Origin: Polyangia bacterium
Lineage (GTDB): Bacteria > Myxococcota_A > Polyangia > Polyangiales > Sandaracinaceae
Length of the DNA stretch: 62,516 nt
Assembly (NCBI GenBank): GCA_030426845.1
Contig: JAUHXR010000013.1
Span: 1 to 62,516, forward strand
Reading direction: 5' to 3'
Both the position numbers and the translations under genes were made by a program. The notes under the pieces were generated by a model. That model ran no database searches and was not told where the DNA came from. It was given only the letters and a program-made list of their open reading frames with translations. Within the stretch, counting starts at the first letter, position 1. The number at the start of each line of letters is the position of its first letter. Positions 1 through 62,516 of this stretch are shown here, piece by piece.

Positions 1-283
1 CCTCGCCGACCACCCGGCGCTCGCCGAGGGTGAACGAGAACCCGCTCACCGCGCCGTCGGCGGGCAGGGGCAGCAGGTAGGTGACGTGCAGCGGCTCGGC
101 GTGGGGGTTCACGAAGCGCTGGGTGAGGACCACCCGGCACAGGCCGCCGCCCGCCTCGGCCTCGAGGTGGGCCGAGCGGAGCGGCAGCGCGCGGCCGTCG
201 GTCGCGACGAGGCGCGCGCCGGAGCTGGCGTGGGTTCCCGAACGCGACGGGGACGGCTGGGGCATGGCGTGGGCGTAGATCAT
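1..283 (-). CDS. VIT domain protein, N-terminal part (truncated by window edge)
   Basis: The visible N-terminal 94 residues end in a vault/inter-alpha-trypsin (VIT) signature: a run with LTQRFVNPHAEPLHVTYLLP followed by a hydrophobic strand and FTLGERRVVGE. In known proteins the VIT domain usually precedes a von Willebrand A domain, which would lie outside the window. The start is the ATG at 283-281, placed by a strong Shine-Dalgarno sequence (GGAGGAATTCG) directly upstream. No signal peptide is evident in the first residues, so a cytoplasmic or unconventional location is possible. Domain assignment comes from the sequence pattern; function is not known. Confidence 0.75.
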   Translation of the reverse strand, partial: MIYAHAMPQPSPSRSGTHASSGARLVATDGRALPLRSAHLEAEAGGGLCRVVLTQRFVNPHAEPLHVTYLLPLPADGAVSGFSFTLGERRVVGE

Positions 284-335
284 CGAATTCCTCCGCGAGT
301 GTCGAGTGCGCGGGGTCAACGCGACGCCCAGCGAA

Positions 336-359
336 TCGGTGACAAAGAAAAATCACCGA
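336..359. promoter_or_regulatory. inverted repeat with A/T-rich loop between the M28 and VIT genes
   Basis: TCGGTGA (336-342) and TCACCGA (353-359) form a perfect 7-bp stem around a 10-nt A-rich loop. A perfect palindrome CGAGATCTCG (362-371) lies next to it. On the minus strand these sit just after the M28 stop codon and before the VIT promoter region, so they could be a terminator or an operator. There is no U-run after the stem on either strand. Confidence 0.4.
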
Positions 360-384
360 GCCGAGATCTCGACGAAGCGAGCCC

Positions 385-1362
385 TCAGAGGGCCGCGGCG
401 AGCGCGAGAGCGAGGCGAGCGACGCGGAGGGGGTCGACCTGGGCGCCGTCGTCCCGGGCGGTGTGGTAGCGCGCGTCCCGGAACGCGGCGGTGTCGGTCA
501 CCAGGATCGCCGGGACCCCGTGGGCCCAGAAGGAGGCGTGGTCGGACCACCCGGCGGCGAAGTCGCTGCGCGACACGAGCAGCGCCTCGCTCGGCAGTCG
601 TGCGGCGGCGCGAAAGCGGCCGAGGACCTCGCGCAGCCAGGCCTCCGAGAGGTCGTCGCCGAGGAGCACCGCGTAGCGCCCGACGTCGGGCACGCCCCAG
701 CCCTGGCCCGGGCTGGCGAACCGCTGGCTGTGGGGCGCCTCGGTGTAGAAGCCGACGCTGTCGAGGACCACCGCGGCCGCCGGCAGCTCGCCGCGGGCGG
801 CGAGATCGGCCGCGAGGCGCCGGCTCCCCATGTCGTCGGTCCCGAAGTACGGCGGCTCCTCGTTCACGAAGAAGACGAGGCGGACCCCGCGCGCGGGCGG
901 ATCGGCGGCGAGCCGGGCCGCGATCGCGAGGAGCGCGGCCACCCCGCTCGCGTTGTCGTTGCCGCCGGGCGAGCCGCGCGCGCTGTCGTAGTGCGCGCCG
1001 ACGAGGACGTAGCCGCTCGCCACCGGGCCGACGTCGGCGATCACGTTGTCGAACGGCAGCCGCGCGACCTCGTAGCGGTGGCGACGCGGCGCGAGGTCCA
1101 GCGCGCGGAGGCGCGCCTCGACGTGGTCGCGGGCCGCGAGGAGCGCCCCGTAGCGCCGCTCGTGGCGCTCGCCGATCGTGACCGCGAGGGCCTCGACGTC
1201 CGCGGCCACGCCGGCGGCCGCCGCGTCCTCCTCGGGCGTCGCGGGCGGCGGCGGTCCGTCGAAGGAGCGGCCGGGCATCGGCGCGGGCCGGGCCCACACC
1301 GCGAGCCCCGCGCCGAGGAGCGCGAGCCCCGCCCCGATCGTCGCCACCGTCCGCGCGCGCAC
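385..1362 (-). CDS. M28 family zinc metallopeptidase (aminopeptidase-like), membrane-anchored or exported
   Basis: The 325-residue protein begins with a hydrophobic segment (roughly residues 5-22), then a Pro-rich linker and an M28 catalytic domain. The co-catalytic zinc motifs of the family are visible: GAHYDS (His ligand), NDNASG (bridging Asp), NEEPPYFG (catalytic and ligand Glu pair), DSVGF and a late WSDHASFW (His ligand). M28 enzymes remove N-terminal residues from peptides, and the N-terminal segment suggests periplasmic or surface action. The GTG at 1362 is chosen because it opens directly into the hydrophobic segment; no ATG fits and the ribosome site is weak. The gene is divergent from the FG-GAP lipoprotein gene. 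Confidence 0.88.
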   Translation of the reverse strand: MRARTVATIGAGLALLGAGLAVWARPAPMPGRSFDGPPPPATPEEDAAAAGVAADVEALAVTIGERHERRYGALLAARDHVEARLRALDLAPRRHRYEVARLPFDNVIADVGPVASGYVLVGAHYDSARGSPGGNDNASGVAALLAIAARLAADPPARGVRLVFFVNEEPPYFGTDDMGSRRLAADLAARGELPAAAVVLDSVGFYTEAPHSQRFASPGQGWGVPDVGRYAVLLGDDLSEAWLREVLGRFRAAARLPSEALLVSRSDFAAGWSDHASFWAHGVPAILVTDTAAFRDARYHTARDDGAQVDPLRVARLALALAAAL

Positions 1363-1431
1363 CCGGCTCTGACCGCGCCGAACGGCGAGGGTTCCGCCCG
1401 TTGCACCCTCGGCGCGGTCGGCGAGCTGCGG

Positions 1432-1476
1432 TACTCTCGTGTTCACCCCCCAATCGCTCGCTCGTCTTCGCGAGGA
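1432..1476 (+). promoter_or_regulatory. candidate -10 box and Shine-Dalgarno for the 1483 gene
   Basis: TACTCT (1432-1437) resembles a -10 box, and GAGGA (1472-1476) is spaced six bases from the TTG start at 1483. The spacing supports a short leader of about 38 nt. Assignment is by pattern only. Confidence 0.3.
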
Positions 1477-1482
1477 CTCGAA

Positions 1483-3939
1483 TTGAAGTACGCCTCGTCC
1501 GCCGCGCTCGCCTTCCTCCTCTTCACCGGCTGCGACTGCAGCCCTCCCCCCGTCGAGCCCTGCGACTCGGATGACGACTGCGCGACCAACGAGCAGTGCG
1601 TCGACGGCATGTGCCGACCGGCGGGGAGCTTCGACGCCGGCGACGAGGTCGACGCCGGGCCGGCCACCTGCACGGACGGTCGCGACCTCTGCGGCGCGCG
1701 CTGCTGCGGCGCGGAGGAGGTCTGCAACGCGGGCGTCTGCGCGCTCGACTGCGGCGGGCCGGCGCCCTGCGGCGGGATGTGCTGCGGCGCGGGCGAGGAG
1801 TGCCTCGCGGACGCCTGCGTGATCGAGTGCGCGGACGAGGCCAACCGCTGCGGCGACATGGGCCAGCTCTGCTGCACCGACGCGCAGGCGTGCCTCGGGG
1901 GCGGCTGCGTCGACCTCGGCGACCCGTGCACCCTCACCGAGGAGTGCGCGATCGACGAGATCTGCCTCCCGAGCCTGATGCGCTGCGCGCCGCGGAGCGC
2001 GGTCGAGGTCTGCGAGTTCCGCCCGCCGGTCGGCGTGTTCACCCCGGTGACCGCGTGCCAGTGGCGGCCGCCCGCCGGCACGTCGTCGACCTACGACGAC
2101 GTCGTCATGACGCCGGCGGTGATGAACCTCACCGACGACAACGGCGACGGGCTCACCAACACCGACGACATCCCGGACATCGTCTTCATCGCGTTCGACT
2201 ACCAGGCCGACGGCTGCTGCACCGCGCGCGGCCGGCTCGCGGTGATCAGCGGCGCCTGCAACCCCGACGGCACGATGAACACCCACGCGATTATCGAGAG
2301 CCCCTTCGTCGACAACTCGTCGGGCGTGGCCCTCGGCAACCTCCACCCCGACTCGATGGCGGACGAGCGCGTACCCGAGATCGTGGCGACCTTCCGCAAC
2401 GGCGGCGCGATCGCGTGGACCCGCGCGGCGGACGACGGCAGCGCCTGGGCCGAGCTCTGGCGCAGCACCTCGCCGGCCAGCACGCAGCTCCGCTCGGGCG
2501 GGACGCCATCGATCGCGGACCTCGACGCCGACGGGCAGCCCGAGGTGATCATCGGCAACGTGGTCCTCAACGGGCTCACCGGCGAGGTGGTCTGGGACGG
2601 GCGGCTCACCGTCGGTCCGAACGCCGGCGTGGGCAACAACGCGTTCCTCGGCCCGTCGTCCACCGTGGCGGACCTCGACCTCGACGGCCGGCCCGAGGTC
2701 ATCGCGGGAAACACCGTCTACGACGGCATGACGGGCGCCGAGCGCTGGACCTACACCTACACCAGCGATGGCTCGCCCTGCGGCGGGGCCATCCCCTGCG
2801 ACGGCTTCAACGCGGTCGGGAACTTCGACGACGACCCCGAGGGCGAGGTGGTGATCGTCCGGCGCGGCGAGGTCTTCGTGATCCACCACGACGGGACGCT
2901 GCTCCATCAGGTGACCGTGCCGCGCGACGACGTGATGCCGTACCTCGGCGACGGACCGTGCACGAACAACGAGAGCGGCCCCCCGACGGTCGCGGACTTC
3001 GACGGCGACGGCCGCCCGGAGATCGGCACCGCGGGCGCCGACTTCTACGTGGTCGTGGACTTCGACTGCGTCGGCTCGCCGCTCCCCGCCGAGTGCGCGC
3101 GCGAGAACATCCTCTGGACGGTGCCGAACCGCGACTGCTCGAGCCGCGCGACCGGCTCGAGCGTGTTCGACTTCGAGGGCGACGGGAACGCCGAGGTGGT
3201 CTACGCGGACGAGACCAGCTTCCGGATCTTCGACGGCCGCAACGGGACGATCCTCTACGAGGACACCTCGCACAGCAGCAACACGCGCATCGAGATGCCC
3301 GTGGTGGTCGACGTCGACAACGACGGCAAGAGCGAGGTCGTGATCCCCGAGCCCAACCGGAGCAGCGCGTCCCTCGGCGGGATCGAGATCTGGGAGGACG
3401 CGGAGAACAACTGGGTGCGCACGCGACGCGTCTGGAACCAGCACGCCTACTACGTCACGAACATCAGCGAGGACGGCCAGGTGCCGCGGGTCGCCGAGGT
3501 CAACTGGCAGAACAGCCGCCTCAACAACTTCCGCCAGAACGTGCAGCCGGGCGGCCTCTTCGACGCGCCCGACCTCACCGTCAGCCTGATCGAGGTCGGC
3601 GAGTGCGTCCCGAGCCCCCCGACCCTCCGGATCGCGGTGACGGTACGCAACAACGGCGCCCTCGGCGTGCCGCCGGGCATCCCGGTCTTCGCGCGAGCCA
3701 CCCTCATGGGCGGCGCGACCGTCGACCTCGGCGTCGAGCGCACCACCACGACGCTCCTGCCGGGTCAGTTCGAGATCGTCGTCTTCACCTGGTCGCCGAC
3801 CCCCACGTTCCCGGTGGCGGAGCTGACGGTCGAGGCGATCGTCGACGACGACGGCACCGGCGCCGGGCTCTACAACGAGTGCGACGAGACCAACAACGCG
3901 GCGACCAGCGGGGCGCTGCGCACCTGCAGCCTCGACTGA
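1483..3939 (+). CDS. FG-GAP/VCBS repeat lipoprotein with Cys-rich N-terminus and CARDB-like C-terminus
   Basis: The 818-residue protein starts with a lipoprotein signal ending LLFTGC. A Cys-rich region (residues about 20-180) with CDSDDDCATNEQCVDGMC-type motifs and short DAG linkers follows. The central part has several calcium-binding FG-GAP/VCBS-like motifs (ADLDADGQPEV, ADLDLDGRPEV, ADFDGDGRPEI, VDVDNDGKSEV), suggesting a beta-propeller. The last 120 residues resemble a CARDB domain (VTVRNNGALGVPPG through CDETNNAAT). It is probably an outer-membrane or surface lipoprotein; no enzyme motif is seen. TTG at 1483 is chosen because it is the only start that leaves a compact signal peptide and it has GAGGA six bases upstream. 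Confidence 0.85.
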   Translation: MKYASSAALAFLLFTGCDCSPPPVEPCDSDDDCATNEQCVDGMCRPAGSFDAGDEVDAGPATCTDGRDLCGARCCGAEEVCNAGVCALDCGGPAPCGGMCCGAGEECLADACVIECADEANRCGDMGQLCCTDAQACLGGGCVDLGDPCTLTEECAIDEICLPSLMRCAPRSAVEVCEFRPPVGVFTPVTACQWRPPAGTSSTYDDVVMTPAVMNLTDDNGDGLTNTDDIPDIVFIAFDYQADGCCTARGRLAVISGACNPDGTMNTHAIIESPFVDNSSGVALGNLHPDSMADERVPEIVATFRNGGAIAWTRAADDGSAWAELWRSTSPASTQLRSGGTPSIADLDADGQPEVIIGNVVLNGLTGEVVWDGRLTVGPNAGVGNNAFLGPSSTVADLDLDGRPEVIAGNTVYDGMTGAERWTYTYTSDGSPCGGAIPCDGFNAVGNFDDDPEGEVVIVRRGEVFVIHHDGTLLHQVTVPRDDVMPYLGDGPCTNNESGPPTVADFDGDGRPEIGTAGADFYVVVDFDCVGSPLPAECARENILWTVPNRDCSSRATGSSVFDFEGDGNAEVVYADETSFRIFDGRNGTILYEDTSHSSNTRIEMPVVVDVDNDGKSEVVIPEPNRSSASLGGIEIWEDAENNWVRTRRVWNQHAYYVTNISEDGQVPRVAEVNWQNSRLNNFRQNVQPGGLFDAPDLTVSLIEVGECVPSPPTLRIAVTVRNNGALGVPPGIPVFARATLMGGATVDLGVERTTTTLLPGQFEIVVFTWSPTPTFPVAELTVEAIVDDDGTGAGLYNECDETNNAATSGALRTCSLD

Positions 3940-3966
3940 GCCCGGGCTGGCTCGCCGGGCGCGTCG

Positions 3967-4005
3967 GTCGACGGGTCAGTCGGCGGGTCAGTCGGCGGCT
4001 CAGTC
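3967..4005 (-). repeat. 12-bp tandem repeat carrying the fxsA stop codon
   Basis: On the minus strand the end of fxsA reads as repeats of gccgccgactga. TGA therefore occurs at 4002-4000, 3990-3988 and 3978-3976 in the same frame. The unit is 12 bp with about three copies, the last decayed to cccgtcgaccga. Confidence 0.8.
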
Positions 4006-4518
4006 GACGAGGCGGCCGCGGGGCTCGCCGCCGCGGCGCTCCTCGATGACCTCGCCCTCCGCGTCGATCACGTTCGGGTCGAAGTCGCCGCGGCCGTAGC
4101 GCTCGCGGAAGGTGCCCCCGCCGATGTCGACGCGGTAGCTCATCTTGGCCGCCCCGGACTTGACCTTCTTCTCGAGGTAGGCGCGCACGTGCTTGCCGAT
4201 GAACCGGCGCGACGGCGGGACGAGGAGGAGGACCCCGGTCACGTCCGTGAGCACGCCCGGCGTGAGCAGCAGCACCCCGCCGACGAGCACGAGGACGCCG
4301 CCGACGATCCCCTCCTCGGGGAGGCGGCCCTCCGCGAGCGACTCCGTCCAGGAGCGCCAGACCTTGAGGCCCTCACGCTTGGCGAGCGCCGCGCCGAGGA
4401 CGCCGGTGAGGAGGATGATCCCGACCGTGGCCCAGAAGCCGAGGTGCTGACCGAGGACGTAGAGGAGAAACGTCTCGGCCAGGGGGATCAGGGTGAAGAG
4501 CGCGAGCCACTTGGCCAC
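4000..4518 (-). CDS. fxsA: FxsA family membrane protein
   Basis: The 172-residue protein matches FxsA in length and layout. It opens with two hydrophobic segments (LALFTLIPLAETFLLYVLG and FWATVGIILLTGVLGAAL), then a basic stretch AKREGLKVW. A third and fourth hydrophobic block (GGVLVLVGGVLLLTPGVLTD and VTGVLLLVPP) follow, and the tail is polar. FxsA was named for suppressing F-exclusion of phage T7 in E. coli; its bacterial role is unclear. The GTG at 4518 is preceded by a TAGTTC box seven bases upstream, which would fit a leaderless start. It lies 27 bp beyond the RlaP-type operon and could also be read from it. Confidence 0.85.
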   Translation of the reverse strand: MAKWLALFTLIPLAETFLLYVLGQHLGFWATVGIILLTGVLGAALAKREGLKVWRSWTESLAEGRLPEEGIVGGVLVLVGGVLLLTPGVLTDVTGVLLLVPPSRRFIGKHVRAYLEKKVKSGAAKMSYRVDIGGGTFRERYGRGDFDPNVIDAEGEVIEERRGGEPRGRLVD

Positions 4519-4545
4519 GGGAGGAGAACTACCTCGACTCGAGGG

Positions 4546-5301
4546 TCATTGCATCCGCCTCGCGATCAACCAGTCGTCGATCGCCGCCCGGTTGGGGGGC
4601 TCCTCGGGGAGCGGGCTCACCCTGGCCGCGGCCTCGAGGCGGGCCTCCAGCGCGGGCCAGCGGGACCGGTGCTCCGCGTCGAGGGCCTCGGGGAGCGGGG
4701 TCTTCTCGCCCGCCTCTCGCTTGAGCGCGACCAGCTCGGCGATCCCGTCGACGCCGTGGATCGCGGCCGCCTCGGACACGTCGCCGACGACCTCCCCCGC
4801 CTCCAGCAGGTGCAGACCGGTGAGCGCGACCCGGTACGCGTAGAGCATGGTCTTGGCCCGCGGCGCCCTCGCGTGCTCGCGCTGCATCCCGCGGAAGTAC
4901 CCGCGGTAGTGGGCGGCGAAGCGCCGGCTCAGGCTCCCGCGAGCGAGCGCGCGGAGGGCGTCCAGGTCGTCCGAGCGGCTGAGCTGCATCGGCGTCACGA
5001 GCCGCTCGAGGACGTTGCCGTTGCCTCGCAGCAGCAGGCCGAGCGCCTTACCTAGCTCGTGGGTCGTCAGATCGTGCTCGAGCCCCTCGAAGACCGTCAA
5101 CGCATCGTGCGTATCGGGAGGCGGATCGAGCCCGAGGAGCGACGGGAGGGGCGCGAGGTGGATGCCCTTCAGATCGAGGTCGCTGTCGGGGCTTGGGAAC
5201 CCGTAGTAGTGCGCGCCGACCACGCCGACGTGGAGGAGCGCTCCCGGCGGCGGGTGCGCGGCGACGAAGCGGCGCGCGCGATCGAGGTCCACCGTCAGCA
5301 C
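4546..5301 (-). CDS. RlaP/COG3541-type Pol-beta superfamily nucleotidyltransferase (second copy)
   Basis: The 251-residue protein has a minimal nucleotidyltransferase motif near residues 27-47: VGAHYYGFPSPDSDLDLKG, with the D-x-D pair of DSDLDLKG as the likely metal ligands. The usual Gly-Ser of the family is Gly-Ala here. Later blocks RRFAAHYRGYFRGM and KTMLYAYRVALTGLHLLEAGEVV match the helical half of predicted nucleotidyltransferases of the RlaP/COG3541 kind, a family linked by others to RNA repair. The GTG start at 5301 overlaps the end of its paralog by seven bases, so translation is probably coupled. The substrate is unknown. Confidence 0.8.
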   Translation of the reverse strand: MLTVDLDRARRFVAAHPPPGALLHVGVVGAHYYGFPSPDSDLDLKGIHLAPLPSLLGLDPPPDTHDALTVFEGLEHDLTTHELGKALGLLLRGNGNVLERLVTPMQLSRSDDLDALRALARGSLSRRFAAHYRGYFRGMQREHARAPRAKTMLYAYRVALTGLHLLEAGEVVGDVSEAAAIHGVDGIAELVALKREAGEKTPLPEALDAEHRSRWPALEARLEAAARVSPLPEEPPNRAAIDDWLIARRMQ

Positions 5302-6209
5302 GCCAAGACCTCCTGCACGATCGCCACGCAGAGCGCGCTCATCGCCTCTTCGTCCGGTGCGTCGGGCAGCGCCGAGCGCCCCTTGGCCTCACGGACCCGG
5401 CGGTCGAGCTCCTCCGCCTCGGCGAGGAGCGCGTCGTAGCTCCAGCGACCGTCGCGCACCTCGAGGAGCGACTCGCGATCGGGGCGGCGCACCACGACCT
5501 CGCCCGTCTCGAGGATCTCGAGGGCCATCCGGCTCAGCCGGATGAGGTGCATCGCGTGCTTGGTGTCGTAGCCGTGCGCGGCCTCGAGGGCGGCGCGCGC
5601 CGCGTTACGGTGCCGCAGCCACTGCCGGTACTGGTCCCACTCCTTGGCGGCCGCGCGGAAGCGCTTCTCGCGGGCCAGGGTCTCCTGAAACGCCGCCGAC
5701 GCGACGAGCTCGCCGCGCGCCTCGAGCGCCTCGGCTGCGCCGAGCTGATCGCGGCTGAGCCCGCGCTCGGGCAGCCCGAAGTCGGCGCGAGACGGGGCCC
5801 CCGCGGGCGGCTCGAGGAGCCAGCGGCGGTGGCGCTTGATGCGTCCGAGCTGCGAGCGCGCGTAGCCGCTGAACGTCTCGGCTACCCGCTTGGAGAGGAG
5901 CCGCGGACGCGCGTCGAGGAGCCGCTGGCCGGCCGGCGCGACGAACCGGTGGTCGTCCTCGTGGGCGAAGAGGATCTCGATCGCGCTCGGGTTGTTGGCG
6001 GTCGCGAGCCGCATCAGCTTGCGCACCTCGAAGCGCACGTGGTCGGGCGACAGCTCGATCTGCTCGGGCGCGGGGAGGAACCCGAGGTACCAGGCGGGCG
6101 GGCCGACGACCACGCCCTTGAGGTCCTCGTCGGAGCCCTCGCGCGCGAGCCCGTAGGCGCGGCTGCCGTGCAGGGTCTCGAAGATCAGGGTCGGCTCGTC
6201 GCTCGGCAT
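5295..6209 (-). CDS. RlaP/COG3541-type Pol-beta superfamily nucleotidyltransferase (first copy)
   Basis: The 304-residue protein carries the nucleotidyltransferase signature at residues about 11-34: ETLHGSRAYGLAREGSDEDL then KG. The Gly-Ser and the two aspartates of SDEDL are intact. Conserved helical motifs follow: NPSAIEILFAHED, YARSQLGRIKRHRRWL, YDTKHAMHLIRLSRMALEIL and ETGEVVV. The Lys-His-Ala block is typical of the family. Its ATG at 6209 lies one base after the stop of the upstream gene (TGACATG), and its own stop overlaps the second copy. The three genes therefore read as one tightly coupled operon. The family is associated with RNA-end repair or modification; the actual reaction is not known. 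Confidence 0.82.
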   Translation of the reverse strand: MPSDEPTLIFETLHGSRAYGLAREGSDEDLKGVVVGPPAWYLGFLPAPEQIELSPDHVRFEVRKLMRLATANNPSAIEILFAHEDDHRFVAPAGQRLLDARPRLLSKRVAETFSGYARSQLGRIKRHRRWLLEPPAGAPSRADFGLPERGLSRDQLGAAEALEARGELVASAAFQETLAREKRFRAAAKEWDQYRQWLRHRNAARAALEAAHGYDTKHAMHLIRLSRMALEILETGEVVVRRPDRESLLEVRDGRWSYDALLAEAEELDRRVREAKGRSALPDAPDEEAMSALCVAIVQEVLAC

Positions 6210-6210
6210 G

Positions 6211-6894
6211 TCAGCCGATCTCCCGCGCGGCGACGAAGAACACGAGGTGGGTGGTCAGGTCGAGGTCGGGCGCGACCTCACGCGTCGCGAGGTTGACCGG
6301 CACGCGCCCCTCGCGGCCGAACAGCGCGGCCCGCACCGCGTCGCCGGCGGTGAGCTGACCGTCCGGGCCGAGCCGGTGGTGGACGTTCTCGATCAGCTCG
6401 ACGAACGCCCGGCCGGCCGCGCCGAAGCGCAGGACCGGCTCGGCGTGGAGGAGCCCGCCGTGGGCCGCGAGCGCGACGAGCCGCCGACGCGCGTCGCGAG
6501 GGTCCTCGCCGCGCGCCGCCTCCGCGCCGAGGCCCGCGATCGCGATCGTGGCGTCGGGGTCCGCGGCCACCGCCCGCGCGACGAGGGGATCGTCCGGGCG
6601 AAGCCGCTCCGGCCCGCCGAGGACGAGCAGAGGCGCGGTCAGCTCACCGGAGGCGCGCGCGAGGGTCACCTCCTCTTGGGCCCACCACTCGGCCATCGCC
6701 CCGCACGGGCCCGCCTCCGCCGGATCGATCGGCCCCGGTGGCCCGTCGGCCCACACCTCGAGCGCGCCCAGCTGACGGCGGAGGTGGAGCGCGATCGCGA
6801 CCGGCGCGCCGGCCAGCAGCTCGCCCGGGCTCGCGCCGAGGACGTGGACCGACGCGCCGTCCTCGAACGGCAGCCGACCCCCCAGGATGCCCAT
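6211..6894 (-). CDS. unknown protein, first gene of the RlaP-type operon
   Basis: This 227-residue soluble-looking protein matches nothing I recognise. It has no signal peptide or membrane segment and is rich in Ala, Gly, Asp and Glu. Notable stretches are AMAEWWAQEEV (residues about 66-76), DPDATIAIAGLGAEAARGED (about 110-130) and VELIENVHHRLGPDGQLTAG (about 160-180). The ATG at 6894 is chosen for the GAAGG spaced about eight bases before it; a GTG at 6906 in the same frame is an alternative. A one-base gap to the first nucleotidyltransferase makes a functional link likely. Confidence 0.7.
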   Translation of the reverse strand: MGILGGRLPFEDGASVHVLGASPGELLAGAPVAIALHLRRQLGALEVWADGPPGPIDPAEAGPCGAMAEWWAQEEVTLARASGELTAPLLVLGGPERLRPDDPLVARAVAADPDATIAIAGLGAEAARGEDPRDARRRLVALAAHGGLLHAEPVLRFGAAGRAFVELIENVHHRLGPDGQLTAGDAVRAALFGREGRVPVNLATREVAPDLDLTTHLVFFVAAREIG

Positions 6895-6916
6895 CTCGCT
6901 CGCCACCTTCGCGCCT

Positions 6917-6924
6917 GTTATACC
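6917..6924. promoter_or_regulatory. shared, near-palindromic -10 element of a divergent promoter
   Basis: On the minus strand TATAAC (6922-6917) is a good -10 box for the RlaP-type operon. On the plus strand the overlapping TGTTATACC gives an extended -10 (TG at 6916-6917, TATACC 6919-6924) whose start point would fall on or next to the prlC ATG at 6931. Both directions therefore use the same eight bases in a 36-bp gap. Confidence 0.55.
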
Positions 6925-6930
6925 CGCCGG

Positions 6931-8961
6931 ATGAGCGCCCCCGCCGACAACCCGCTGATCGACCTCGGCTTCGAGATCCCCTTCGACACGATCGACGCGA
7001 GCCACGTGGAGCCCGCGGTCGATCATCTCATCGCCGAGGTGAAGGCCGCCATCGCGCGGATCGGGGCGCTCGAGGATCCGCCGACCTACGCCAACACGCT
7101 CGAGGCGCTCGAGCAGGCGGCCGAGCCGCTCGAGCGCGCGGTCGGCGTCGTCGGGCACCTCGAGAGCGTCCGCACGACCGAGGCGCTGCGCGCGGCCTAC
7201 AACGTCGTGCGGCCGCGGGTGAGCGAGCTCTACTCGTCCATCCCCCTCGACCCGCGGCTCTACCGCCGGCTCGTCGCGTTCTCGGAGACGAGCGAGGCGG
7301 CCGCGCTCGACCCGACGCGCCGCCGCTTCCTCGACAAGGAGCTGCGCAGCTTCCGGCGCAACGGCGCCGACCTCGACGACGCGGGCAAGGCGCGCCTCAC
7401 CGAGCTCGACGTGGAGCTCGCCAAGCTCACGACCAAGTTCGCGCAGAACCTCCTCGACGAGACGAACGCCTTCGAGCTGGTGGTGACCGACGAGGCGCGC
7501 CTCGAAGGCCTGCCGCCGAGCGCGGTGAAGGCGGCGCGAGCCGAGGCGGAGGCCAAGGGCCTCGAGGGCTGGCGCTTCACGCTGCAGGCGCCGAGCGTCA
7601 CCGCGGTGCTGACCTACCTGGAGGACGCCGCGATCCGCGAACAGGTGTGGCAGGCCTACAACACCCGGGCGAGCGCCGGCGAGCGCGACAACCGGCCGCT
7701 CATCGCGCAGATCCTCGAGCTGCGCCAGGCCAAGGCCGAGCTGCTCGGCTACGCGACCTTCGCCGACTTCGTCCTCGAGGAGCGCATGGCCAAGACGGGC
7801 GCGGAGGCCCAGGCGTTCGTCCAGGACCTCGCCGGTCGGACCGCGACCTTCTTCGCGAAGGAGCAAGAGGAGCTGCGGGCCTTCGCGGAGCGGGACGCGC
7901 TGGCGCCGTGGGACGTCGGCATCTTCGCGGAGAAGCTGCGCAAGGCGCGCTTCGACTTCGACGACGAGGAGCTGCGCCCGTACTTCCCGGTGCGCCAGGT
8001 GCTGACGGGCCTCTTCTCGGTGGTCGAGCGCCTCTACGGCGTGCGCGTCGAGCCGCTCGAGGGCGTGCCCGTCTGGCACGAGGACGTGCAGACCTACCGC
8101 ATCCTCGACGGCGCGCGGCACCTCGGGACGTTCTACGTCGACCTCTACCCGCGCGAGGACAAGCGGGGCGGCGCGTGGATGAACAGCTTCATCACGGGCG
8201 GCCCGCGCGCGAGCGGCGACTTCGCCCCGCACCTCGGGCTCTTCTGCGCGAACGTGACCAAGCCGGTGGGCGACGAGCCCGCGCTGCTCACCCACCGCGA
8301 GGTCGAGACGATCTTCCACGAGTTCGGCCACCTCATGCACCACTGCCTCAGCGAGGTGTCCGTGCGGAGCCTCGCGGGCACCGCGGTGGCGTGGGACTTC
8401 GTCGAGCTGCCGTCGCAGATCATGGAGAACTGGTGCTGGGAGCGGGAGGCGCTCGATCTCTTCGCGCGCCACCACGAGACCGGGGCCACGATCCCGGACG
8501 CGCTCCTCGAGAAGATGCAGCGCGCCCGCACCTTCCGGGCGGCGAGCGCGACGATGCGCCAGCTCGGCTTCGCGACCGCGGACCTCGCGCTCCACGTCGA
8601 CTACGACCCGGCGCGCGACGGCGACCCGGTGAGCTACGCGCGCGACAAGATGGCGCCGTTCTCGCCGACCGCGCTGCCGGAGGACTACGCGATGATCTGC
8701 GGCTTCACCCACCTCTTCGCCGGGCCGGTGGCCTACGCGTCGGGCTACTACAGCTACAAGTGGGCCGAGGTGCTCGACGCGGACGCGTTCACCCGCTTCA
8801 AGCGCGAGGGCGTGTTCAACGCGGAGGTCGGGCGCGAGTTCCGCGCGCGGATCCTCGCCCGCGGCGACAGCGCCGACCCGAGCGCGCTGTTCCACGACTT
8901 CATGGGGCGCGAGCCGAGCGTGGACGCGCTCCTCGAGCGCTCCGGCCTAACAGCCCGTTGA
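6931..8961 (+). CDS. prlC: oligopeptidase A (M3 family metallopeptidase)
   Basis: The 676-residue protein has the length and layout of oligopeptidase A. It is cytoplasmic, has no signal peptide, and has the M3 zinc site HEFGH at residues 463-467. The third ligand Glu lies in VELPSQIMENW (E492), and the substrate-binding tail motif GPVAYASGYYSYKW follows. It hydrolyses short peptides, including signal-peptide remnants. The ATG at 6931 lies right after an extended -10 (see 6917-6924), so the message may be leaderless. The last codons (Thr-Ala-Arg and TGA) lie inside the left end of a repeat element at 8949-9112, so an insertion appears to have replaced the native C-terminus. Confidence 0.95.
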   Translation: MSAPADNPLIDLGFEIPFDTIDASHVEPAVDHLIAEVKAAIARIGALEDPPTYANTLEALEQAAEPLERAVGVVGHLESVRTTEALRAAYNVVRPRVSELYSSIPLDPRLYRRLVAFSETSEAAALDPTRRRFLDKELRSFRRNGADLDDAGKARLTELDVELAKLTTKFAQNLLDETNAFELVVTDEARLEGLPPSAVKAARAEAEAKGLEGWRFTLQAPSVTAVLTYLEDAAIREQVWQAYNTRASAGERDNRPLIAQILELRQAKAELLGYATFADFVLEERMAKTGAEAQAFVQDLAGRTATFFAKEQEELRAFAERDALAPWDVGIFAEKLRKARFDFDDEELRPYFPVRQVLTGLFSVVERLYGVRVEPLEGVPVWHEDVQTYRILDGARHLGTFYVDLYPREDKRGGAWMNSFITGGPRASGDFAPHLGLFCANVTKPVGDEPALLTHREVETIFHEFGHLMHHCLSEVSVRSLAGTAVAWDFVELPSQIMENWCWEREALDLFARHHETGATIPDALLEKMQRARTFRAASATMRQLGFATADLALHVDYDPARDGDPVSYARDKMAPFSPTALPEDYAMICGFTHLFAGPVAYASGYYSYKWAEVLDADAFTRFKREGVFNAEVGREFRARILARGDSADPSALFHDFMGREPSVDALLERSGLTAR

Positions 8962-9112
8962 AGAATCGACCGTGATGGATCGCGGTCGCGAGGGCGCGCC
9001 TGGGTGGCGCAGCGCGACGAGGGGATCCCGGAGGATTCTCGAGCAGCGATGCGCCGCGCAGGTGCGGGCTCCCGGCCGTGAGGCGCGCGGGGAGGTTCAT
9101 CAACGGGCTGTT
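8949..9112. repeat. 164-bp terminal-inverted-repeat element, copy A (MITE-like)
   Basis: The left end AACAGCCCGTTGAAGAA and the reverse complement of the right end AACAGCCCGTTGATGAA match at 16 of 17 bases. The interior (GATGGATCGCGG, GGATTCTCGAG, CGATGCGCCGCGCAGG, GAGGCGCGCGGGGAGGTTC) recurs in the same orientation at 20068-20236. The element overlaps the prlC stop codon. No transposase gene is present and no clear target duplication is visible. Confidence 0.85.
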
Positions 9113-9136
9113 GCCGCCTGAGGCGACGCGGCCGGG

Positions 9137-9169
9137 CGAGCCCCCGGGTCCCGGTCGGCGGCGGGCTCG
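9137..9169 (-). terminator. possible terminator hairpin after the 9233-11161 gene
   Basis: CGAGCCC (9137-9143) and GGGCTCG (9163-9169) can pair in the 120-bp region between the repeat element and the lipoprotein stop codon. No U-tract is present, so this is a weak call. Confidence 0.25.
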
Positions 9170-9232
9170 GGCAGAGCCACGCCTCGCCGACGCGGGAGCC
9201 GGGGCGCGCCACCCTCGTCGGGTCGCGGCCGC

Positions 9233-11161
9233 TCAGTCGTAGAGGCCGTTGTGCGCGGCGGCGAAGTGGAGGGTGTTCCACTCCGCCGTGGAGGCCTCGA
9301 TCAGGGCCGCGTCGGAGAACTCCGAGTAGTACTCCGAGCGCCCGGGCGAGCTGTTCACCATGCGAAGGTAGGTGTCCGAGATGTCACGACGCTCGGCGCG
9401 ATCCGACAGCGAGTCCGGGGTGTCCCAGTCCCAGAGCGTGCGCAGGACGTCGAGGTTGACGGATTGCCCGTCGGTCGCGCCGCCGCACGTGCTCCCGATG
9501 TAGCCGCCGGACGCCGCCGGGCCTTCGAGGCCGTAGGGGCCCTCGAACCAGGTGAAGGTCCCGTAGGAAGACGACGTGTCGTTGAACACCCTCGCCGCGA
9601 CGTAGTGGGCGTAGCCCTCACGCATGCCGATCATGTTCCACTCGCGGCTGAGCATCGAGTAGCTGTCGCCGTCGTTGCAGCCCCCTGACGACAGGTCGTC
9701 GTCGTAGTTGGGCTCGAGGCGACCCTGACGGACGATGGCGCGGGCGTGGCCGAGCTCGTGAGCGACGACGAACTTGAGGCGCCGGTTCGAGCTGGTCAGT
9801 CGAACGTAGGCGTCCTGGTTGGCGTAGTTGCAGTTTGACGTGCAGTAGTGCGCGGAGCTGCCGTTGTCGGAGTTGTTGAAGTCGTCGCCGACGTGAATCT
9901 GAGAGCTCGACGCGTACCCCGCGTAGTAGCGGCTCACCATGCTCGCGACGGCCATCGCGGTGGCCCGGGTGGTCCAGGAGCCGGCCGAGACGTTCGAGGT
10001 CTGACCGCGCGGCGGCGAGTAGCCCGTGACGTCGAACCAGTAGGTCGTCGCGGGGTAGCTGCCGAAGGTGATGTCTCCGCCGTCGTGGTAGCGGATCAGG
10101 TTCGCGTTGGTGTCTCGGACGTAGTGGTAGACGCGCACGGTGAACGGGCCGTTGCGCGAGGTGCTCCAGGTGACGCAGCCGCTGGTCGGCGAGGTGTCGA
10201 GCGTCCGCGACCACGTGCCCTGCGAGATCCGGATGCGGACGCCGTAGGCGGTGACGAGCGAGGTGCTGCCGTTGGCCCACGAGAGGCGGTCTTCCCCGTT
10301 GCCCGAGTCGGTGGTGCGCGCCTGCCAGCGCACGCAGGTGCGGTACTCGCTCGCGGTGAGGGCGTGCGTCGCGGCGGCGACGTCGCCGAGCGCGTCGACG
10401 TCGTCCACGGTGGGGAGCGCCACGTCGTCCGGGTCGTCACCGACCCACTGGACCGTCCGGCCCGCGGCCGCGCCGTGGCCCAGGCCGGTCGCCTCCTCGC
10501 GCTGGGTCTCGGTCAGGAGCGTCCACTGGCCCGCGACCTCCGACCACGCGAGGAACAGCTCGGGGAGCACGGCGGTGCGGGCTCCACCGTCCTCCACCGC
10601 GACCTGGAGCAGGCCGGGCAGCGCGCGCTGCGCGGGACGCGGGATCGTGGAGGTCGGGACGCGGAAGGTCGCGGTCGAGCCGGCCGGGATCTCGAGTCGG
10701 GCCAGCGCGGTCATGGCGCCGCGCGTGGTGCCGCCGTCGGTGACCGCGGTGAGCCCGAGGCGAACGGGCTCATCCGAGCGGTTGGTCACGAGGAAGTCGA
10801 GCCGGTCGAGCGTGGGCGCGCGCTCCACCTCCTCCGCCCAATCGATCTGGAGGGTGGGGGGAGGCTCGACGAAGTCGAAGCCCACCCCGTCGGTGACCGG
10901 CTCCGGGGCCGGGAGCGCGGAGGTCACGCGCGTGGGGTAGAGCTCCGGGAGATCCGCGATCCGCTGAGAGTCGAGGACCTCACCAGGGACGCCGTCGTGG
11001 GTTGGATCGGGATACGGCTCGTCCTCCGGCTCCGGGTTCGGATCGACGGTGGAGAGAGACGGGTCGGCGGGCGGGATGTCGTCGTCGAGCGGACTCAGCG
11101 CACATCCAAGGAGGCCCAGCGCGCAGGCGAGGATGACGGAGGCTCGGGAGCTCGGAACCAT
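9233..11161 (-). CDS. large lipoprotein with HExxH metalloprotease motif
   Basis: The 642-residue protein starts with a lipoprotein signal (VILACALGLLGCAL) and an acidic, Pro-rich linker. The first half looks beta-rich, with LDFLVTNRSDEPVRLGLTAV typical of an Ig-like strand set. The C-terminal third contains FVVAHELGHARAI (HExxH near residue 462), and REGYAHYVAARVF about 58 residues later could supply a third zinc ligand Glu, as in gluzincins. Cys-containing loops (HYCTSNCNYAN, SSGGCNDGD, GSTCGGA) surround the site. It is likely a surface or secreted zinc protease, but no named family was recognised. The ATG at 11161 has GAGGTG seven bases upstream. Confidence 0.75.
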   Translation of the reverse strand: MVPSSRASVILACALGLLGCALSPLDDDIPPADPSLSTVDPNPEPEDEPYPDPTHDGVPGEVLDSQRIADLPELYPTRVTSALPAPEPVTDGVGFDFVEPPPTLQIDWAEEVERAPTLDRLDFLVTNRSDEPVRLGLTAVTDGGTTRGAMTALARLEIPAGSTATFRVPTSTIPRPAQRALPGLLQVAVEDGGARTAVLPELFLAWSEVAGQWTLLTETQREEATGLGHGAAAGRTVQWVGDDPDDVALPTVDDVDALGDVAAATHALTASEYRTCVRWQARTTDSGNGEDRLSWANGSTSLVTAYGVRIRISQGTWSRTLDTSPTSGCVTWSTSRNGPFTVRVYHYVRDTNANLIRYHDGGDITFGSYPATTYWFDVTGYSPPRGQTSNVSAGSWTTRATAMAVASMVSRYYAGYASSSQIHVGDDFNNSDNGSSAHYCTSNCNYANQDAYVRLTSSNRRLKFVVAHELGHARAIVRQGRLEPNYDDDLSSGGCNDGDSYSMLSREWNMIGMREGYAHYVAARVFNDTSSSYGTFTWFEGPYGLEGPAASGGYIGSTCGGATDGQSVNLDVLRTLWDWDTPDSLSDRAERRDISDTYLRMVNSSPGRSEYYSEFSDAALIEASTAEWNTLHFAAAHNGLYD

Positions 11162-11278
11162 AGTGAGGCACCTCGGGCGAGAGGGGACGGGATGCGGTAC
11201 GAGCCGGACGTCCGACGCAGACCGCTCGGCCGCTCCGAGACCCTGCCCCGCGCTGAGTCGGAGGTTGCAACACCTTGT

Positions 11279-11367
11279 GACAGCACCCTGGGACAGCACC
11301 CCGGGACAGCACCGCACCCTGGGACAGCACCGCACCCTGGGACAGCACCGCACCCTGGGACAGCACC
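11279..11367. repeat. 18-bp tandem repeat array in a divergent intergenic region
   Basis: GACAGCACC occurs six times; the last copies are spaced exactly 18 bp apart with unit GGGACAGCACCGCACCCT and the first two are closer. The array lies between the start of the HExxH lipoprotein gene (11161, minus) and the TetR gene (11452, plus). No gene in any frame there looks real. It could be a protein-binding array or a neutral satellite. Confidence 0.85.
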
Positions 11368-11403
11368 GAGAGCTGCTGCGCCAACCCACGATACCGACAC
11401 AAT

Positions 11404-11430
11404 TGACGAATCGTCATTGACTAATCGTCA
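11404..11430. promoter_or_regulatory. twin palindromic operators upstream of the TetR-desaturase operon
   Basis: TGACGAATCGTCA (11404-11416) is a perfect odd palindrome. TGACTAATCGTCA (11418-11430) repeats it with one mismatched base pair, centre-to-centre 14 bp. The pair ends 21 bases before the TetR start codon, which is the usual place for an autoregulatory TetR operator. Confidence 0.75.
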
Positions 11431-11451
11431 GCAGCGATCCAGAGTATCCTC

Positions 11452-12033
11452 ATGCGACGCCGGCTGACCCCCGAGGAGCGCCGCGAGGAGCTCCTCGCGT
11501 TCGGCCGCGGCTTCTTCGCCGCCCACCCGGTCGACGCCTGCTCGATGGACGAGCTCGCGGCGCGCGCCGGGGTGAGCAAGGGCCTGCTCTACAACTACTT
11601 CGGCGGCCGACGCGGCTTCTACGTGGCGACCGTCGAGGCGATCGCGGCCGAGGTCTCGACGCTCACCCAGCCGGCGGAGGAGGGCCCGGCGATCGAGGCG
11701 CTGACCGCCGCGCTGAGCCGCTACCTGCGCTGGGTCCGCGCCCACGACGGCGACTACCGGGTGCTCGTCCAGGGCGGGCTCGGAGTCGACGCCGAGGTGG
11801 GCGCGATCGTCGACCGGCTGCGGCGGGCGATCGCGGGCCGCGCGCTCACCCGGCTCGCGGTCCCCGCGACCGACGCGACGGAGCTCGCAGCCTACGGATG
11901 GGTCTGCTTCGCGGAGCACGCGAGCCTCGAGTGGCTCGCGCGCCCGACGGTGGACGAGGCCGCCTTGATCTCGGTGCTCGTCGGCGCGCTCGAGGGCGCG
12001 CTGCGGGGGACCACGGAGGTGCGCGATGGATGA
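11452..12033 (+). CDS. TetR family transcriptional regulator
   Basis: The 193-residue protein has a typical TetR N-terminal helix-turn-helix: SMDELAARAGVSKGLLYNYF at residues about 30-50, then GGRRGFYVATVEAIA. A variable helical ligand domain follows, of normal family length. It overlaps the downstream desaturase gene by eight bases, so the two are co-transcribed. Twin palindromes just upstream suggest that it represses its own operon, perhaps in response to a fatty acid or acyl-CoA, which would suit a desaturase partner. That ligand is an inference. The ATG at 11452 is the only good start. Confidence 0.9.
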   Translation: MRRRLTPEERREELLAFGRGFFAAHPVDACSMDELAARAGVSKGLLYNYFGGRRGFYVATVEAIAAEVSTLTQPAEEGPAIEALTAALSRYLRWVRAHDGDYRVLVQGGLGVDAEVGAIVDRLRRAIAGRALTRLAVPATDATELAAYGWVCFAEHASLEWLARPTVDEAALISVLVGALEGALRGTTEVRDG

Positions 12034-12877
12034 AGCGACGATCTACAAGCCCCACACCGGCCGGCTCGCCTGGCCGACCCTCGCGCTGCTCGGCGCGGTC
12101 CTCGCGCTGTGGCTCGGCGCCTGGGCGGGCGCGCTGAGCGGCCTGTTCGGGCTCGGCCTCGGCGGCGCGATGGCGACCCTCGCGGCCTACCTCGCGTTCA
12201 CCGTGATGCACGAGGCCTCGCACGGGAACATCCACGGCGCGCGCCGCGGCCTGCGCGGGCTCGGCGAGCTCGCGGGCTGGGCCGCGTCGGTCACCCTGCT
12301 CGCGCCCTACCCCGCGTTCCGCGTGCTCCATCTGCGGCACCACTCGCACACCAACTACGCTGAGAAGGACCCGGACTACTTCGTCGCCGGCTCCCCCCTC
12401 GCCGCGCCGCTGCGCTGCCTCACGACGATCCCGCGCTACTACCACGAGCTCCTCGTCGGTGGCGCCTCGCGCACGGAGGCGGCGCGACGCGCGCGGCCGG
12501 CGGTGTTCCTCGGGGTCGGCGCCTACGCCGCCACGATCATCGCCCTCAGCGCGCTCGGCCTCTGGCGCGAGGTGCTCCTGCTCTGGGTGCTCCCGGCGTG
12601 GCTCGCGTCGGCGCTCCTCGCGTTCTTCTTCGACTACCTGCCGCACCACCCGCACCGATCGCGGGAGCGCTACCACGACACCCGGGTCGTCGACTCGCGC
12701 TGGCTCGACCTGCCGCTCCTCGGGCAGAACCTCCACCTCGTGCACCACCTCTGGCCGCGGGTCCCGTTCTACCGCTACCGCGCCGCGTTCGAGGACGCGC
12801 GCGCGCTGCTCGAGGCCAAGGGCGCCGAGGTGATCGACGCGCGCGGCCGACCGGCGCCGGCCCGCTCGACTACGTAA
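12026..12877 (+). CDS. fatty acid desaturase / hydroxylase family membrane enzyme
   Basis: The 283-residue integral membrane protein has three histidine boxes that bind a di-iron centre: HEASHG (about residue 63), HLRHHSH (about residue 100) and HLVHH near residue 240. A further HHPHRS lies about residue 210. Hydrophobic segments flank the boxes in the usual family pattern. Such enzymes introduce double bonds into acyl chains or hydroxylate carotenoid-like lipids, and the exact substrate cannot be read here. A GGAGGT five bases before the ATG at 12026 gives a clear ribosome site. The gene is the second in the TetR operon and convergent with the HupE gene. Confidence 0.85.
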   Translation: MDEATIYKPHTGRLAWPTLALLGAVLALWLGAWAGALSGLFGLGLGGAMATLAAYLAFTVMHEASHGNIHGARRGLRGLGELAGWAASVTLLAPYPAFRVLHLRHHSHTNYAEKDPDYFVAGSPLAAPLRCLTTIPRYYHELLVGGASRTEAARRARPAVFLGVGAYAATIIALSALGLWREVLLLWVLPAWLASALLAFFFDYLPHHPHRSRERYHDTRVVDSRWLDLPLLGQNLHLVHHLWPRVPFYRYRAAFEDARALLEAKGAEVIDARGRPAPARSTT

Positions 12878-12894
12878 GGGTCGCTGTCGACCGG

Positions 12895-13884
12895 TCAGGC
12901 GCCGAGCGCGGCGAGCCGTTCGATCGTCCAGGCGGCGGCGATCGCGCCGATCGCGTAGGCGGGCACGCGCTCGGCCTCGCGGGCGACGAGGAGCCGCACG
13001 AGCGGGTAGGCCGCCGCGACGGCGGCGAGCTGGGCCGCCTCGAGCCCGAGGTTGAAGCCGGCGAGCGCCTCGAGCGCGCCGCCCTCCGGCCAGCCGAGCT
13101 CGCCGAGCGCGCCGGCGAAGCCCAGGCCGTGGACCAGCCCGAGCGCGGCCGCGACCGCGCCGGGGTAGCGCTGGGTCAGCGTGTCGCGCGGCGGCCGCGC
13201 GAGCTCCGAGGCGAGCAGCACGATCGAGAGCGCCACGCAGGCCTCGACGGGGGCGCTCGGGAGCGAGGCGCCGGCGAGGACGCGGAGCGCGAGGGTCAGG
13301 CTGTGGCCGAGGGTGAACCCGGTGATCGCGACGAGCAGCGCGCGCGCGGCCGGGCGCTCCGTGCGACGCGCGCCGCGGGCGACGAGCAGCGCCAGCGCGA
13401 GGAGGAAGAGCAGGTGGTCGAGGCCGGTCGCGAGGTGCTCGGCGCCGAGGCGGAGGTAGCGCGCGAAGGTCTGCCCCGGGGCGGGGCGCGCGCCAACGGT
13501 CAGCGACGGCGAGGTCGCGGTGAGCACCGCGCGATCGACGCCGCCGTCGGCCCGGTCGACGACCGCGATCACGCTGAGTGCCTCGTCCATCCCCTCGACA
13601 CGGATCACGGTGTCCTCCAGCGCGCCGTCGCAGCGCACGCGCACCTCGACGCGGTCGGCGTTGACCGCCCGGCGGGGCGACGCCGTCAGCGCGCAGGGGC
13701 CCTCGGTCGCGAGCGTCACGTCGGGGGGCGTCCCCTCGTGGCCGGCTGCGCGGAGCACGAGCTCGGCGCCGCCCCCGATAGCGCGCACGCGGAGCACGCC
13801 GAAGTCGAGCGAGTGCGCGAGCGCGGTCGACGGAGCCAGGAGCGCGAGGATCACGGCGAGCCCGTGGGCGCGCGCGAGCGTCAC
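12895..13884 (-). CDS. HupE/UreJ family membrane protein
   Basis: The 329-residue protein has an N-terminal signal (LAVILALLAPSTALAHS), a roughly 130-residue extracytoplasmic beta-rich part, and about six membrane segments. The family motifs are GLDHLLFLLALALLV (residues about 157-171) and FTLGHSLTLAL, followed by LVHGLGFAGAL, with His residues typical of HupE/UreJ nickel/cobalt transport-type proteins. The GTG start overlaps the stop of the ABC1 kinase gene (GTGA), so the two are translationally coupled. A role in metal handling is the family suggestion; transport is not proven here. Confidence 0.82.
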   Translation of the reverse strand: MTLARAHGLAVILALLAPSTALAHSLDFGVLRVRAIGGGAELVLRAAGHEGTPPDVTLATEGPCALTASPRRAVNADRVEVRVRCDGALEDTVIRVEGMDEALSVIAVVDRADGGVDRAVLTATSPSLTVGARPAPGQTFARYLRLGAEHLATGLDHLLFLLALALLVARGARRTERPAARALLVAITGFTLGHSLTLALRVLAGASLPSAPVEACVALSIVLLASELARPPRDTLTQRYPGAVAAALGLVHGLGFAGALGELGWPEGGALEALAGFNLGLEAAQLAAVAAAYPLVRLLVAREAERVPAYAIGAIAAAWTIERLAALGA

Positions 13885-15176
13885 GCGGGCGGCTCGCGGA
13901 CAGGGGGTTGCCCGGCGGGCGCGCGCTCGAGCGCCTCCGCGAGGTAGGGCAGCGCCATCTGCACGAGGTCGAGGTCCGGGTCGAGCTGCTTGCCGAGCCC
14001 CTCGGCCACCAGCACGCCGAGGTTCACCACCGTGAAGACCGGCTCCACCTGGATCCGGTGCCGGCGCAGGATGTTCATCATCCCGCCGACGACCTCGCTC
14101 ACCTCGACCTCGCCGAGGCGCTTGCCTTCGAACTGATCGAAGAACGCGATCGTGTCGCGCTCGTAGGCCGCGTAGTCGCGAGTCGCGACAAAGGGCGCGT
14201 AGGCGTAGAAGAGGCGCGCCGCGGCCTGGCCGTCGTTGGCGCCGAGCGCCTGGAACGTCTCGATCCAGGGCCGCATCATCTCGGGCGGGATCTCGGCCAC
14301 CATCCCGAGGTCGATGAAGACGAGCGTCCCGTCGTCCATCAGCAGGATGTTGCCGGGGTGCATGTCCGCGTGGACGAAGCCGTCGCGGAAGATCATCTTC
14401 AGCACCGCCTCACCGCCGCGCGCGGCCAGCCGTCGACGGATCTTGCGACCCTGCAGCCGGTCCGGGTGCGTCGCCTTCACGCCGTCGATCAGCTCCATCA
14501 CGAGCACGCGCTCGGTGCAGAGCTCCTCGTGGAGATCGGGCACGCGCACGCCCTTGAGCTCGGCGAGGTTCGCGGCGAGGCGCCGGTTGTTCACCGCCTC
14601 GAGGCGGAAGTCGAGCTGGTTGGCGAGCGCCTCCCCGAAGCGCTCGACCGCCCCGGGGAGCGACAGCAGGTGGAGCGAGGGCACCCAGTCGAGCACGCGC
14701 GCGCCGAGACGGAGGATCGCGAGGTCGCGCTCGATCTGGGAGCGCGCCTCGGGCCGCTGGACCTTGATGGCGACCGCCTCGCCGGTGTCGAGCCGGCCCG
14801 CGTGGACCTGGGCGACCGACGCGGCGGCGATCGGCGCGCGCTCCACCGTGAGCCGCGCGCGATCCCGCGCGCTGAGCTCCGCCGCGAGGACCGCCTCGAC
14901 CGTCGCGAAGGGGGCCGGCGGCACGTCGTCGTGGAGGCGCGAGAGCGACGCGATCATCCCGGGGCTCAGGAGGTCGGGGCGGCTGCCGAGGATCTGCCCG
15001 AACTTCACGAAGGTCGCGCCGAGGCGCTCCAGGGTCGACGCGAGGATCTCGCCGCGCAGACGATCGCGCGCCTCCTCGTCGAGCCGCCCCGCGGTGAGCC
15101 GGCGCCACAGGTAGCGCGGGACCACGGTGAGGAAGACGAGGGCGATCCACAGGAACCGCGGGACCAGCCGGAGCAC
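13881..15176 (-). CDS. ABC1/UbiB family atypical kinase
   Basis: The 431-residue protein starts with a hydrophobic anchor (VPRFLWIALVFLTVVPRYLW). It carries the ABC1 hallmarks: KFGQ (FVKFGQILGSRPDLLS), the Ala-rich loop IAAASVAQVH, the lysine in AIKVQRP, the catalytic FVHADMHPGNIL and the metal-binding VFIDLGMV. UbiB-like proteins support ubiquinone or isoprenoid lipid handling at the membrane. The GTG at 15176 is chosen because a TAGACT box ends seven bases before it, indicating a leaderless message, and because no upstream start gives family-like sequence. It is the first gene of an operon with the HupE-like gene. Confidence 0.88.
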   Translation of the reverse strand: MLRLVPRFLWIALVFLTVVPRYLWRRLTAGRLDEEARDRLRGEILASTLERLGATFVKFGQILGSRPDLLSPGMIASLSRLHDDVPPAPFATVEAVLAAELSARDRARLTVERAPIAAASVAQVHAGRLDTGEAVAIKVQRPEARSQIERDLAILRLGARVLDWVPSLHLLSLPGAVERFGEALANQLDFRLEAVNNRRLAANLAELKGVRVPDLHEELCTERVLVMELIDGVKATHPDRLQGRKIRRRLAARGGEAVLKMIFRDGFVHADMHPGNILLMDDGTLVFIDLGMVAEIPPEMMRPWIETFQALGANDGQAAARLFYAYAPFVATRDYAAYERDTIAFFDQFEGKRLGEVEVSEVVGGMMNILRRHRIQVEPVFTVVNLGVLVAEGLGKQLDPDLDLVQMALPYLAEALERAPAGQPPVREPPA

Positions 15177-15183
15177 GCGCGGG

Positions 15184-15189
15184 AGTCTA
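15184..15189 (-). promoter_or_regulatory. -10 box for the ABC1 kinase gene (leaderless)
   Basis: TAGACT on the minus strand ends seven bases before the GTG start at 15176, so transcription would begin at or next to the start codon. Confidence 0.6.
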
Positions 15190-15272
15190 CTACTCGCCCT
15201 CGCGATCGCGACGGCGCGGCGTGAGGGATCGGCGCGGCCGGCCGTCCCTACCCCGCCGGCGAGCGGTTGGCG

Positions 15273-15278
15273 TACACT
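15273..15278 (+). promoter_or_regulatory. -10 box for the Ser/Thr kinase gene (leaderless)
   Basis: TACACT ends six bases before the GTG at 15285. Together with the divergent box at 15184-15189 it makes a bidirectional leaderless promoter region of 108 bp. Confidence 0.6.
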
Positions 15279-15284
15279 GCGGCG

Positions 15285-17051
15285 GTGAGCAAGGAGCGTT
15301 CGCCCGCGCCCGAGGCGGCGGATCCCGACGGCGGGCCGTCCGGGACCAGCGGGCTCCGCGGGGTCGCGGCGCCAGGGCCCACGCGCGCGCCCCTCGAGCT
15401 CGGGGCGCGGATCGATGGCCGCTACGAGCTGACCGAGCGGATCGGCGCGGGCGGGATGGGCTTCGTGTTCGGCGCCCTCGACCAGAAGCTCCAGCGCGAC
15501 GTGGCGCTGAAGATCATCCGCCGCGAGCTCGCCGACAACCCCGGCATCGCGGCGCGCTTCGAGCGGGAGGCGCTGACCGCCAGCCAGCTCACCCACCCGC
15601 ACGTGGTGGTGGTGCACGACTTCGGCGCGACCGAGGACGGCCTGCCCTACCTCGTGATGGAGCGCCTGCGGGGCCAGACGCTGACGCGCGCGATCCGCAG
15701 CAGCGGCGGCCTGTCGCCGGCGCGCGCCGTCGCCGTCGCGATCGACGTGACGCGGGCGCTCGTCGCGGCCCACGCGGCCTCGATCGTCCACCGCGACCTG
15801 AAGCCCGACAACATCATGCTGACCCGCGAGGGCCCGGCGAAGGTCCTCGACTTCGGGATCGCGAAGATCCTCCAGTCGCCCGGCGAGGCGCTCGGCGACG
15901 CGGCGCTCACCCACACCGGGATGATGATGGGGACGCCGCTCTACATGAGCCCCGAGGCGATCAAGAAGAACGACACCGTCGGCCCGCCGTCGGATCTCTA
16001 CGCCCTCGGGACGATCCTCTTCCGCGCGATCGCCGGCCGGCCTCCCTTCGAGCACGACGAGCCGGTCGTCGTCCTGAGCATGCACCTCCAGCAGGCGCCG
16101 CCGCGGCTCCGGGACGCGCGCCCCGATCGCGACGTCCCCGAGGCGCTCGACGCGCTCGTGTGGGAGCTCCTCGCGAAGTCGCCCGCGGACCGCCCCACCG
16201 CGCCCGAGACGCTCGCCCGGCTCGAGCAGATCGCCGCCACGCTCACGGCTCCGGCCGAGCCGGCCGCGCCCGCGTCCGACGAGGTGATCGTCCTCGAAGA
16301 TCCGACGGTGGTGACCCCGAGCCCGGACGCGCCCACGCTGGCGACGCCGCCGCCGTCGACTCCGCGGCCGTCCACCGCGCCGCCGTCGATCCCGCCGGCC
16401 GCGCCGGCGCCTCCGCCGGTCGCCGCGAGGCCAGCGCCATCGCGGACGCCTTGGATCGTCGCGGCGGTCGCCGGGGTCCTCACGCTCGCGGCGGGAGCGG
16501 CGCTCGTGATCGCGCTCGCCGACGACGAGCCCGACATGGTCGCCACCACGCTCGCCCCCACCGCGGCGGGGTCGGGCACGTTGCAGCCGGCGGAGCAGCC
16601 GGCGGAGCAGCCGGCGGGCGAGGCGCCGGCGGGCGAGGCGCCGCCGATCGAGGAGACCGCCCCGCGCGAGCTGGGCGACGACGCGGTCGCTCCGGCCGAC
16701 GACACACCCGCGCTGAGCCCCGGCGACGAGGTCGCGACCGACGCGCGCGACGAGGTCGCCCCCGCGCCGATGCCCCCGCCGCGCGCCGCGCCGGGCGGTC
16801 AGGGGCGCCTCGTCCTCGTCACCAATGTCCCAGCCGAGGTCACGGTCGACGGCGAGGCCCGCGGGACGACGCCGCTCGATCTTCGCCTCGACGCCGGCAG
16901 CCACCGCGTGCGTCTGCGCGCCGACGGGGTCGGCCTCGTGCTCACGATCGACGTGCGCGAGGGCGAGGTGACCCGGCGCACGGTCACGCTGCGGCCGCGC
17001 CGCGGGCCGACCACCACGAGCACCGGCCTGGAGCTGCCGGACCGATGGTGA
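15285..17051 (+). CDS. Ser/Thr protein kinase with C-terminal transmembrane segment and PEGA domain
   Basis: The 588-residue protein has a complete Hanks-type kinase domain (residues about 42-310): glycine loop IGAGGMGFVFG, ATP lysine in VALKII, catalytic HRDLKPDNIML, metal-binding DFGIAKI and the APE-equivalent MSPEAIK. A Pro/Ala linker follows, then one membrane segment (WIVAAVAGVLTLAAGAALVI) and an acidic Pro-rich linker. A PEGA domain (TNVPAEVTVDGEARGTTPLD) closes the protein outside the membrane. This fits a sensor kinase that reads the envelope. The GTG at 15285 is preferred over TTG at 15267 because the TACACT box overlaps the latter. It overlaps the next gene by seven bases. Confidence 0.93.
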   Translation: MSKERSPAPEAADPDGGPSGTSGLRGVAAPGPTRAPLELGARIDGRYELTERIGAGGMGFVFGALDQKLQRDVALKIIRRELADNPGIAARFEREALTASQLTHPHVVVVHDFGATEDGLPYLVMERLRGQTLTRAIRSSGGLSPARAVAVAIDVTRALVAAHAASIVHRDLKPDNIMLTREGPAKVLDFGIAKILQSPGEALGDAALTHTGMMMGTPLYMSPEAIKKNDTVGPPSDLYALGTILFRAIAGRPPFEHDEPVVVLSMHLQQAPPRLRDARPDRDVPEALDALVWELLAKSPADRPTAPETLARLEQIAATLTAPAEPAAPASDEVIVLEDPTVVTPSPDAPTLATPPPSTPRPSTAPPSIPPAAPAPPPVAARPAPSRTPWIVAAVAGVLTLAAGAALVIALADDEPDMVATTLAPTAAGSGTLQPAEQPAEQPAGEAPAGEAPPIEETAPRELGDDAVAPADDTPALSPGDEVATDARDEVAPAPMPPPRAAPGGQGRLVLVTNVPAEVTVDGEARGTTPLDLRLDAGSHRVRLRADGVGLVLTIDVREGEVTRRTVTLRPRRGPTTTSTGLELPDRW

Positions 17052-17842
17052 GGCGAGCCGCGCTCGGCGCCGCGCTCGCGTGCGTGGCCTGGCTGGCCGC
17101 GAGCCCGCGCGCCGAGGCGCAGCGGGAGGAGGCACGCCAGCTCTGGCTCGAGGGACGCGCGCTCACCGAAGCGGGAGACTACGAGGCCGCGCTGGATCGC
17201 TTCGAGCGCTCCTTCGATCTCGTCGAGCGGGCGAGCACCGCGCTGAGCGTCGCGACCCTCGCGGTGGAGCTCGGCCGGGGGGAGCGCGCGCTCGCGGCGC
17301 TCGACGACCTCGAACGGCTGGCCGATCCGACGGCCGACGCGGAGCTGCTCGCCTCGGGCCGCACCGTGCGCGCGCGGGCCGAGGCGCTCGTGGAGGCGGC
17401 CCGGCCGCCGCCCGAGGATCCATCCCCGCCGATCGCGCCTCCGCTCGAGGAGCCCGCGCCGCGGGCGACCGACCCCGAGCCCTCGGGCGGCGTCGAGCCG
17501 TTCCTCGGGCCGATCGTCCTCGGCGCGCTGGCGGCGGTGAGCCTGGGCCTCGACATCGGCGCGTTCGTGGCGCGCGAGGACCGCGTCGCCGAGCGGGACG
17601 CGCTCTGCCCGAACGCGTTCTGCCCTGACGACGCCACCGCGGACCGGGCCCGCGCGCTGCACGACGACGCGAGCACGTTCACCGCGATGGCCAACGTCGC
17701 GGGGATCGCGGCGGGGGTCCTCGCGGCCGCGGCCGCGACGTGGCTCGTCATCGCGCTCACGACGAGCAGCGAACCTGAGGCATCGCAAGCCTATCTGCGG
17801 CTCGGACCGGGCCATGTGTCGGTCGCCGGGCAGCTCCCATGA
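17045..17842 (+). CDS. exported TPR-like protein with C-terminal membrane segments
   Basis: The 265-residue protein has a signal peptide (ALGAALACVAWLAASPRAEA). A helical TPR-like region follows (EEARQLWLEGRALTEAGDYE through FERSFDLVERASTALSVATL), then a Pro-rich linker. Two hydrophobic segments come last (LGPIVLGALAAVSLGLDIGAF and ANVAGIAAGVLAAAAATWLV) flanking a loop with two Cys (LCPNAFCPDD). It is the middle gene of the kinase operon and overlaps both neighbours, so it probably works with the kinase in the envelope. No specific function is recognised. Confidence 0.8.
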   Translation: MVRRAALGAALACVAWLAASPRAEAQREEARQLWLEGRALTEAGDYEAALDRFERSFDLVERASTALSVATLAVELGRGERALAALDDLERLADPTADAELLASGRTVRARAEALVEAARPPPEDPSPPIAPPLEEPAPRATDPEPSGGVEPFLGPIVLGALAAVSLGLDIGAFVAREDRVAERDALCPNAFCPDDATADRARALHDDASTFTAMANVAGIAAGVLAAAAATWLVIALTTSSEPEASQAYLRLGPGHVSVAGQLP

Positions 17843-19428
17843 TCGGGCGCGCTCCGACGCTCGCCATCGTCCTCGCGGCCCTCGTCGGGGGCTGCACCCT
17901 CGACGCCTTCGAGCCAATGGTCGGCGTCGACGCGGGCGAGCGGCGCGACGCCGGCGGGGACGCGGGCCCGCCCGGGGGCGGTGAGATCTGCGACAACGGG
18001 ATCGACGACGACGACGACGGCGACGTGGACTGCGCCGACGCGGACTGCGGCGCCTACGCCTGCGTCCCGCTGCCCGCCGGGGCGATCGCGCTCGGGGAGC
18101 TGAGCGACTCCTGCGATCGCGAGGAGGTGCTCGCCGCTCCCACCGACCTCGAGAGCCCCGACCTCATGTGCGGGGAGTGCGCCTGCGGCGCGCCCACGGC
18201 CCAGCGCTGCACCGCCGAGCTGCGCGGGCACCGGCTCGACGGCTGCAGCGGCATCTCGCCCGTGGCCCGGCCCGCGGAGGGCACCTGCGACAACTTCTCG
18301 AGCGCGGTCGAGGCGGTCGAGGTGGTGAGCCTCGGCGCGACCGCGACCTGCGGCGCGGGCACCTCGGTCGGTCCCGACGTCGTCGGTCGCCCCGACGCGC
18401 GCGGGCTCGCGCCGGTGACCGTGTGCGCGCTCCCCACTGCCGGGTGCGACGCGGGCCAGGTCTGCGCGCCGGCCGCCGCCCCCGTGTGCGCGGTCTTCGA
18501 CGGCGAGGTCGAGTGCCCGCCCGAGCGGCCCGTCCGGCGCGTCGCGATCACCGCGACGGAAGACCTCCGGGGCTGCTCGCCGTGCGCCTGCCGGCCGGGC
18601 GGCGGGAGCTGCGCGGCGGCCATCCTCGAGGTCTACGACACCGACACCTGCACCGGCCCGATGCAGGAGCTCGCGGAGCGCGGGCGCTGCGAGGACACGC
18701 CCCTGGTCCGATCCGCGTCGATCCGTGGCGGCACGGCCACCGGCGTCAGCTGCCAGGCCGCGCCGCGGGCCACCGACGGATGCGCTGCGCCCCGGACCCG
18801 CCAGACGGTTTGCTGCGCGCGCTCCGCGGGCCCGGCGTGCCCCGTCGGGCGCGGGCCCGCGATGATCCTCGTCACCCCGCCGAGCGGCTCGCCGTTCTGC
18901 GTGGACGCGACCGAGGTCACCAACGCGCAGTACCGGGACTTCCTCGCCGCGGCGACCACGCCGCCGGCGTGCCCCGTCCCCAACGCGACCCTCGAGCCGG
19001 ACGAGTGGCCGCGGCCCGCGGTGGAGGACGACCTCCCTGTCGATCGGGTCGACTGGTGCGACGCGGCCGCGTTCTGCGCGTGGGCAGGCAAGCGGCTCTG
19101 CGGCGCGCTCGGTGGCGGCTCGACGGCGGGCGACCGCGACGCCGAGCGGGACCCGATGCGCTCCGAGTGGAGCTACGCCTGCACGGCCGGCGGGACGCGC
19201 CTCTCGTTCTGCCCCAGCGACGGGGACGCCCCGGCGGGGAGCCGTGACTGCTGCGAGGTCATGGGCATCCACGACCTGGCCGGAGGGGTCGAGGAGTGGG
19301 TCGCCTCGTGCGACGCGTCGGGGGACTGCCTCGCGCACGAGGGGACGAGCTGCTCGAACATGGGCAGCAACGCGGTCGACGACACCTGGCGCGAGCTCGG
19401 CTTCCGCTGCTGCGCGGACCCCTCCTGA
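17839..19428 (+). CDS. lipoprotein with SUMF1/formylglycine-generating-enzyme-like domain
   Basis: The 529-residue protein starts with a lipobox (LAALVGGC) and a DAG-rich linker. A MopE-like metal motif (CDNGIDDDDDGDVDCADADC) and a Cys-rich middle follow. The last 180 residues form a SUMF1-like domain: FCVDATEVTNAQYRDFLAA, VDRVDWCDAAAFCAWAGKRL, WSYACTAGG, GIHDLAGGVEEWV and a closing GFRCC. This domain often serves as a scaffold in bacteria. Whether the active-site Cys pair for formylglycine formation is present is unclear. The gene overlaps the preceding stop codon (ATGA), in an operon with a Ser/Thr kinase. Confidence 0.85.
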   Translation: MIGRAPTLAIVLAALVGGCTLDAFEPMVGVDAGERRDAGGDAGPPGGGEICDNGIDDDDDGDVDCADADCGAYACVPLPAGAIALGELSDSCDREEVLAAPTDLESPDLMCGECACGAPTAQRCTAELRGHRLDGCSGISPVARPAEGTCDNFSSAVEAVEVVSLGATATCGAGTSVGPDVVGRPDARGLAPVTVCALPTAGCDAGQVCAPAAAPVCAVFDGEVECPPERPVRRVAITATEDLRGCSPCACRPGGGSCAAAILEVYDTDTCTGPMQELAERGRCEDTPLVRSASIRGGTATGVSCQAAPRATDGCAAPRTRQTVCCARSAGPACPVGRGPAMILVTPPSGSPFCVDATEVTNAQYRDFLAAATTPPACPVPNATLEPDEWPRPAVEDDLPVDRVDWCDAAAFCAWAGKRLCGALGGGSTAGDRDAERDPMRSEWSYACTAGGTRLSFCPSDGDAPAGSRDCCEVMGIHDLAGGVEEWVASCDASGDCLAHEGTSCSNMGSNAVDDTWRELGFRCCADPS

Positions 19429-19443
19429 GCCACGCGCTCTCGG

Positions 19444-20061
19444 TCAGAACCGAGCCGGCAGAGGGGCGGCGTCGGGCACGCGCGCGCGGATCGCGGTGAA
19501 CAGGCCGGCGCCGCCGAGCAGCAGGAAGAAGCCGCCGAACGCGAGCCCGCCGAGGAGTCCACCGAGGTCGACGGGCGGCGGGGTGGGCGCGGCCGCCGGG
19601 GGAGGCGCGGGCGTGGGCGCCGTGTCGTAGGGGTCGGGCTCGAACAGGCGCGGGTCCGCGGGGTCGAGGACGTCGCGAGGGATCCCCTCGGACTCCTCGC
19701 CGACGGGGCGAGACGGCGGGGGCTCGAAGGAGGGCGCCTCGCGCGGCGGGCTGGCGACGACGCCGACCAGACCGATCACACCGAAGAGGGCGTTGGTGCT
19801 CCCGAACACGAGGCCCCACACGCGGGTCCGTCGCGACGGCCCGATCACGTTCATGATGCTCGTGACGATCCCGCCCACCACCGAGACGAGGACGAACGCG
19901 CCCAGGCACACGGACACGACGAGCACCACGATCACCACCGCGGCCACCACCTCGGCGACGTCCCGCGCCGCCTGCGCGCAGCCCGCGTCGTTGCAGGACG
20001 CGAGCCCCACGAGCGCGAGGACCAACACGGGCAACACCCTTAGGCGAGTCGACTCGCGCAC
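19444..20061 (-). CDS. membrane lipoprotein of unknown function
   Basis: The 205-residue protein has a lipobox-type signal (VLPVLVLALVGLASC). Two or three strongly hydrophobic segments follow (VVAAVVIVVLVVSVCLGAFV, TNALFGVIGLVGVVA), then a long acidic Pro-rich region and a Gly/Leu-rich terminal segment (LGGLAFGGFFLLLGGAGLF). No family was recognised. The GTG at 20061 is chosen because it gives a compact signal; a GTG three-quarters of a turn downstream (VLPVL) is an alternative. The 5' side abuts repeat element copy B, which may have moved its promoter. It is convergent with the SUMF1 lipoprotein gene, 15 bp away. Confidence 0.6.
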   Translation of the reverse strand: MRESTRLRVLPVLVLALVGLASCNDAGCAQAARDVAEVVAAVVIVVLVVSVCLGAFVLVSVVGGIVTSIMNVIGPSRRTRVWGLVFGSTNALFGVIGLVGVVASPPREAPSFEPPPSRPVGEESEGIPRDVLDPADPRLFEPDPYDTAPTPAPPPAAAPTPPPVDLGGLLGGLAFGGFFLLLGGAGLFTAIRARVPDAAPLPARF

Positions 20062-20067
20062 CCCCGT

Positions 20068-20236
20068 CAGCAGCTCGTTGATGAACCGACCGCGATGGAT
20101 CGCGGTTGCGAGGGCGCGTCTGCGTGGCGCAGGGGGACGAGGGAATCCCGCCGGAGGATTCTCGAGGAGCGATGCGCCGCGCAGGCGCGGGCTCCCGGTC
20201 TTGAGGCGCGCGGGGAGGTTCTTCAACGGGCTGTCA
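20068..20236. repeat. terminal-inverted-repeat element, copy B (MITE-like)
   Basis: About 168 bp that match copy A (8949-9112) in the same orientation. Shared blocks include GATGGATCGCGGT, GGAGGATTCTCGAG, GCGATGCGCCGCGCAGG and GGCGCGCGGGGAGGTTC. Its right end TTCAACGGGCTGTC and left end CAGCTCGTTGATGAACC are inverted, but the left end has decayed. Copy B has three extra bases (an in-frame length change). It sits in the 208-bp gap between the rRNA methyltransferase stop and the start of the 19444-20061 gene. Confidence 0.85.
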
Positions 20237-20269
20237 GGGTAGCCAAACGGACGCGATCGCTCTATGGCC

Positions 20270-21433
20270 TCAGCGGGTGACGCGGCAGAGGACGACCGAG
20301 AGATAGTCGCCCTCGGGGAACGCGAGCAGGCGCGGGTGGTCCGGCGCGGCGCCCCAGCGCCCCAGGACCTGGACAACGACCTTCGCCTTCTCCGCGCCGT
20401 CCCCGAGGGTGCGCTCGAAGGCCTCGCGGCCGACGTGGCTGCTGCAGCTCGCGGTCAGGTAGAGCCCGCCGTCGGTGAGGCGCTTGAGGCAGCTCCGGTG
20501 GAGCGCGCGGTAGGCCTTGAGCGCGCCCGGGACGGCGCCCTTCTGCGGCGCGAAGCTCGGCGGGTCGCTCACGATGAGGTCCCAGGTGCGCCGCTGAGAG
20601 GCGGCCTCCTCGAGGAAGCGGGGGACGTCGGCGCAGATGGTCCGGTGAGCGCGAGGCGCCAGGCCGTTCATCGCCCAGCCGCGGGTCGCGTAGCCGAGCG
20701 CGCCCTCGGCCACGTCGACCGTCTCGACGTCGCGCGCGCCGCCGAGGCCGGCCGCGATCGAGAAGCCGCCGGTGTAGCCGTAGAGGTTGAGGACCCGCAT
20801 GCCCTCGGCGAGCTGGCGGGCCTGGCGGCGCGACTCGCGGTGGTCGAGGAACAGGCCGGTCTTCTGGCCGCGGTAGGGATCGACGAGGAGGCGCATGCCG
20901 TGCTCCTCCACCTCGAGCTCCTCGGGCACCTCGCCGTGGATCACGCGCACCTCGGTCGAGCCGCGCCGGCCCGTCTTGGCGAGCAGCCCCGAGAGCCGCG
21001 CCTCGTCCACGAGGGCCTCGGCCGCGGCCTCGAGCCAGCGCTCTGCCCCTGCGCCGTCGACCCGCAAGACCGCGTGCTCCCCGTACCGATCGCAGACCAG
21101 GCCGCCGAGGCGGTCGCCCTCCCCATGGAGGAGGCGGACCGCGTCGGTGTGAGGCGGCATGCACCGCTCGCGCAGGCGCACCGCGTCCCGCACCCGCCGC
21201 CGCACGAAGGCCGCGTCGATCGGCTCGTCCCGGGTCGTCCAGAGTCGCACCCCGATCGGGCCGGCGTCGGCGATCCCGCGCCCGACGAAGCGGCCCTTGG
21301 GATCGCGGACGGTCACCACCGCGCCCGGGGCGGCGCGGAGCGGCCCGAGCGCGTCCCGGTAGACCCACGGGTGACCGGCGCGCAGGACGCGCGAGAGGTC
21401 TTTGCGGAGCCGCGCTTCGACCGGCGCGCTCAC
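20270..21433 (-). CDS. rlmI: class I SAM-dependent rRNA methyltransferase, RlmI-type (PUA plus methyltransferase)
   Basis: The 387-residue protein starts with a PUA-like region (LRAGHPWVYRDAL), followed by an EEHGMRLLVDPYRGQKTGLF motif typical of the family. The SAM-binding motif is VLNLYGYTGGFSIAAGL and the catalytic region is LIVSDPPSFAPQK. The late GGLYLTASCSSHV supplies the conserved Cys region. Such enzymes methylate a cytosine (C5) in 23S rRNA. The exact target base cannot be fixed, so the symbol is by similarity. The GTG at 21433 overlaps the stop of the phospholipase D lipoprotein gene (GTGA), so both are in one operon. The ATP-grasp domain of other fusions is absent. Confidence 0.85.
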   Translation of the reverse strand: MSAPVEARLRKDLSRVLRAGHPWVYRDALGPLRAAPGAVVTVRDPKGRFVGRGIADAGPIGVRLWTTRDEPIDAAFVRRRVRDAVRLRERCMPPHTDAVRLLHGEGDRLGGLVCDRYGEHAVLRVDGAGAERWLEAAAEALVDEARLSGLLAKTGRRGSTEVRVIHGEVPEELEVEEHGMRLLVDPYRGQKTGLFLDHRESRRQARQLAEGMRVLNLYGYTGGFSIAAGLGGARDVETVDVAEGALGYATRGWAMNGLAPRAHRTICADVPRFLEEAASQRRTWDLIVSDPPSFAPQKGAVPGALKAYRALHRSCLKRLTDGGLYLTASCSSHVGREAFERTLGDGAEKAKVVVQVLGRWGAAPDHPRLLAFPEGDYLSVVLCRVTR

Positions 21434-22638
21434 GGGGTGACCGGCGAGCCCGCGGCGTAGGCCGCCTCGAAGTCCGCGCGGTAGGCGGCGGCGACCGACG
21501 GGGTGCGGATCCAGAGGCTGTTCTCGTTGTTCGACCAGGCGTTCATGCTCCAGTTGGCCGAGCCCGTGATCACCGTCTGGCCGTCGATCACCAGGACCTT
21601 GCTGTGCACCGGTCCCTCGCGGACCTCGAGCCCGGCCGCGACGAGCGCCTGGGCCGGCGCGTCGCCTGCGAAGAGCGGCGAGACGAGCGTCCGCACGGTG
21701 ACGCCCCGGGTGGACGCGGCGAGGAGCGCGTCCGAGATCTCGGTGCGCGTCCAGGCGAAGATCATCACCTCGATCGACGTCGTCGCGGCCTCGATCGCGC
21801 CCACCATGTCGAGCATCCACGCGGGCTGCGCGGAGGCCGGGGTCTCGGGGCTGAAGTAGACCGTGTAGGCGCCGCCCGCGGTCGGGCCTTCGGGGGCGAC
21901 CGGGCCGAAGCCGGCGGCGTCGAACATGCGGTCGAAGACCTCGCCGTAGCGCGCGACGATCGTGGGCTGCTCGATGACGAGGGAGTTGTTGAGGTCCTGG
22001 CAGAACGAGCGCCGGCTGAAGTTCGCCGAGCCGACCCACACCCGCGCGTCGTCGGCGATCGCGAACTTGTGGTGCATGAGGCCCGCGCGCATGTCGCGGA
22101 TCACCGTCACGCGCTCGGCCGGGACGAGCGCGTCGGCGAAGCAGTCGCCGGGCGCGCAGCGGTCGTCGTCGACCACCAGCTCGATCGTGAGCGACGGGTT
22201 CTGCGCGAGCGCGAGGTTGAGCGCGCCCGACAGGCAGTCCCAGTCGCCCTCGTAGACCGCGAGCCGCAGCGTCGAGCTCGCGCAGGCCACGAGATCGAAG
22301 AGCTGACCGAGCGACGCCTCGGCGTCCGGGGTGAACGCCGGCGCGTCGGCCGTCGGGGTCGCGCAGGCGGTGGGGAAGGCGGGGCACGTGCACGGCGCCT
22401 CGCCGGCGTCCGGCGCGCCCGCGTCGGGGATCGGGCCGGCGTCAGTCCCCGACGTCAGCCCGGCGTCGCCGGACCCGATCGGCGGGCCCGCGTCGATCCC
22501 CGGCCGCGGCCCCGCGTCGGAGCCGGCGTCGCCGGACCCGATCATGCGACCCGAGCAGGCGAGCGAGAGGAGCCCGAGCAGCGCGACGGCTGCGAGGGAC
22601 GAGCGACGTGGAGAAGAAGGCAGAGTACGGCGCGCCAT
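21430..22638 (-). CDS. phospholipase D-like lipoprotein with DAG-repeat linker
   Basis: The 402-residue protein has a lipobox (LLGLLSLAC) and a roughly 45-residue linker with seven DAG tripeptides. Two PLD half-sites follow: MHHKFAIADDARVWVGSANF (about residue 190) and VHSKVLVIDGQTVITGSANW (about residue 340). Each carries the H-x-K and the following Gly-Ser-Ala-Asn of the family, so one active site can form between the halves. It is probably an envelope phosphodiesterase acting on lipids or nucleic acids. The ATG at 22638 follows a TAACAC box at eight bases. It is translationally coupled to the rRNA methyltransferase gene. Confidence 0.88.
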   Translation of the reverse strand: MARRTLPSSPRRSSLAAVALLGLLSLACSGRMIGSGDAGSDAGPRPGIDAGPPIGSGDAGLTSGTDAGPIPDAGAPDAGEAPCTCPAFPTACATPTADAPAFTPDAEASLGQLFDLVACASSTLRLAVYEGDWDCLSGALNLALAQNPSLTIELVVDDDRCAPGDCFADALVPAERVTVIRDMRAGLMHHKFAIADDARVWVGSANFSRRSFCQDLNNSLVIEQPTIVARYGEVFDRMFDAAGFGPVAPEGPTAGGAYTVYFSPETPASAQPAWMLDMVGAIEAATTSIEVMIFAWTRTEISDALLAASTRGVTVRTLVSPLFAGDAPAQALVAAGLEVREGPVHSKVLVIDGQTVITGSANWSMNAWSNNENSLWIRTPSVAAAYRADFEAAYAAGSPVTP

Positions 22639-22693
22639 CGCGGCGAGTGTTAGCCGCCGGACCCGCGCACGGCAAAGCGGGGCGAGCGGCGCC

Positions 22694-26338
<3,645 letters not shown>

Positions 26339-26346
26339 CGAGGAAC

Positions 26347-26352
26347 AGACTA
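26347..26352 (-). promoter_or_regulatory. -10 box for the giant FG-GAP lipoprotein gene
   Basis: TAGTCT on the minus strand, eight bases before the ATG at 26338; compatible with a leaderless or near-leaderless start. Confidence 0.45.
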
Positions 26353-26415
26353 CACCCCGGCCGGGCCGGCGGGAACGCGCTCCCGGTGGACCTTCTCTCC
26401 GGATTGGACCTGATC

Positions 26416-26433
26416 TATAGTGTGAGGCCTCAC
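26416..26433 (+). promoter_or_regulatory. -10 box TATAGT and perfect palindrome at the start of the DUF1501 operon
   Basis: TATAGT (26416-26421) is followed directly by GTGAGGCCTCAC (26422-26433), a perfect 12-bp palindrome that would cover the transcription start. This looks like a repressor-operator overlapping +1. A weak -35 match TTCTCT lies 17 bp upstream of the -10. Confidence 0.5.
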
Positions 26434-26447
26434 GGGAGACGGGGTTG

Positions 26448-27866
26448 GTGCGCGTACTTCGAATGCTCGCGATCGTCGCGTTGCTCGGCGCCTGCGGCTC
26501 GGTCGAGACCGGGTCGGTGCGGCCGGCCGAGGCGGAGGTGTTCGCGGCGGCGAGCTCGACGCTGGTGCCGCTCCCCGACGGGCGGCTCGTGCTCGAGATG
26601 GACGCGCGCCTGATCGCGATCGCGCCCGGCGATCCGACGTCCGAGCCGATCGTGATCGGCCCCGCGACCGACGTCGGCGAGGTCCACGCGGTCGTACCGA
26701 CCCAGGGCGCGGTGCTCGTCCTCGCGTCCGGCGGCACCTTCCTCCTCCGCGGCGAGGCGTGGGTGCCGACCGATCTCGGGATGGCGTTCGACGGGCCGAT
26801 CGTGGACGCCGTGCGGCTGCCCAGCCCGACCGGGATCGGGCTCGGCGACCTGTGGGTCGCGACCGCGACGTCGCTCTACCGGATCGTGGACGACGAGGCC
26901 CAGGAGCTCGCGCTGGACGAGGACCTGAGCGACGTCGAGCTCGCGATCGCCCCGCGGCCCGAGGGGCCCGCGCTCTGGGTGAAGCTCCCCGACCGCGTCC
27001 TCGAGGTCTGGCGCGACCGCTCCGGCGTGGTGCGCACCGCGCGGCTGGGGCTCGAGACGGCGCCGAGCGCGATCGGCGGCTCGGCCGCGCCGACCGGGGG
27101 CTCCACGACCGGCTGGCTCGTGATCGACGGCGGGCTCTTCTCGATCGGCGCCGACCGGGTGCTCGTCGACCGCGGCGTCCGCGTCGATCGCCTGCTGACC
27201 TCGCCGCTCGCGGACGAGGTGTGGGCGCTCGGCCCGGACGGCCCCCGCCTGTTCGCGGATGGCGCGCGGCTCGAGGTGGAGGGCGCCGCGCTGCCGGACG
27301 ACGCGCCGGTGGCCCTCGCGGCCGACGGCTCGCTCTTCGTCAGCGACGGCGCCGCGGTCCGCCGCGTCTCTCCGCGCCGCCAGGTCACGGTCGGGGGCGC
27401 GCCCGACGGCTCGCTCCTCGTGCGCCCGCAGGTGTTCCCCGTCGCCGCCGAGGGCAGCCCCCTGATCGAGGCCCAGATCGACGGCGCCGCGGTCGAGCTG
27501 CTGACCGAACCGCTGCGCGTCGAGCTCGACCCGGCGGAGCTCGGCGAAGGCAGCCACACCCTCGAGATCCGCGTGACCTACGACGACGGCACGCTGCCGG
27601 TGCTCGAGCGGCGCACCTTCGAGGTCGTGACCAACGCGACCTGGGCCGACGACATCCAGCCGATCTACGACACCTACTGCGGGCAGTGCCACGGCCCGGA
27701 GGGGCCGGCCAACACCCGGCTCGACGCGCCGGGCGACTGGCAGGAGATCTTCGAGGTCGTCGTCGCCAACGTCGAAGACGGCCGCATGCCGTTGAACAAT
27801 GACCCTCTCACGCAACGGGAGATCGCGATCATCCAGGCGTGGGAGGTCGGGGGTTTTGCTCAGTGA
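26448..27866 (+). CDS. lipoprotein with C-terminal cytochrome c-type domain
   Basis: The 472-residue protein has a lipobox (MLAIVALLGAC). A long beta-rich region (residues about 30-380) follows, with repeating Asp-Gly and Val-rich strands that could form a propeller. The last 75 residues form a compact haem domain with the haem-binding CGQCH and a candidate distal Met in GRMPLNND. It probably transfers electrons in the envelope. The start is one of TTG 26445, GTG 26448 or ATG 26463; GTG is taken, with GGAG ten bases before. It is the first gene of a four-gene operon ending with the DUF1501 gene. Confidence 0.78.
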   Translation: MRVLRMLAIVALLGACGSVETGSVRPAEAEVFAAASSTLVPLPDGRLVLEMDARLIAIAPGDPTSEPIVIGPATDVGEVHAVVPTQGAVLVLASGGTFLLRGEAWVPTDLGMAFDGPIVDAVRLPSPTGIGLGDLWVATATSLYRIVDDEAQELALDEDLSDVELAIAPRPEGPALWVKLPDRVLEVWRDRSGVVRTARLGLETAPSAIGGSAAPTGGSTTGWLVIDGGLFSIGADRVLVDRGVRVDRLLTSPLADEVWALGPDGPRLFADGARLEVEGAALPDDAPVALAADGSLFVSDGAAVRRVSPRRQVTVGGAPDGSLLVRPQVFPVAAEGSPLIEAQIDGAAVELLTEPLRVELDPAELGEGSHTLEIRVTYDDGTLPVLERRTFEVVTNATWADDIQPIYDTYCGQCHGPEGPANTRLDAPGDWQEIFEVVVANVEDGRMPLNNDPLTQREIAIIQAWEVGGFAQ

Positions 27867-27897
27867 GGCTCGGGACCGAGGGCTGGAGGGTCGAGAC

Positions 27898-29544
27898 ATG
27901 AGACGATGGATAGGTGCATCCATGACCGCCGCGGGGTTGATCGCCGCGGGGGTCCTCGCGGCGACGTTACTGACCCCGGCGGAGGCTGAATGCGCGGACC
28001 CGGCCCTGTGCCGACCGCAGCAGACGCGGCTCGACGACCACGGGTTCTTCCGCGCCCTCAGCCTCGACATCCGCGGCACCGTGCCCACGCCGGCCGAGTA
28101 CGCGCGGATGGAGACCGAGGGCTACGAGACCCAGCTCGACGAGTGGCTGACCACCGAGGAGTTCGCCGAGCGGGTCGTCCGCCGGCACCGCGCCCTGCTG
28201 TGGCCGAACATCGAGAACCAGACCCGCCTCTACAACTTCCGCCGCAACCTGGGCAACGCGGCGGTGGACGAGACGGGCGCGCGCGTCTGGCACCAGAACA
28301 CGCAGACCACGCGCGAGAACTACCGCGGCATCCGTGACGGCGGCGACGGCTACGCCGGCTCGGTCGGCTGCAACGACGTGCCCGCGGTGATCACGGGCGG
28401 CGTCATCGAGACCGACGCCGACGGGCGCGAGGGCTACGTGATGGTCCGCCCGTACTGGGACATGTCGACCGAGATCAAGGTCTGCGCGTTCGACGCCCAG
28501 GAGAACCGCTACAGCCCGACCGGCAGCGACTGCGCGACCAACGAGGCGGTGGGCGATCCGGGCTGCGGCTGCGGCCCGAACCTGCGCTGGTGCGGCACGG
28601 GCACCGCGCGCAACGAGGTCCTGCGCTCGTTCACCGCCGAGCTCGAGCAGCGCGTCGCGGCCCACGTCCTCGCGGACGAGCCGTACCACGAGCTGCTGAC
28701 CTCGCGGCGGGCGTTCTTCAACGGACCGCTGACCCACTTCTGGCGCTACCACGCGGGCTCGCCGAACGGCGTCACGCTCGCGCCGACCTCGCTCGACGTG
28801 GACGGCCTGCCGGACCTCGCGATCGACGACCCGGCCGGGATGAGCTTCGACGCGCGCGACACCTGGACCGAGGTCGAGCTGCCCGAAGAGCACTCCGGCC
28901 TGCTAACTCACCCGGTGTTCCTCCTGCGATTCCAGACGAACCGGGCGCGGGCGAACCGCTTCTTCGACGCGTTCCTCTGCCAGCCGTTCCAGCCGCCCGA
29001 GGGCGGCATCCCGCTGGACGACGAGGTCGCCGCCGCGCAGCCCGACGTGCAGCAGCGCCCCGGCTGCAACTACTGCCACGCGATCCTCGAGCCCTCGGCC
29101 GCCTACTGGGGTCGCTGGACGCAGCAGGGCGGAGGCTTCCTGAGCCCGAGCACCTACCCGGAGTTCCGGCAGGAGTGCTTCGACTGCGGCCGCGGCCTCG
29201 AGCCCTGCTCGACGCTCTGCCGCAACAACTACGTCACGCGCGCGCTCTCCCCCGAGGAGATGCCCAACCTCGGCCGCCTGCAGGCGTTCGAGTTCCTGCG
29301 CGACGAGCACCGCCCCAACGTGGAGGCCGGCCCCGCCGGGCTCGTGCGTCAGGGCCTGGCCGACGGCCGCTTCACCTCGTGCTCGGTCCAGCACACCGCG
29401 AGCTGGCTGCTCGGGCGTGAGCTCACCGGCGAGGAGGAGGCCTGGGCTCGCGGGCTCACGCAGGACTTCCTCGGGAGCGACTTCCGCTACCGCGAGCTCG
29501 TCCGCGCGATCGTGACGAGCGAGACCTACCGGAGGGCGCTGTGA
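27898..29544 (+). CDS. exported PSCyt2/DUF1549-DUF1553-like protein
   Basis: The 548-residue protein has a signal peptide (MTAAGLIAAGVLAATLLTPAEA). ALSLDIRGTVPTPAEYARME and YETQLDEWLTTEEFAERVVR resemble the PSCyt2 (DUF1549) start, LTHFWRYHAG lies mid-protein, and the terminal LVRAIVTSETYRRAL resembles the C-terminal PSD1 (DUF1553) motif. A CNYCHA motif (about residue 387) could bind haem. The region is rich in paired Cys (CGCGPNLRWC, CFDCGRGLEPCSTLC). GGAGGG lies seven bases before the ATG at 27898. Related families sit beside DUF1501 genes in planctomycetes, as here. Function is unknown. Confidence 0.75.
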   Translation: MRRWIGASMTAAGLIAAGVLAATLLTPAEAECADPALCRPQQTRLDDHGFFRALSLDIRGTVPTPAEYARMETEGYETQLDEWLTTEEFAERVVRRHRALLWPNIENQTRLYNFRRNLGNAAVDETGARVWHQNTQTTRENYRGIRDGGDGYAGSVGCNDVPAVITGGVIETDADGREGYVMVRPYWDMSTEIKVCAFDAQENRYSPTGSDCATNEAVGDPGCGCGPNLRWCGTGTARNEVLRSFTAELEQRVAAHVLADEPYHELLTSRRAFFNGPLTHFWRYHAGSPNGVTLAPTSLDVDGLPDLAIDDPAGMSFDARDTWTEVELPEEHSGLLTHPVFLLRFQTNRARANRFFDAFLCQPFQPPEGGIPLDDEVAAAQPDVQQRPGCNYCHAILEPSAAYWGRWTQQGGGFLSPSTYPEFRQECFDCGRGLEPCSTLCRNNYVTRALSPEEMPNLGRLQAFEFLRDEHRPNVEAGPAGLVRQGLADGRFTSCSVQHTASWLLGRELTGEEEAWARGLTQDFLGSDFRYRELVRAIVTSETYRRAL

Positions 29545-30278
29545 TGACCACCTCGACACGCCTCACGCTGGGCCTCACCGGCCTGACCGTCCTCGCGGGC
29601 CTCTCTCTCCTCGCGGGCTGCAGCTCGGGCTCCGTCCCGGTTGGCCACGAGGATCACACCTTCGTCGATCCGCGCGAGGTGGACCTCGGCGCCGACCCCT
29701 GGCGCGAGCGCCGGCGGATGGACGTCGACCAGCTCGACATGTCGATCCGCGAGGTCACCGGCAACCGCGTCGACGGCGTGCTCGTCGGCGGCATCGGCTG
29801 GGAGCGCTGGGGGACGCGCAACGGCGAGCCCTACGTCGCGGAGCGCTACTTCGAGACGTTCGGCGACACCCTCGGGGTGCCCGACTACATCAACTCCTCC
29901 TCGGAGGACACCAGCGTCTCGCTCCTCTTCGAGAAGTTCCTCGACGACGCGGCGCGCGACGTGTGCCGCCGGCTCGTGGAGCGCGAGGCGGGCAACGGCC
30001 GCGACTACGACGGAGAGCCGCAGGGCATCTTCGGCGCGGTCGACATCACCTCGACCGAGCCGTCCCAGGGCGACGTCGACCAGACGCTCGCCGACCTGCT
30101 GCTCCGCTTCCACGGCCGCAGCCTCGAGCCGAGCTCCGAGCAGCTCCAGCCGTGGCGGGATCACTTCGACCGTCTGGCCGCCGCGGCGGCGTCGGCGGAG
30201 GAGCCGCTGCCGCCGCAGCGCGCCTGGGAGGGCGTCTGCGTGGCGCTCATCACTCACCCCGACTTCTACACGTACTGA
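29544..30278 (+). CDS. lipoprotein of unknown function in the DUF1501 operon
   Basis: The 244-residue protein has a lipobox (LAGLSLLAGC). The rest is acidic and helical, ending with PPQRAWEGVCVALITHPDFY, which resembles the short C-terminal part of PSD1-type proteins. It may therefore be a split piece of the same fold. The ATG at 29544 overlaps the previous stop (TGATG) and has GGAGGG seven bases upstream; GTG at 29541 is an alternative. Its position between the PSCyt2-like gene and the DUF1501 gene suggests that the three products act together in the envelope. Confidence 0.7.
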   Translation: MTTSTRLTLGLTGLTVLAGLSLLAGCSSGSVPVGHEDHTFVDPREVDLGADPWRERRRMDVDQLDMSIREVTGNRVDGVLVGGIGWERWGTRNGEPYVAERYFETFGDTLGVPDYINSSSEDTSVSLLFEKFLDDAARDVCRRLVEREAGNGRDYDGEPQGIFGAVDITSTEPSQGDVDQTLADLLLRFHGRSLEPSSEQLQPWRDHFDRLAAAAASAEEPLPPQRAWEGVCVALITHPDFYTY

Positions 30279-30287
30279 GGGATGGCC

Positions 30288-31682
30288 ATGACGAACAAGA
30301 AGCAAGGCATCGCTCGTCGCGATCTCCTCAAGCACGTGATGGTCGCGGGCGGCGTGGCCGGCGTGGGCGCGGCGGGGGGGCTCGGCGCCCTGTCGCACCT
30401 CGCAGCCCAGACGACGGCCACCGAGGACAAGTTCTACGTCTACGCGTACTTCTCGGGCGGCTGGGACACGCTGCTCGGGATCGACCCGCGTGACCCGGCG
30501 GTGTTCAACGAAGACAACGTCGGTCAGACGCGCATCATGCCGGGCTACGGCAACCAGGCCGCGGCGCAGTACCAGGAGGCGCCTCGGAACGCGCCCGGCA
30601 CCGAGATCCTCCTCGGGCCGGCCGCGCGCCCGCTCGACGCGGTCGCCGATCGCCTCGCCGTCGTGCGCGGCATGAGCATGGACACCCTCACCCACGAGGT
30701 CGGCCGCCGCCGGTTCCTGACCGGCAAGCCGCCCTCGGGCCTCAACGCGCGCGGCAGCTCCGGCTCGTCGTGGCTCGCCGCGCAGTTCGACGGCAGCCGC
30801 CTCATCCCGAACCTGTCGGTGCGGGTCGAATCGTTCAACCCGGACCTGCCGCCGGACGTCTCCGCGCTGCGCGTCGGGACCTCCACCGACCTGGTCGCGA
30901 TGCTCCGGCGCCGTGACCCGACGATGGACCCGCTCCTCGACGAGTCGGTCGCCCAGCTCCTCGAGGACGAGGCGAGCTGCAGCCGCGCGCTCAGCTCCCC
31001 CACCCTCCGCTCGGCCGAGTCGGCCCGTCTGCGCATGCGCGCGGTGCTCGACGCGGACGTGCAGTCGCTGTTCGACTTCCGCTCGGACGACGCGAACATC
31101 GTCGCGCTCCGCGACCACTTCGGGTTCACCACCAGCCAGCTCTCGAGCGGTGGGGCGCAGGCGGCGCTCGCCTACCAGGCGATCACCCAGGGCGTCTCGC
31201 GCGTCGTCAGCATCCAGGCGGCGGGCGGGCTCGACACCCACTTCGACAACTGGGAGGACGACGCGGGGCCCCGCCAGCTCGAGGGCTGGCAGGCGATCGC
31301 GGACCTCGCGACGCTGCTCCAGAGCACGCCGTTCGGCGACACCGGCGAGTCCTACCTCGACCGCACCGTGATCATCGGCTTCAGCGAGTTCATGCGCACG
31401 CCGCTCATCAACGCGCGCGGCGGGCGCGACCACTGGCTGACCGGGAGCTGCGCGCTCGTGGGCGGCAACGTCCGTGGGGGCACGGTCATCGGCGCGTCGA
31501 GCGACGTGGGGATGGCGCCGCAGCTCGTCGACCGGGCGACCGGCGCGGTCGTCGAGTCGTCCACCGAGGGCGAGGTCATCTACCCCGAGCACATCCTGCG
31601 GACGCTCCTCGTGGACGCGGGGCTCGAGGAGGACCGGGCCGACCTCCGGGTCGAGCCGATCGCCGCGCTCATGCAGGGCTGA
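30288..31682 (+). CDS. DUF1501 family protein with twin-arginine signal
   Basis: The 464-residue protein starts with a Tat-type signal (RRDLLKHVMVAGGVAGVGAA). The DUF1501 body follows, recognisable by YFSGGWDTLLGIDP near residue 50, a DTHFDNWEDD block and the late VIIGFSEFMRTPLINARGGRDHW, typical of this alkaline-phosphatase-like fold. Its function is not established; members are often paired with PSCyt-type proteins. The ATG at 30288 is preferred over 30282 because GAGGG is six bases before it and abuts the other. A strong hairpin at 31699 closes the operon. Confidence 0.88.
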   Translation: MTNKKQGIARRDLLKHVMVAGGVAGVGAAGGLGALSHLAAQTTATEDKFYVYAYFSGGWDTLLGIDPRDPAVFNEDNVGQTRIMPGYGNQAAAQYQEAPRNAPGTEILLGPAARPLDAVADRLAVVRGMSMDTLTHEVGRRRFLTGKPPSGLNARGSSGSSWLAAQFDGSRLIPNLSVRVESFNPDLPPDVSALRVGTSTDLVAMLRRRDPTMDPLLDESVAQLLEDEASCSRALSSPTLRSAESARLRMRAVLDADVQSLFDFRSDDANIVALRDHFGFTTSQLSSGGAQAALAYQAITQGVSRVVSIQAAGGLDTHFDNWEDDAGPRQLEGWQAIADLATLLQSTPFGDTGESYLDRTVIIGFSEFMRTPLINARGGRDHWLTGSCALVGGNVRGGTVIGASSDVGMAPQLVDRATGAVVESSTEGEVIYPEHILRTLLVDAGLEEDRADLRVEPIAALMQG

Positions 31683-31698
31683 CGCGATCCGAGCCCAG

Positions 31699-31741
31699 CA
31701 CGATGAGCCCCCGACCGCGCGCCGGTCCGGGGGCTCTCGTG
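31699..31741 (+). terminator. strong hairpin terminator after the DUF1501 operon
   Basis: GAGCCCCCGACCG (31705-31717) pairs with CGGTCCGGGGGCTC (31723-31736) with one bulge. CACGA and TCGTG extend the stem outside. There is no U-tract, as is common at this GC content, so termination may need other factors. Confidence 0.6.
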
Positions 31742-31775
31742 CGCTCGGTCCCGGCACGCACGGGGCGAGGCGCGG

Positions 31776-31781
31776 TATGCT
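31776..31781 (+). promoter_or_regulatory. -10 box TATGCT before the DUF4126 gene
   Basis: TATGCT ends nine bases before the ATG at 31791, a little longer than the other leaderless candidates. Confidence 0.4.
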
Positions 31782-31790
31782 CGGCGCGCG

Positions 31791-32387
31791 ATGGAGTACG
31801 CCCAGCTCGCCCTCGGCGCCGGCCTCGGGATCGCCCTCGCGGCGGCCTGCGGCTTCCGCGTCTTCGTGCCGATGCTCGTGGTGGCGGTGGCCACCCGGCT
31901 CGAGATGCTGCCCGCCCAGGACGGCCTCGAGTGGGTCGCGAGCTGGTGGGCGATCGTGGCCCTCAGCACCGCGACGGTGGTGGAGATCGCCGCCTACTAC
32001 GTTCCGTGGGTCGACAACATCCTCGACACGATCGGCGTGCCCTCGGCCGCGGTCGCGGGGGTGCTCGTCGCCTACGTCGCGATGGCCGACGCTCACCCCG
32101 CGCTCGCCTGGACGATCGCGGCCGTCGCGGGCGGGGGCTCGGCGGCCACCGTGAAGCTCGGGATGACCGCGGTGCGCGGCGCGTCTACCGCGACCACCGG
32201 CGGCACGATGAACTGGGCCGTGACGTCGGTCGAGAGCGCGACGTCGTCGGCGCTCGCGATCCTCGCGGTGGTGATCCCGGTGGGCGTCGCGGTGATCACG
32301 CTGGTCGGGCTCGGCGTCCTGATCTACTTCATCGTGCGTCGACGCCGCCGCGCGCGCGACGAGGCCCCGAGCGAGGGCCCCGCCTGA
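31791..32387 (+). CDS. DUF4126 family membrane protein
   Basis: The 198-residue protein has several hydrophobic segments: LALGAGLGIALAAACGFRVF, WAIVALSTATVVEIAAYYV, AAVAGVLVAYVAMADAHP, and IPVGVAVITLVGLGVLIYFI near the end. The tail is basic (RRRRRARDE). CGFRVFVPML and AYYVPWVDNILDTIGVPSA are typical of DUF4126 proteins. Function is unknown. It begins a group of genes in the same direction, with xthA 23 bp downstream. Confidence 0.85.
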   Translation: MEYAQLALGAGLGIALAAACGFRVFVPMLVVAVATRLEMLPAQDGLEWVASWWAIVALSTATVVEIAAYYVPWVDNILDTIGVPSAAVAGVLVAYVAMADAHPALAWTIAAVAGGGSAATVKLGMTAVRGASTATTGGTMNWAVTSVESATSSALAILAVVIPVGVAVITLVGLGVLIYFIVRRRRRARDEAPSEGPA

Positions 32388-32410
32388 GCGGCCGGCACCG
32401 GAGGAGCCCC

Positions 32411-33184
32411 ATGCGGATCGCGACCTGGAACATCAACGGGATGAACGCCCGCGCCGACTACGTCCCTCACTGGCTCCGCGCCGTGCAGCCCGATCTGGTC
32501 GGGCTGCAGGAGCTCAAGATGACGGACGACAAGTTCCCGCGCGGGCAGCTCGAGGAGCTCGGCTACCACGCGACGACCTTCGGGCAGAAGAGCTGGAACG
32601 GCGTCGCGGTGCTCAGCCGCGAGCCGGTCGAGGCGCTGCAGCGAGGGCTCCCCGGGCAAGAGGAGCAGGGCGCGCGGCTGCTCTCCGTGAAGACCCCCGA
32701 GCTCACCTTCATCACCGTCTACTGCCCGAACGGCAAGAGCATCGAGCACCCCGACTACCAGGCGAAGCTCGCGTGGTTCGACGCGCTCCGCGCCTACCTC
32801 GAGGAGCACCACGACCCGTCGGAGCCGCTCGTCCTGACCGGCGACTTCAACATCGTACCGGCGCCGATCGACTCGTGGAACGAGGCGAAGCTGAGCGGCC
32901 ACATCTTCCACACGGAGGCCGAGCGAGCGCGGCTCGACGCGCTGATGGCCTGGGGCCTCTCGGACGCCTGGCGGACGCATCGCCCCGAGGACCCGGGGCA
33001 CTCGTGGTGGGACTACCGCGCGGGGGCGTTCCACAAGCGGCAGGGGCTCCGCATCGATCTGGTGCTGATCACCGCGCCCCTCGCGGCCCGGATCGCGGGC
33101 GCGGACCTCTCCCGCGACTGGCGGAAGAAGATCGACGGCCTCACGCCGAGCGACCACGCCCCGGTGTGGGTCGACTTGGGGTAA
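32411..33184 (+). CDS. xthA: exodeoxyribonuclease III (AP endonuclease)
   Basis: The 257-residue protein has the full ExoIII/APE fold markers. They are the start MRIATWNINGMNAR with its Asn-x-Asn, LQELKMTDD (catalytic Glu), YCPNGKSIEH, VLTGDFNIVPAPID (Gly-Asp-x-Asn), WWDYRAGAF, LRIDLVLI and the terminal SDHAPVWVD catalytic Asp-His pair. It repairs abasic sites and removes 3'-blocking groups from DNA. GGAGGAG precedes the ATG at 32411. The stop codon TAA overlaps the next gene's TAATCT box. Length is normal for the family. Confidence 0.95.
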   Translation: MRIATWNINGMNARADYVPHWLRAVQPDLVGLQELKMTDDKFPRGQLEELGYHATTFGQKSWNGVAVLSREPVEALQRGLPGQEEQGARLLSVKTPELTFITVYCPNGKSIEHPDYQAKLAWFDALRAYLEEHHDPSEPLVLTGDFNIVPAPIDSWNEAKLSGHIFHTEAERARLDALMAWGLSDAWRTHRPEDPGHSWWDYRAGAFHKRQGLRIDLVLITAPLAARIAGADLSRDWRKKIDGLTPSDHAPVWVDLG

Positions 33185-33187
33185 TCT
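33182..33187 (+). promoter_or_regulatory. -10 box overlapping the xthA stop codon
   Basis: TAATCT starts at the xthA TAA and ends seven bases before the GTG at 33195, so this gene probably has its own leaderless promoter. Confidence 0.5.
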
Positions 33188-33194
33188 CCGAGGC

Positions 33195-34502
33195 GTGACC
33201 AGGGTGGCCGCCGCGGTGTCTCGTCTCGCGCTCGCGGCCGCGCTGGGCGCAGCCCTCATCGCCACGCCCGCGGGAGCCCGCGCGCAGGCCTCGAGCGTCG
33301 TCATCGCCTCCCTCGAGGGCCGCAACTCCGCGGCCGCCCGGCGCGTCCTGGAGTCGGGCCTGCAGGACCGCGGGCTGACGGTCACCCTCGCCGAGCTCGA
33401 CCCGGGCGGGGACACCGTCGCCACGCGGGCCCTCGCCGCCCAGGCGAACGCGCAGGCGGTGCTCGGCGGCCAGGCGAGCGCGCGCGGGCGCGGGCGCTGG
33501 CGAGTGGATCTGTGGGTGCGCGACGCGATGGGCGGCGACCAGGGCCGGGTCCGGATGCGGGTCGAGGGCCGCCGCGGGGTCGCGCGCCTCGTCGCCGCGG
33601 TGGCCGAGGCGCTCTCGCTCGTTCCGACCGCGACGTCCGGGGGCGCGACGTCAGAGGGCGCGACGACGTCCGGGGGTGCGGCGTCCGGGGGCGCGGGACC
33701 CGCCGACGCCGCCGGCGCGCCGCCCGCGGCGTCGGCCGGCGGCGGCTCGGCCGGCGCGGGCGCCGACCCGAGCCCGCGGCCCACCGCGTCGCGCCTGACC
33801 GACGACGCGGGCGACGGAGCCGAGGCGCCGCTCGTCCGGGTCTGGGCGATGGTCGGCGCGGGCGTCCGGAGCCGCGCAGTGGAGCTGCTCTCGCCCGACG
33901 GCGTCGACGCGGGCTACCGGGCCGAGCCCTACTTCGAGCTGAGCGGTCTCGTGGGGGCGCGCTTCTTCGACATCCTCTTCGTGCGCGGGCGCTTCGGGTC
34001 CTCGGTGGGGCTCGGCTCGCGCCGCGAGGCCGCGTCCCTCGGCGAGGTCGACACCCACTTCTTCCACCTGTCGGGCGACGTCGGCGCGTCCTACTGGATC
34101 GACGGCGACGTCGAGCTCGGGGCCGCGATCGGCGCGGGCTGGGATCGCTACGAGCTGTCGTTCAACGAGCTGGTCCCGACCACGGAGTACGTGCACCTGC
34201 GGACCGCGATCGTCTCCGGCTTCCGGCTCGTCGAGCGGCTCCTCGTCCTCGACGCCGAGGCGGGGCTCCGGTTCCCGTTCGGGGTCGGCGATCTCCAGAG
34301 CCTCCACGGGGTGGACTACTCGGTGTGGGGCGTGGACGGCCGGATGCGGCTGCGCGGGGTGGTCGACCCCGGCTTCACCTGGGCGGTCGAGGGCGGGTTC
34401 CGCCACTACCAGCTCACGTTCGATCGGGCCGGCGACCAGGTCACCGGTCACGACGGTGGCTGGCACGCCGTCGCCTACGCCGGCTGGGAGCTGAGCCTGT
34501 AG
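33195..34502 (+). CDS. exported protein with low-complexity linker and beta-barrel-like C-terminus
   Basis: The 435-residue protein has a signal peptide (LALAAALGAALIATPAGARA). An N-terminal alpha/beta region follows (VVIASLEGRNSAAARRVLES). A low-complexity Gly/Ala/Ser linker comes next (residues about 140-200, with repeats of SGGA). The C-terminal part has alternating strands ending in aromatic residues (LSGDVGASYWIDGDVELGAA, HAVAYAGWELSL), suggesting an outer-membrane barrel. No known family was recognised. The start GTG at 33195 follows the TAATCT box by seven bases. Confidence 0.72.
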   Translation: MTRVAAAVSRLALAAALGAALIATPAGARAQASSVVIASLEGRNSAAARRVLESGLQDRGLTVTLAELDPGGDTVATRALAAQANAQAVLGGQASARGRGRWRVDLWVRDAMGGDQGRVRMRVEGRRGVARLVAAVAEALSLVPTATSGGATSEGATTSGGAASGGAGPADAAGAPPAASAGGGSAGAGADPSPRPTASRLTDDAGDGAEAPLVRVWAMVGAGVRSRAVELLSPDGVDAGYRAEPYFELSGLVGARFFDILFVRGRFGSSVGLGSRREAASLGEVDTHFFHLSGDVGASYWIDGDVELGAAIGAGWDRYELSFNELVPTTEYVHLRTAIVSGFRLVERLLVLDAEAGLRFPFGVGDLQSLHGVDYSVWGVDGRMRLRGVVDPGFTWAVEGGFRHYQLTFDRAGDQVTGHDGGWHAVAYAGWELSL

Positions 34503-34559
34503 GCCGGCCCGGTCGCTCGGGGGTCGAGCGAGCGCGCGCGGGAGAAATCTCCGCCCGAC

Positions 34560-34586
34560 TGTCCCAGAGGCCCCCGCTCACGCGTC
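34560..34586 (+). promoter_or_regulatory. candidate ECF sigma promoter before the DGPF-ECF gene pair
   Basis: TGTCCC (34560-34565), a 17-base spacer and CGTC (34583-34586) resemble an ECF-type promoter (TGTC-type -35, CGTC-type -10). It lies 44 bp before the DGPF gene start. This suggests autoregulation but needs mapping. Confidence 0.4.
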
Positions 34587-34630
34587 ATCGGAGCAGCGGG
34601 CCGATGGCCCGCGGAACGGAGATCGTGACC

Positions 34631-35023
34631 ATGCCCGACAAGAAGAGGTTCCTCGTGCTCCACCGTAGCGGGCCGCGCCGCGCGGACGCCCCCGGCCCGT
34701 CGCCGCAGCAGATGGAGGCGATGTTCGCGGCCTACCAGACCTGGATGGACACGTTCCGCGAGGAGATCTGCGACCCGGGCGCGAAGCTCGGCTCGAGCGG
34801 ACGCGTGCTGACGGCGGGCGCCCTGGACGAGGGCCCGTTCGTCGAGGCCAAGGAGGTCGTCGGTGGCTACATGATCCTCGAGGCCGACAGCTACGAGCGG
34901 GCGGTCGAGATCATGCGGGCCGGGCCGGCGCTCGCGGGAGGGGGCTCGATGGAGATCCGTGAGATCGCGATGATGAGCCGCCCCGAGGCGCCCGCCTGCG
35001 TGTCTCCCACCGAGGCTCCCTGA
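34631..35023 (+). CDS. YCII/DGPF domain protein
   Basis: The 130-residue cytoplasmic protein has the YCII-like alpha/beta pattern: KKRFLVLHRS at the start, MEAMFAAYQTWMDTFREEI in the middle, a DEGPFVEAKEVVGGYMILEA core and SYERAVEIMRAGP. Such DGPF proteins are repeatedly encoded next to ECF42-type sigma factors, as here, where the sigma gene begins seven bases after its stop. The ATG at 34631 is taken because it leaves the usual short start; an upstream ATG at 34604 is possible. Biochemical function is unknown. Confidence 0.85.
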   Translation: MPDKKRFLVLHRSGPRRADAPGPSPQQMEAMFAAYQTWMDTFREEICDPGAKLGSSGRVLTAGALDEGPFVEAKEVVGGYMILEADSYERAVEIMRAGPALAGGGSMEIREIAMMSRPEAPACVSPTEAP

Positions 35024-35030
35024 CGCGGTC

Positions 35031-36287
35031 GTGAGCGACCCGCCCAAGGCGTCGTCCTCCGGCCGCGCCGAGCTCGCGCGCCTGTTCCGACACGAGCACG
35101 GGCGCGTCGTCGCGCTCCTGGCCCGCCGGGTAGGCGTCGCCCACCTGGCCGCGGTGGAGGACGCCGTCCAGGCCGCGATGCTCGCCGCGCTGCACGCGTG
35201 GGCCGCGAGCGGCGTGCCCCTGCGACCGAGCGCCTGGCTGTACCAGGTGGCGTGGCGCGAGCTCGCGGGCGAGCTGCGCAAGGAGCGACGGCGCGCGGTC
35301 CTGCGCGACGCCCTCCGCGACGAGGAGGAGCCGCGGACCTGGCCGGACGAGGCGGCCTTCGAGCGCGAGGTCCGCGACGAGCAGCTCAAGATGCTGTTCC
35401 TCTGCTGCGACGAGCGCCTCCCCGAGGTGTCGCGGCTCGTCCTCGCGCTCAAGGTGCTCTCCGGGTTCCACCCCCGCGAGATCGCCGCGCGGCTCGATCT
35501 GACCGAGGCCAACGTCCGGAAGCGCCTCACCCGCGCCCAGGCTCGACTCCGTCAGGATCCCCCCGTCGACCAGCCGCTCGACGCAATGCGCGAGCGCCTC
35601 GGCAGCGTCCGGGCCGTCCTCTACCTGCTGTTCAACGAGGGCTACCTCTCGAACGCCGAGCCGCCGATCCGCGAGGAGCTCTGCGCCGACGCGATCCGGC
35701 TCGGGACGCTCCTCGCCGAGCACCCGATGGACGGCAGCCCCCCGACCTGCGCGCTCCTCGCGCTGATGCACCTCCACGCGTCCCGCCTGGGCGCCCGGCG
35801 CGATTCGCTCGGGGGCCTGCTGCTGCTCGAGGAGCAGGACCGCGGCCGCTGGGATCGCGCCCACCTCGCCGAGGGCGCGGCGTGGTTGGCGCGCGCGAGC
35901 GCGGGCGACTCCCCGACCCGCTTCCACATCGAGGCCTCGATCGCGGCCGAGCACGCCCGCGCGCCGTCGTTCGCAGAGACCCGCTGGGACCGGATCGCCG
36001 AGCGCTACGAGTGGCTGATGCGGGTCGACCCCTCGCCGCTCCATCACCTGAACCGCGCGATCGCGCTCGCCGAGGTGTCGGGGCCGCGGCACGCGCTCGA
36101 GACCCTCGGCGGGGAGGTGCCCGAGGGGCTCGAGGGGAGCTGCGTCGGGGAGGCGGCGCTCGCCGATCTGCTTCGGCGGGCGGGGCACTCCGACCGAGCC
36201 GCCGAGCACGCGCGGCGGGCGATCGCGGCCGCGCCCAGCGAGCCGGTGCGCGCCCTCCTCCGGCGTCGCCTCGCCTCCCCAGAGTGA
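35031..36287 (+). CDS. RNA polymerase ECF sigma factor, ECF42/SigJ-like with C-terminal TPR-like extension
   Basis: The 418-residue protein has an ECF sigma core. Region 2 contains RVVALLARRVGVAHLAAVED and AWLYQVAWRELAGELRKERR; region 4 contains LKMLFLCCDERLPEVSRLVL and HPREIAARLDLTEANVRKRL. It then has a long C-terminal extension (residues about 180-418) with FNEGYLSN, DAIRLGTLL and repeated helices, as in ECF42-type sigmas. The GTG at 35031 is the only suitable start. It is paired with the DGPF gene, the usual partner of this group. No anti-sigma gene is adjacent, and the extension probably does the regulation. Confidence 0.9.
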   Translation: MSDPPKASSSGRAELARLFRHEHGRVVALLARRVGVAHLAAVEDAVQAAMLAALHAWAASGVPLRPSAWLYQVAWRELAGELRKERRRAVLRDALRDEEEPRTWPDEAAFEREVRDEQLKMLFLCCDERLPEVSRLVLALKVLSGFHPREIAARLDLTEANVRKRLTRAQARLRQDPPVDQPLDAMRERLGSVRAVLYLLFNEGYLSNAEPPIREELCADAIRLGTLLAEHPMDGSPPTCALLALMHLHASRLGARRDSLGGLLLLEEQDRGRWDRAHLAEGAAWLARASAGDSPTRFHIEASIAAEHARAPSFAETRWDRIAERYEWLMRVDPSPLHHLNRAIALAEVSGPRHALETLGGEVPEGLEGSCVGEAALADLLRRAGHSDRAAEHARRAIAAAPSEPVRALLRRRLASPE

Positions 36288-36335
36288 GGCGGGGCGGAGG
36301 GCGCGCGGCGCTCAAGGCCCGGGCGCAGACGGCCG

Positions 36336-36341
36336 TACCCT
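36336..36341 (+). promoter_or_regulatory. -10 box for the response regulator-HDOD gene (leaderless)
   Basis: TACCCT ends six bases before the GTG at 36348. Confidence 0.55.
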
Positions 36342-36347
36342 GAGATC

Positions 36348-37631
36348 GTGGGCCAGCTGCGCGCGCTGATCATCGACGACGACCGCAAGTTCGCGGCCGC
36401 GCTGGCGCGGGCCCTCGGGCGCTACGGCGTGGAGTGCGAGGCGGTCGCGTCGGTGCCGAGCGCGCTGAAACACCTGTCGCAGTCCACCCCCGACGCGATG
36501 ATCGTGGACGTGCGCCTGCCGGAGATCGGGGGCCTGACGTTCCTGCGCTCGCTGGCCGACGCGGGGGTCAACCTCCCGACCGTCCTCGTCTCGGCCTACG
36601 CCCGAACCAACGACCGGCGCGAGGCCCACCGGCTCGGGGTGCCGCTCGTGGAGAAGCCCTTCCGCGTGACGCGGCTGATGACGGTCCTCGAGGAGGTCGT
36701 CGGCAAGAAGATCGCGAGCGTCGCGCCCAAAGCGGCGACAGCGGTGATCGATCCGCAGGAGCGCATGCGGACCGCGCTGCGTCGAGTCACGAGCGACCTC
36801 GCCCTGGGCCGTCGCGACCTCCCGGTCCTCGATCCGCGCGTCCAGAAGGCGCAGAGCTTGATGCGCAAGGAGGACCCGACGCTCGAGGAGGTGCTCGAGA
36901 TCGTCGGCGACGACCCCACGATCTGCGCGAGCCTCCTGCGCGCGGCCAACGTGACGGTGCTCAGCGGCGAGCCGATCCGCGTCGTGTCCAAGGCGGTCGT
37001 GCGCCTCGGCGCGCGCGAGGCGATCGACGTGATCGTGAACGTCCTCATGCGGCAGGCGTTCGACGTGCGGCGCGGCCCCTACGGCGCGCTCGTCGAGCGC
37101 ATGTGGCGCTGCTCGCTCGCCACGGGCCGGCTGGCCCACTGGCTGGCCGGGAGAACCGAGGAGCTCGACGCCGAGGAGATGCGGCTGGCGGGGCTGATGC
37201 ACAACGCCGGCGAGCTGCTGCTCGTGTGCGCGGCGGCGGAGCTCCCGGCGCGGATCCGCGACGCGGTGCCGATCGGCGCCGTGCTCAACGAGGTCTCGAT
37301 CCTCCACGAGGGGGTCGGCGAGATCCTCCTCGACGGCTGGCAGATCCCGAAGCCGCTGCCGCGCTGGGCGGGGCGTCACCACGGCGACGACCTCCCGCCC
37401 GGGGCCTGCGCGCTGCAGCTCGCGTGGCTCCTCGCCACCGAGCACGGCTTCTCGTACCAGCCCCGCGAGCCGGACGCGCCGGCCCCGCCGAGCGCCGCGC
37501 TCCGGCGCGAGCTCGAGCGCGCGCGCGTGTCGCTCGACGACGTGCTGCCGCTCCTCGAGACCCTCAACCGGGAGCTCGAGGGGGACGGGGTCACGCCTTC
37601 CGAGGAGGGCCCGCAAGCGGTCGCGATCTGA
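36348..37631 (+). CDS. response regulator receiver with C-terminal HDOD domain
   Basis: The 427-residue protein has a receiver domain (residues about 1-120): IIDDD acidic pocket, phosphoacceptor Asp in IVDVRLP near residue 52, SAYAR and the Lys of VEKPFR. An HDOD domain (about residues 170-370) follows, with VLEIVGDDPTICASLLRAAN, RLGAREAIDVIV and LMHNAGELLLVC, where the His-Asn pair stands for the usual HD. HDOD proteins often join signalling and motility control. No partner kinase gene is next to it. The GTG start follows a TACCCT box, fitting a leaderless message. Confidence 0.88.
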   Translation: MGQLRALIIDDDRKFAAALARALGRYGVECEAVASVPSALKHLSQSTPDAMIVDVRLPEIGGLTFLRSLADAGVNLPTVLVSAYARTNDRREAHRLGVPLVEKPFRVTRLMTVLEEVVGKKIASVAPKAATAVIDPQERMRTALRRVTSDLALGRRDLPVLDPRVQKAQSLMRKEDPTLEEVLEIVGDDPTICASLLRAANVTVLSGEPIRVVSKAVVRLGAREAIDVIVNVLMRQAFDVRRGPYGALVERMWRCSLATGRLAHWLAGRTEELDAEEMRLAGLMHNAGELLLVCAAAELPARIRDAVPIGAVLNEVSILHEGVGEILLDGWQIPKPLPRWAGRHHGDDLPPGACALQLAWLLATEHGFSYQPREPDAPAPPSAALRRELERARVSLDDVLPLLETLNRELEGDGVTPSEEGPQAVAI

Positions 37632-37685
37632 GCCACGCCGGCCCGGGACGTGGACAAAGGGGGGTCGCTCGGCGCATCGTTCGGC

Positions 37686-39269
37686 ATGCGCGCTTGGCTC
37701 ATGGGAGTGCTCGGAGGGATGACGCTCGTGGCGGCGGTCGGCTGCGACGGTGGCGGCGACGCGGACGCGGGTCCGATGGACGCAGGCGCCCCGCCGCCCG
37801 ACGCGGGGCCGCCGTTCACCTGCGCGAGCCCCTTCGCGCTGACCGGGCTCCTCGACCAAACGGTGAGCCAGGTGCTCGACACGTCGATGACCCTCGAGCG
37901 GCCGCGCGACCTCGGGCTCGCGTGCGGCAACACGAGCGCGGAGCTGCGGTGGGCGCCCCAGCAGGTGGTGGCCTTCGAGGTGCCGGCCGGGGTGGGCGAG
38001 GTCGCGGTCGGGTTCAGCACGATCAACGACGTCACGCCGGACAACTTCAACGTCGTCGTCCAGGCGCGCCGGGACTGCGAGGAAGTGCCCGAGCAGACCT
38101 TCCCCGGCACCTGCTTCGAGGGCGCGCGGCCGGGCATGGAGTGGCGGAGTGAAGGCGCCGTCGCGGCGACCGGCGGCGAGACGCTCTACTTCATCGTCAC
38201 GGGCTGGACCGACGCGAGCACCCGCGCGCCCGGCCTCGTCGATCGCGGACCCGTCCAGATCGACTTCACGGTGCAGGAGAACTCCGACCCCACGCTCGAC
38301 ACGGCGGAGGTGGTGATCGTCGACAACGACGTGCGGATCGACGTGACGGGCACGGACCCGGACGGCAACGCGGTCGGCGTGGTGATGAACTTCTACGACG
38401 CGGCGGGGCTCCTCGACATCTACGGCGACGGCATGGCGACCGAGCTGAACAGCGTCTTCGGGGTGCTGCTCGACGAGCCTCCGCCCACCGGCACGGCCTG
38501 GTCGGCGGGCACGTGGCTCCGGTCGGTCCCGGGCGACGGCCGCACCCAGCTCGGGGAGTACCTCGTCGGGGTCGGGGCGACGATGGCGCGCATCCGCGTG
38601 ACCGACCGGCTCAACGCGGCGAGCGAGGCCCGGATGGTCCCGATCGTCCGGGCCGCGGTCGTCGGCTACGGCGAGACCTGCGGCGCCACGCAGCGCTGCG
38701 ACGTCGGCTACGCATGCGACATGGGGACCTGCCAGCCCAGCCCGGAGGCGATCGCCGCCTGCGCCGCGACCGTCCCCGCGAACCTCCCGGCGTTCACCGA
38801 CCAAGCGGTGACCGTGTCGCTCACCGGCCAGACCGGCACCGAGCACGGGCTCTTCGATCCGCTCACCGGCTGCGTGGCCGCGTCCGCGTCGGTCGGGCCC
38901 GAGCGCGTCTACCAGGTCGACGCGATGAGCGGCCCCTTCGATCTCCTCGTCACCACGGACCTCCCGGTCACCGGGCGCAACGACACGTTCGTCTACGTGC
39001 GGACAGACTGCGCCGATCCGATGAGCGAGCTCGCGTGCAACGACGACCTCGCGGCGAGCGACCCGCAGAGCGCGATCGAGCTGCGCGACCTCGCGGCCGG
39101 CACCTACTTCGTGTTCGTCGAGCAGGTCCAGGAGGCGGGCGTCACCACCCGCGCGCACGCGGTGGACATCACCGCGCGGCCGGTCCTCGCGATGGGCGCG
39201 GCCTGCGACGACGCGGAGGTCCTCAACCGCTGCGCGAACGGCCCCTGCGCGGCCAGCGTCTGCCCCTGA
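37686..39269 (+). CDS. lipoprotein with DAG linker and Cys-rich C-terminal domains
   Basis: The 527-residue protein has a lipobox (MTLVAAVGC) and a DADAGPMDAGAPPPDAG linker. Beta-rich domains follow: VTPDNFNVVVQARRDC, a DNDVRIDVTGTDPDGNAV block, a Cys motif CDVGYACDMGTC, and a late segment DTFVYVRTDCADPMSELACN resembling the pre-peptidase C-terminal (PPC-like) domain. No catalytic site is seen. The ATG at 37686 is chosen to keep the signal peptide compact; an in-frame GTG at 37650 is possible. It lies between the response regulator and the type III export genes but is not obviously linked to them. Confidence 0.75.
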   Translation: MRAWLMGVLGGMTLVAAVGCDGGGDADAGPMDAGAPPPDAGPPFTCASPFALTGLLDQTVSQVLDTSMTLERPRDLGLACGNTSAELRWAPQQVVAFEVPAGVGEVAVGFSTINDVTPDNFNVVVQARRDCEEVPEQTFPGTCFEGARPGMEWRSEGAVAATGGETLYFIVTGWTDASTRAPGLVDRGPVQIDFTVQENSDPTLDTAEVVIVDNDVRIDVTGTDPDGNAVGVVMNFYDAAGLLDIYGDGMATELNSVFGVLLDEPPPTGTAWSAGTWLRSVPGDGRTQLGEYLVGVGATMARIRVTDRLNAASEARMVPIVRAAVVGYGETCGATQRCDVGYACDMGTCQPSPEAIAACAATVPANLPAFTDQAVTVSLTGQTGTEHGLFDPLTGCVAASASVGPERVYQVDAMSGPFDLLVTTDLPVTGRNDTFVYVRTDCADPMSELACNDDLAASDPQSAIELRDLAAGTYFVFVEQVQEAGVTTRAHAVDITARPVLAMGAACDDAEVLNRCANGPCAASVCP

Positions 39270-39288
39270 GGGGCGCCTCGGACCGTGG

Positions 39289-39294
39289 TAGCGT
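39289..39294 (+). promoter_or_regulatory. -10 box for sctS (leaderless)
   Basis: TAGCGT ends six bases before the GTG at 39301. Confidence 0.5.
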
Positions 39295-39300
39295 AGGCCC

Positions 39301-39570
39301 GTGAGCGTCGACGCGCTGAGCGAGCTGATCACCGAGGCGCTCTACCTCGCGCTCTGGGTGAGCGCGCCCGCGCTGGGCGCGGCCGTCCTCCTCGGGCTCC
39401 TCACCGCCGCGCTGTCGACGGTGACCCAGGTTCAGGAGCAGAGCCTCTCCTACGTGCCCAAGCTCGTCGGCGTGGCCCTCGTGCTCGCGCTCGTCGGCGG
39501 ATGGATGGCCGATCAGCTCCTCGGGTTCACCGGGCAGCTCTGGCGCGCGATCCCGACGCTCGTCTCGTGA
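39301..39570 (+). CDS. sctS: type III secretion/flagellar export protein SctS (FliQ family)
   Basis: The 89-residue protein has the FliQ/SctS layout: two membrane segments (LALWVSAPALGAAVLLGLLTAAL and LVGVALVLALVGGWMADQLL) joined by a loop with VTQVQEQSLSYVPKL, the strongest family motif. SctS is an inner-membrane part of the export gate. GTG at 39301 is preceded by TAGCGT. The neighbouring gene encodes SctT/FliR, the usual companion. No other export gene is nearby, so flagellar or injectisome origin cannot be decided here. Confidence 0.88.
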   Translation: MSVDALSELITEALYLALWVSAPALGAAVLLGLLTAALSTVTQVQEQSLSYVPKLVGVALVLALVGGWMADQLLGFTGQLWRAIPTLVS

Positions 39571-39577
39571 GGCCACG

Positions 39578-40351
39578 GTGGGCGACTCGCTGACCGCGCT
39601 GCTCGGGGTCCCGCTCGATCGGCTCGCGGCGGCCGCGTGGCTCGTCCTCGCGCGGACCCTCCCCCTCGCCGCGCTCGCGCCGTGGCTCGGGTGGCGCGGC
39701 ACCGCAGGCGCGATCCGCCTCGCGATCGCGGCCGCGATCTCGGCCGCGCTGCTTCCGCTCGCGCTCGCCTCCGCCCCCGACCTGCCGGGCGACGCGGGCG
39801 GGCTCGTCCTGCTCGGGCTGCGCGAGGCGCTGATCGGCGCGACCTTCGCGGTGGCGGCCAGCGCGCCGCTCTACGCGCTCGGCTGGAGCGGCGACCTGCT
39901 CGATCGCTTCGGCGGGGGGCCCGGTCGCGCGCGCCGGGAGGGGCCGCTCGGCGCGCTCCACCTCGGCGCAGCGGTCGTCCTCTTCGTCAGCCTCGGCGGC
40001 CACCGGCTCGCCCTCGCCGCGTTCGCGAGCGGCTTCGCGGATCTTCCGATCGGCGGCGGGCTGGGCTCGACGGCCGGCCTCGCCACCGGCGCCGCCCGCG
40101 TGATCACCGAGGCGCTCACCCTCGCGGTGGCCTTCGCCGCGCCCGCGCTGGTGGCGTTCCTGGCGCTCGAGGCGACCCTCGCGCTCGTCGGCCGCGCCGC
40201 CCCCGCCCTCGCCTCCTGGCTCGACACGCTCTCGCTGCGCGCCGCGCTCTCGGTCGCGATCGCGCTGCTCTCCCTCGGCGCGCTGCTGCCGCGGCTCGGG
40301 CCGGCCTTCGTCGAGGGGATCGACGCGGCCCGCGCGCTGCTCGACCTGTGA
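39578..40351 (+). CDS. sctT: type III secretion/flagellar export protein SctT (FliR family)
   Basis: The 257-residue protein has about six membrane segments. Its N-terminal VLARTLPLAALAPWLGWR, central LREALIGATFAVAASAPLYA and VITEALTLAVAFAAPALVAF are typical of FliR/SctT. The family's conserved LxLREALIG block is present. It forms the export-gate core with SctS and SctR. The GTG start is seven bases after the sctS stop. The C-terminus has the expected LPRLGPAFVEGID block. Confidence 0.87.
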   Translation: MGDSLTALLGVPLDRLAAAAWLVLARTLPLAALAPWLGWRGTAGAIRLAIAAAISAALLPLALASAPDLPGDAGGLVLLGLREALIGATFAVAASAPLYALGWSGDLLDRFGGGPGRARREGPLGALHLGAAVVLFVSLGGHRLALAAFASGFADLPIGGGLGSTAGLATGAARVITEALTLAVAFAAPALVAFLALEATLALVGRAAPALASWLDTLSLRAALSVAIALLSLGALLPRLGPAFVEGIDAARALLDL

Positions 40352-40363
40352 TAGATCGCGCCC

Positions 40364-40885
40364 ATGGACTCGCCCCCGATCGACACGCTGATCTCCGCCG
40401 AGCGCATCCAGGCCCGCGTCCGCGAGCTGGGCGCGCAGATCAACCGCGACTACGCGGGCCAGAGCATCGTGCTGGTGCCGGTGCTCAAGGGCAGCTTCGT
40501 CTTCGCGGCCGATCTGGCCCGCGCGATCGAGGTGCCCTGCGCGATCGACTTCTTCGGCTGCCGCAGCTACGAGGGCACCGAGTCGACCGGCGTCGTGCAG
40601 ACCACGCTCGACCTGTCGAAGCCGGTCGAGGGCAAGCACGTGATCATCGTCGAGGACATCGTCGACACCGGCCTCACGATGAAATACATGCTCGAGAACT
40701 TCGAGACCCGCCGCCCCGCGTCGCTCAAGCTCTGCTCGCTGCTCCACAAGGCCGCGCGCACCAAGGTCCCCATCGACATCGACTACCTCGGCTTCGAGAT
40801 CGACGACGTCTTCGTGATCGGCTACGGGCTCGACCACGACGAGCTCTACCGCAACCTGCCCTACCTCGGAGTGATCCGCGGATGA
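40364..40885 (+). CDS. hpt: hypoxanthine phosphoribosyltransferase
   Basis: The 173-residue protein has the PRTase fold: VPVLKGSFVFAADLARAI, the PRPP-binding IIVEDIVDTGLTM (residues about 98-110) and the C-terminal YLGFEIDDVFVIGYGLDHDE with the base-binding strand. It converts hypoxanthine or guanine plus PRPP to IMP or GMP. A TAGATC box ends six bases before the ATG at 40364. It overlaps the next gene (ATGA), so that TPR protein is co-translated. Confidence 0.94.
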   Translation: MDSPPIDTLISAERIQARVRELGAQINRDYAGQSIVLVPVLKGSFVFAADLARAIEVPCAIDFFGCRSYEGTESTGVVQTTLDLSKPVEGKHVIIVEDIVDTGLTMKYMLENFETRRPASLKLCSLLHKAARTKVPIDIDYLGFEIDDVFVIGYGLDHDELYRNLPYLGVIRG

Positions 40886-41193
40886 GTGAAGAGCGACTCG
40901 CGCTGCTCGAGAAGATGATCGCGGCCGGGAGCGAGGACCCGTTCCACCACTACGCGCGCGCGATGGAGCTGCGCTCGCTCGGCCGCCTCGAGGACGCCCT
41001 CGCCGCCTACCGCGACGTCATCGCGCGCTTCGAGGACTACGTGCCGACCTACCTCATGGCGGCCCAGGTCGCGATGGAGCTCGACGACGACGACGCGGCG
41101 CGCGCGCTCGCCACCGCGGGACTGGCCCAGGCTCAGGCCAAGGGCGACGGCCACGCCGCCTCGGAGCTGACCCAGCTCCTCGACCTGTTGTAG
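40882..41193 (+). CDS. small TPR protein
   Basis: The 103-residue protein consists of two or three TPR-like helices (DPFHHYARAMELRSLGRLED, ALAAYRDVIARFEDYVPTYL, AAQVAMELDDDDAARALATA). Its ATG overlaps the hpt stop codon. It has no signal peptide. Its partner is unknown, and the overlap suggests co-translation with hpt rather than a shared function. Confidence 0.8.
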   Translation: MSEERLALLEKMIAAGSEDPFHHYARAMELRSLGRLEDALAAYRDVIARFEDYVPTYLMAAQVAMELDDDDAARALATAGLAQAQAKGDGHAASELTQLLDLL

Positions 41194-41228
41194 CGGCGAG
41201 ATCGGCCCGCGGTCAGCGGGACCGACCC

Positions 41229-41957
41229 TCAGTTCCCGAGCGATCGCGCCTCGGAGGGCGCGCTCACCTGGCCGAGCGCGTCGACGAACGCGACCCGCAC
41301 GTCGCCTTGCGCGGGCGGCGGCGACGCTCCCGGGGGCAGCGACGGGCAGGCGCCGTGCTGCGTGAAGAGGATCGCCTCGTCGCGCGTCGGGGTGGCGCGC
41401 GCGAACAGATCCGGCTCTTCGTCCGCGCCCCAGTACACGAGGATCGCGACGACCCCCTGGGGCACCGGGAATCCGAAGTGGGCACGCACCTCCGTGCGCT
41501 CACCGTCCGGCGACGCGACGAGGTAGCGCTCGACGCGCTCGAGCCGCGGCGCGGTGGGCGCCGCCGACGGAGTGCCACGGCCGAGGCGGACCTCCGGATC
41601 CCCGGCGACGCCGGCGAGGGTGTAGCGGCCGTAGACGCGGCGGGTGTCGGGACGGACACGCACGAGCCCCGGGGCGATCGTCTCGGCGACGGTCGAGACG
41701 CGGCGGCGACCGCGCGTGAGCTCGATCGGCGGCACGCGGGTGACCGAGCCGCCCGGGGCGAGGCCCACCACCAGCGCCGCGTCGCGCGGATGCACCCCGG
41801 TGAGCGGAGTGAGGAGCTGGGGCGAGAACTGCGGCGGCGGGCAGGCCTCCTCTTGAGCCCTCCCCGGCGGAGCCGCGACGAGGGAGAGCGCGGCCCACGC
41901 GAGCGCGCCTCCGAGCCCCGCCCACCCCGCGATCGACCTCGTCCGTGACCTGCTCAT
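41229..41957 (-). CDS. exported protein of unknown function
   Basis: The 242-residue protein has a signal peptide (GGALAWAALSLVAAPPGRAQ). A beta-rich body with two Cys follows: CPPPQFSPQLLTPLTGVHPR at the start and HGACPSLPP near the end. A late GDVRVAFVDALGQVS strand suggests an Ig-like fold. No family was recognised. A TAGGGT box ends seven bases before the ATG at 41957, suggesting a leaderless message. It is convergent with hpt-TPR. Confidence 0.72.
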   Translation of the reverse strand: MSRSRTRSIAGWAGLGGALAWAALSLVAAPPGRAQEEACPPPQFSPQLLTPLTGVHPRDAALVVGLAPGGSVTRVPPIELTRGRRRVSTVAETIAPGLVRVRPDTRRVYGRYTLAGVAGDPEVRLGRGTPSAAPTAPRLERVERYLVASPDGERTEVRAHFGFPVPQGVVAILVYWGADEEPDLFARATPTRDEAILFTQHGACPSLPPGASPPPAQGDVRVAFVDALGQVSAPSEARSLGN

Positions 41958-41964
41958 CGCGTGC

Positions 41965-41970
41965 ACCCTA
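41965..41970 (-). promoter_or_regulatory. -10 box for the 41229-41957 gene (leaderless)
   Basis: TAGGGT on the minus strand, seven bases before the ATG at 41957. Confidence 0.5.
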
Positions 41971-42029
41971 TCACCCCTCGCCCGGTCGACGGGCGCGCGT
42001 GGCCAGGGATTCAGCCTGCGAAATGAAAC

Positions 42030-42074
42030 GATGTGGCGCCGTGGCGCCACCATCCGGGGCGGATGCCGCCCCGC
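42030..42074. promoter_or_regulatory. two adjacent hairpin-forming inverted repeats upstream of the Gly-rich lipoprotein gene
   Basis: GATGTGGCGCC and GGCGCCACCATC (42030-42054) pair with one bulge. CGGGGCG and CGCCCCG (42056-42073) pair around a short loop. They lie in the 186-bp gap between divergent genes, 70-114 bp before the ATG at 42144. They may be an operator pair or an attenuator-like leader. Confidence 0.4.
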
Positions 42075-42143
42075 TCCGATCGCGCCTCCCGGGCGCCCTC
42101 GGCTTGAACCGCCGCCCCGGCGCGGATAAGGCAAAGGACGTCT

Positions 42144-44766
<2,623 letters not shown>

Positions 44767-44783
<17 letters not shown>

Positions 44784-47313
44784 GATGCGCCGCGCGCTGC
44801 TCCCTGTGGCCGTCGCGAGCCTGCTCCTCGCGGGCTGCTACGAGTCGCACCTCTGCCCCGAGGAGCAGTGCAACCTCACGGACGACGACTGCGACGGCAT
44901 CGTCGACGAGGGCTTCACCAACGCCGACGGTGACTACGTCGACGTAGACCACTGCGGCTCGTGCGGGCTCGCCTGCGCCGACGTCTTCCCGACCGCGGCC
45001 GAGGTCGCGTGCGAGCTCGACGCGGCCCGCGGCCCGCTCTGCGTGCTCGTGAGCTGCCCCGAAGGCTTCCACCTCGCGGGCGACGGCGCGTGCGTGCCGG
45101 ACGTGCCCGTGCTCTGCCTACCCTGCGCGGAGGACGACGACTGCGCGCTCCGCATCCCGGGCGCGCGCTGTCTCGAGACGGGGAGCGGCCAGCGGCGCTG
45201 CGGTCAGCCCTGCGGCGCGGGCGGCATGGAGTGCCCCGAGGCGTTCTCGTGCGTCGAGGGCCAGTGCACGCCGGACAGCGGCTGGTGCAACTGCGACGCG
45301 ACGACCGAGGAGACCGAGCTCGCGTGCATCCTGCGCGTCGAGGCGGACGGCCACGCGTGCGTCGGCGTGCAGCGCTGCGGGCCCGACGGGCCGGGCGAGT
45401 GCGAGCCCGCGCTGATGGAGGCCTGCGACGGCCAGGACGACGACTGCGACGGCGACGTGGACGAGGATTTCCGCGACGACGCCGGCCGCTACGTCGCGCG
45501 CCTGCACTGCGGCGCCTGCGCGCAGCCCTGCGTCGAGCCGGGCCCGAACATGCTCGCGGAGTGCTTGCCGGACGGCCCCGGCGTCCGCTGCGAGATCGAC
45601 TGCCTCGAGGGCTTCGTCGACGTCGACCGCATCCTCGCGAACGGCTGCGAGTGCGAGCGCTTCGACGGCATGGGCCCGCCGCCCGCGGTCGGCGGCGACG
45701 CGGACTGCGACGGCGTGCCCGACGACACCGACGACTTCATCTACGTCACCACGATGGGGAGCGACACCAACCCCGGGACGCTCGCGCGGCCGATGCGGAC
45801 GATCAACGCGGCCCTCGCGCGCGGCCAGGCCGAGCGCAAGTCGGTGCTCGTGGCGCGCGGGATCTACGACGGGCCGATCCAGCTCGTGGCCGGCGTCTCG
45901 ATGTTCGGCGGCTACAGCCCCGACTTCACCGACCGCGACCTCGAGCTGTTCCCGGTCGTCCTCGAGCGACGCGAGCCAGGCCTGCCGGTGCTCGTCTGCC
46001 GCGACGTGCGCGCGTCCACCGCGGTGGACGGCTTCACGGTGATGGGCTCCGACGCGGTCGGCGCGGGCGAGGGGAGCACCGCGGTCTACCTCGACGGCTG
46101 CGGACCGGAGGTACAGCTCTCGTCGATGACCATCTTCGCGGGCCGTGGCTCCGACGGCGAGAACGGGCGCGACTCGAGCGAGCGGCTCGGGGAGTGGGGC
46201 CTGATGTCGCTCGACCAGCTCGACGGCGACGACGGCACCGGCGGCCAGCCCGGCACGCCGGAGGGTGCGGCCTGCTCGATCGTCCCGGCGGGCGGCGGCG
46301 GCTCGCACGTCTGCCGCGGCCGCGACGTCTCGGGCGGCGACGGCGGCGCGGCCTCCTGCGTGGAGACGGGCTGCGTGAACGGGCGCGCCTGCGGCAACGC
46401 GGGTTGCGTCGACTTCACGGTGGGCGGGGTCTGCGACTTCGCCGCCGTCCTCCGCGCGGCGACCCCGAACCCGGCCCCCGACGGCGGGCGCGGCCCGAGC
46501 CCCGGCGCGGCCGCGGTGCTCACGTACAACGCGCCGACCAACCGCGGCGTCTGCAACTTCTGCGACGACAACCCGACCCTGCCCCGCGACAGCGCGGACG
46601 GCGGCGACGGAGGCTCGGGCGGTGACGGCCTCGGCGGCCAGGGCTGCATCGTGCCCGCGCAGCTCGACGCGACCGACGGCACGCTCGCCGCCCAGAGCGG
46701 CACGTCGGGCGCGGACGGCACCGACGGCTCGGGCGGAGGCGGCGCGAGCGCGGGCGCGGGCTACGACGTGATCGGCGGCACCGAGCCCGGCTGCCAGGAC
46801 CGCAGCGGCGGCTCGGGCGGCGGCGGCGGCGCCGGCGGCTGCGGCGCGCCCGGCGCGACCCACGGCACGGGCGGCGGCGGCTCGGTCGGGCTGGTCGTGC
46901 GCCTCCCGGCGGGCCAGCCGGAGGGCCCCGCGTTCGCTGACGTGCGCGTGGTGACGGCGAGCGGCGGACGCGGCGGCGACGGCGGCGTGGCGGCCGACGG
47001 CGGGCGCGGCGGCGTCGGCGGCAGCGGCGGCATCGGCCGGCGATTCTGCGCGCGCAGCGGCGGCCGCGGCGGCGACGGCGGCCGCGGCGGCGCGGGCGGC
47101 GGCGGAGGCGGCGGCTGCGGCGGCGGGAGCCACGGCGTCTACCTCGTGGCGCGCGGCCAGGCGACGACGGCCTACGAGGCCCAGCTCGCGGCGAGCCTCA
47201 CGATCAACGCGACCGGCGTGCCGGGCCGCGGCGGGCGCGGCGGATTCTCGCCGGGCTCCGCCGGGACGTCGGGCAGCGACGGGCCGGGTCAGACGATCTT
47301 CGTTCAGCCGTAG
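44767..47313 (+). CDS. MopE-like lipoprotein with (Gly-Gly-X)n domain, second copy
   Basis: The 848-residue paralog of the preceding protein has a lipobox (LLPVAVASLLLAGC). MopE motifs (CNLTDDDCDGIVDEGF, CDGQDDDCDGDVDEDF) with Cys-rich spacers follow, then the DUF1565-like block (FIYVTTMGSDTNPGTLARPM, KSVLVARGIYDGP). The glycine-rich C-terminus has GGDGGSGGDGLGGQG and GGRGGDGGRGGAGGGG. The ATG at 44767 is chosen for GAAGGAGG eight bases before it; it overlaps the first copy by 17 bases. An ATG at 44785 would give the cleaner signal peptide. The order and domains show a tandem duplication that has since diverged. Confidence 0.82.
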
Positions 47314-47358
47314 AGCGCGGGGCGGAGGCGCGGCCCGACCCGGAGCCCGGTCGAGGCA

Positions 47359-47386
47359 GCTCAGCCGAGCGAGCTCAGCCGAGGAT
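47359..47386 (-). repeat. 14-bp duplication covering the SDR gene stop codon
   Basis: On the plus strand gctcagccgagcga (47359-47372) is followed by gctcagccgaggat (47373-47386). On the minus strand both copies contain TGA; the gene stops in the copy nearer the gene (47375). Confidence 0.75.
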
Positions 47387-48289
47387 GGCGCGCAGGGCGT
47401 CGAACAGGTCGGGGTAGGTGAACTCGAAGCCCGCCGCGAGGGCGCGCTCGGGCACCACCCGGCGGCTCGCGAGGAGCTCGTCGGCGAAGCCGCCGAGGAT
47501 CGTCTTGATCGCGAAGGCCGGCGCCGGCACGACCGTGGGGCGGCCGATCACGCGGCCGAGCGTGTCGGCGAACGCGCGCTGGCGGACGGGCGTCGGCGCG
47601 GTCGCGTTGTAGGCGCCCTTCATCTTCTTGTCCTCGACCGCGCGCGCGATCAGCGCGACCAGATCGTCGCGGTGGACCCACGGCCAGTACTGCTGGCCGT
47701 CGCCGATCTTGCCGCCGAGGCCCATCTTGAAGAGCGGCAGCATCGCCTCGAGCGGGCCGCCGTCCTTGCCCATGACGAGGCCGATGCGGACGCGCACGAC
47801 GCGGACGCCGTGGTCCTCGGCGCGGAGCGCCTCCTCCTCCCAGACCTTGCAGACGTGGGCGAGGAAGTCGTGGCCGGGGCTCGAGGTCTCCGTGAGCTCC
47901 TCGTCGCCGCGCGAGCCGTAGTAGCCGATCGCGCTCGCGCTCACGAGGGTCTTCGGGCCGTCCTCCGCCGCGACGATCGCGTCGACGACCCGACGGGTGC
48001 CGTCGCGCCGGCTCGCCTCGATCGCGCGGCGCTTGGACTTGGTCCAGCGACCCGAGACGGTCTCGCCCGCGAGGTGCACCACCGCGGCCGCCCCCTCGAC
48101 CGCCTCGCGCGGCAGCGGCTCGTCCGCCCCGCCCCAGCGGTGGGCGCTCGCGAGCTCGGGCATCGCCTCCTTCGCCGCGTCGGGGCGCCGCGAGAGCGCC
48201 CGCGCGCCGATCCCCTGCGCGTGGAGGTGCTTGACGAGCGCGCCGCCGACGAAGCCGGTCGCGCCGGTGATCAGGACCTCGGTCGCCAT
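47375..48289 (-). CDS. TIGR01777-type NAD-dependent epimerase/SDR family oxidoreductase
   Basis: The 304-residue protein has the Rossmann start VLITGATGFVGGALVKHL. Family motifs VVHLAGETVSGRWTKSKRRA, LVSASAIGYYGSRGDEELTE, VVRVRIGLVMGKDGG and the late YWPWVHRDDLVALI followed by ALAAGFEFTYPDLFDALRAI match the SDR39U1-like group. The substrate is not known. The Tyr of YYGSRGD stands for the usual catalytic Tyr region. TAAGCC lies six bases before the ATG at 48289. Confidence 0.9.
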   Translation of the reverse strand: MATEVLITGATGFVGGALVKHLHAQGIGARALSRRPDAAKEAMPELASAHRWGGADEPLPREAVEGAAAVVHLAGETVSGRWTKSKRRAIEASRRDGTRRVVDAIVAAEDGPKTLVSASAIGYYGSRGDEELTETSSPGHDFLAHVCKVWEEEALRAEDHGVRVVRVRIGLVMGKDGGPLEAMLPLFKMGLGGKIGDGQQYWPWVHRDDLVALIARAVEDKKMKGAYNATAPTPVRQRAFADTLGRVIGRPTVVPAPAFAIKTILGGFADELLASRRVVPERALAAGFEFTYPDLFDALRAILG

Positions 48290-48331
48290 CGAGGGGGCTT
48301 ATGGGGCCGGACCGCGCCGGACGCCACCGGA

Positions 48332-48901
48332 TCAGAAGTAGTACTGGACGCCGCCGACCGCGACGTAGCGGATGACCTCGTTGCCCCAGCCCGCGCGGTT
48401 GGAGTCGCCGAAGCCGAACTCGAAGGTCACCGGCCGGATGTAGAACGCCAGCTTGTCCTGGAGGACGATCGCCCGGAGCAGGAGCCCCACGCTGAAGTGA
48501 AACCACGGATCCGGGTCGGTCCGCGAGTCGAACTCGTCGCTGATCGCGAACCCGAGGGTCCCCGAGCCGCCGATCTGGAACCGGAAGTCGCGCGAGTGGT
48601 AGACGCTGAAGATCCCGCCGAGGCGCACGGGGAACGCGAGCACCCAGAAGTCGCTGCCCCAGCTCTGGTAGGGCGCGAAGGCGAGGAGGAAGCCGTCGCG
48701 CCCCCCGAAGGTGATGCCGATCTCCTGCTCGACCCGGACCTGGTTGGGCCAGTCGTCGATGCGGATCGCGGGGCCGAGGCCGATGCCCACGTACGGGCTG
48801 ACCTGGGCCGCGGCGCGCGAGGGCGCGAAAGCCGTAGACAGGGCGCCGATCGAGAGGGCGCCGATCGAGAGGACGAGGGCGGTGACGACGGTGCGCGGCA
48901 T
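48332..48901 (-). CDS. small outer-membrane-like beta-barrel protein
   Basis: The 189-residue protein has a signal peptide (ALVLSIGALSIGALSTAFA, with a 15-bp internal repeat). Amphipathic strands follow (VSPYVGIGLGPAIRI, RFQIGGSGTLGFAIS, RYVAVGGVQYYF). The C-terminal Phe after Tyr-Tyr is the usual Bam recognition signature of outer-membrane barrels. A TATCCT box ends six bases before the ATG at 48901, fitting a leaderless start. No specific family was recognised. Confidence 0.78.
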   Translation of the reverse strand: MPRTVVTALVLSIGALSIGALSTAFAPSRAAAQVSPYVGIGLGPAIRIDDWPNQVRVEQEIGITFGGRDGFLLAFAPYQSWGSDFWVLAFPVRLGGIFSVYHSRDFRFQIGGSGTLGFAISDEFDSRTDPDPWFHFSVGLLLRAIVLQDKLAFYIRPVTFEFGFGDSNRAGWGNEVIRYVAVGGVQYYF

Positions 48902-48907
48902 GCGTGG

Positions 48908-48913
48908 AGGATA
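48908..48913 (-). promoter_or_regulatory. -10 box for the 48332-48901 gene (leaderless)
   Basis: TATCCT on the minus strand, six bases before the ATG. Confidence 0.6.
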
Positions 48914-49016
48914 CCGCACCCTCGCGGGCGTCCGTCGTCGGCGTCTCGTGGGCGTGGGCCGGAGGCCGACCGGTCGGCGCGGGCACGGCGAAGCCGACCT
49001 GTGGCACGATGACCGG

Positions 49017-50843
49017 ATGCAACACGCCATCGGGTGGGAGGGCGCGCGCGTCGCGCTCGTGGTCGGCGCGCTCGCGCTGCTGGGCGCGGTCGGGTGCTCG
49101 TGCTCCGATCCCGGTGACCCGGACGGAGGCGAGGTCGACGGCGGCGCCCTGGACGGCGGCGCTCCGAGGGACGCCGAGCGCCCCGACGCGACGCGGACGC
49201 GCTGCGGCAACTCGATGGTCGAGGCGGGCGAGGAGTGCGACGACGGCAACGACTCCGAGGACGACGCGTGCAACAACGACTGCACGCTCACCTGCGGCGA
49301 CGGCGTCGTGAACATGATCGAGCTCTGCGACCCCGGCATCGCCGCGGGGGAGCCCGGCGCGTGCCCCACCGACTGCGACGACGCCATGGCCTGCACCTCC
49401 GACGTGCTCTCGGGGACGGGCTGCGACGTCGAGTGCCTGCACGCGGACATCAGCGCCTGCCTCTCGGACGACGGCTGCTGCCCGAGCGGCTGCGACGCCA
49501 CCAGCGACAACGACTGCGCGGCGACCTGCGGCAACGGCGTGATCGAGCCGGGCGAGACGTGCGAGGCGGGCGTCGGGGCGGGGTGCCCCGCGAGCTGCGA
49601 CGACATGGTCGCGTGCACGACCGACACGATCGCCGGGGACGCGTCCACGTGCGACGTGAGCTGCACCAACGCGCCGATCACGACGTGCACCAACGGCGAC
49701 GGCTGCTGTGGGCCGGGCTGCGACTCGACCACCGACGACGACTGCTCGGCGAGCTGCGGCAACGGGGTGATCGAGGCGGGCGAGACGTGCGAGGCGGGCG
49801 TCGGCGCCGGCTGCCCGACGAGCTGCGACGACATGATGGTCTGCACCCGCGACGTCCTCAGCGGCTCGGCGGCGAGCTGCGACGCCTCCTGCTCCAACAC
49901 GGCCATCACCACGTGCACGAACGCGGACGGCTGCTGCGCGCCCGGCTGCAACGCGCTGGTCGACGACGACTGCATGTCCGTCTGCGGCAACATGATCGTG
50001 GAACCCGGCGAGGGCTGCGACGACGGCAACACCGACCCGATGGACGGCTGCGACATGTGCACGGTCGTCGCGGGCCCGACCGTCTTCCGGATGAGCGACC
50101 TCGACCTGCGCGACCCGCACGCGTTCGCGTCCGTGCCGTTCTTCGGCTGCCAGGACATCACCAACACCGTGGTCGGGATGGACGGCGTCAACCCGCAGTT
50201 CCAGGCGTCGATCCAGAACGACGGCGACGCCGATGGCCTGCTCGACCTGAGCTTCGTGATGGCCTTCCGCCCGCTCGACCAGGTCAACGGCGCGACGCAC
50301 CCGGCCGACCTCTACGAGGCCGACTGCACGGCGCCGGCCGCGTCCACCTCCTGCGCGCCCACGACGGGCGGCTCGGTCACGCGGTACACCTACACCAGCG
50401 CGACCTCGGGCACCTGCCTGAGCCCGGTGACCGGCACCACGCGCGCGTCCTACACGCCGGCGATCGGCACGCCGGGCGCGCCCTGCTGGTCGACCGACGC
50501 GCAGGACCTCACGCTGGTGATCAGCGGCATCGCGATCACGCTCCGCGACGCCCAGCTCGGCGCCACCTACGTCGGCGCGCCCGCGACCTTGATGAGCAAC
50601 GGCCTGCTGCGCGGCTTCCTCACGGTCGCCGACGCCGAGGCGACGGTGCTCCCGTCGACGCTCCCGATCGTCGGCGGCTCACGCCTCGCCGAGGTCCTCC
50701 GCGGCTACCCCGGCAACCCCGGCCTCGGGATCGCGGCAAACTGCAGCGGCTCAAGTGACATGGACACGCACCCGACGCACGGCGCGGGGTGGTGGATGTA
50801 CCTGAACTTCCCGGCGAGCCAGGTCACCTGGACCGGGCCGTAG
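49017..50843 (+). CDS. lipoprotein with three 12-Cys DUF4215-like tandem modules
   Basis: The 608-residue protein has a lipobox (LALLGAVGC) and an acidic linker. Three tandem modules of 76-78 residues follow (about residues 93, 171 and 247), each starting with CG[DN]GV[IV]. The second and third hold twelve Cys each (for example CGNGVIEPGETCEAG, DGCCGPGCDSTTDDDC). A DUF4215-like closing repeat (VEPGEGCDDGNTDPMDGCDM) and a C-terminal beta-rich domain with paired Cys come last. It is probably a disulfide-rich surface protein. ATG 49017 is the first in frame; the promoter is weak. Confidence 0.82.
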   Translation: MQHAIGWEGARVALVVGALALLGAVGCSCSDPGDPDGGEVDGGALDGGAPRDAERPDATRTRCGNSMVEAGEECDDGNDSEDDACNNDCTLTCGDGVVNMIELCDPGIAAGEPGACPTDCDDAMACTSDVLSGTGCDVECLHADISACLSDDGCCPSGCDATSDNDCAATCGNGVIEPGETCEAGVGAGCPASCDDMVACTTDTIAGDASTCDVSCTNAPITTCTNGDGCCGPGCDSTTDDDCSASCGNGVIEAGETCEAGVGAGCPTSCDDMMVCTRDVLSGSAASCDASCSNTAITTCTNADGCCAPGCNALVDDDCMSVCGNMIVEPGEGCDDGNTDPMDGCDMCTVVAGPTVFRMSDLDLRDPHAFASVPFFGCQDITNTVVGMDGVNPQFQASIQNDGDADGLLDLSFVMAFRPLDQVNGATHPADLYEADCTAPAASTSCAPTTGGSVTRYTYTSATSGTCLSPVTGTTRASYTPAIGTPGAPCWSTDAQDLTLVISGIAITLRDAQLGATYVGAPATLMSNGLLRGFLTVADAEATVLPSTLPIVGGSRLAEVLRGYPGNPGLGIAANCSGSSDMDTHPTHGAGWWMYLNFPASQVTWTGP

Positions 50844-51030
50844 CCCTCCAGGCGGGCGGACACCCACCCCAAGAAGAGCGTTCGCTCCGGCGACCGAGGA
50901 CGGCGGGCCATCCTGCCGGGCTTGGTCGTCGATGAGCACCGTGGCGGACGCGCGCGTCGGCGTCGTGAGGGGCGTCGGGCAACCCCTCGCCGCGACCCGC
51001 CGATGGGGCCCTACAAAGGAGTCTGATCCG

Positions 51031-52938
<1,908 letters not shown>

Positions 52939-52950
52939 ACCGATCCTCGC

Positions 52951-52956
52951 TACCGT
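52951..52956 (+). promoter_or_regulatory. -10 box for the 52963 gene (leaderless)
   Basis: TACCGT ends six bases before the GTG at 52963; a second ATG lies in frame three codons later. Confidence 0.55.
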
Positions 52957-52962
52957 ACGTCA

Positions 52963-53841
52963 GTGACCTGCATGCACCGCTCTCTGTCGCTCGTCGCCCT
53001 CGCGGCCCTCGCGGCGCTCGCGTGGCCCGGAGACGCGCGCGCCGAGATCGCCTACGCAGTCCCGAGCCGAGTGGGCGGCGGCGCGGTGGCCACTCCCGCG
53101 CTGCTCGTCAGCCCATGGGGCCACCCGAGCCCGGTGCCGACCGGGCCGCCGCCGATCCGTGAGGTGCGCGCGGGGCTGCGCGCGGCCCAGGGCGCGATCC
53201 AGGCCTGCGCGGTCCAGTACCAGCCGCCGGGCACCGGGCGCACGCGCCGGCTGAGGGCCCGCGTCTGGCTCTACCCGACGGGGCGCTGGACGATGGAGGT
53301 GCCGGAGCTCGACGCCACGCCGCGCGGCCGGCCGCAGGCGAGCCACGCCGCGCTGCGCAGCTGCATGCGCGCGGCGATCGCGGTGCAGATCCAGCGGCAC
53401 ATGCGCCGCTTCCGCGGCCGCGCCCGGCAGAAGGTGGAGCGCGCGTTCCGCGTGCGGATGCCGGGGCCGCCGCCGAGCGAGGCCGAGCTCGCGCGCCGCG
53501 TCACCCGGCGGCGTCGCCAGCTCGTCGCCTGCGTCCCCGGCGCGGGATCTCAAGGGGAGCAAGCGACGCTGACGGTGCGCGCAACCCTCGAGACGAGCGG
53601 CGGGCTGACCCTCACCGGCCTCGAGGTCCCCGAGGGCGTCCCCTTCGACACGGCCACCGCCTGCGTCACGGCGGCGCTCGCCCCGGTCCGCACCGACGCG
53701 GTCACCGCGCCGCGCAGCTTCGAGGCGACGTTGCGCTTCCGCTACACGGCGCCGGTCCCCCCGGTCCGCCCTCCCCCGCCGCCGGTCGGGGATCCGCCCG
53801 AGGCGGTGCCGACCTCGATCCCCGAGCCCGAGATCCTCTGA
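52963..53841 (+). CDS. exported protein of unknown function with AgmX/PglI-type C-terminal domain candidate
   Basis: The 292-residue protein has a signal peptide (LALAALAALAWPGDARA). Two copies of a helix-sheet unit follow: LRAAQGAIQACAVQYQPPG and ARRVTRRRRQLVACVPGAG. Each has a Cys and is followed by strands such as LRARVWLYPTGRWTMEVPEL and LTVRATLETSGGLTLTGLEV. This pattern resembles the AgmX/PglI C-terminal domain known in myxobacteria, with moderate support. The Pro-rich tail ends in a tandem repeat. GTG at 52963 follows a TACCGT box by six bases. Confidence 0.7.
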   Translation: MTCMHRSLSLVALAALAALAWPGDARAEIAYAVPSRVGGGAVATPALLVSPWGHPSPVPTGPPPIREVRAGLRAAQGAIQACAVQYQPPGTGRTRRLRARVWLYPTGRWTMEVPELDATPRGRPQASHAALRSCMRAAIAVQIQRHMRRFRGRARQKVERAFRVRMPGPPPSEAELARRVTRRRRQLVACVPGAGSQGEQATLTVRATLETSGGLTLTGLEVPEGVPFDTATACVTAALAPVRTDAVTAPRSFEATLRFRYTAPVPPVRPPPPPVGDPPEAVPTSIPEPEIL

Positions 53842-53951
53842 GCCCCAGATCCTCTGAGCGCGAAGACCGCGGAGCCCAGGGACCTCGGAGCCCAGGGACC
53901 TCGGAGCCCAGGGATCTCGGAGCCCAGGGATCTCGGAGCCCGAGGACCCCG
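53824..53951. repeat. 16-bp tandem array of eight units spanning a stop codon
   Basis: Units of gagcccagggacctcg and variants run without spacers from inside the last codons of the 52963-53841 gene to just before the fadD stop codon. Unit 1 encodes Glu-Pro-Glu-Ile-Leu and the stop. Unit 2 repeats the TGA. Units 4-7 are nearly identical and unit 3 is diverged. Confidence 0.88.
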
Positions 53952-53971
53952 GATGGGTGACGACCGCGCGG

Positions 53972-55492
53972 CTACTTCAGCTCGCGCTTGAGGATCTTGC
54001 CGGTCGGGCCCTTCGGGAGCGCGTCGATCACCTCGACGATGCGCGGGTACTTGTACGCCGCGAGCTTCTCCTTGCAGTAGGCGATGACCTCGTCGGCGGT
54101 CGCGCGATGGCCCGCCTTGAGCGCGATCACGGCCTTGACCTCCTCGCCGTGGCTCTCGTGCGGGACGCCGATCACCGCCGCCTCCGCGATCGCCGGGTGG
54201 CCGTAGAGGACCTCCTCGATCTCGCGCGGGTACACGTTGAAGCCGCCGCGGATGATCATGTCCTTCTTGCGATCGACGATGTAGTAGAAGCCGTCGGCGT
54301 CGCGCGTCGCGATGTCGCCGGTGTGGAACCACCCGCCCTTGAAGGCCTCCTCGTTGGCCTCGGGCTTCTTGTAGTAGCCCTTCATCACGTTGTGGCCCTT
54401 GATGCAGATCTCTCCGGGCGCGTCGACCTCGGTGACCGTCTTGTCGTCCGCGTCCACCAGCTTGAACTCGACGCCCCAGATCGGCAGGCCGATCGACCCG
54501 GCCTTCTTCGGCCGGTCGAGCCGGTTGAACGACGCCACCGGCGAGGTCTCCGAGAGGCCGTAGCCCTCGAGGATGTTCACGCCGTACTTCTCGTCGAACG
54601 CCTTCATCACCTCGACCGGCATCGCCGATCCGCCGCTGACGCAGAGCTGGAGGTCGAGGTCGTACTGATCCGCGTCGGGATGATGGAGCAACGCAAAGTA
54701 CATCGTCGGCACCCCCGCGAAGAGGTTCACCTCGTAGCCCTTCATGAGCTCGAGCGCGGTCTTCGGCTCGAAGCGCGGCAGGAGCACGATCGTCCCGCCG
54801 CGCGAGAGCACCGCGTTCTGGATCACCGTCTGACCGAAGCTGTGGAAGAGCGGCAGCGTGGCGAGCGCGGTGGTCCGCTCGTCGATCGGCATGAGGAAGC
54901 GCGCCGAGTAGACCGCGTTGAAGAACATGTTGAACTGCGTCAGCTCGGCGCCCTTGGGCCGGCCGGTGGTCCCCGACGTGTAGAGGATGACCGCGGTGTC
55001 GTCGGGCATCGTGCCGGGCAGGTCGGTGACCGGCTCGGACCCGCCGATCAGCGCGGTCATGTTGCGCGCGCCCTCGGGCGCGCTCAGGTCGGCGCGGTCG
55101 GCCTTGGCCACGATGAGGTGCTTGCAGGTGTCGACCCGGTTGAACGCGGCCTGGGCCTGCTCGAAGAAGCCCTCCCACGCGACGAGCGCGACCGCGTCGG
55201 AGTCCTCGAGGTGGTAGGCGATCTCGTCGGCGGTGAGCAGGACGTTGAGCGGGACGACCGCGCCGCCCGCGTAGTGAACGCCGAAGTAGGCGATCGTGAA
55301 GTGCGGCGTGTTCGGGACGAGCACCGCCACGTGCTTGCCCTGGGTGACCCCGAGGCTCGCGAGCCCGCCCGCGAAGCGGCGCGCGAAGGCGTCGAGCTCG
55401 CCGTAGCTGATGCGGGTCTCTCCGATCGCGAGCGCGGTCTTGCTCGGGTTCTGCTTGGTGCTCTCGTGGAGCAGCGTGGCGAGGTTCAACAT
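53972..55492 (-). CDS. fadD: long-chain fatty-acid-CoA ligase (acyl-CoA synthetase)
   Basis: The 506-residue protein has all adenylate-forming motifs: P-loop AVILYTSGTTGRPKGAELTQ, GYGLSETSPVASFN, the FHTGDIATRDADGFYYIVDR block and the catalytic lysine near the C-terminus in KGPTGKILKRELK. It activates fatty acids to acyl-CoA through an acyl-adenylate. Chain length preference cannot be read. The ATG at 55492 has AGGGGG eight bases upstream. It is divergent from a lipoprotein gene and convergent with the array-carrying gene. Confidence 0.93.
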   Translation of the reverse strand: MLNLATLLHESTKQNPSKTALAIGETRISYGELDAFARRFAGGLASLGVTQGKHVAVLVPNTPHFTIAYFGVHYAGGAVVPLNVLLTADEIAYHLEDSDAVALVAWEGFFEQAQAAFNRVDTCKHLIVAKADRADLSAPEGARNMTALIGGSEPVTDLPGTMPDDTAVILYTSGTTGRPKGAELTQFNMFFNAVYSARFLMPIDERTTALATLPLFHSFGQTVIQNAVLSRGGTIVLLPRFEPKTALELMKGYEVNLFAGVPTMYFALLHHPDADQYDLDLQLCVSGGSAMPVEVMKAFDEKYGVNILEGYGLSETSPVASFNRLDRPKKAGSIGLPIWGVEFKLVDADDKTVTEVDAPGEICIKGHNVMKGYYKKPEANEEAFKGGWFHTGDIATRDADGFYYIVDRKKDMIIRGGFNVYPREIEEVLYGHPAIAEAAVIGVPHESHGEEVKAVIALKAGHRATADEVIAYCKEKLAAYKYPRIVEVIDALPKGPTGKILKRELK

Positions 55493-55532
55493 GTCCCATC
55501 CCCCTTGGCGGCTGACTCTGGAGCGGTCGGTG

Positions 55533-55538
55533 TATCGT
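55533..55538 (+). promoter_or_regulatory. -10 box for the 55545 gene (leaderless)
   Basis: TATCGT, preceded by TG, ends six bases before the GTG at 55545. Confidence 0.6.
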
Positions 55539-55544
55539 CGGACG

Positions 55545-56810
55545 GTGTCGGGTTTCAAGCCGCTCGGGCTCGTCGTCCTCGCCGCGGCCGCCCTCGGGTG
55601 CCATCGGCCTGCGGGGTCGGTGGGCCCGCGCGCGCGCTCGGCCACGGTGAGCTCGGCCACGGTGAGCTCGGCCACGGTGAGCTCGGCCACGGTGAGCTCG
55701 GCCACGCGGCGCGACGGACCGCCCGCGCCGGACTGGCCGCGCGAGCTGCTCGTCGCGCACGACGACGGCCCCGCGCTCTTCCGGCGATCGGGCCCGGACG
55801 CCGCGCCGGTGGCCTGGGTCGCGGGCGGCGAGGCGCTGCGGCCGCGGGGCGCGGTGCGGGGCGGACGCGTGCGCGCGGTGATCGACGGCGGGCTGCGGCT
55901 CCGCGGCTGGATCGCGATCGACCGGCTCGAGGCGGTGGTGCTCCGGCGCGGGCGGCTGCGGGGGACGCCGGTCTTCCTCAGCCCGGGCGATCGGGTGCGG
56001 CTCCGCGCGGCCCGCGGGCGGCTCGCGACGCTCGAGGCGGCCGCGCGCCTCGGCCACCCGTCGCTCGAGCTCACGGCGCCGTTCCGCGGCGAGCTGCCGC
56101 TGTCCCGCCTCGGCGCCCAGCCGGCCGGCGTGGCGGCGGGCCCGACCTCCGGCGCGCCGGTGCTCGTCCGCGGCGCGGCGCGGCTTCACGCGTCGCCCGA
56201 CGGGCCGGTCGTCTACGCGCTGCCCGCGCTCGAGCCGGCGCTCGTCGCCACCGTGCTGCGCGACGAGGGCGCGTGGGTGGGCGTGCGCCTCGGGGTCGGC
56301 CCCTACCTCGTGGGCTACCTGCCGCGCGCCGCGCTCGCGATGCGCGAAGCCCCCGCGTCCAAGCAGTCGATCGCGCCCGAGGTGCTCGATCCGTGGCGGC
56401 GCGGCGCGTCCCCCGCACCGAGCGAGAGCGGCGTGCGCGACCCCTGGTCAGAGCGCGCGGCGCCGGGTCCTCAGCGCGGGCTGCCGCCGCGCCTGCGGGA
56501 CGCGGTGGTGCGCCCCGTGTGGCGGGTCGCGGCCGGCGCTCGCGTCGAGGTGGAGGGGGCGACCGTGGCCGTCTTCACCGCTGAGGGTTGGGCGGTCGAG
56601 CTCGAGCGCGACGGCGAGCGGGTGCGGATCCTCGGCGCGGTCGACGAGTCCGCGACCGTGATCGGCGTCGTCCCCGCGAGCGCGCTGCGCGCCGCTGACG
56701 GCGCGACGGGCTCGGCAGACGAGCCGCCCGTCCGCGAGGACGCGGCGACCGACCCCGGAGACGAGGCGCCGGACGACACGGTGGACGACACGGTGGACGA
56801 CGCGGAGTAA
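55545..56810 (+). CDS. lipoprotein with SATVS repeat and SH3-like segments
   Basis: The 421-residue protein has a short lipoprotein signal (GLVVLAAAALGC). A repeat SATVS-SATVS-SATVS-SATVS-SAT (encoded by 15-bp units) follows. Several beta-rich parts follow that resemble SH3-like repeats (ARLHASPDGPVVYALPAL, GAWVGVRLGVGPYLVGYLP). The acidic C-terminus ends DDTVDDTVDDAE, also from a 12-bp repeat. No enzyme motif was seen. GTG at 55545 is chosen from the TATCGT box and the signal peptide. Confidence 0.72.
   Translation: MSGFKPLGLVVLAAAALGCHRPAGSVGPRARSATVSSATVSSATVSSATVSSATRRDGPPAPDWPRELLVAHDDGPALFRRSGPDAAPVAWVAGGEALRPRGAVRGGRVRAVIDGGLRLRGWIAIDRLEAVVLRRGRLRGTPVFLSPGDRVRLRAARGRLATLEAAARLGHPSLELTAPFRGELPLSRLGAQPAGVAAGPTSGAPVLVRGAARLHASPDGPVVYALPALEPALVATVLRDEGAWVGVRLGVGPYLVGYLPRAALAMREAPASKQSIAPEVLDPWRRGASPAPSESGVRDPWSERAAPGPQRGLPPRLRDAVVRPVWRVAAGARVEVEGATVAVFTAEGWAVELERDGERVRILGAVDESATVIGVVPASALRAADGATGSADEPPVREDAATDPGDEAPDDTVDDTVDDAE
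55636..55707 (+). repeat. 15-bp in-frame tandem repeat encoding SATVS
   Basis: Four exact copies of gctcggccacggtga and a partial fifth. Because 15 is a multiple of three, copy number can change without a frameshift. Confidence 0.9.
56772..56807 (+). repeat. 12-bp in-frame repeat at a C-terminus
   Basis: Two copies of gacgacacggtg followed by gacgacgcggag, directly before the TAA at 56808. They encode DDTV-DDTV-DDAE. Confidence 0.85.
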
Positions 56811-56814
56811 CGGA

Positions 56815-57453
56815 TCAGAAGTGACTGAGCGTGAGGTCGACCCGCCCGCCGCCGGGGAGCGGGGCGGCGTCGAGCGCGAGGGTCGGCGAGCGCGCGTCGT
56901 CCTCGTCCAGCGCGTAGACCGCGACCCGCACGGTGCGGGTGAGGGTGAGCCCGAGGACGAACATCGTCAGGCCCGCGGCCTGGGTGATGCCGCCGATCAC
57001 CGAGCCGATCGTCTCGTCCTCGGTCGCCGCGTAGCCGAGCGAGGCCCACGGGCCGACGAGCGGGATCCACATCCAGGTCGCGTAGTCCGAGTTGCTGAGC
57101 GATCCGAAGCTGCCGCTGAGCACCCAGCTCACGCCGAAGGTGATCACGCCGGGGATCCAGAGCGCCTTGATGTTGGTCTCGCGATCCTCGTAGCGGACCT
57201 GACGCTGGGGCGGCGCCAGGTACGTCGGCGCCTGGTACGTCGGCGCGTAGGTGCCCTGCGGGTACGGCTGGGGCTGGGGCTGGCCGTAGCCGGGCGGCGG
57301 CTGACCGTAGCCCTGTGGCGGGTTGCCGGTCTGGACCTGGACCTGGCCCTGGACGGTCACCGTCTGGGCCGCCGCGCGGTCGGGGCTCGCGAGCGAACCG
57401 GCGAGCAGAGCGGCGAGGGCGGCGAAGGCGGCGGCGTTGCAGCGCGTGATCAT
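56815..57453 (-). CDS. exported Gly/Pro/Gln-rich protein with hydrophobic C-terminal part
   Basis: The 212-residue protein has a signal peptide (AAFAALAALLAGSLASPDRA). A Pro-Gln-Gly-Tyr-rich region follows (QPPPGYGQPQPQPYPQGTYA), then two or three hydrophobic segments (LWIPGVITFGVSWVLSG, GLTMFVLGLTL). It ends in Leu-Ser-His-Phe. No family was recognised. GGGAG precedes the ATG at 57453. It is convergent with the SATVS lipoprotein, four bases away. Confidence 0.7.
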   Translation of the reverse strand: MITRCNAAAFAALAALLAGSLASPDRAAAQTVTVQGQVQVQTGNPPQGYGQPPPGYGQPQPQPYPQGTYAPTYQAPTYLAPPQRQVRYEDRETNIKALWIPGVITFGVSWVLSGSFGSLSNSDYATWMWIPLVGPWASLGYAATEDETIGSVIGGITQAAGLTMFVLGLTLTRTVRVAVYALDEDDARSPTLALDAAPLPGGGRVDLTLSHF

Positions 57454-57601
57454 CGAACGAGGCTCCCGTGAGTGGCGAGGCGCGGGCTGGCGCCGAAGTC
57501 ATGCGCCGTCGTGCACGATCGACACCAACCGCGCCAGGATAGCGTTCCGCGGCCGCGAGGCGAGGCCCGTCAACGAGCGTTCACGGAGGAAGGCGGGTAC
57601 G

Positions 57602-59926
57602 ATGGCCCACTGCGGCATGCGACCTCTCACGACTCTTTCAGTCGCCCTCGCGGCGCTCGCCCTCACTGGCTGCCCCGAGCCCGCGCCGGGCACCGACGCG
57701 GGGCCGCCCGCGGTCGACGCCGGCCCCCCTGCGCCGCCGCCCGACCCGATCGCCGCGGTCGCGCCCTACGCCGCCTACGTCGACCCGATGATCGGCACCG
57801 GCGGTGGGGGCTACAACGACATCGGCAGCGCCTACCCGGGCCCCGCGCGCCCCTTCGGCCTCGTCCACGTCGGGCCGGACACCGCGTCGGAGGACGGCGG
57901 CAGCCCGACCTTCCTCCACTGCAGCGGCTTCGCCGCGAGCGACCCCTTCGTCACCGGCTTCAGCCACGCGCGCATGCACGGCACCGGGATCGCCGACTAC
58001 GGCAACGTCGCGCTCATGCCCGTGCCCGCGATGGACCCGAGCTACGTGACGCAGGCCGGCTCGCGCGCGCGCATGGTCGACGGCACGCGCGAGGCCTCGG
58101 CCGGCTACTTCGCGGTCACCCTCGAACGCGGCGAGGTCCGCGTCGAGCTCACGAGCCGCGAGCGGGTGGCGCTGCACCGCTACACCTTCCAGCCGGGCGC
58201 GCCCCAGGCGGTGCTCGTCGACGTCGGGCACACGCTCGCGACCGAGCTGTCGATCGTCGAGGCCTCGGTGGAGGTCGACGCGGCCGCGCGCGAGGTCACC
58301 GGGATGGCGCGGGTCGACGGCGGCTACTCCGGCCGGTTCGGCGGCGCGCGCGTGTTCTTCGTCGCGCGCTTCGACCGCGCCGTCGTCGAGCACGGCGTCT
58401 GGCAGGGCGACGCGCTGACCCCGAGCGGCGGCAGCGCGGAGGGCCCGCGATCCGGCGCCTGGGTCGCGTTCGACCCGAGCGAGGGCGCGGTGGTGCGGGC
58501 CGAGGTCGCGATCTCCATGGTCGACCTCGAGGGCGCGCGCGCGAACCTCGCGGCCGAGACGGCGGGCTACGACTTCGACGCGGTGCGCGCCGAGTCCGAG
58601 CAGGCCTGGGAGGCGATGCTCTCGCGCGCGCGGATCAGCGCCCGCTACCCCTACGACCTGACGCGCTTCTACACCGCGCTCTACCACGCGCTCCTGATGC
58701 CGACGCTCGCGAGCGACGCGGACGGGCGCTATCGCGGCCTCGACGACGAGATCCACGTCGCCGACGGCTTCGCCTACTACACCGACTTCTCGCTCTGGGA
58801 CACCTACCGCACGCTCCACCCGCTGCTGACGCTGCTCTACCCGGAGCGTCAAGCGGACATGCTGCGTTCACTCGTCGCGATGGCGACCGACGGCGGGGCG
58901 ATGCCGCGCTGGCCGCTCGGGCACGGCTACACCGGCGGGATGATCGGCGACCCGGTCGCGATCGTGATCGCGGACTCCATCCAGAAGGGGCTCACCGACT
59001 TCGACCTGCGCGCGGCGTACGACGCCCTGCGCCGCAGCGCGTTCGGCGAGGCGAGCGCGCTCTTCGCGGGGCGGGGCCACGCCGAGACCTACGAGCGGCT
59101 CGGCTACGTGCCGATGGAGGCGGGCGGCTGGAGCGCGGCCAAGACGATGGAGTTCGCCTACGCGGACCACGCCATGGCGACGATCGCCGAGGCGCTCGGC
59201 GAGGCGGCGGACGCGGCGCGGTTCCGCGAGCGCGCGTCGAGCTGGCAGAACCACTGGGACCCGACGCGCGAGTTCTTCGTCGGGCGCCACGAGGACGGCC
59301 GCTTCGTCGAGGACTTCGAGGAGAGCACCTGGCAGGACTTCTACGCCGAGGGCAACGCGCGCCAGTACCTCTGGCTCGTCCCGCACGACCTCGACGGGCT
59401 GTTCGAACAGATGGGCGGGCGCGACGTCGCGCTCACGCGCCTCGAGGGGCTCTTCGCGGAGAGCCGCCGCGAGCGGCGCCACGCGCTGCCGCCGCTCTGG
59501 TACTGGCACGGCAACGAGCCCGACCTGCACGCGTCCTTCGTGTTCACCGCGCTCGGCCGGCCCGATCGCGCCGGCGTCTGGAGCCGCTGGGTCGCGCAGA
59601 CGATGTACGGCGACGGGCCGACCGGCCTGCCGGGCAACGACGACGCGGGGACGCTGAGCGCGTGGCTCGTCTTCGCGACGCTCGGCTTCTACGCGATCAG
59701 CGGCGAGGACCACTACCTCGTCGCCGCACCCCTCGCGACCCGGGCCGAGCTGGACGTCGCCGGCGGCACCTTCGTGATCGAGGCGCCCGACGCGAGCGAC
59801 GCCCGCCCCGCGCCGCGCGCGGCGACGTTCGACGGCGCGCCGGTCGAGGACTTCCGCCTGCCCCACGACGCCCTCGTCGGCGGCGGAACCCTGCGCTTCG
59901 AGATGGGCCCCGACGAGGGGCTCTGA
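57602..59926 (+). CDS. glycoside hydrolase family 92 alpha-mannosidase-like lipoprotein
   Basis: The 774-residue protein has a lipobox (VALAALALTGC) and a DAG linker. The full GH92 architecture follows: VDPMIGTGGGGYNDIGSAYP, PFGLVHVGPDT, FSHARMHGTGIADYGNVALM, FYTALYHALLMPTLASD, YYTDFSLWDTYRTLHPLLTL, the NDDAGTLSAW catalytic region and WYWHGNEPDLH. GH92 enzymes cleave alpha-linked mannose in a calcium-dependent way. It likely degrades external glycans. GGAGGAAGG precedes the ATG at 57602. No sugar transporter is next to it. Confidence 0.93.
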   Translation: MAHCGMRPLTTLSVALAALALTGCPEPAPGTDAGPPAVDAGPPAPPPDPIAAVAPYAAYVDPMIGTGGGGYNDIGSAYPGPARPFGLVHVGPDTASEDGGSPTFLHCSGFAASDPFVTGFSHARMHGTGIADYGNVALMPVPAMDPSYVTQAGSRARMVDGTREASAGYFAVTLERGEVRVELTSRERVALHRYTFQPGAPQAVLVDVGHTLATELSIVEASVEVDAAAREVTGMARVDGGYSGRFGGARVFFVARFDRAVVEHGVWQGDALTPSGGSAEGPRSGAWVAFDPSEGAVVRAEVAISMVDLEGARANLAAETAGYDFDAVRAESEQAWEAMLSRARISARYPYDLTRFYTALYHALLMPTLASDADGRYRGLDDEIHVADGFAYYTDFSLWDTYRTLHPLLTLLYPERQADMLRSLVAMATDGGAMPRWPLGHGYTGGMIGDPVAIVIADSIQKGLTDFDLRAAYDALRRSAFGEASALFAGRGHAETYERLGYVPMEAGGWSAAKTMEFAYADHAMATIAEALGEAADAARFRERASSWQNHWDPTREFFVGRHEDGRFVEDFEESTWQDFYAEGNARQYLWLVPHDLDGLFEQMGGRDVALTRLEGLFAESRRERRHALPPLWYWHGNEPDLHASFVFTALGRPDRAGVWSRWVAQTMYGDGPTGLPGNDDAGTLSAWLVFATLGFYAISGEDHYLVAAPLATRAELDVAGGTFVIEAPDASDARPAPRAATFDGAPVEDFRLPHDALVGGGTLRFEMGPDEGL

Positions 59927-59966
59927 TCGGCCCGCACGAGTCGTCCACACCCCGCCCCGATTCGTG

Positions 59967-59972
59967 TAGGCT
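59967..59972 (+). promoter_or_regulatory. -10 box for the 59981 gene
   Basis: TAGGCT, preceded by TG, ends eight bases before the ATG at 59981. Confidence 0.45.
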
Positions 59973-59980
59973 GCGACGCC

Positions 59981-60691
59981 ATGGCCACGGAGCGCTGGCT
60001 GACCCTGCCGGACCGCGAGGGCATCCGCACGCCCGAGCTGATGATGCTCCTGCAGGAGCACGGGCAGGACTACGCGCGGGCCTGGGACGCGTGCGAGGAG
60101 CCGCGCTTCCTCGTCGAGATGGCGGCCGCGGCGGGCGTCCCGGTGGACGACGTGCTCCAGGCGGTGGCCCGCTGCTGCTCCGACGCGTGGGGCCACTGGA
60201 GCGGCGGCGCGACCGACCCGCGGCCGATGCAGGTCGTCAACGCGGTCACCCGCTGGCTGAACCGCGACTCGGGCTTCGAGGACATCTGGGCCACGTGGGA
60301 GCTCGCAGAGGTCGTCCACACCGAGGTGCGCGGCTGGTACGAGACGCAGGCCGGCGCGGTGCTCGCGACCGCGGTGCTCAACGCGGTGGACGCGGTGCAC
60401 GCCCTCGCGACCGCGGCTCGCGACCTCGCCGAGCCCGAGGAGGGGCACGACCAGCACGACCTGGCGCGCTACCGCCGCAAGAACCACGACGCGGCCAACC
60501 AGGGCCTGCTCCACGACGCGGCGCGCGTCGTCCAGCTCGCGACCAACGCGGGCGCGTTCTTTCACTCGCACACCGAGCCGAACGCCAGCCAGGCCGCCCA
60601 CGACGGCTACGCGCGGCAGATCCTGGGCTTCGTGATCCGGAGCCACCTCGACGCGGACCGCGTGGTGGCCGGGCTGCGCGCGCGGCTCTGA
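59981..60691 (+). CDS. soluble helical protein of unknown function
   Basis: The 236-residue protein is mainly helical and rich in His, Asp and Trp. Distinct blocks are LMMLLQEHGQDYARAWDACE, VARCCSDAWGHWSGGATD, TWELAEVVHTEVRGWY and AEPEEGHDQHDLARYRRKNH, then AGAFFHSHTEP. Clustered His/Asp/Glu residues (EGHDQHD, FFHSHTE) could bind a metal. No family was recognised. A TAGGCT box lies eight bases before the ATG. It is alone on this strand. Confidence 0.65.
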   Translation: MATERWLTLPDREGIRTPELMMLLQEHGQDYARAWDACEEPRFLVEMAAAAGVPVDDVLQAVARCCSDAWGHWSGGATDPRPMQVVNAVTRWLNRDSGFEDIWATWELAEVVHTEVRGWYETQAGAVLATAVLNAVDAVHALATAARDLAEPEEGHDQHDLARYRRKNHDAANQGLLHDAARVVQLATNAGAFFHSHTEPNASQAAHDGYARQILGFVIRSHLDADRVVAGLRARL

Positions 60692-60719
60692 ACCCGCGCC
60701 TCTGAGCCTGCGCCTCTGA
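60678..60719 (+). repeat. 14-bp tandem repeat carrying the stop codon of the 59981 gene
   Basis: TGA occurs at 60689-60691, 60703-60705 and 60717-60719 in units ending gcgcctctga. Because 14 is not a multiple of three, the later TGAs lie in other frames. Confidence 0.8.
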
Positions 60720-60858
60720 GCCCGCGGCCGTTCGGCGGATCCGGGCGGTTGGAAAACGCGCGCCCGCCCGCCGACCCAGGGCGGATGGATCCCGAGGACC
60801 GCGAGACGCCCATCTTGCCCGTACCTCCGCCCGTCGCTCCGCCCGTCGAGGCGCGGCG

Positions 60859-62516
60859 TCAGACGTAGAACAGCACCGTCTCGGTCGCGTCGCCGGTCGC
60901 GGCCGCGATCGCGCGCGCGTAGATCGCGAGCTGCGTGGCGTAGGGGACCGCGCCCGGGCCGCGCTCGCGGTCGGTCTTGAAGTCCACGATCGTCCAGCGC
61001 CCGCCCGCCCGGAACGCGAGGTCGACGACGCCCTCGGCCGAGGAGCCGTCCTCGAGCGGGACGGTGATCGGGCACTCGCGCCGCGTCTCCTCGGCCGCGC
61101 GCGCGGCGTCCATCAGCGGGTGCGCGAACGCGCGGGCCGCCGCGTCGGTCGCCGCCGCGATCTCGTCGTCCGGCGCGTCGAGGAGCCGGCCCTGGTGCCG
61201 CGCCATCGCCGCCACCGCGTCCGCGTCCGCGTCGAGCGGGCACTCCGCGAGCACCGCGTGGACGAGCGTGCCGAAGCGCTTGCCGCCGGGGCGCGTCTGT
61301 CGCTCCGCGTCGGTCGACTCGATCCGGGGCGCGGCTGGGGCGCGCTCCGCCTCCTGGGCCACCGCGGTCACCGAGCGCGCGCGCCAGCTCACCTCCGCGC
61401 CGGCCTCGAGGCACGCGGCGCGCTCCTCCACCCACCGGTGGTGCGCCTCGATGCGCGCCTGGCCCGCGCCCTCCCCGCTCGCCAGCAGGCCGGTCCTCCG
61501 CAGCCCGCCCGCCGGCTGGCGGCCGAGCTCGAGCGCGCTCGGGTCCCACCACGTCACGTCGAGCTCGCCCGCGCGGTGGCGGCCCGGCCGGACCGAGCCG
61601 CTCGCGTCGCCCTCCGCCCGCGGTGGCCGCTCCAGGACCGAGTCGTCGCCGAAGGGCGGGCAGCCGGGCGACGGCTCCGCGTCACGGCGCGCGTCGTCCG
61701 CGGGGTAGAGCGCGGCGTGCAGCGGGTCGACCCAGCCGTCCTGCGCCGCGTCGCCGACGCAGGGCACCACGAGCAGCTCGCGCGCGCGCGTCGCGGCCAC
61801 GTAGGAGAGCCGCACCTCCTCGGCCTCGTCGGCCGCGATCACCTGGGCCTCGTGCGCGGTGAGGTCCACCGGCGCGCAGCCCGCGAGCGGCGCGGCCCAG
61901 AGCCCACGCGCAGAGTCGATGTAGCGGCTCGGCCGGCGCACCGTGCGGCTCAGCGTCGGATCGCACAGCACGACCACCGGGAACTCGAGCCCCTTCGCCT
62001 TGTGGACGGTCATCAACCGCACGCCGGCCGCGTGGGCCTCGACCGCCGGCGCGTCGATCCCGTCGCCGCTCGCGAGCCGCTCGTCGAGGTGCTCGACGAA
62101 GCCGCGGAAGCTCGTCGCGCCCTCCGCCTCGTAGCCGCGCGCCAGGTCGAGCACGCGCAGGACGTTGGCGAGCGCCTGCTCCCCGTTGGGCCAGTTCGCG
62201 ACCCCCGCGTGGGCGCGCGTCGCGTCGAGGAAGCGCGCGAGGGTGTCCGCGATCGGCCGGCGGTTGCGGCCGAGCGACAGCTCGCGCAGCACGTAGAGCG
62301 CGCGCGCGACCTCGCCCTCCGCGCCCTCGTAGATCGCCTCCTCGTAGGGCGCGAGCGGGTGGAGGTTGCCGAAGCGCGCGCGGTGCAAGACGAGCTGCTC
62401 GTCGCTCAGCGCGAAGAACGGGCCGCGCAGCGCGCCGTAGACGCTGAGCGCGTCGCCGAGGTGCTCGATCGCGCGGAGCGCGGTGGCCACCGCGAGGATC
62501 TCCTCGCGGTCGTGGA
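60859..62516 (-). CDS. AddA/RecB-like helicase-nuclease, C-terminal part (truncated by window edge)
   Basis: At least 552 residues of a UvrD-type helicase continue beyond the right edge. The motifs seen are LRAIEHLGDALSVYGALRGP, VRLMTVHKAKGLEFPVVVLC and EEVRLSYVAATRARELLVV. The last 200 residues carry a PD-(D/E)XK nuclease of the RecB type, with GKRFGTLVHAVLAECPLD, GVVDLAFRAG and WTIVDFKTDRERGPG (Asp then Asp-x-Lys). This is the double-strand-break resection type AddA or RecB relative. The reading frame is open to the edge (HDREEILAVATAL), so the start is not in the window. Confidence 0.9.
   Translation of the reverse strand, partial: HDREEILAVATALRAIEHLGDALSVYGALRGPFFALSDEQLVLHRARFGNLHPLAPYEEAIYEGAEGEVARALYVLRELSLGRNRRPIADTLARFLDATRAHAGVANWPNGEQALANVLRVLDLARGYEAEGATSFRGFVEHLDERLASGDGIDAPAVEAHAAGVRLMTVHKAKGLEFPVVVLCDPTLSRTVRRPSRYIDSARGLWAAPLAGCAPVDLTAHEAQVIAADEAEEVRLSYVAATRARELLVVPCVGDAAQDGWVDPLHAALYPADDARRDAEPSPGCPPFGDDSVLERPPRAEGDASGSVRPGRHRAGELDVTWWDPSALELGRQPAGGLRRTGLLASGEGAGQARIEAHHRWVEERAACLEAGAEVSWRARSVTAVAQEAERAPAAPRIESTDAERQTRPGGKRFGTLVHAVLAECPLDADADAVAAMARHQGRLLDAPDDEIAAATDAAARAFAHPLMDAARAAEETRRECPITVPLEDGSSAEGVVDLAFRAGGRWTIVDFKTDRERGPGAVPYATQLAIYARAIAAATGDATETVLFYV

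Follow-up and report, generated by a model that had tools for sequence, protein, structure and literature searches.

The window, i.e., the whole 62,516-nucleotide stretch of DNA from a Polyangia bacterium that was analysed here, contains two overlapping genes for nucleotidyltransferases of the RlaP family, one from each of two classes (A and B) that, judging from their sequences, are anciently separated. The explanation that best accounts for our observations is that A and B are paralogous RlaP nucleotidyltransferases working together in RNA-end repair, most likely as one hetero-oligomer, a reading to which we assign a probability of about 0.6. The same A and B pair appears plugged into two different repair systems across bacteria, and the three-gene module originally proposed for the window is here corrected to a two-gene one.

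Gene Layout and Identification

The genes concerned and their immediate neighbours are the following.

4000-4518, minus strand: FxsA-family membrane protein gene (PF04186)
4546-5301, minus strand: RlaP class B nucleotidyltransferase (P0003, 251 residues, GTG start), from Pfam RlaP, its AlphaFold2 model and its acidic residues
5295-6209, minus strand: RlaP class A nucleotidyltransferase (P0002, 304 residues, ATG start), from Pfam RlaP, phrog_388, its AlphaFold2 model and its acidic residues
6211-6894, minus strand: DUF1152-like gene (P0001, 227 residues, ATG start), from a profile match to DUF1152
6931-8961, plus strand: M3 oligopeptidase gene, divergent neighbour of P0001, listed for context only (PF01432, E 2.6e-133, and TOP_N)

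These coordinates agree with the original prediction of three open reading frames, with one base (6210) separating those of P0001 and P0002 and a 7-base overlap (5295-5301) between those of P0002 and P0003. The assignment of both enzymes to the RlaP type was likewise sustained, since P0002 (E 1.4e-19, 71.2 bits) and P0003 (E 6.4e-34, 118.2 bits) both exceed the curated Pfam cut-off of 23 bits for RlaP (PF10127). P0002 also matches phrog_388 of the PHROGs collection (E 3.2e-56). No model of PADLOC matches the pair, P0001 alone yields zero matches in Pfam, NCBIfam, PHROGs and PADLOC, and no RlaP genes beyond P0002 and P0003 were detected in the genome of the window. Among PDB sequences, P0001 and P0002 as single-sequence queries gave chance-level matches only and the class A profile gave none, while the class B profile retrieved two weak TUTase matches.

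Two Classes of RlaP Proteins

The class A protein P0002 is a paralogue of the class B protein P0003 (profile-profile E 2e-27), and a tree built from 95 class A and 63 class B sequences resolves the classes into two clades with support 1.0 and no misplaced member. The C-terminal part of class A is longer and has extra helical structure, in which K217 and R224 are invariant and an HGYDTKHAMHL motif occurs, none of which is seen in class B. AlphaFold2 models of P0002 and P0003 (mean pLDDT 96.8 and 97.0, respectively) display a nucleotidyltransferase fold, and their matches by Foldseek and VIA-align are nucleotidyltransferases (HalB, aminoglycoside nucleotidyltransferases, GlnE and MNT). According to VIA-align, the best solved structures for both models are entries of Hailong HalB (Z 9.6 for A and 11.1 for B), which for class B are tied with several others, including aminoglycoside nucleotidyltransferases.

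The acidic D-x-D residues foreseen in both enzymes correspond to D27/D29 in P0002 and D41/D43 in P0003. A third acid, D56, was assigned in P0002 by profile alignment against the invariant D77 of class B, and D41, D43 and D77 of P0003 are conserved. Both proteins hence combine the Pol-beta-type nucleotidyltransferase fold, the G[S/A] position, the DxD and the third acid of RlaP proteins, and on their models both look catalytic in the window. The Gly-Ala that was pointed out in the second enzyme in place of Gly-Ser is real, but it is no anomaly, since GA is the commoner form within class B (GA in 33 and GS in 18 of 51 sequences).

When class A was first aligned, with 13 sequences, five of them had Ser or Thr at the position of D56. 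In three of these five (L042, L052 and L064) the paired B keeps all three acids, which suggests that class B would be the catalytic subunit where A has Ser or Thr at that position; class A of these three loci is a possible non-catalytic subunit.

Pairing and Fusion of Classes A and B across Bacteria

A class A scan of species genomes fetched 80 loci, nine of them re-fetches of genomes from the order-level search, distributed over Myxococcota, Riflebacteria, Planctomycetota, Chloroflexi, Abditibacteria, KSB1, Eremiobacterota, Armatimonadetes, Acidobacteria, Bacteroidota and other phyla. A class B gene adjoins the class A gene in 58 of these loci, in the order B-A in 39, A-B in 18 and on opposite strands in one; among the rest, 16 are without B, four are ended by a contig edge and two have B further off. 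Of the 24 genomes of the order that carry RlaP, 16 have A next to B, and in one more the two lie about 4 kb apart. Coupling is generally tight, with 47 of 68 measured pairs overlapping and 12 lying within 30 bases (59 of 68 together). Moreover, the distance matrices of A and B correlate with r = 0.82, the largest value in 2000 permutations being 0.22.

In four genomes A and B share one open frame of 617-685 residues, in both orders.

B-A fusions: L340 (same record as L101), L341 and L342
A-B fusion: L343

The occurrence of fusions in both orders is strong evidence that A and B work together, and the four fusions along with the strong pairing favour their physical association. The original notion that two divergent enzymes of RlaP type make up a coupled unit therefore finds support in both their pairing across phyla and their natural fusions, a basis much stronger than the gene arrangement it was first drawn from.

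In contrast to bacterial A and B, which often form a pair or a fusion, the members found in phages are for the most part class A genes standing alone. P0002 matches 306 phage records, with single class A genes in both regions examined, and P0003 gave no match against phage records. The A profile also brought up 80 viral class A loci, every one of them single. Such genes, amounting to a fifth of the fetched loci and to all 80 viral ones, indicate that A can work alone. Fifteen IMG/VR loci carry both classes, mostly from one prophage type. The prophage group with a B-A pair (L269-L271, L276-L278, L280-L282, L284, L285, L287, L298 and L336) comes from isolate genomes; its pair lies where the viral contig ends or close to that point, adjoining lysis and glycosyltransferase (gtr-like) genes.

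RNA-Repair Genes around the Pair in Relatives

Neighbourhoods of the pair point to two RNA-repair systems. On Deinococcus plasmids, D. gobiensis carries a Hen1-A-B-Pnkp operon, D. ficus shows the same arrangement with one gene more (Hen1-A-B-orf-Pnkp), and D. taeanensis presents Hen1-A-B with a Thg1-family gene nearby. The 237-residue protein encoded between RlaP-B and Pnkp in D. ficus (L180, 6735-7448) was not found in the other loci.

Regarding the Rtc system, rtcR lies directly upstream of A-B in three genomes (G017, G039 and G042) from two related genera of one Myxococcota family, with a perfect sigma-54 site, TGGCAC-N5-TTGC, between rtcR and A, 29-47 bases before A; for each of these sites, none of 200 shuffles was as good. 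In G039 and G042, rtcB and rtcA are placed divergently from rtcR, next to rtcR-A-B. Elsewhere, B-A is adjoined by RtcA, RtcB and RtcR at one locus (L123), and RtcB stands beside B-A in six loci of Bacteroidota (L128, L129, L132, L136, L139 and L140). One Myxococcota contig (L085) contains rtcR, a piece of a Hen1-like gene and RlaP A, together with part of a class B gene close to the edge of the contig, and may join both repair systems. Considering all pairs, the recurrent neighbours are RtcB, RtcR and WYL regulators, others being one-off or unrelated, and no effector, channel or HEPN toxin gene was found recurring beside the pair.

Co-occurrence was evaluated in 56 genomes of the order, 24 with RlaP and 32 without, RtcR being counted above its cut-off. 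With shared descent and genome size ignored, RtcR occurs in 21 genomes with RlaP and in none without it (three having RlaP only and 32 neither), Pnkp in 10 with RlaP and in none without, and RtcB in 24/24 RlaP genomes versus 10/32 of the others. Across 377 genomes of the phylum, ignoring again shared descent and genome size, 74 have both RlaP and RtcR, 41 RlaP only, 20 RtcR only and 242 neither. A genomic link to RNA ligase systems is thus present in relatives by adjacency as well as by co-occurrence, and the connection with RNA-end repair that had been anticipated for the pair is upheld by both the Hen1-Pnkp and Rtc neighbourhoods and the co-occurrence counts.

RNA-Repair Genes in the Genome of the Window

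The genome of the window has its own Rtc genes, including an rtcBA operon.

Contig C107, 2557-3780: rtcB, in an operon with rtcA
Contig C107, 3785-4831: rtcA, in an operon with rtcB

On C107 a sigma-54-like promoter, TGGCACGCTCGATGC, agreeing at 9 of 10 positions, is located 28 bases upstream of rtcB. Chance alone would yield about 0.3 matches of this quality in that 9 kb, so the site is of note for where it lies more than for how well it scores. The rtcR gene is found on another contig (C94), beside a methyltransferase gene.

No sigma-54 site was detected upstream of the RlaP pair of the window, the best candidate agreeing at 6 of 10 positions, and none with one mismatch occurs anywhere in the window. 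The upstream promoter of an RtcR regulon, present in G017, G039 and G042, is accordingly missing here. Neither does any RNA-repair gene adjoin the pair in the window, where Hen1 and Pnkp are not found as neighbours; the RlaP pair, rtcBA and rtcR are on separate contigs, and the genome gave no PNKP_ligase match. A ligase system is therefore present in the genome, and the RlaP pair is outside its visible regulon here.

Proposed Role of the Pair and Alternatives

Replacement of lost nucleotides ahead of ligation has been predicted for RlaP (PMC7824862), and RtcR senses broken tRNAs (tRNA halves) with cyclic-phosphate ends (PMC7790460). On this basis we envisage that a nuclease would cut a tRNA and that a nucleotide would be lost from the broken end; A and B would add the missing nucleotide, or nucleotides, to the broken RNA end before ligation, and a ligase would then seal it, presumably RtcB with RtcA in the genome of the window and Pnkp/Hen1 in Deinococcus. 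Within this scheme we infer the RNA substrate, the direction and number of nucleotides added and the formation of the A-B complex. Neither a solved structure nor a tested activity was found for any RlaP protein. More tentatively, with odds that we consider clearly below even, A and B might form a heteromeric RNA-end polymerase serving as an interchangeable module of unrelated repair systems (Rtc and Hen1-Pnkp), in which, in some lineages, an A protein without the third acid would support an active B as a subunit with a structural or RNA-binding function.

HalB of Hailong and MntA of type VII toxin-antitoxin systems exemplify nucleotidyltransferases that make signals or modify proteins, and the pair might likewise be a signalling or defence module producing an oligonucleotide or nucleotide signal, or modifying a protein, instead of repairing RNA. 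That the closest solved structures of both models by VIA-align are those of HalB, that toxin-antitoxin systems include pairs with this fold and that one group of prophages carries a terminal B-A pair are all in line with such a role. Nonetheless, the HalB match concerns the fold only and does not imply function, being tied for B with aminoglycoside nucleotidyltransferases, PADLOC models remain silent on the pair, and the relevant genes that do recur next to it are RtcB, RtcR, Hen1 and Pnkp, rather than an effector, channel or HEPN toxin gene, so that we regard this possibility as rather improbable. A different relationship between the two proteins is also conceivable, in which A and B would be independent enzymes of the same repair pathway, merely co-expressed and acting on different substrates, for example one on the 5' half and the other on the 3' half of a cut tRNA. 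The catalytic acids are kept in both window proteins, A has a helical C-terminal part with K217, R224 and the HGYDTKHAMHL motif that B is without, and A stands alone in phages, all of which would suit independent action; the four natural fusions in both orders and the strong pairing favour physical association instead, and we consider independence unlikely. Joint action of A and B in RNA-end repair is consequently the reading that we retain.

Comparison with Known Systems

RlaP and its RNA-repair role were already predicted by others. The window proteins share with the RlaP family (RNA ligase-associated Pol-beta, PF10127, COG3541) the fold, the acids and the link to RNA ligase systems (PMC7824862); what differs here is that the two classes, deeply separated from each other, regularly come paired or fused. 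RlaP is also of the same fold class as the CCA-adding enzyme and other Pol-beta RNA nucleotidyltransferases, even though it constitutes a separate sequence family, and it is proposed to be an analogue of CCA-adding enzymes that would carry out template-independent addition at RNA ends (PMC7824862 and general knowledge). In the literature covered, which did not extend to the founding RlaP paper (Burroughs and Aravind 2016), no description was found of the pairing of A and B, their fusions in both orders or their sharing by two repair systems.

The pair resembles a component of the Rtc system (RtcB ligase, RtcA cyclase and RtcR activator) in its location downstream of rtcR and a sigma-54 promoter in one Myxococcota family, and rtcBA and rtcR are present in the genome of the window, but there the pair is on a contig apart from them and without a sigma-54 site. 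Similarly, A-B lies between Hen1 and Pnkp genes on Deinococcus plasmids, while the Pnkp ligase domain is absent from the genome of the window. Concerning Hailong, HalB is the best structural match of both RlaP models, but no sequence relation of it to the A or B profiles was found, and no HalA-like partner was noticed among the neighbours of the pair. As for type VII MNT/HEPN systems, P0002 scores 12.9 bits versus the NCBIfam MntA cut-off of 60, and the window pair is flanked by FxsA and DUF1152-like/M3 peptidase genes, with no HEPN gene.

To our knowledge, restoration of nucleotides on cut tRNAs has been predicted for RlaP for years, and we know of no tested activity. The conservation of A and B as a pair, even fused, suggests that assays of a single protein might fail, and that both should be expressed together or a natural fusion used.

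The 227-Residue Protein and Other Neighbours of the Pair

The 227-residue protein P0001 had been described as having no recognised family and as the first partner of a three-part unit. The former statement holds for single-sequence searches, but profile comparison links P0001 to DUF1152. Compared as a profile, its family can be aligned to relatives of DUF1152 (PF06626) along 199 columns (probability 95.5%, pairwise E 1.6e-8), and L070, a homologue further removed, is itself a member of DUF1152 (E 1.3e-21). The relation is a distant one, visible at profile level only, P0001 not reaching the curated Pfam cut-off for DUF1152 and missing the DGGTD and MRGDE motifs that are invariant in DUF1152 relatives. 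By profile comparison, P0001 would thus be a reduced DUF1152 relative.

A scan of genome contigs with P0001 alone as query gave no match. The family nevertheless includes four other genomes with homologues of about 39-42% identity (G001, G003, G005 and G006), located either on a different contig from the RlaP pair or about 1 Mb off; all four repeat the layout of the window, in which this gene and that of an M3 oligopeptidase stand head-to-head. In three further relatives (G002, G007 and G008), RlaP A and B are present and a homologue of P0001 is missing. The three genes are hence apart in most relatives, an outcome that the original prediction had itself named as refuting it, and the count of how often they co-occur, suggested in the original prediction, shows A and B recurring together and the 227-residue gene not. 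The conserved arrangement of P0001 is with the M3 peptidase gene, not with the RlaP pair, and P0001 was rejected on synteny as a partner of the pair.

A module of three genes for RNA modification or stress, with the 227-residue protein among its products, could call on the same strand, the one-base gap and possibly one transcript in this genome, and P0001 is possibly co-transcribed with the RlaP pair in this species. As a conserved unit, such a module is already refuted by homologues of the 227-residue protein that are never near RlaP genes and always next to an M3 peptidase gene, and by RlaP genes without the 227-residue gene in three relatives; as an explanation of this locus, it is hardly credible.

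The DUF1152-like/M3 head-to-head arrangement is kept in five genomes of the family, and in the window just 36 bases (6895-6930) separate the two divergent starts. Downstream of the pair, at 27 bases from the class B gene, the FxsA gene begins in the same orientation; it was rejected as a partner, no homologue adjoining any other RlaP pair. Elsewhere in the window, short tandem repeats are observed at 11230-11400, around the start of the open reading frame 9233-11389, which read CPRVRC or VPGCGA depending on the frame.
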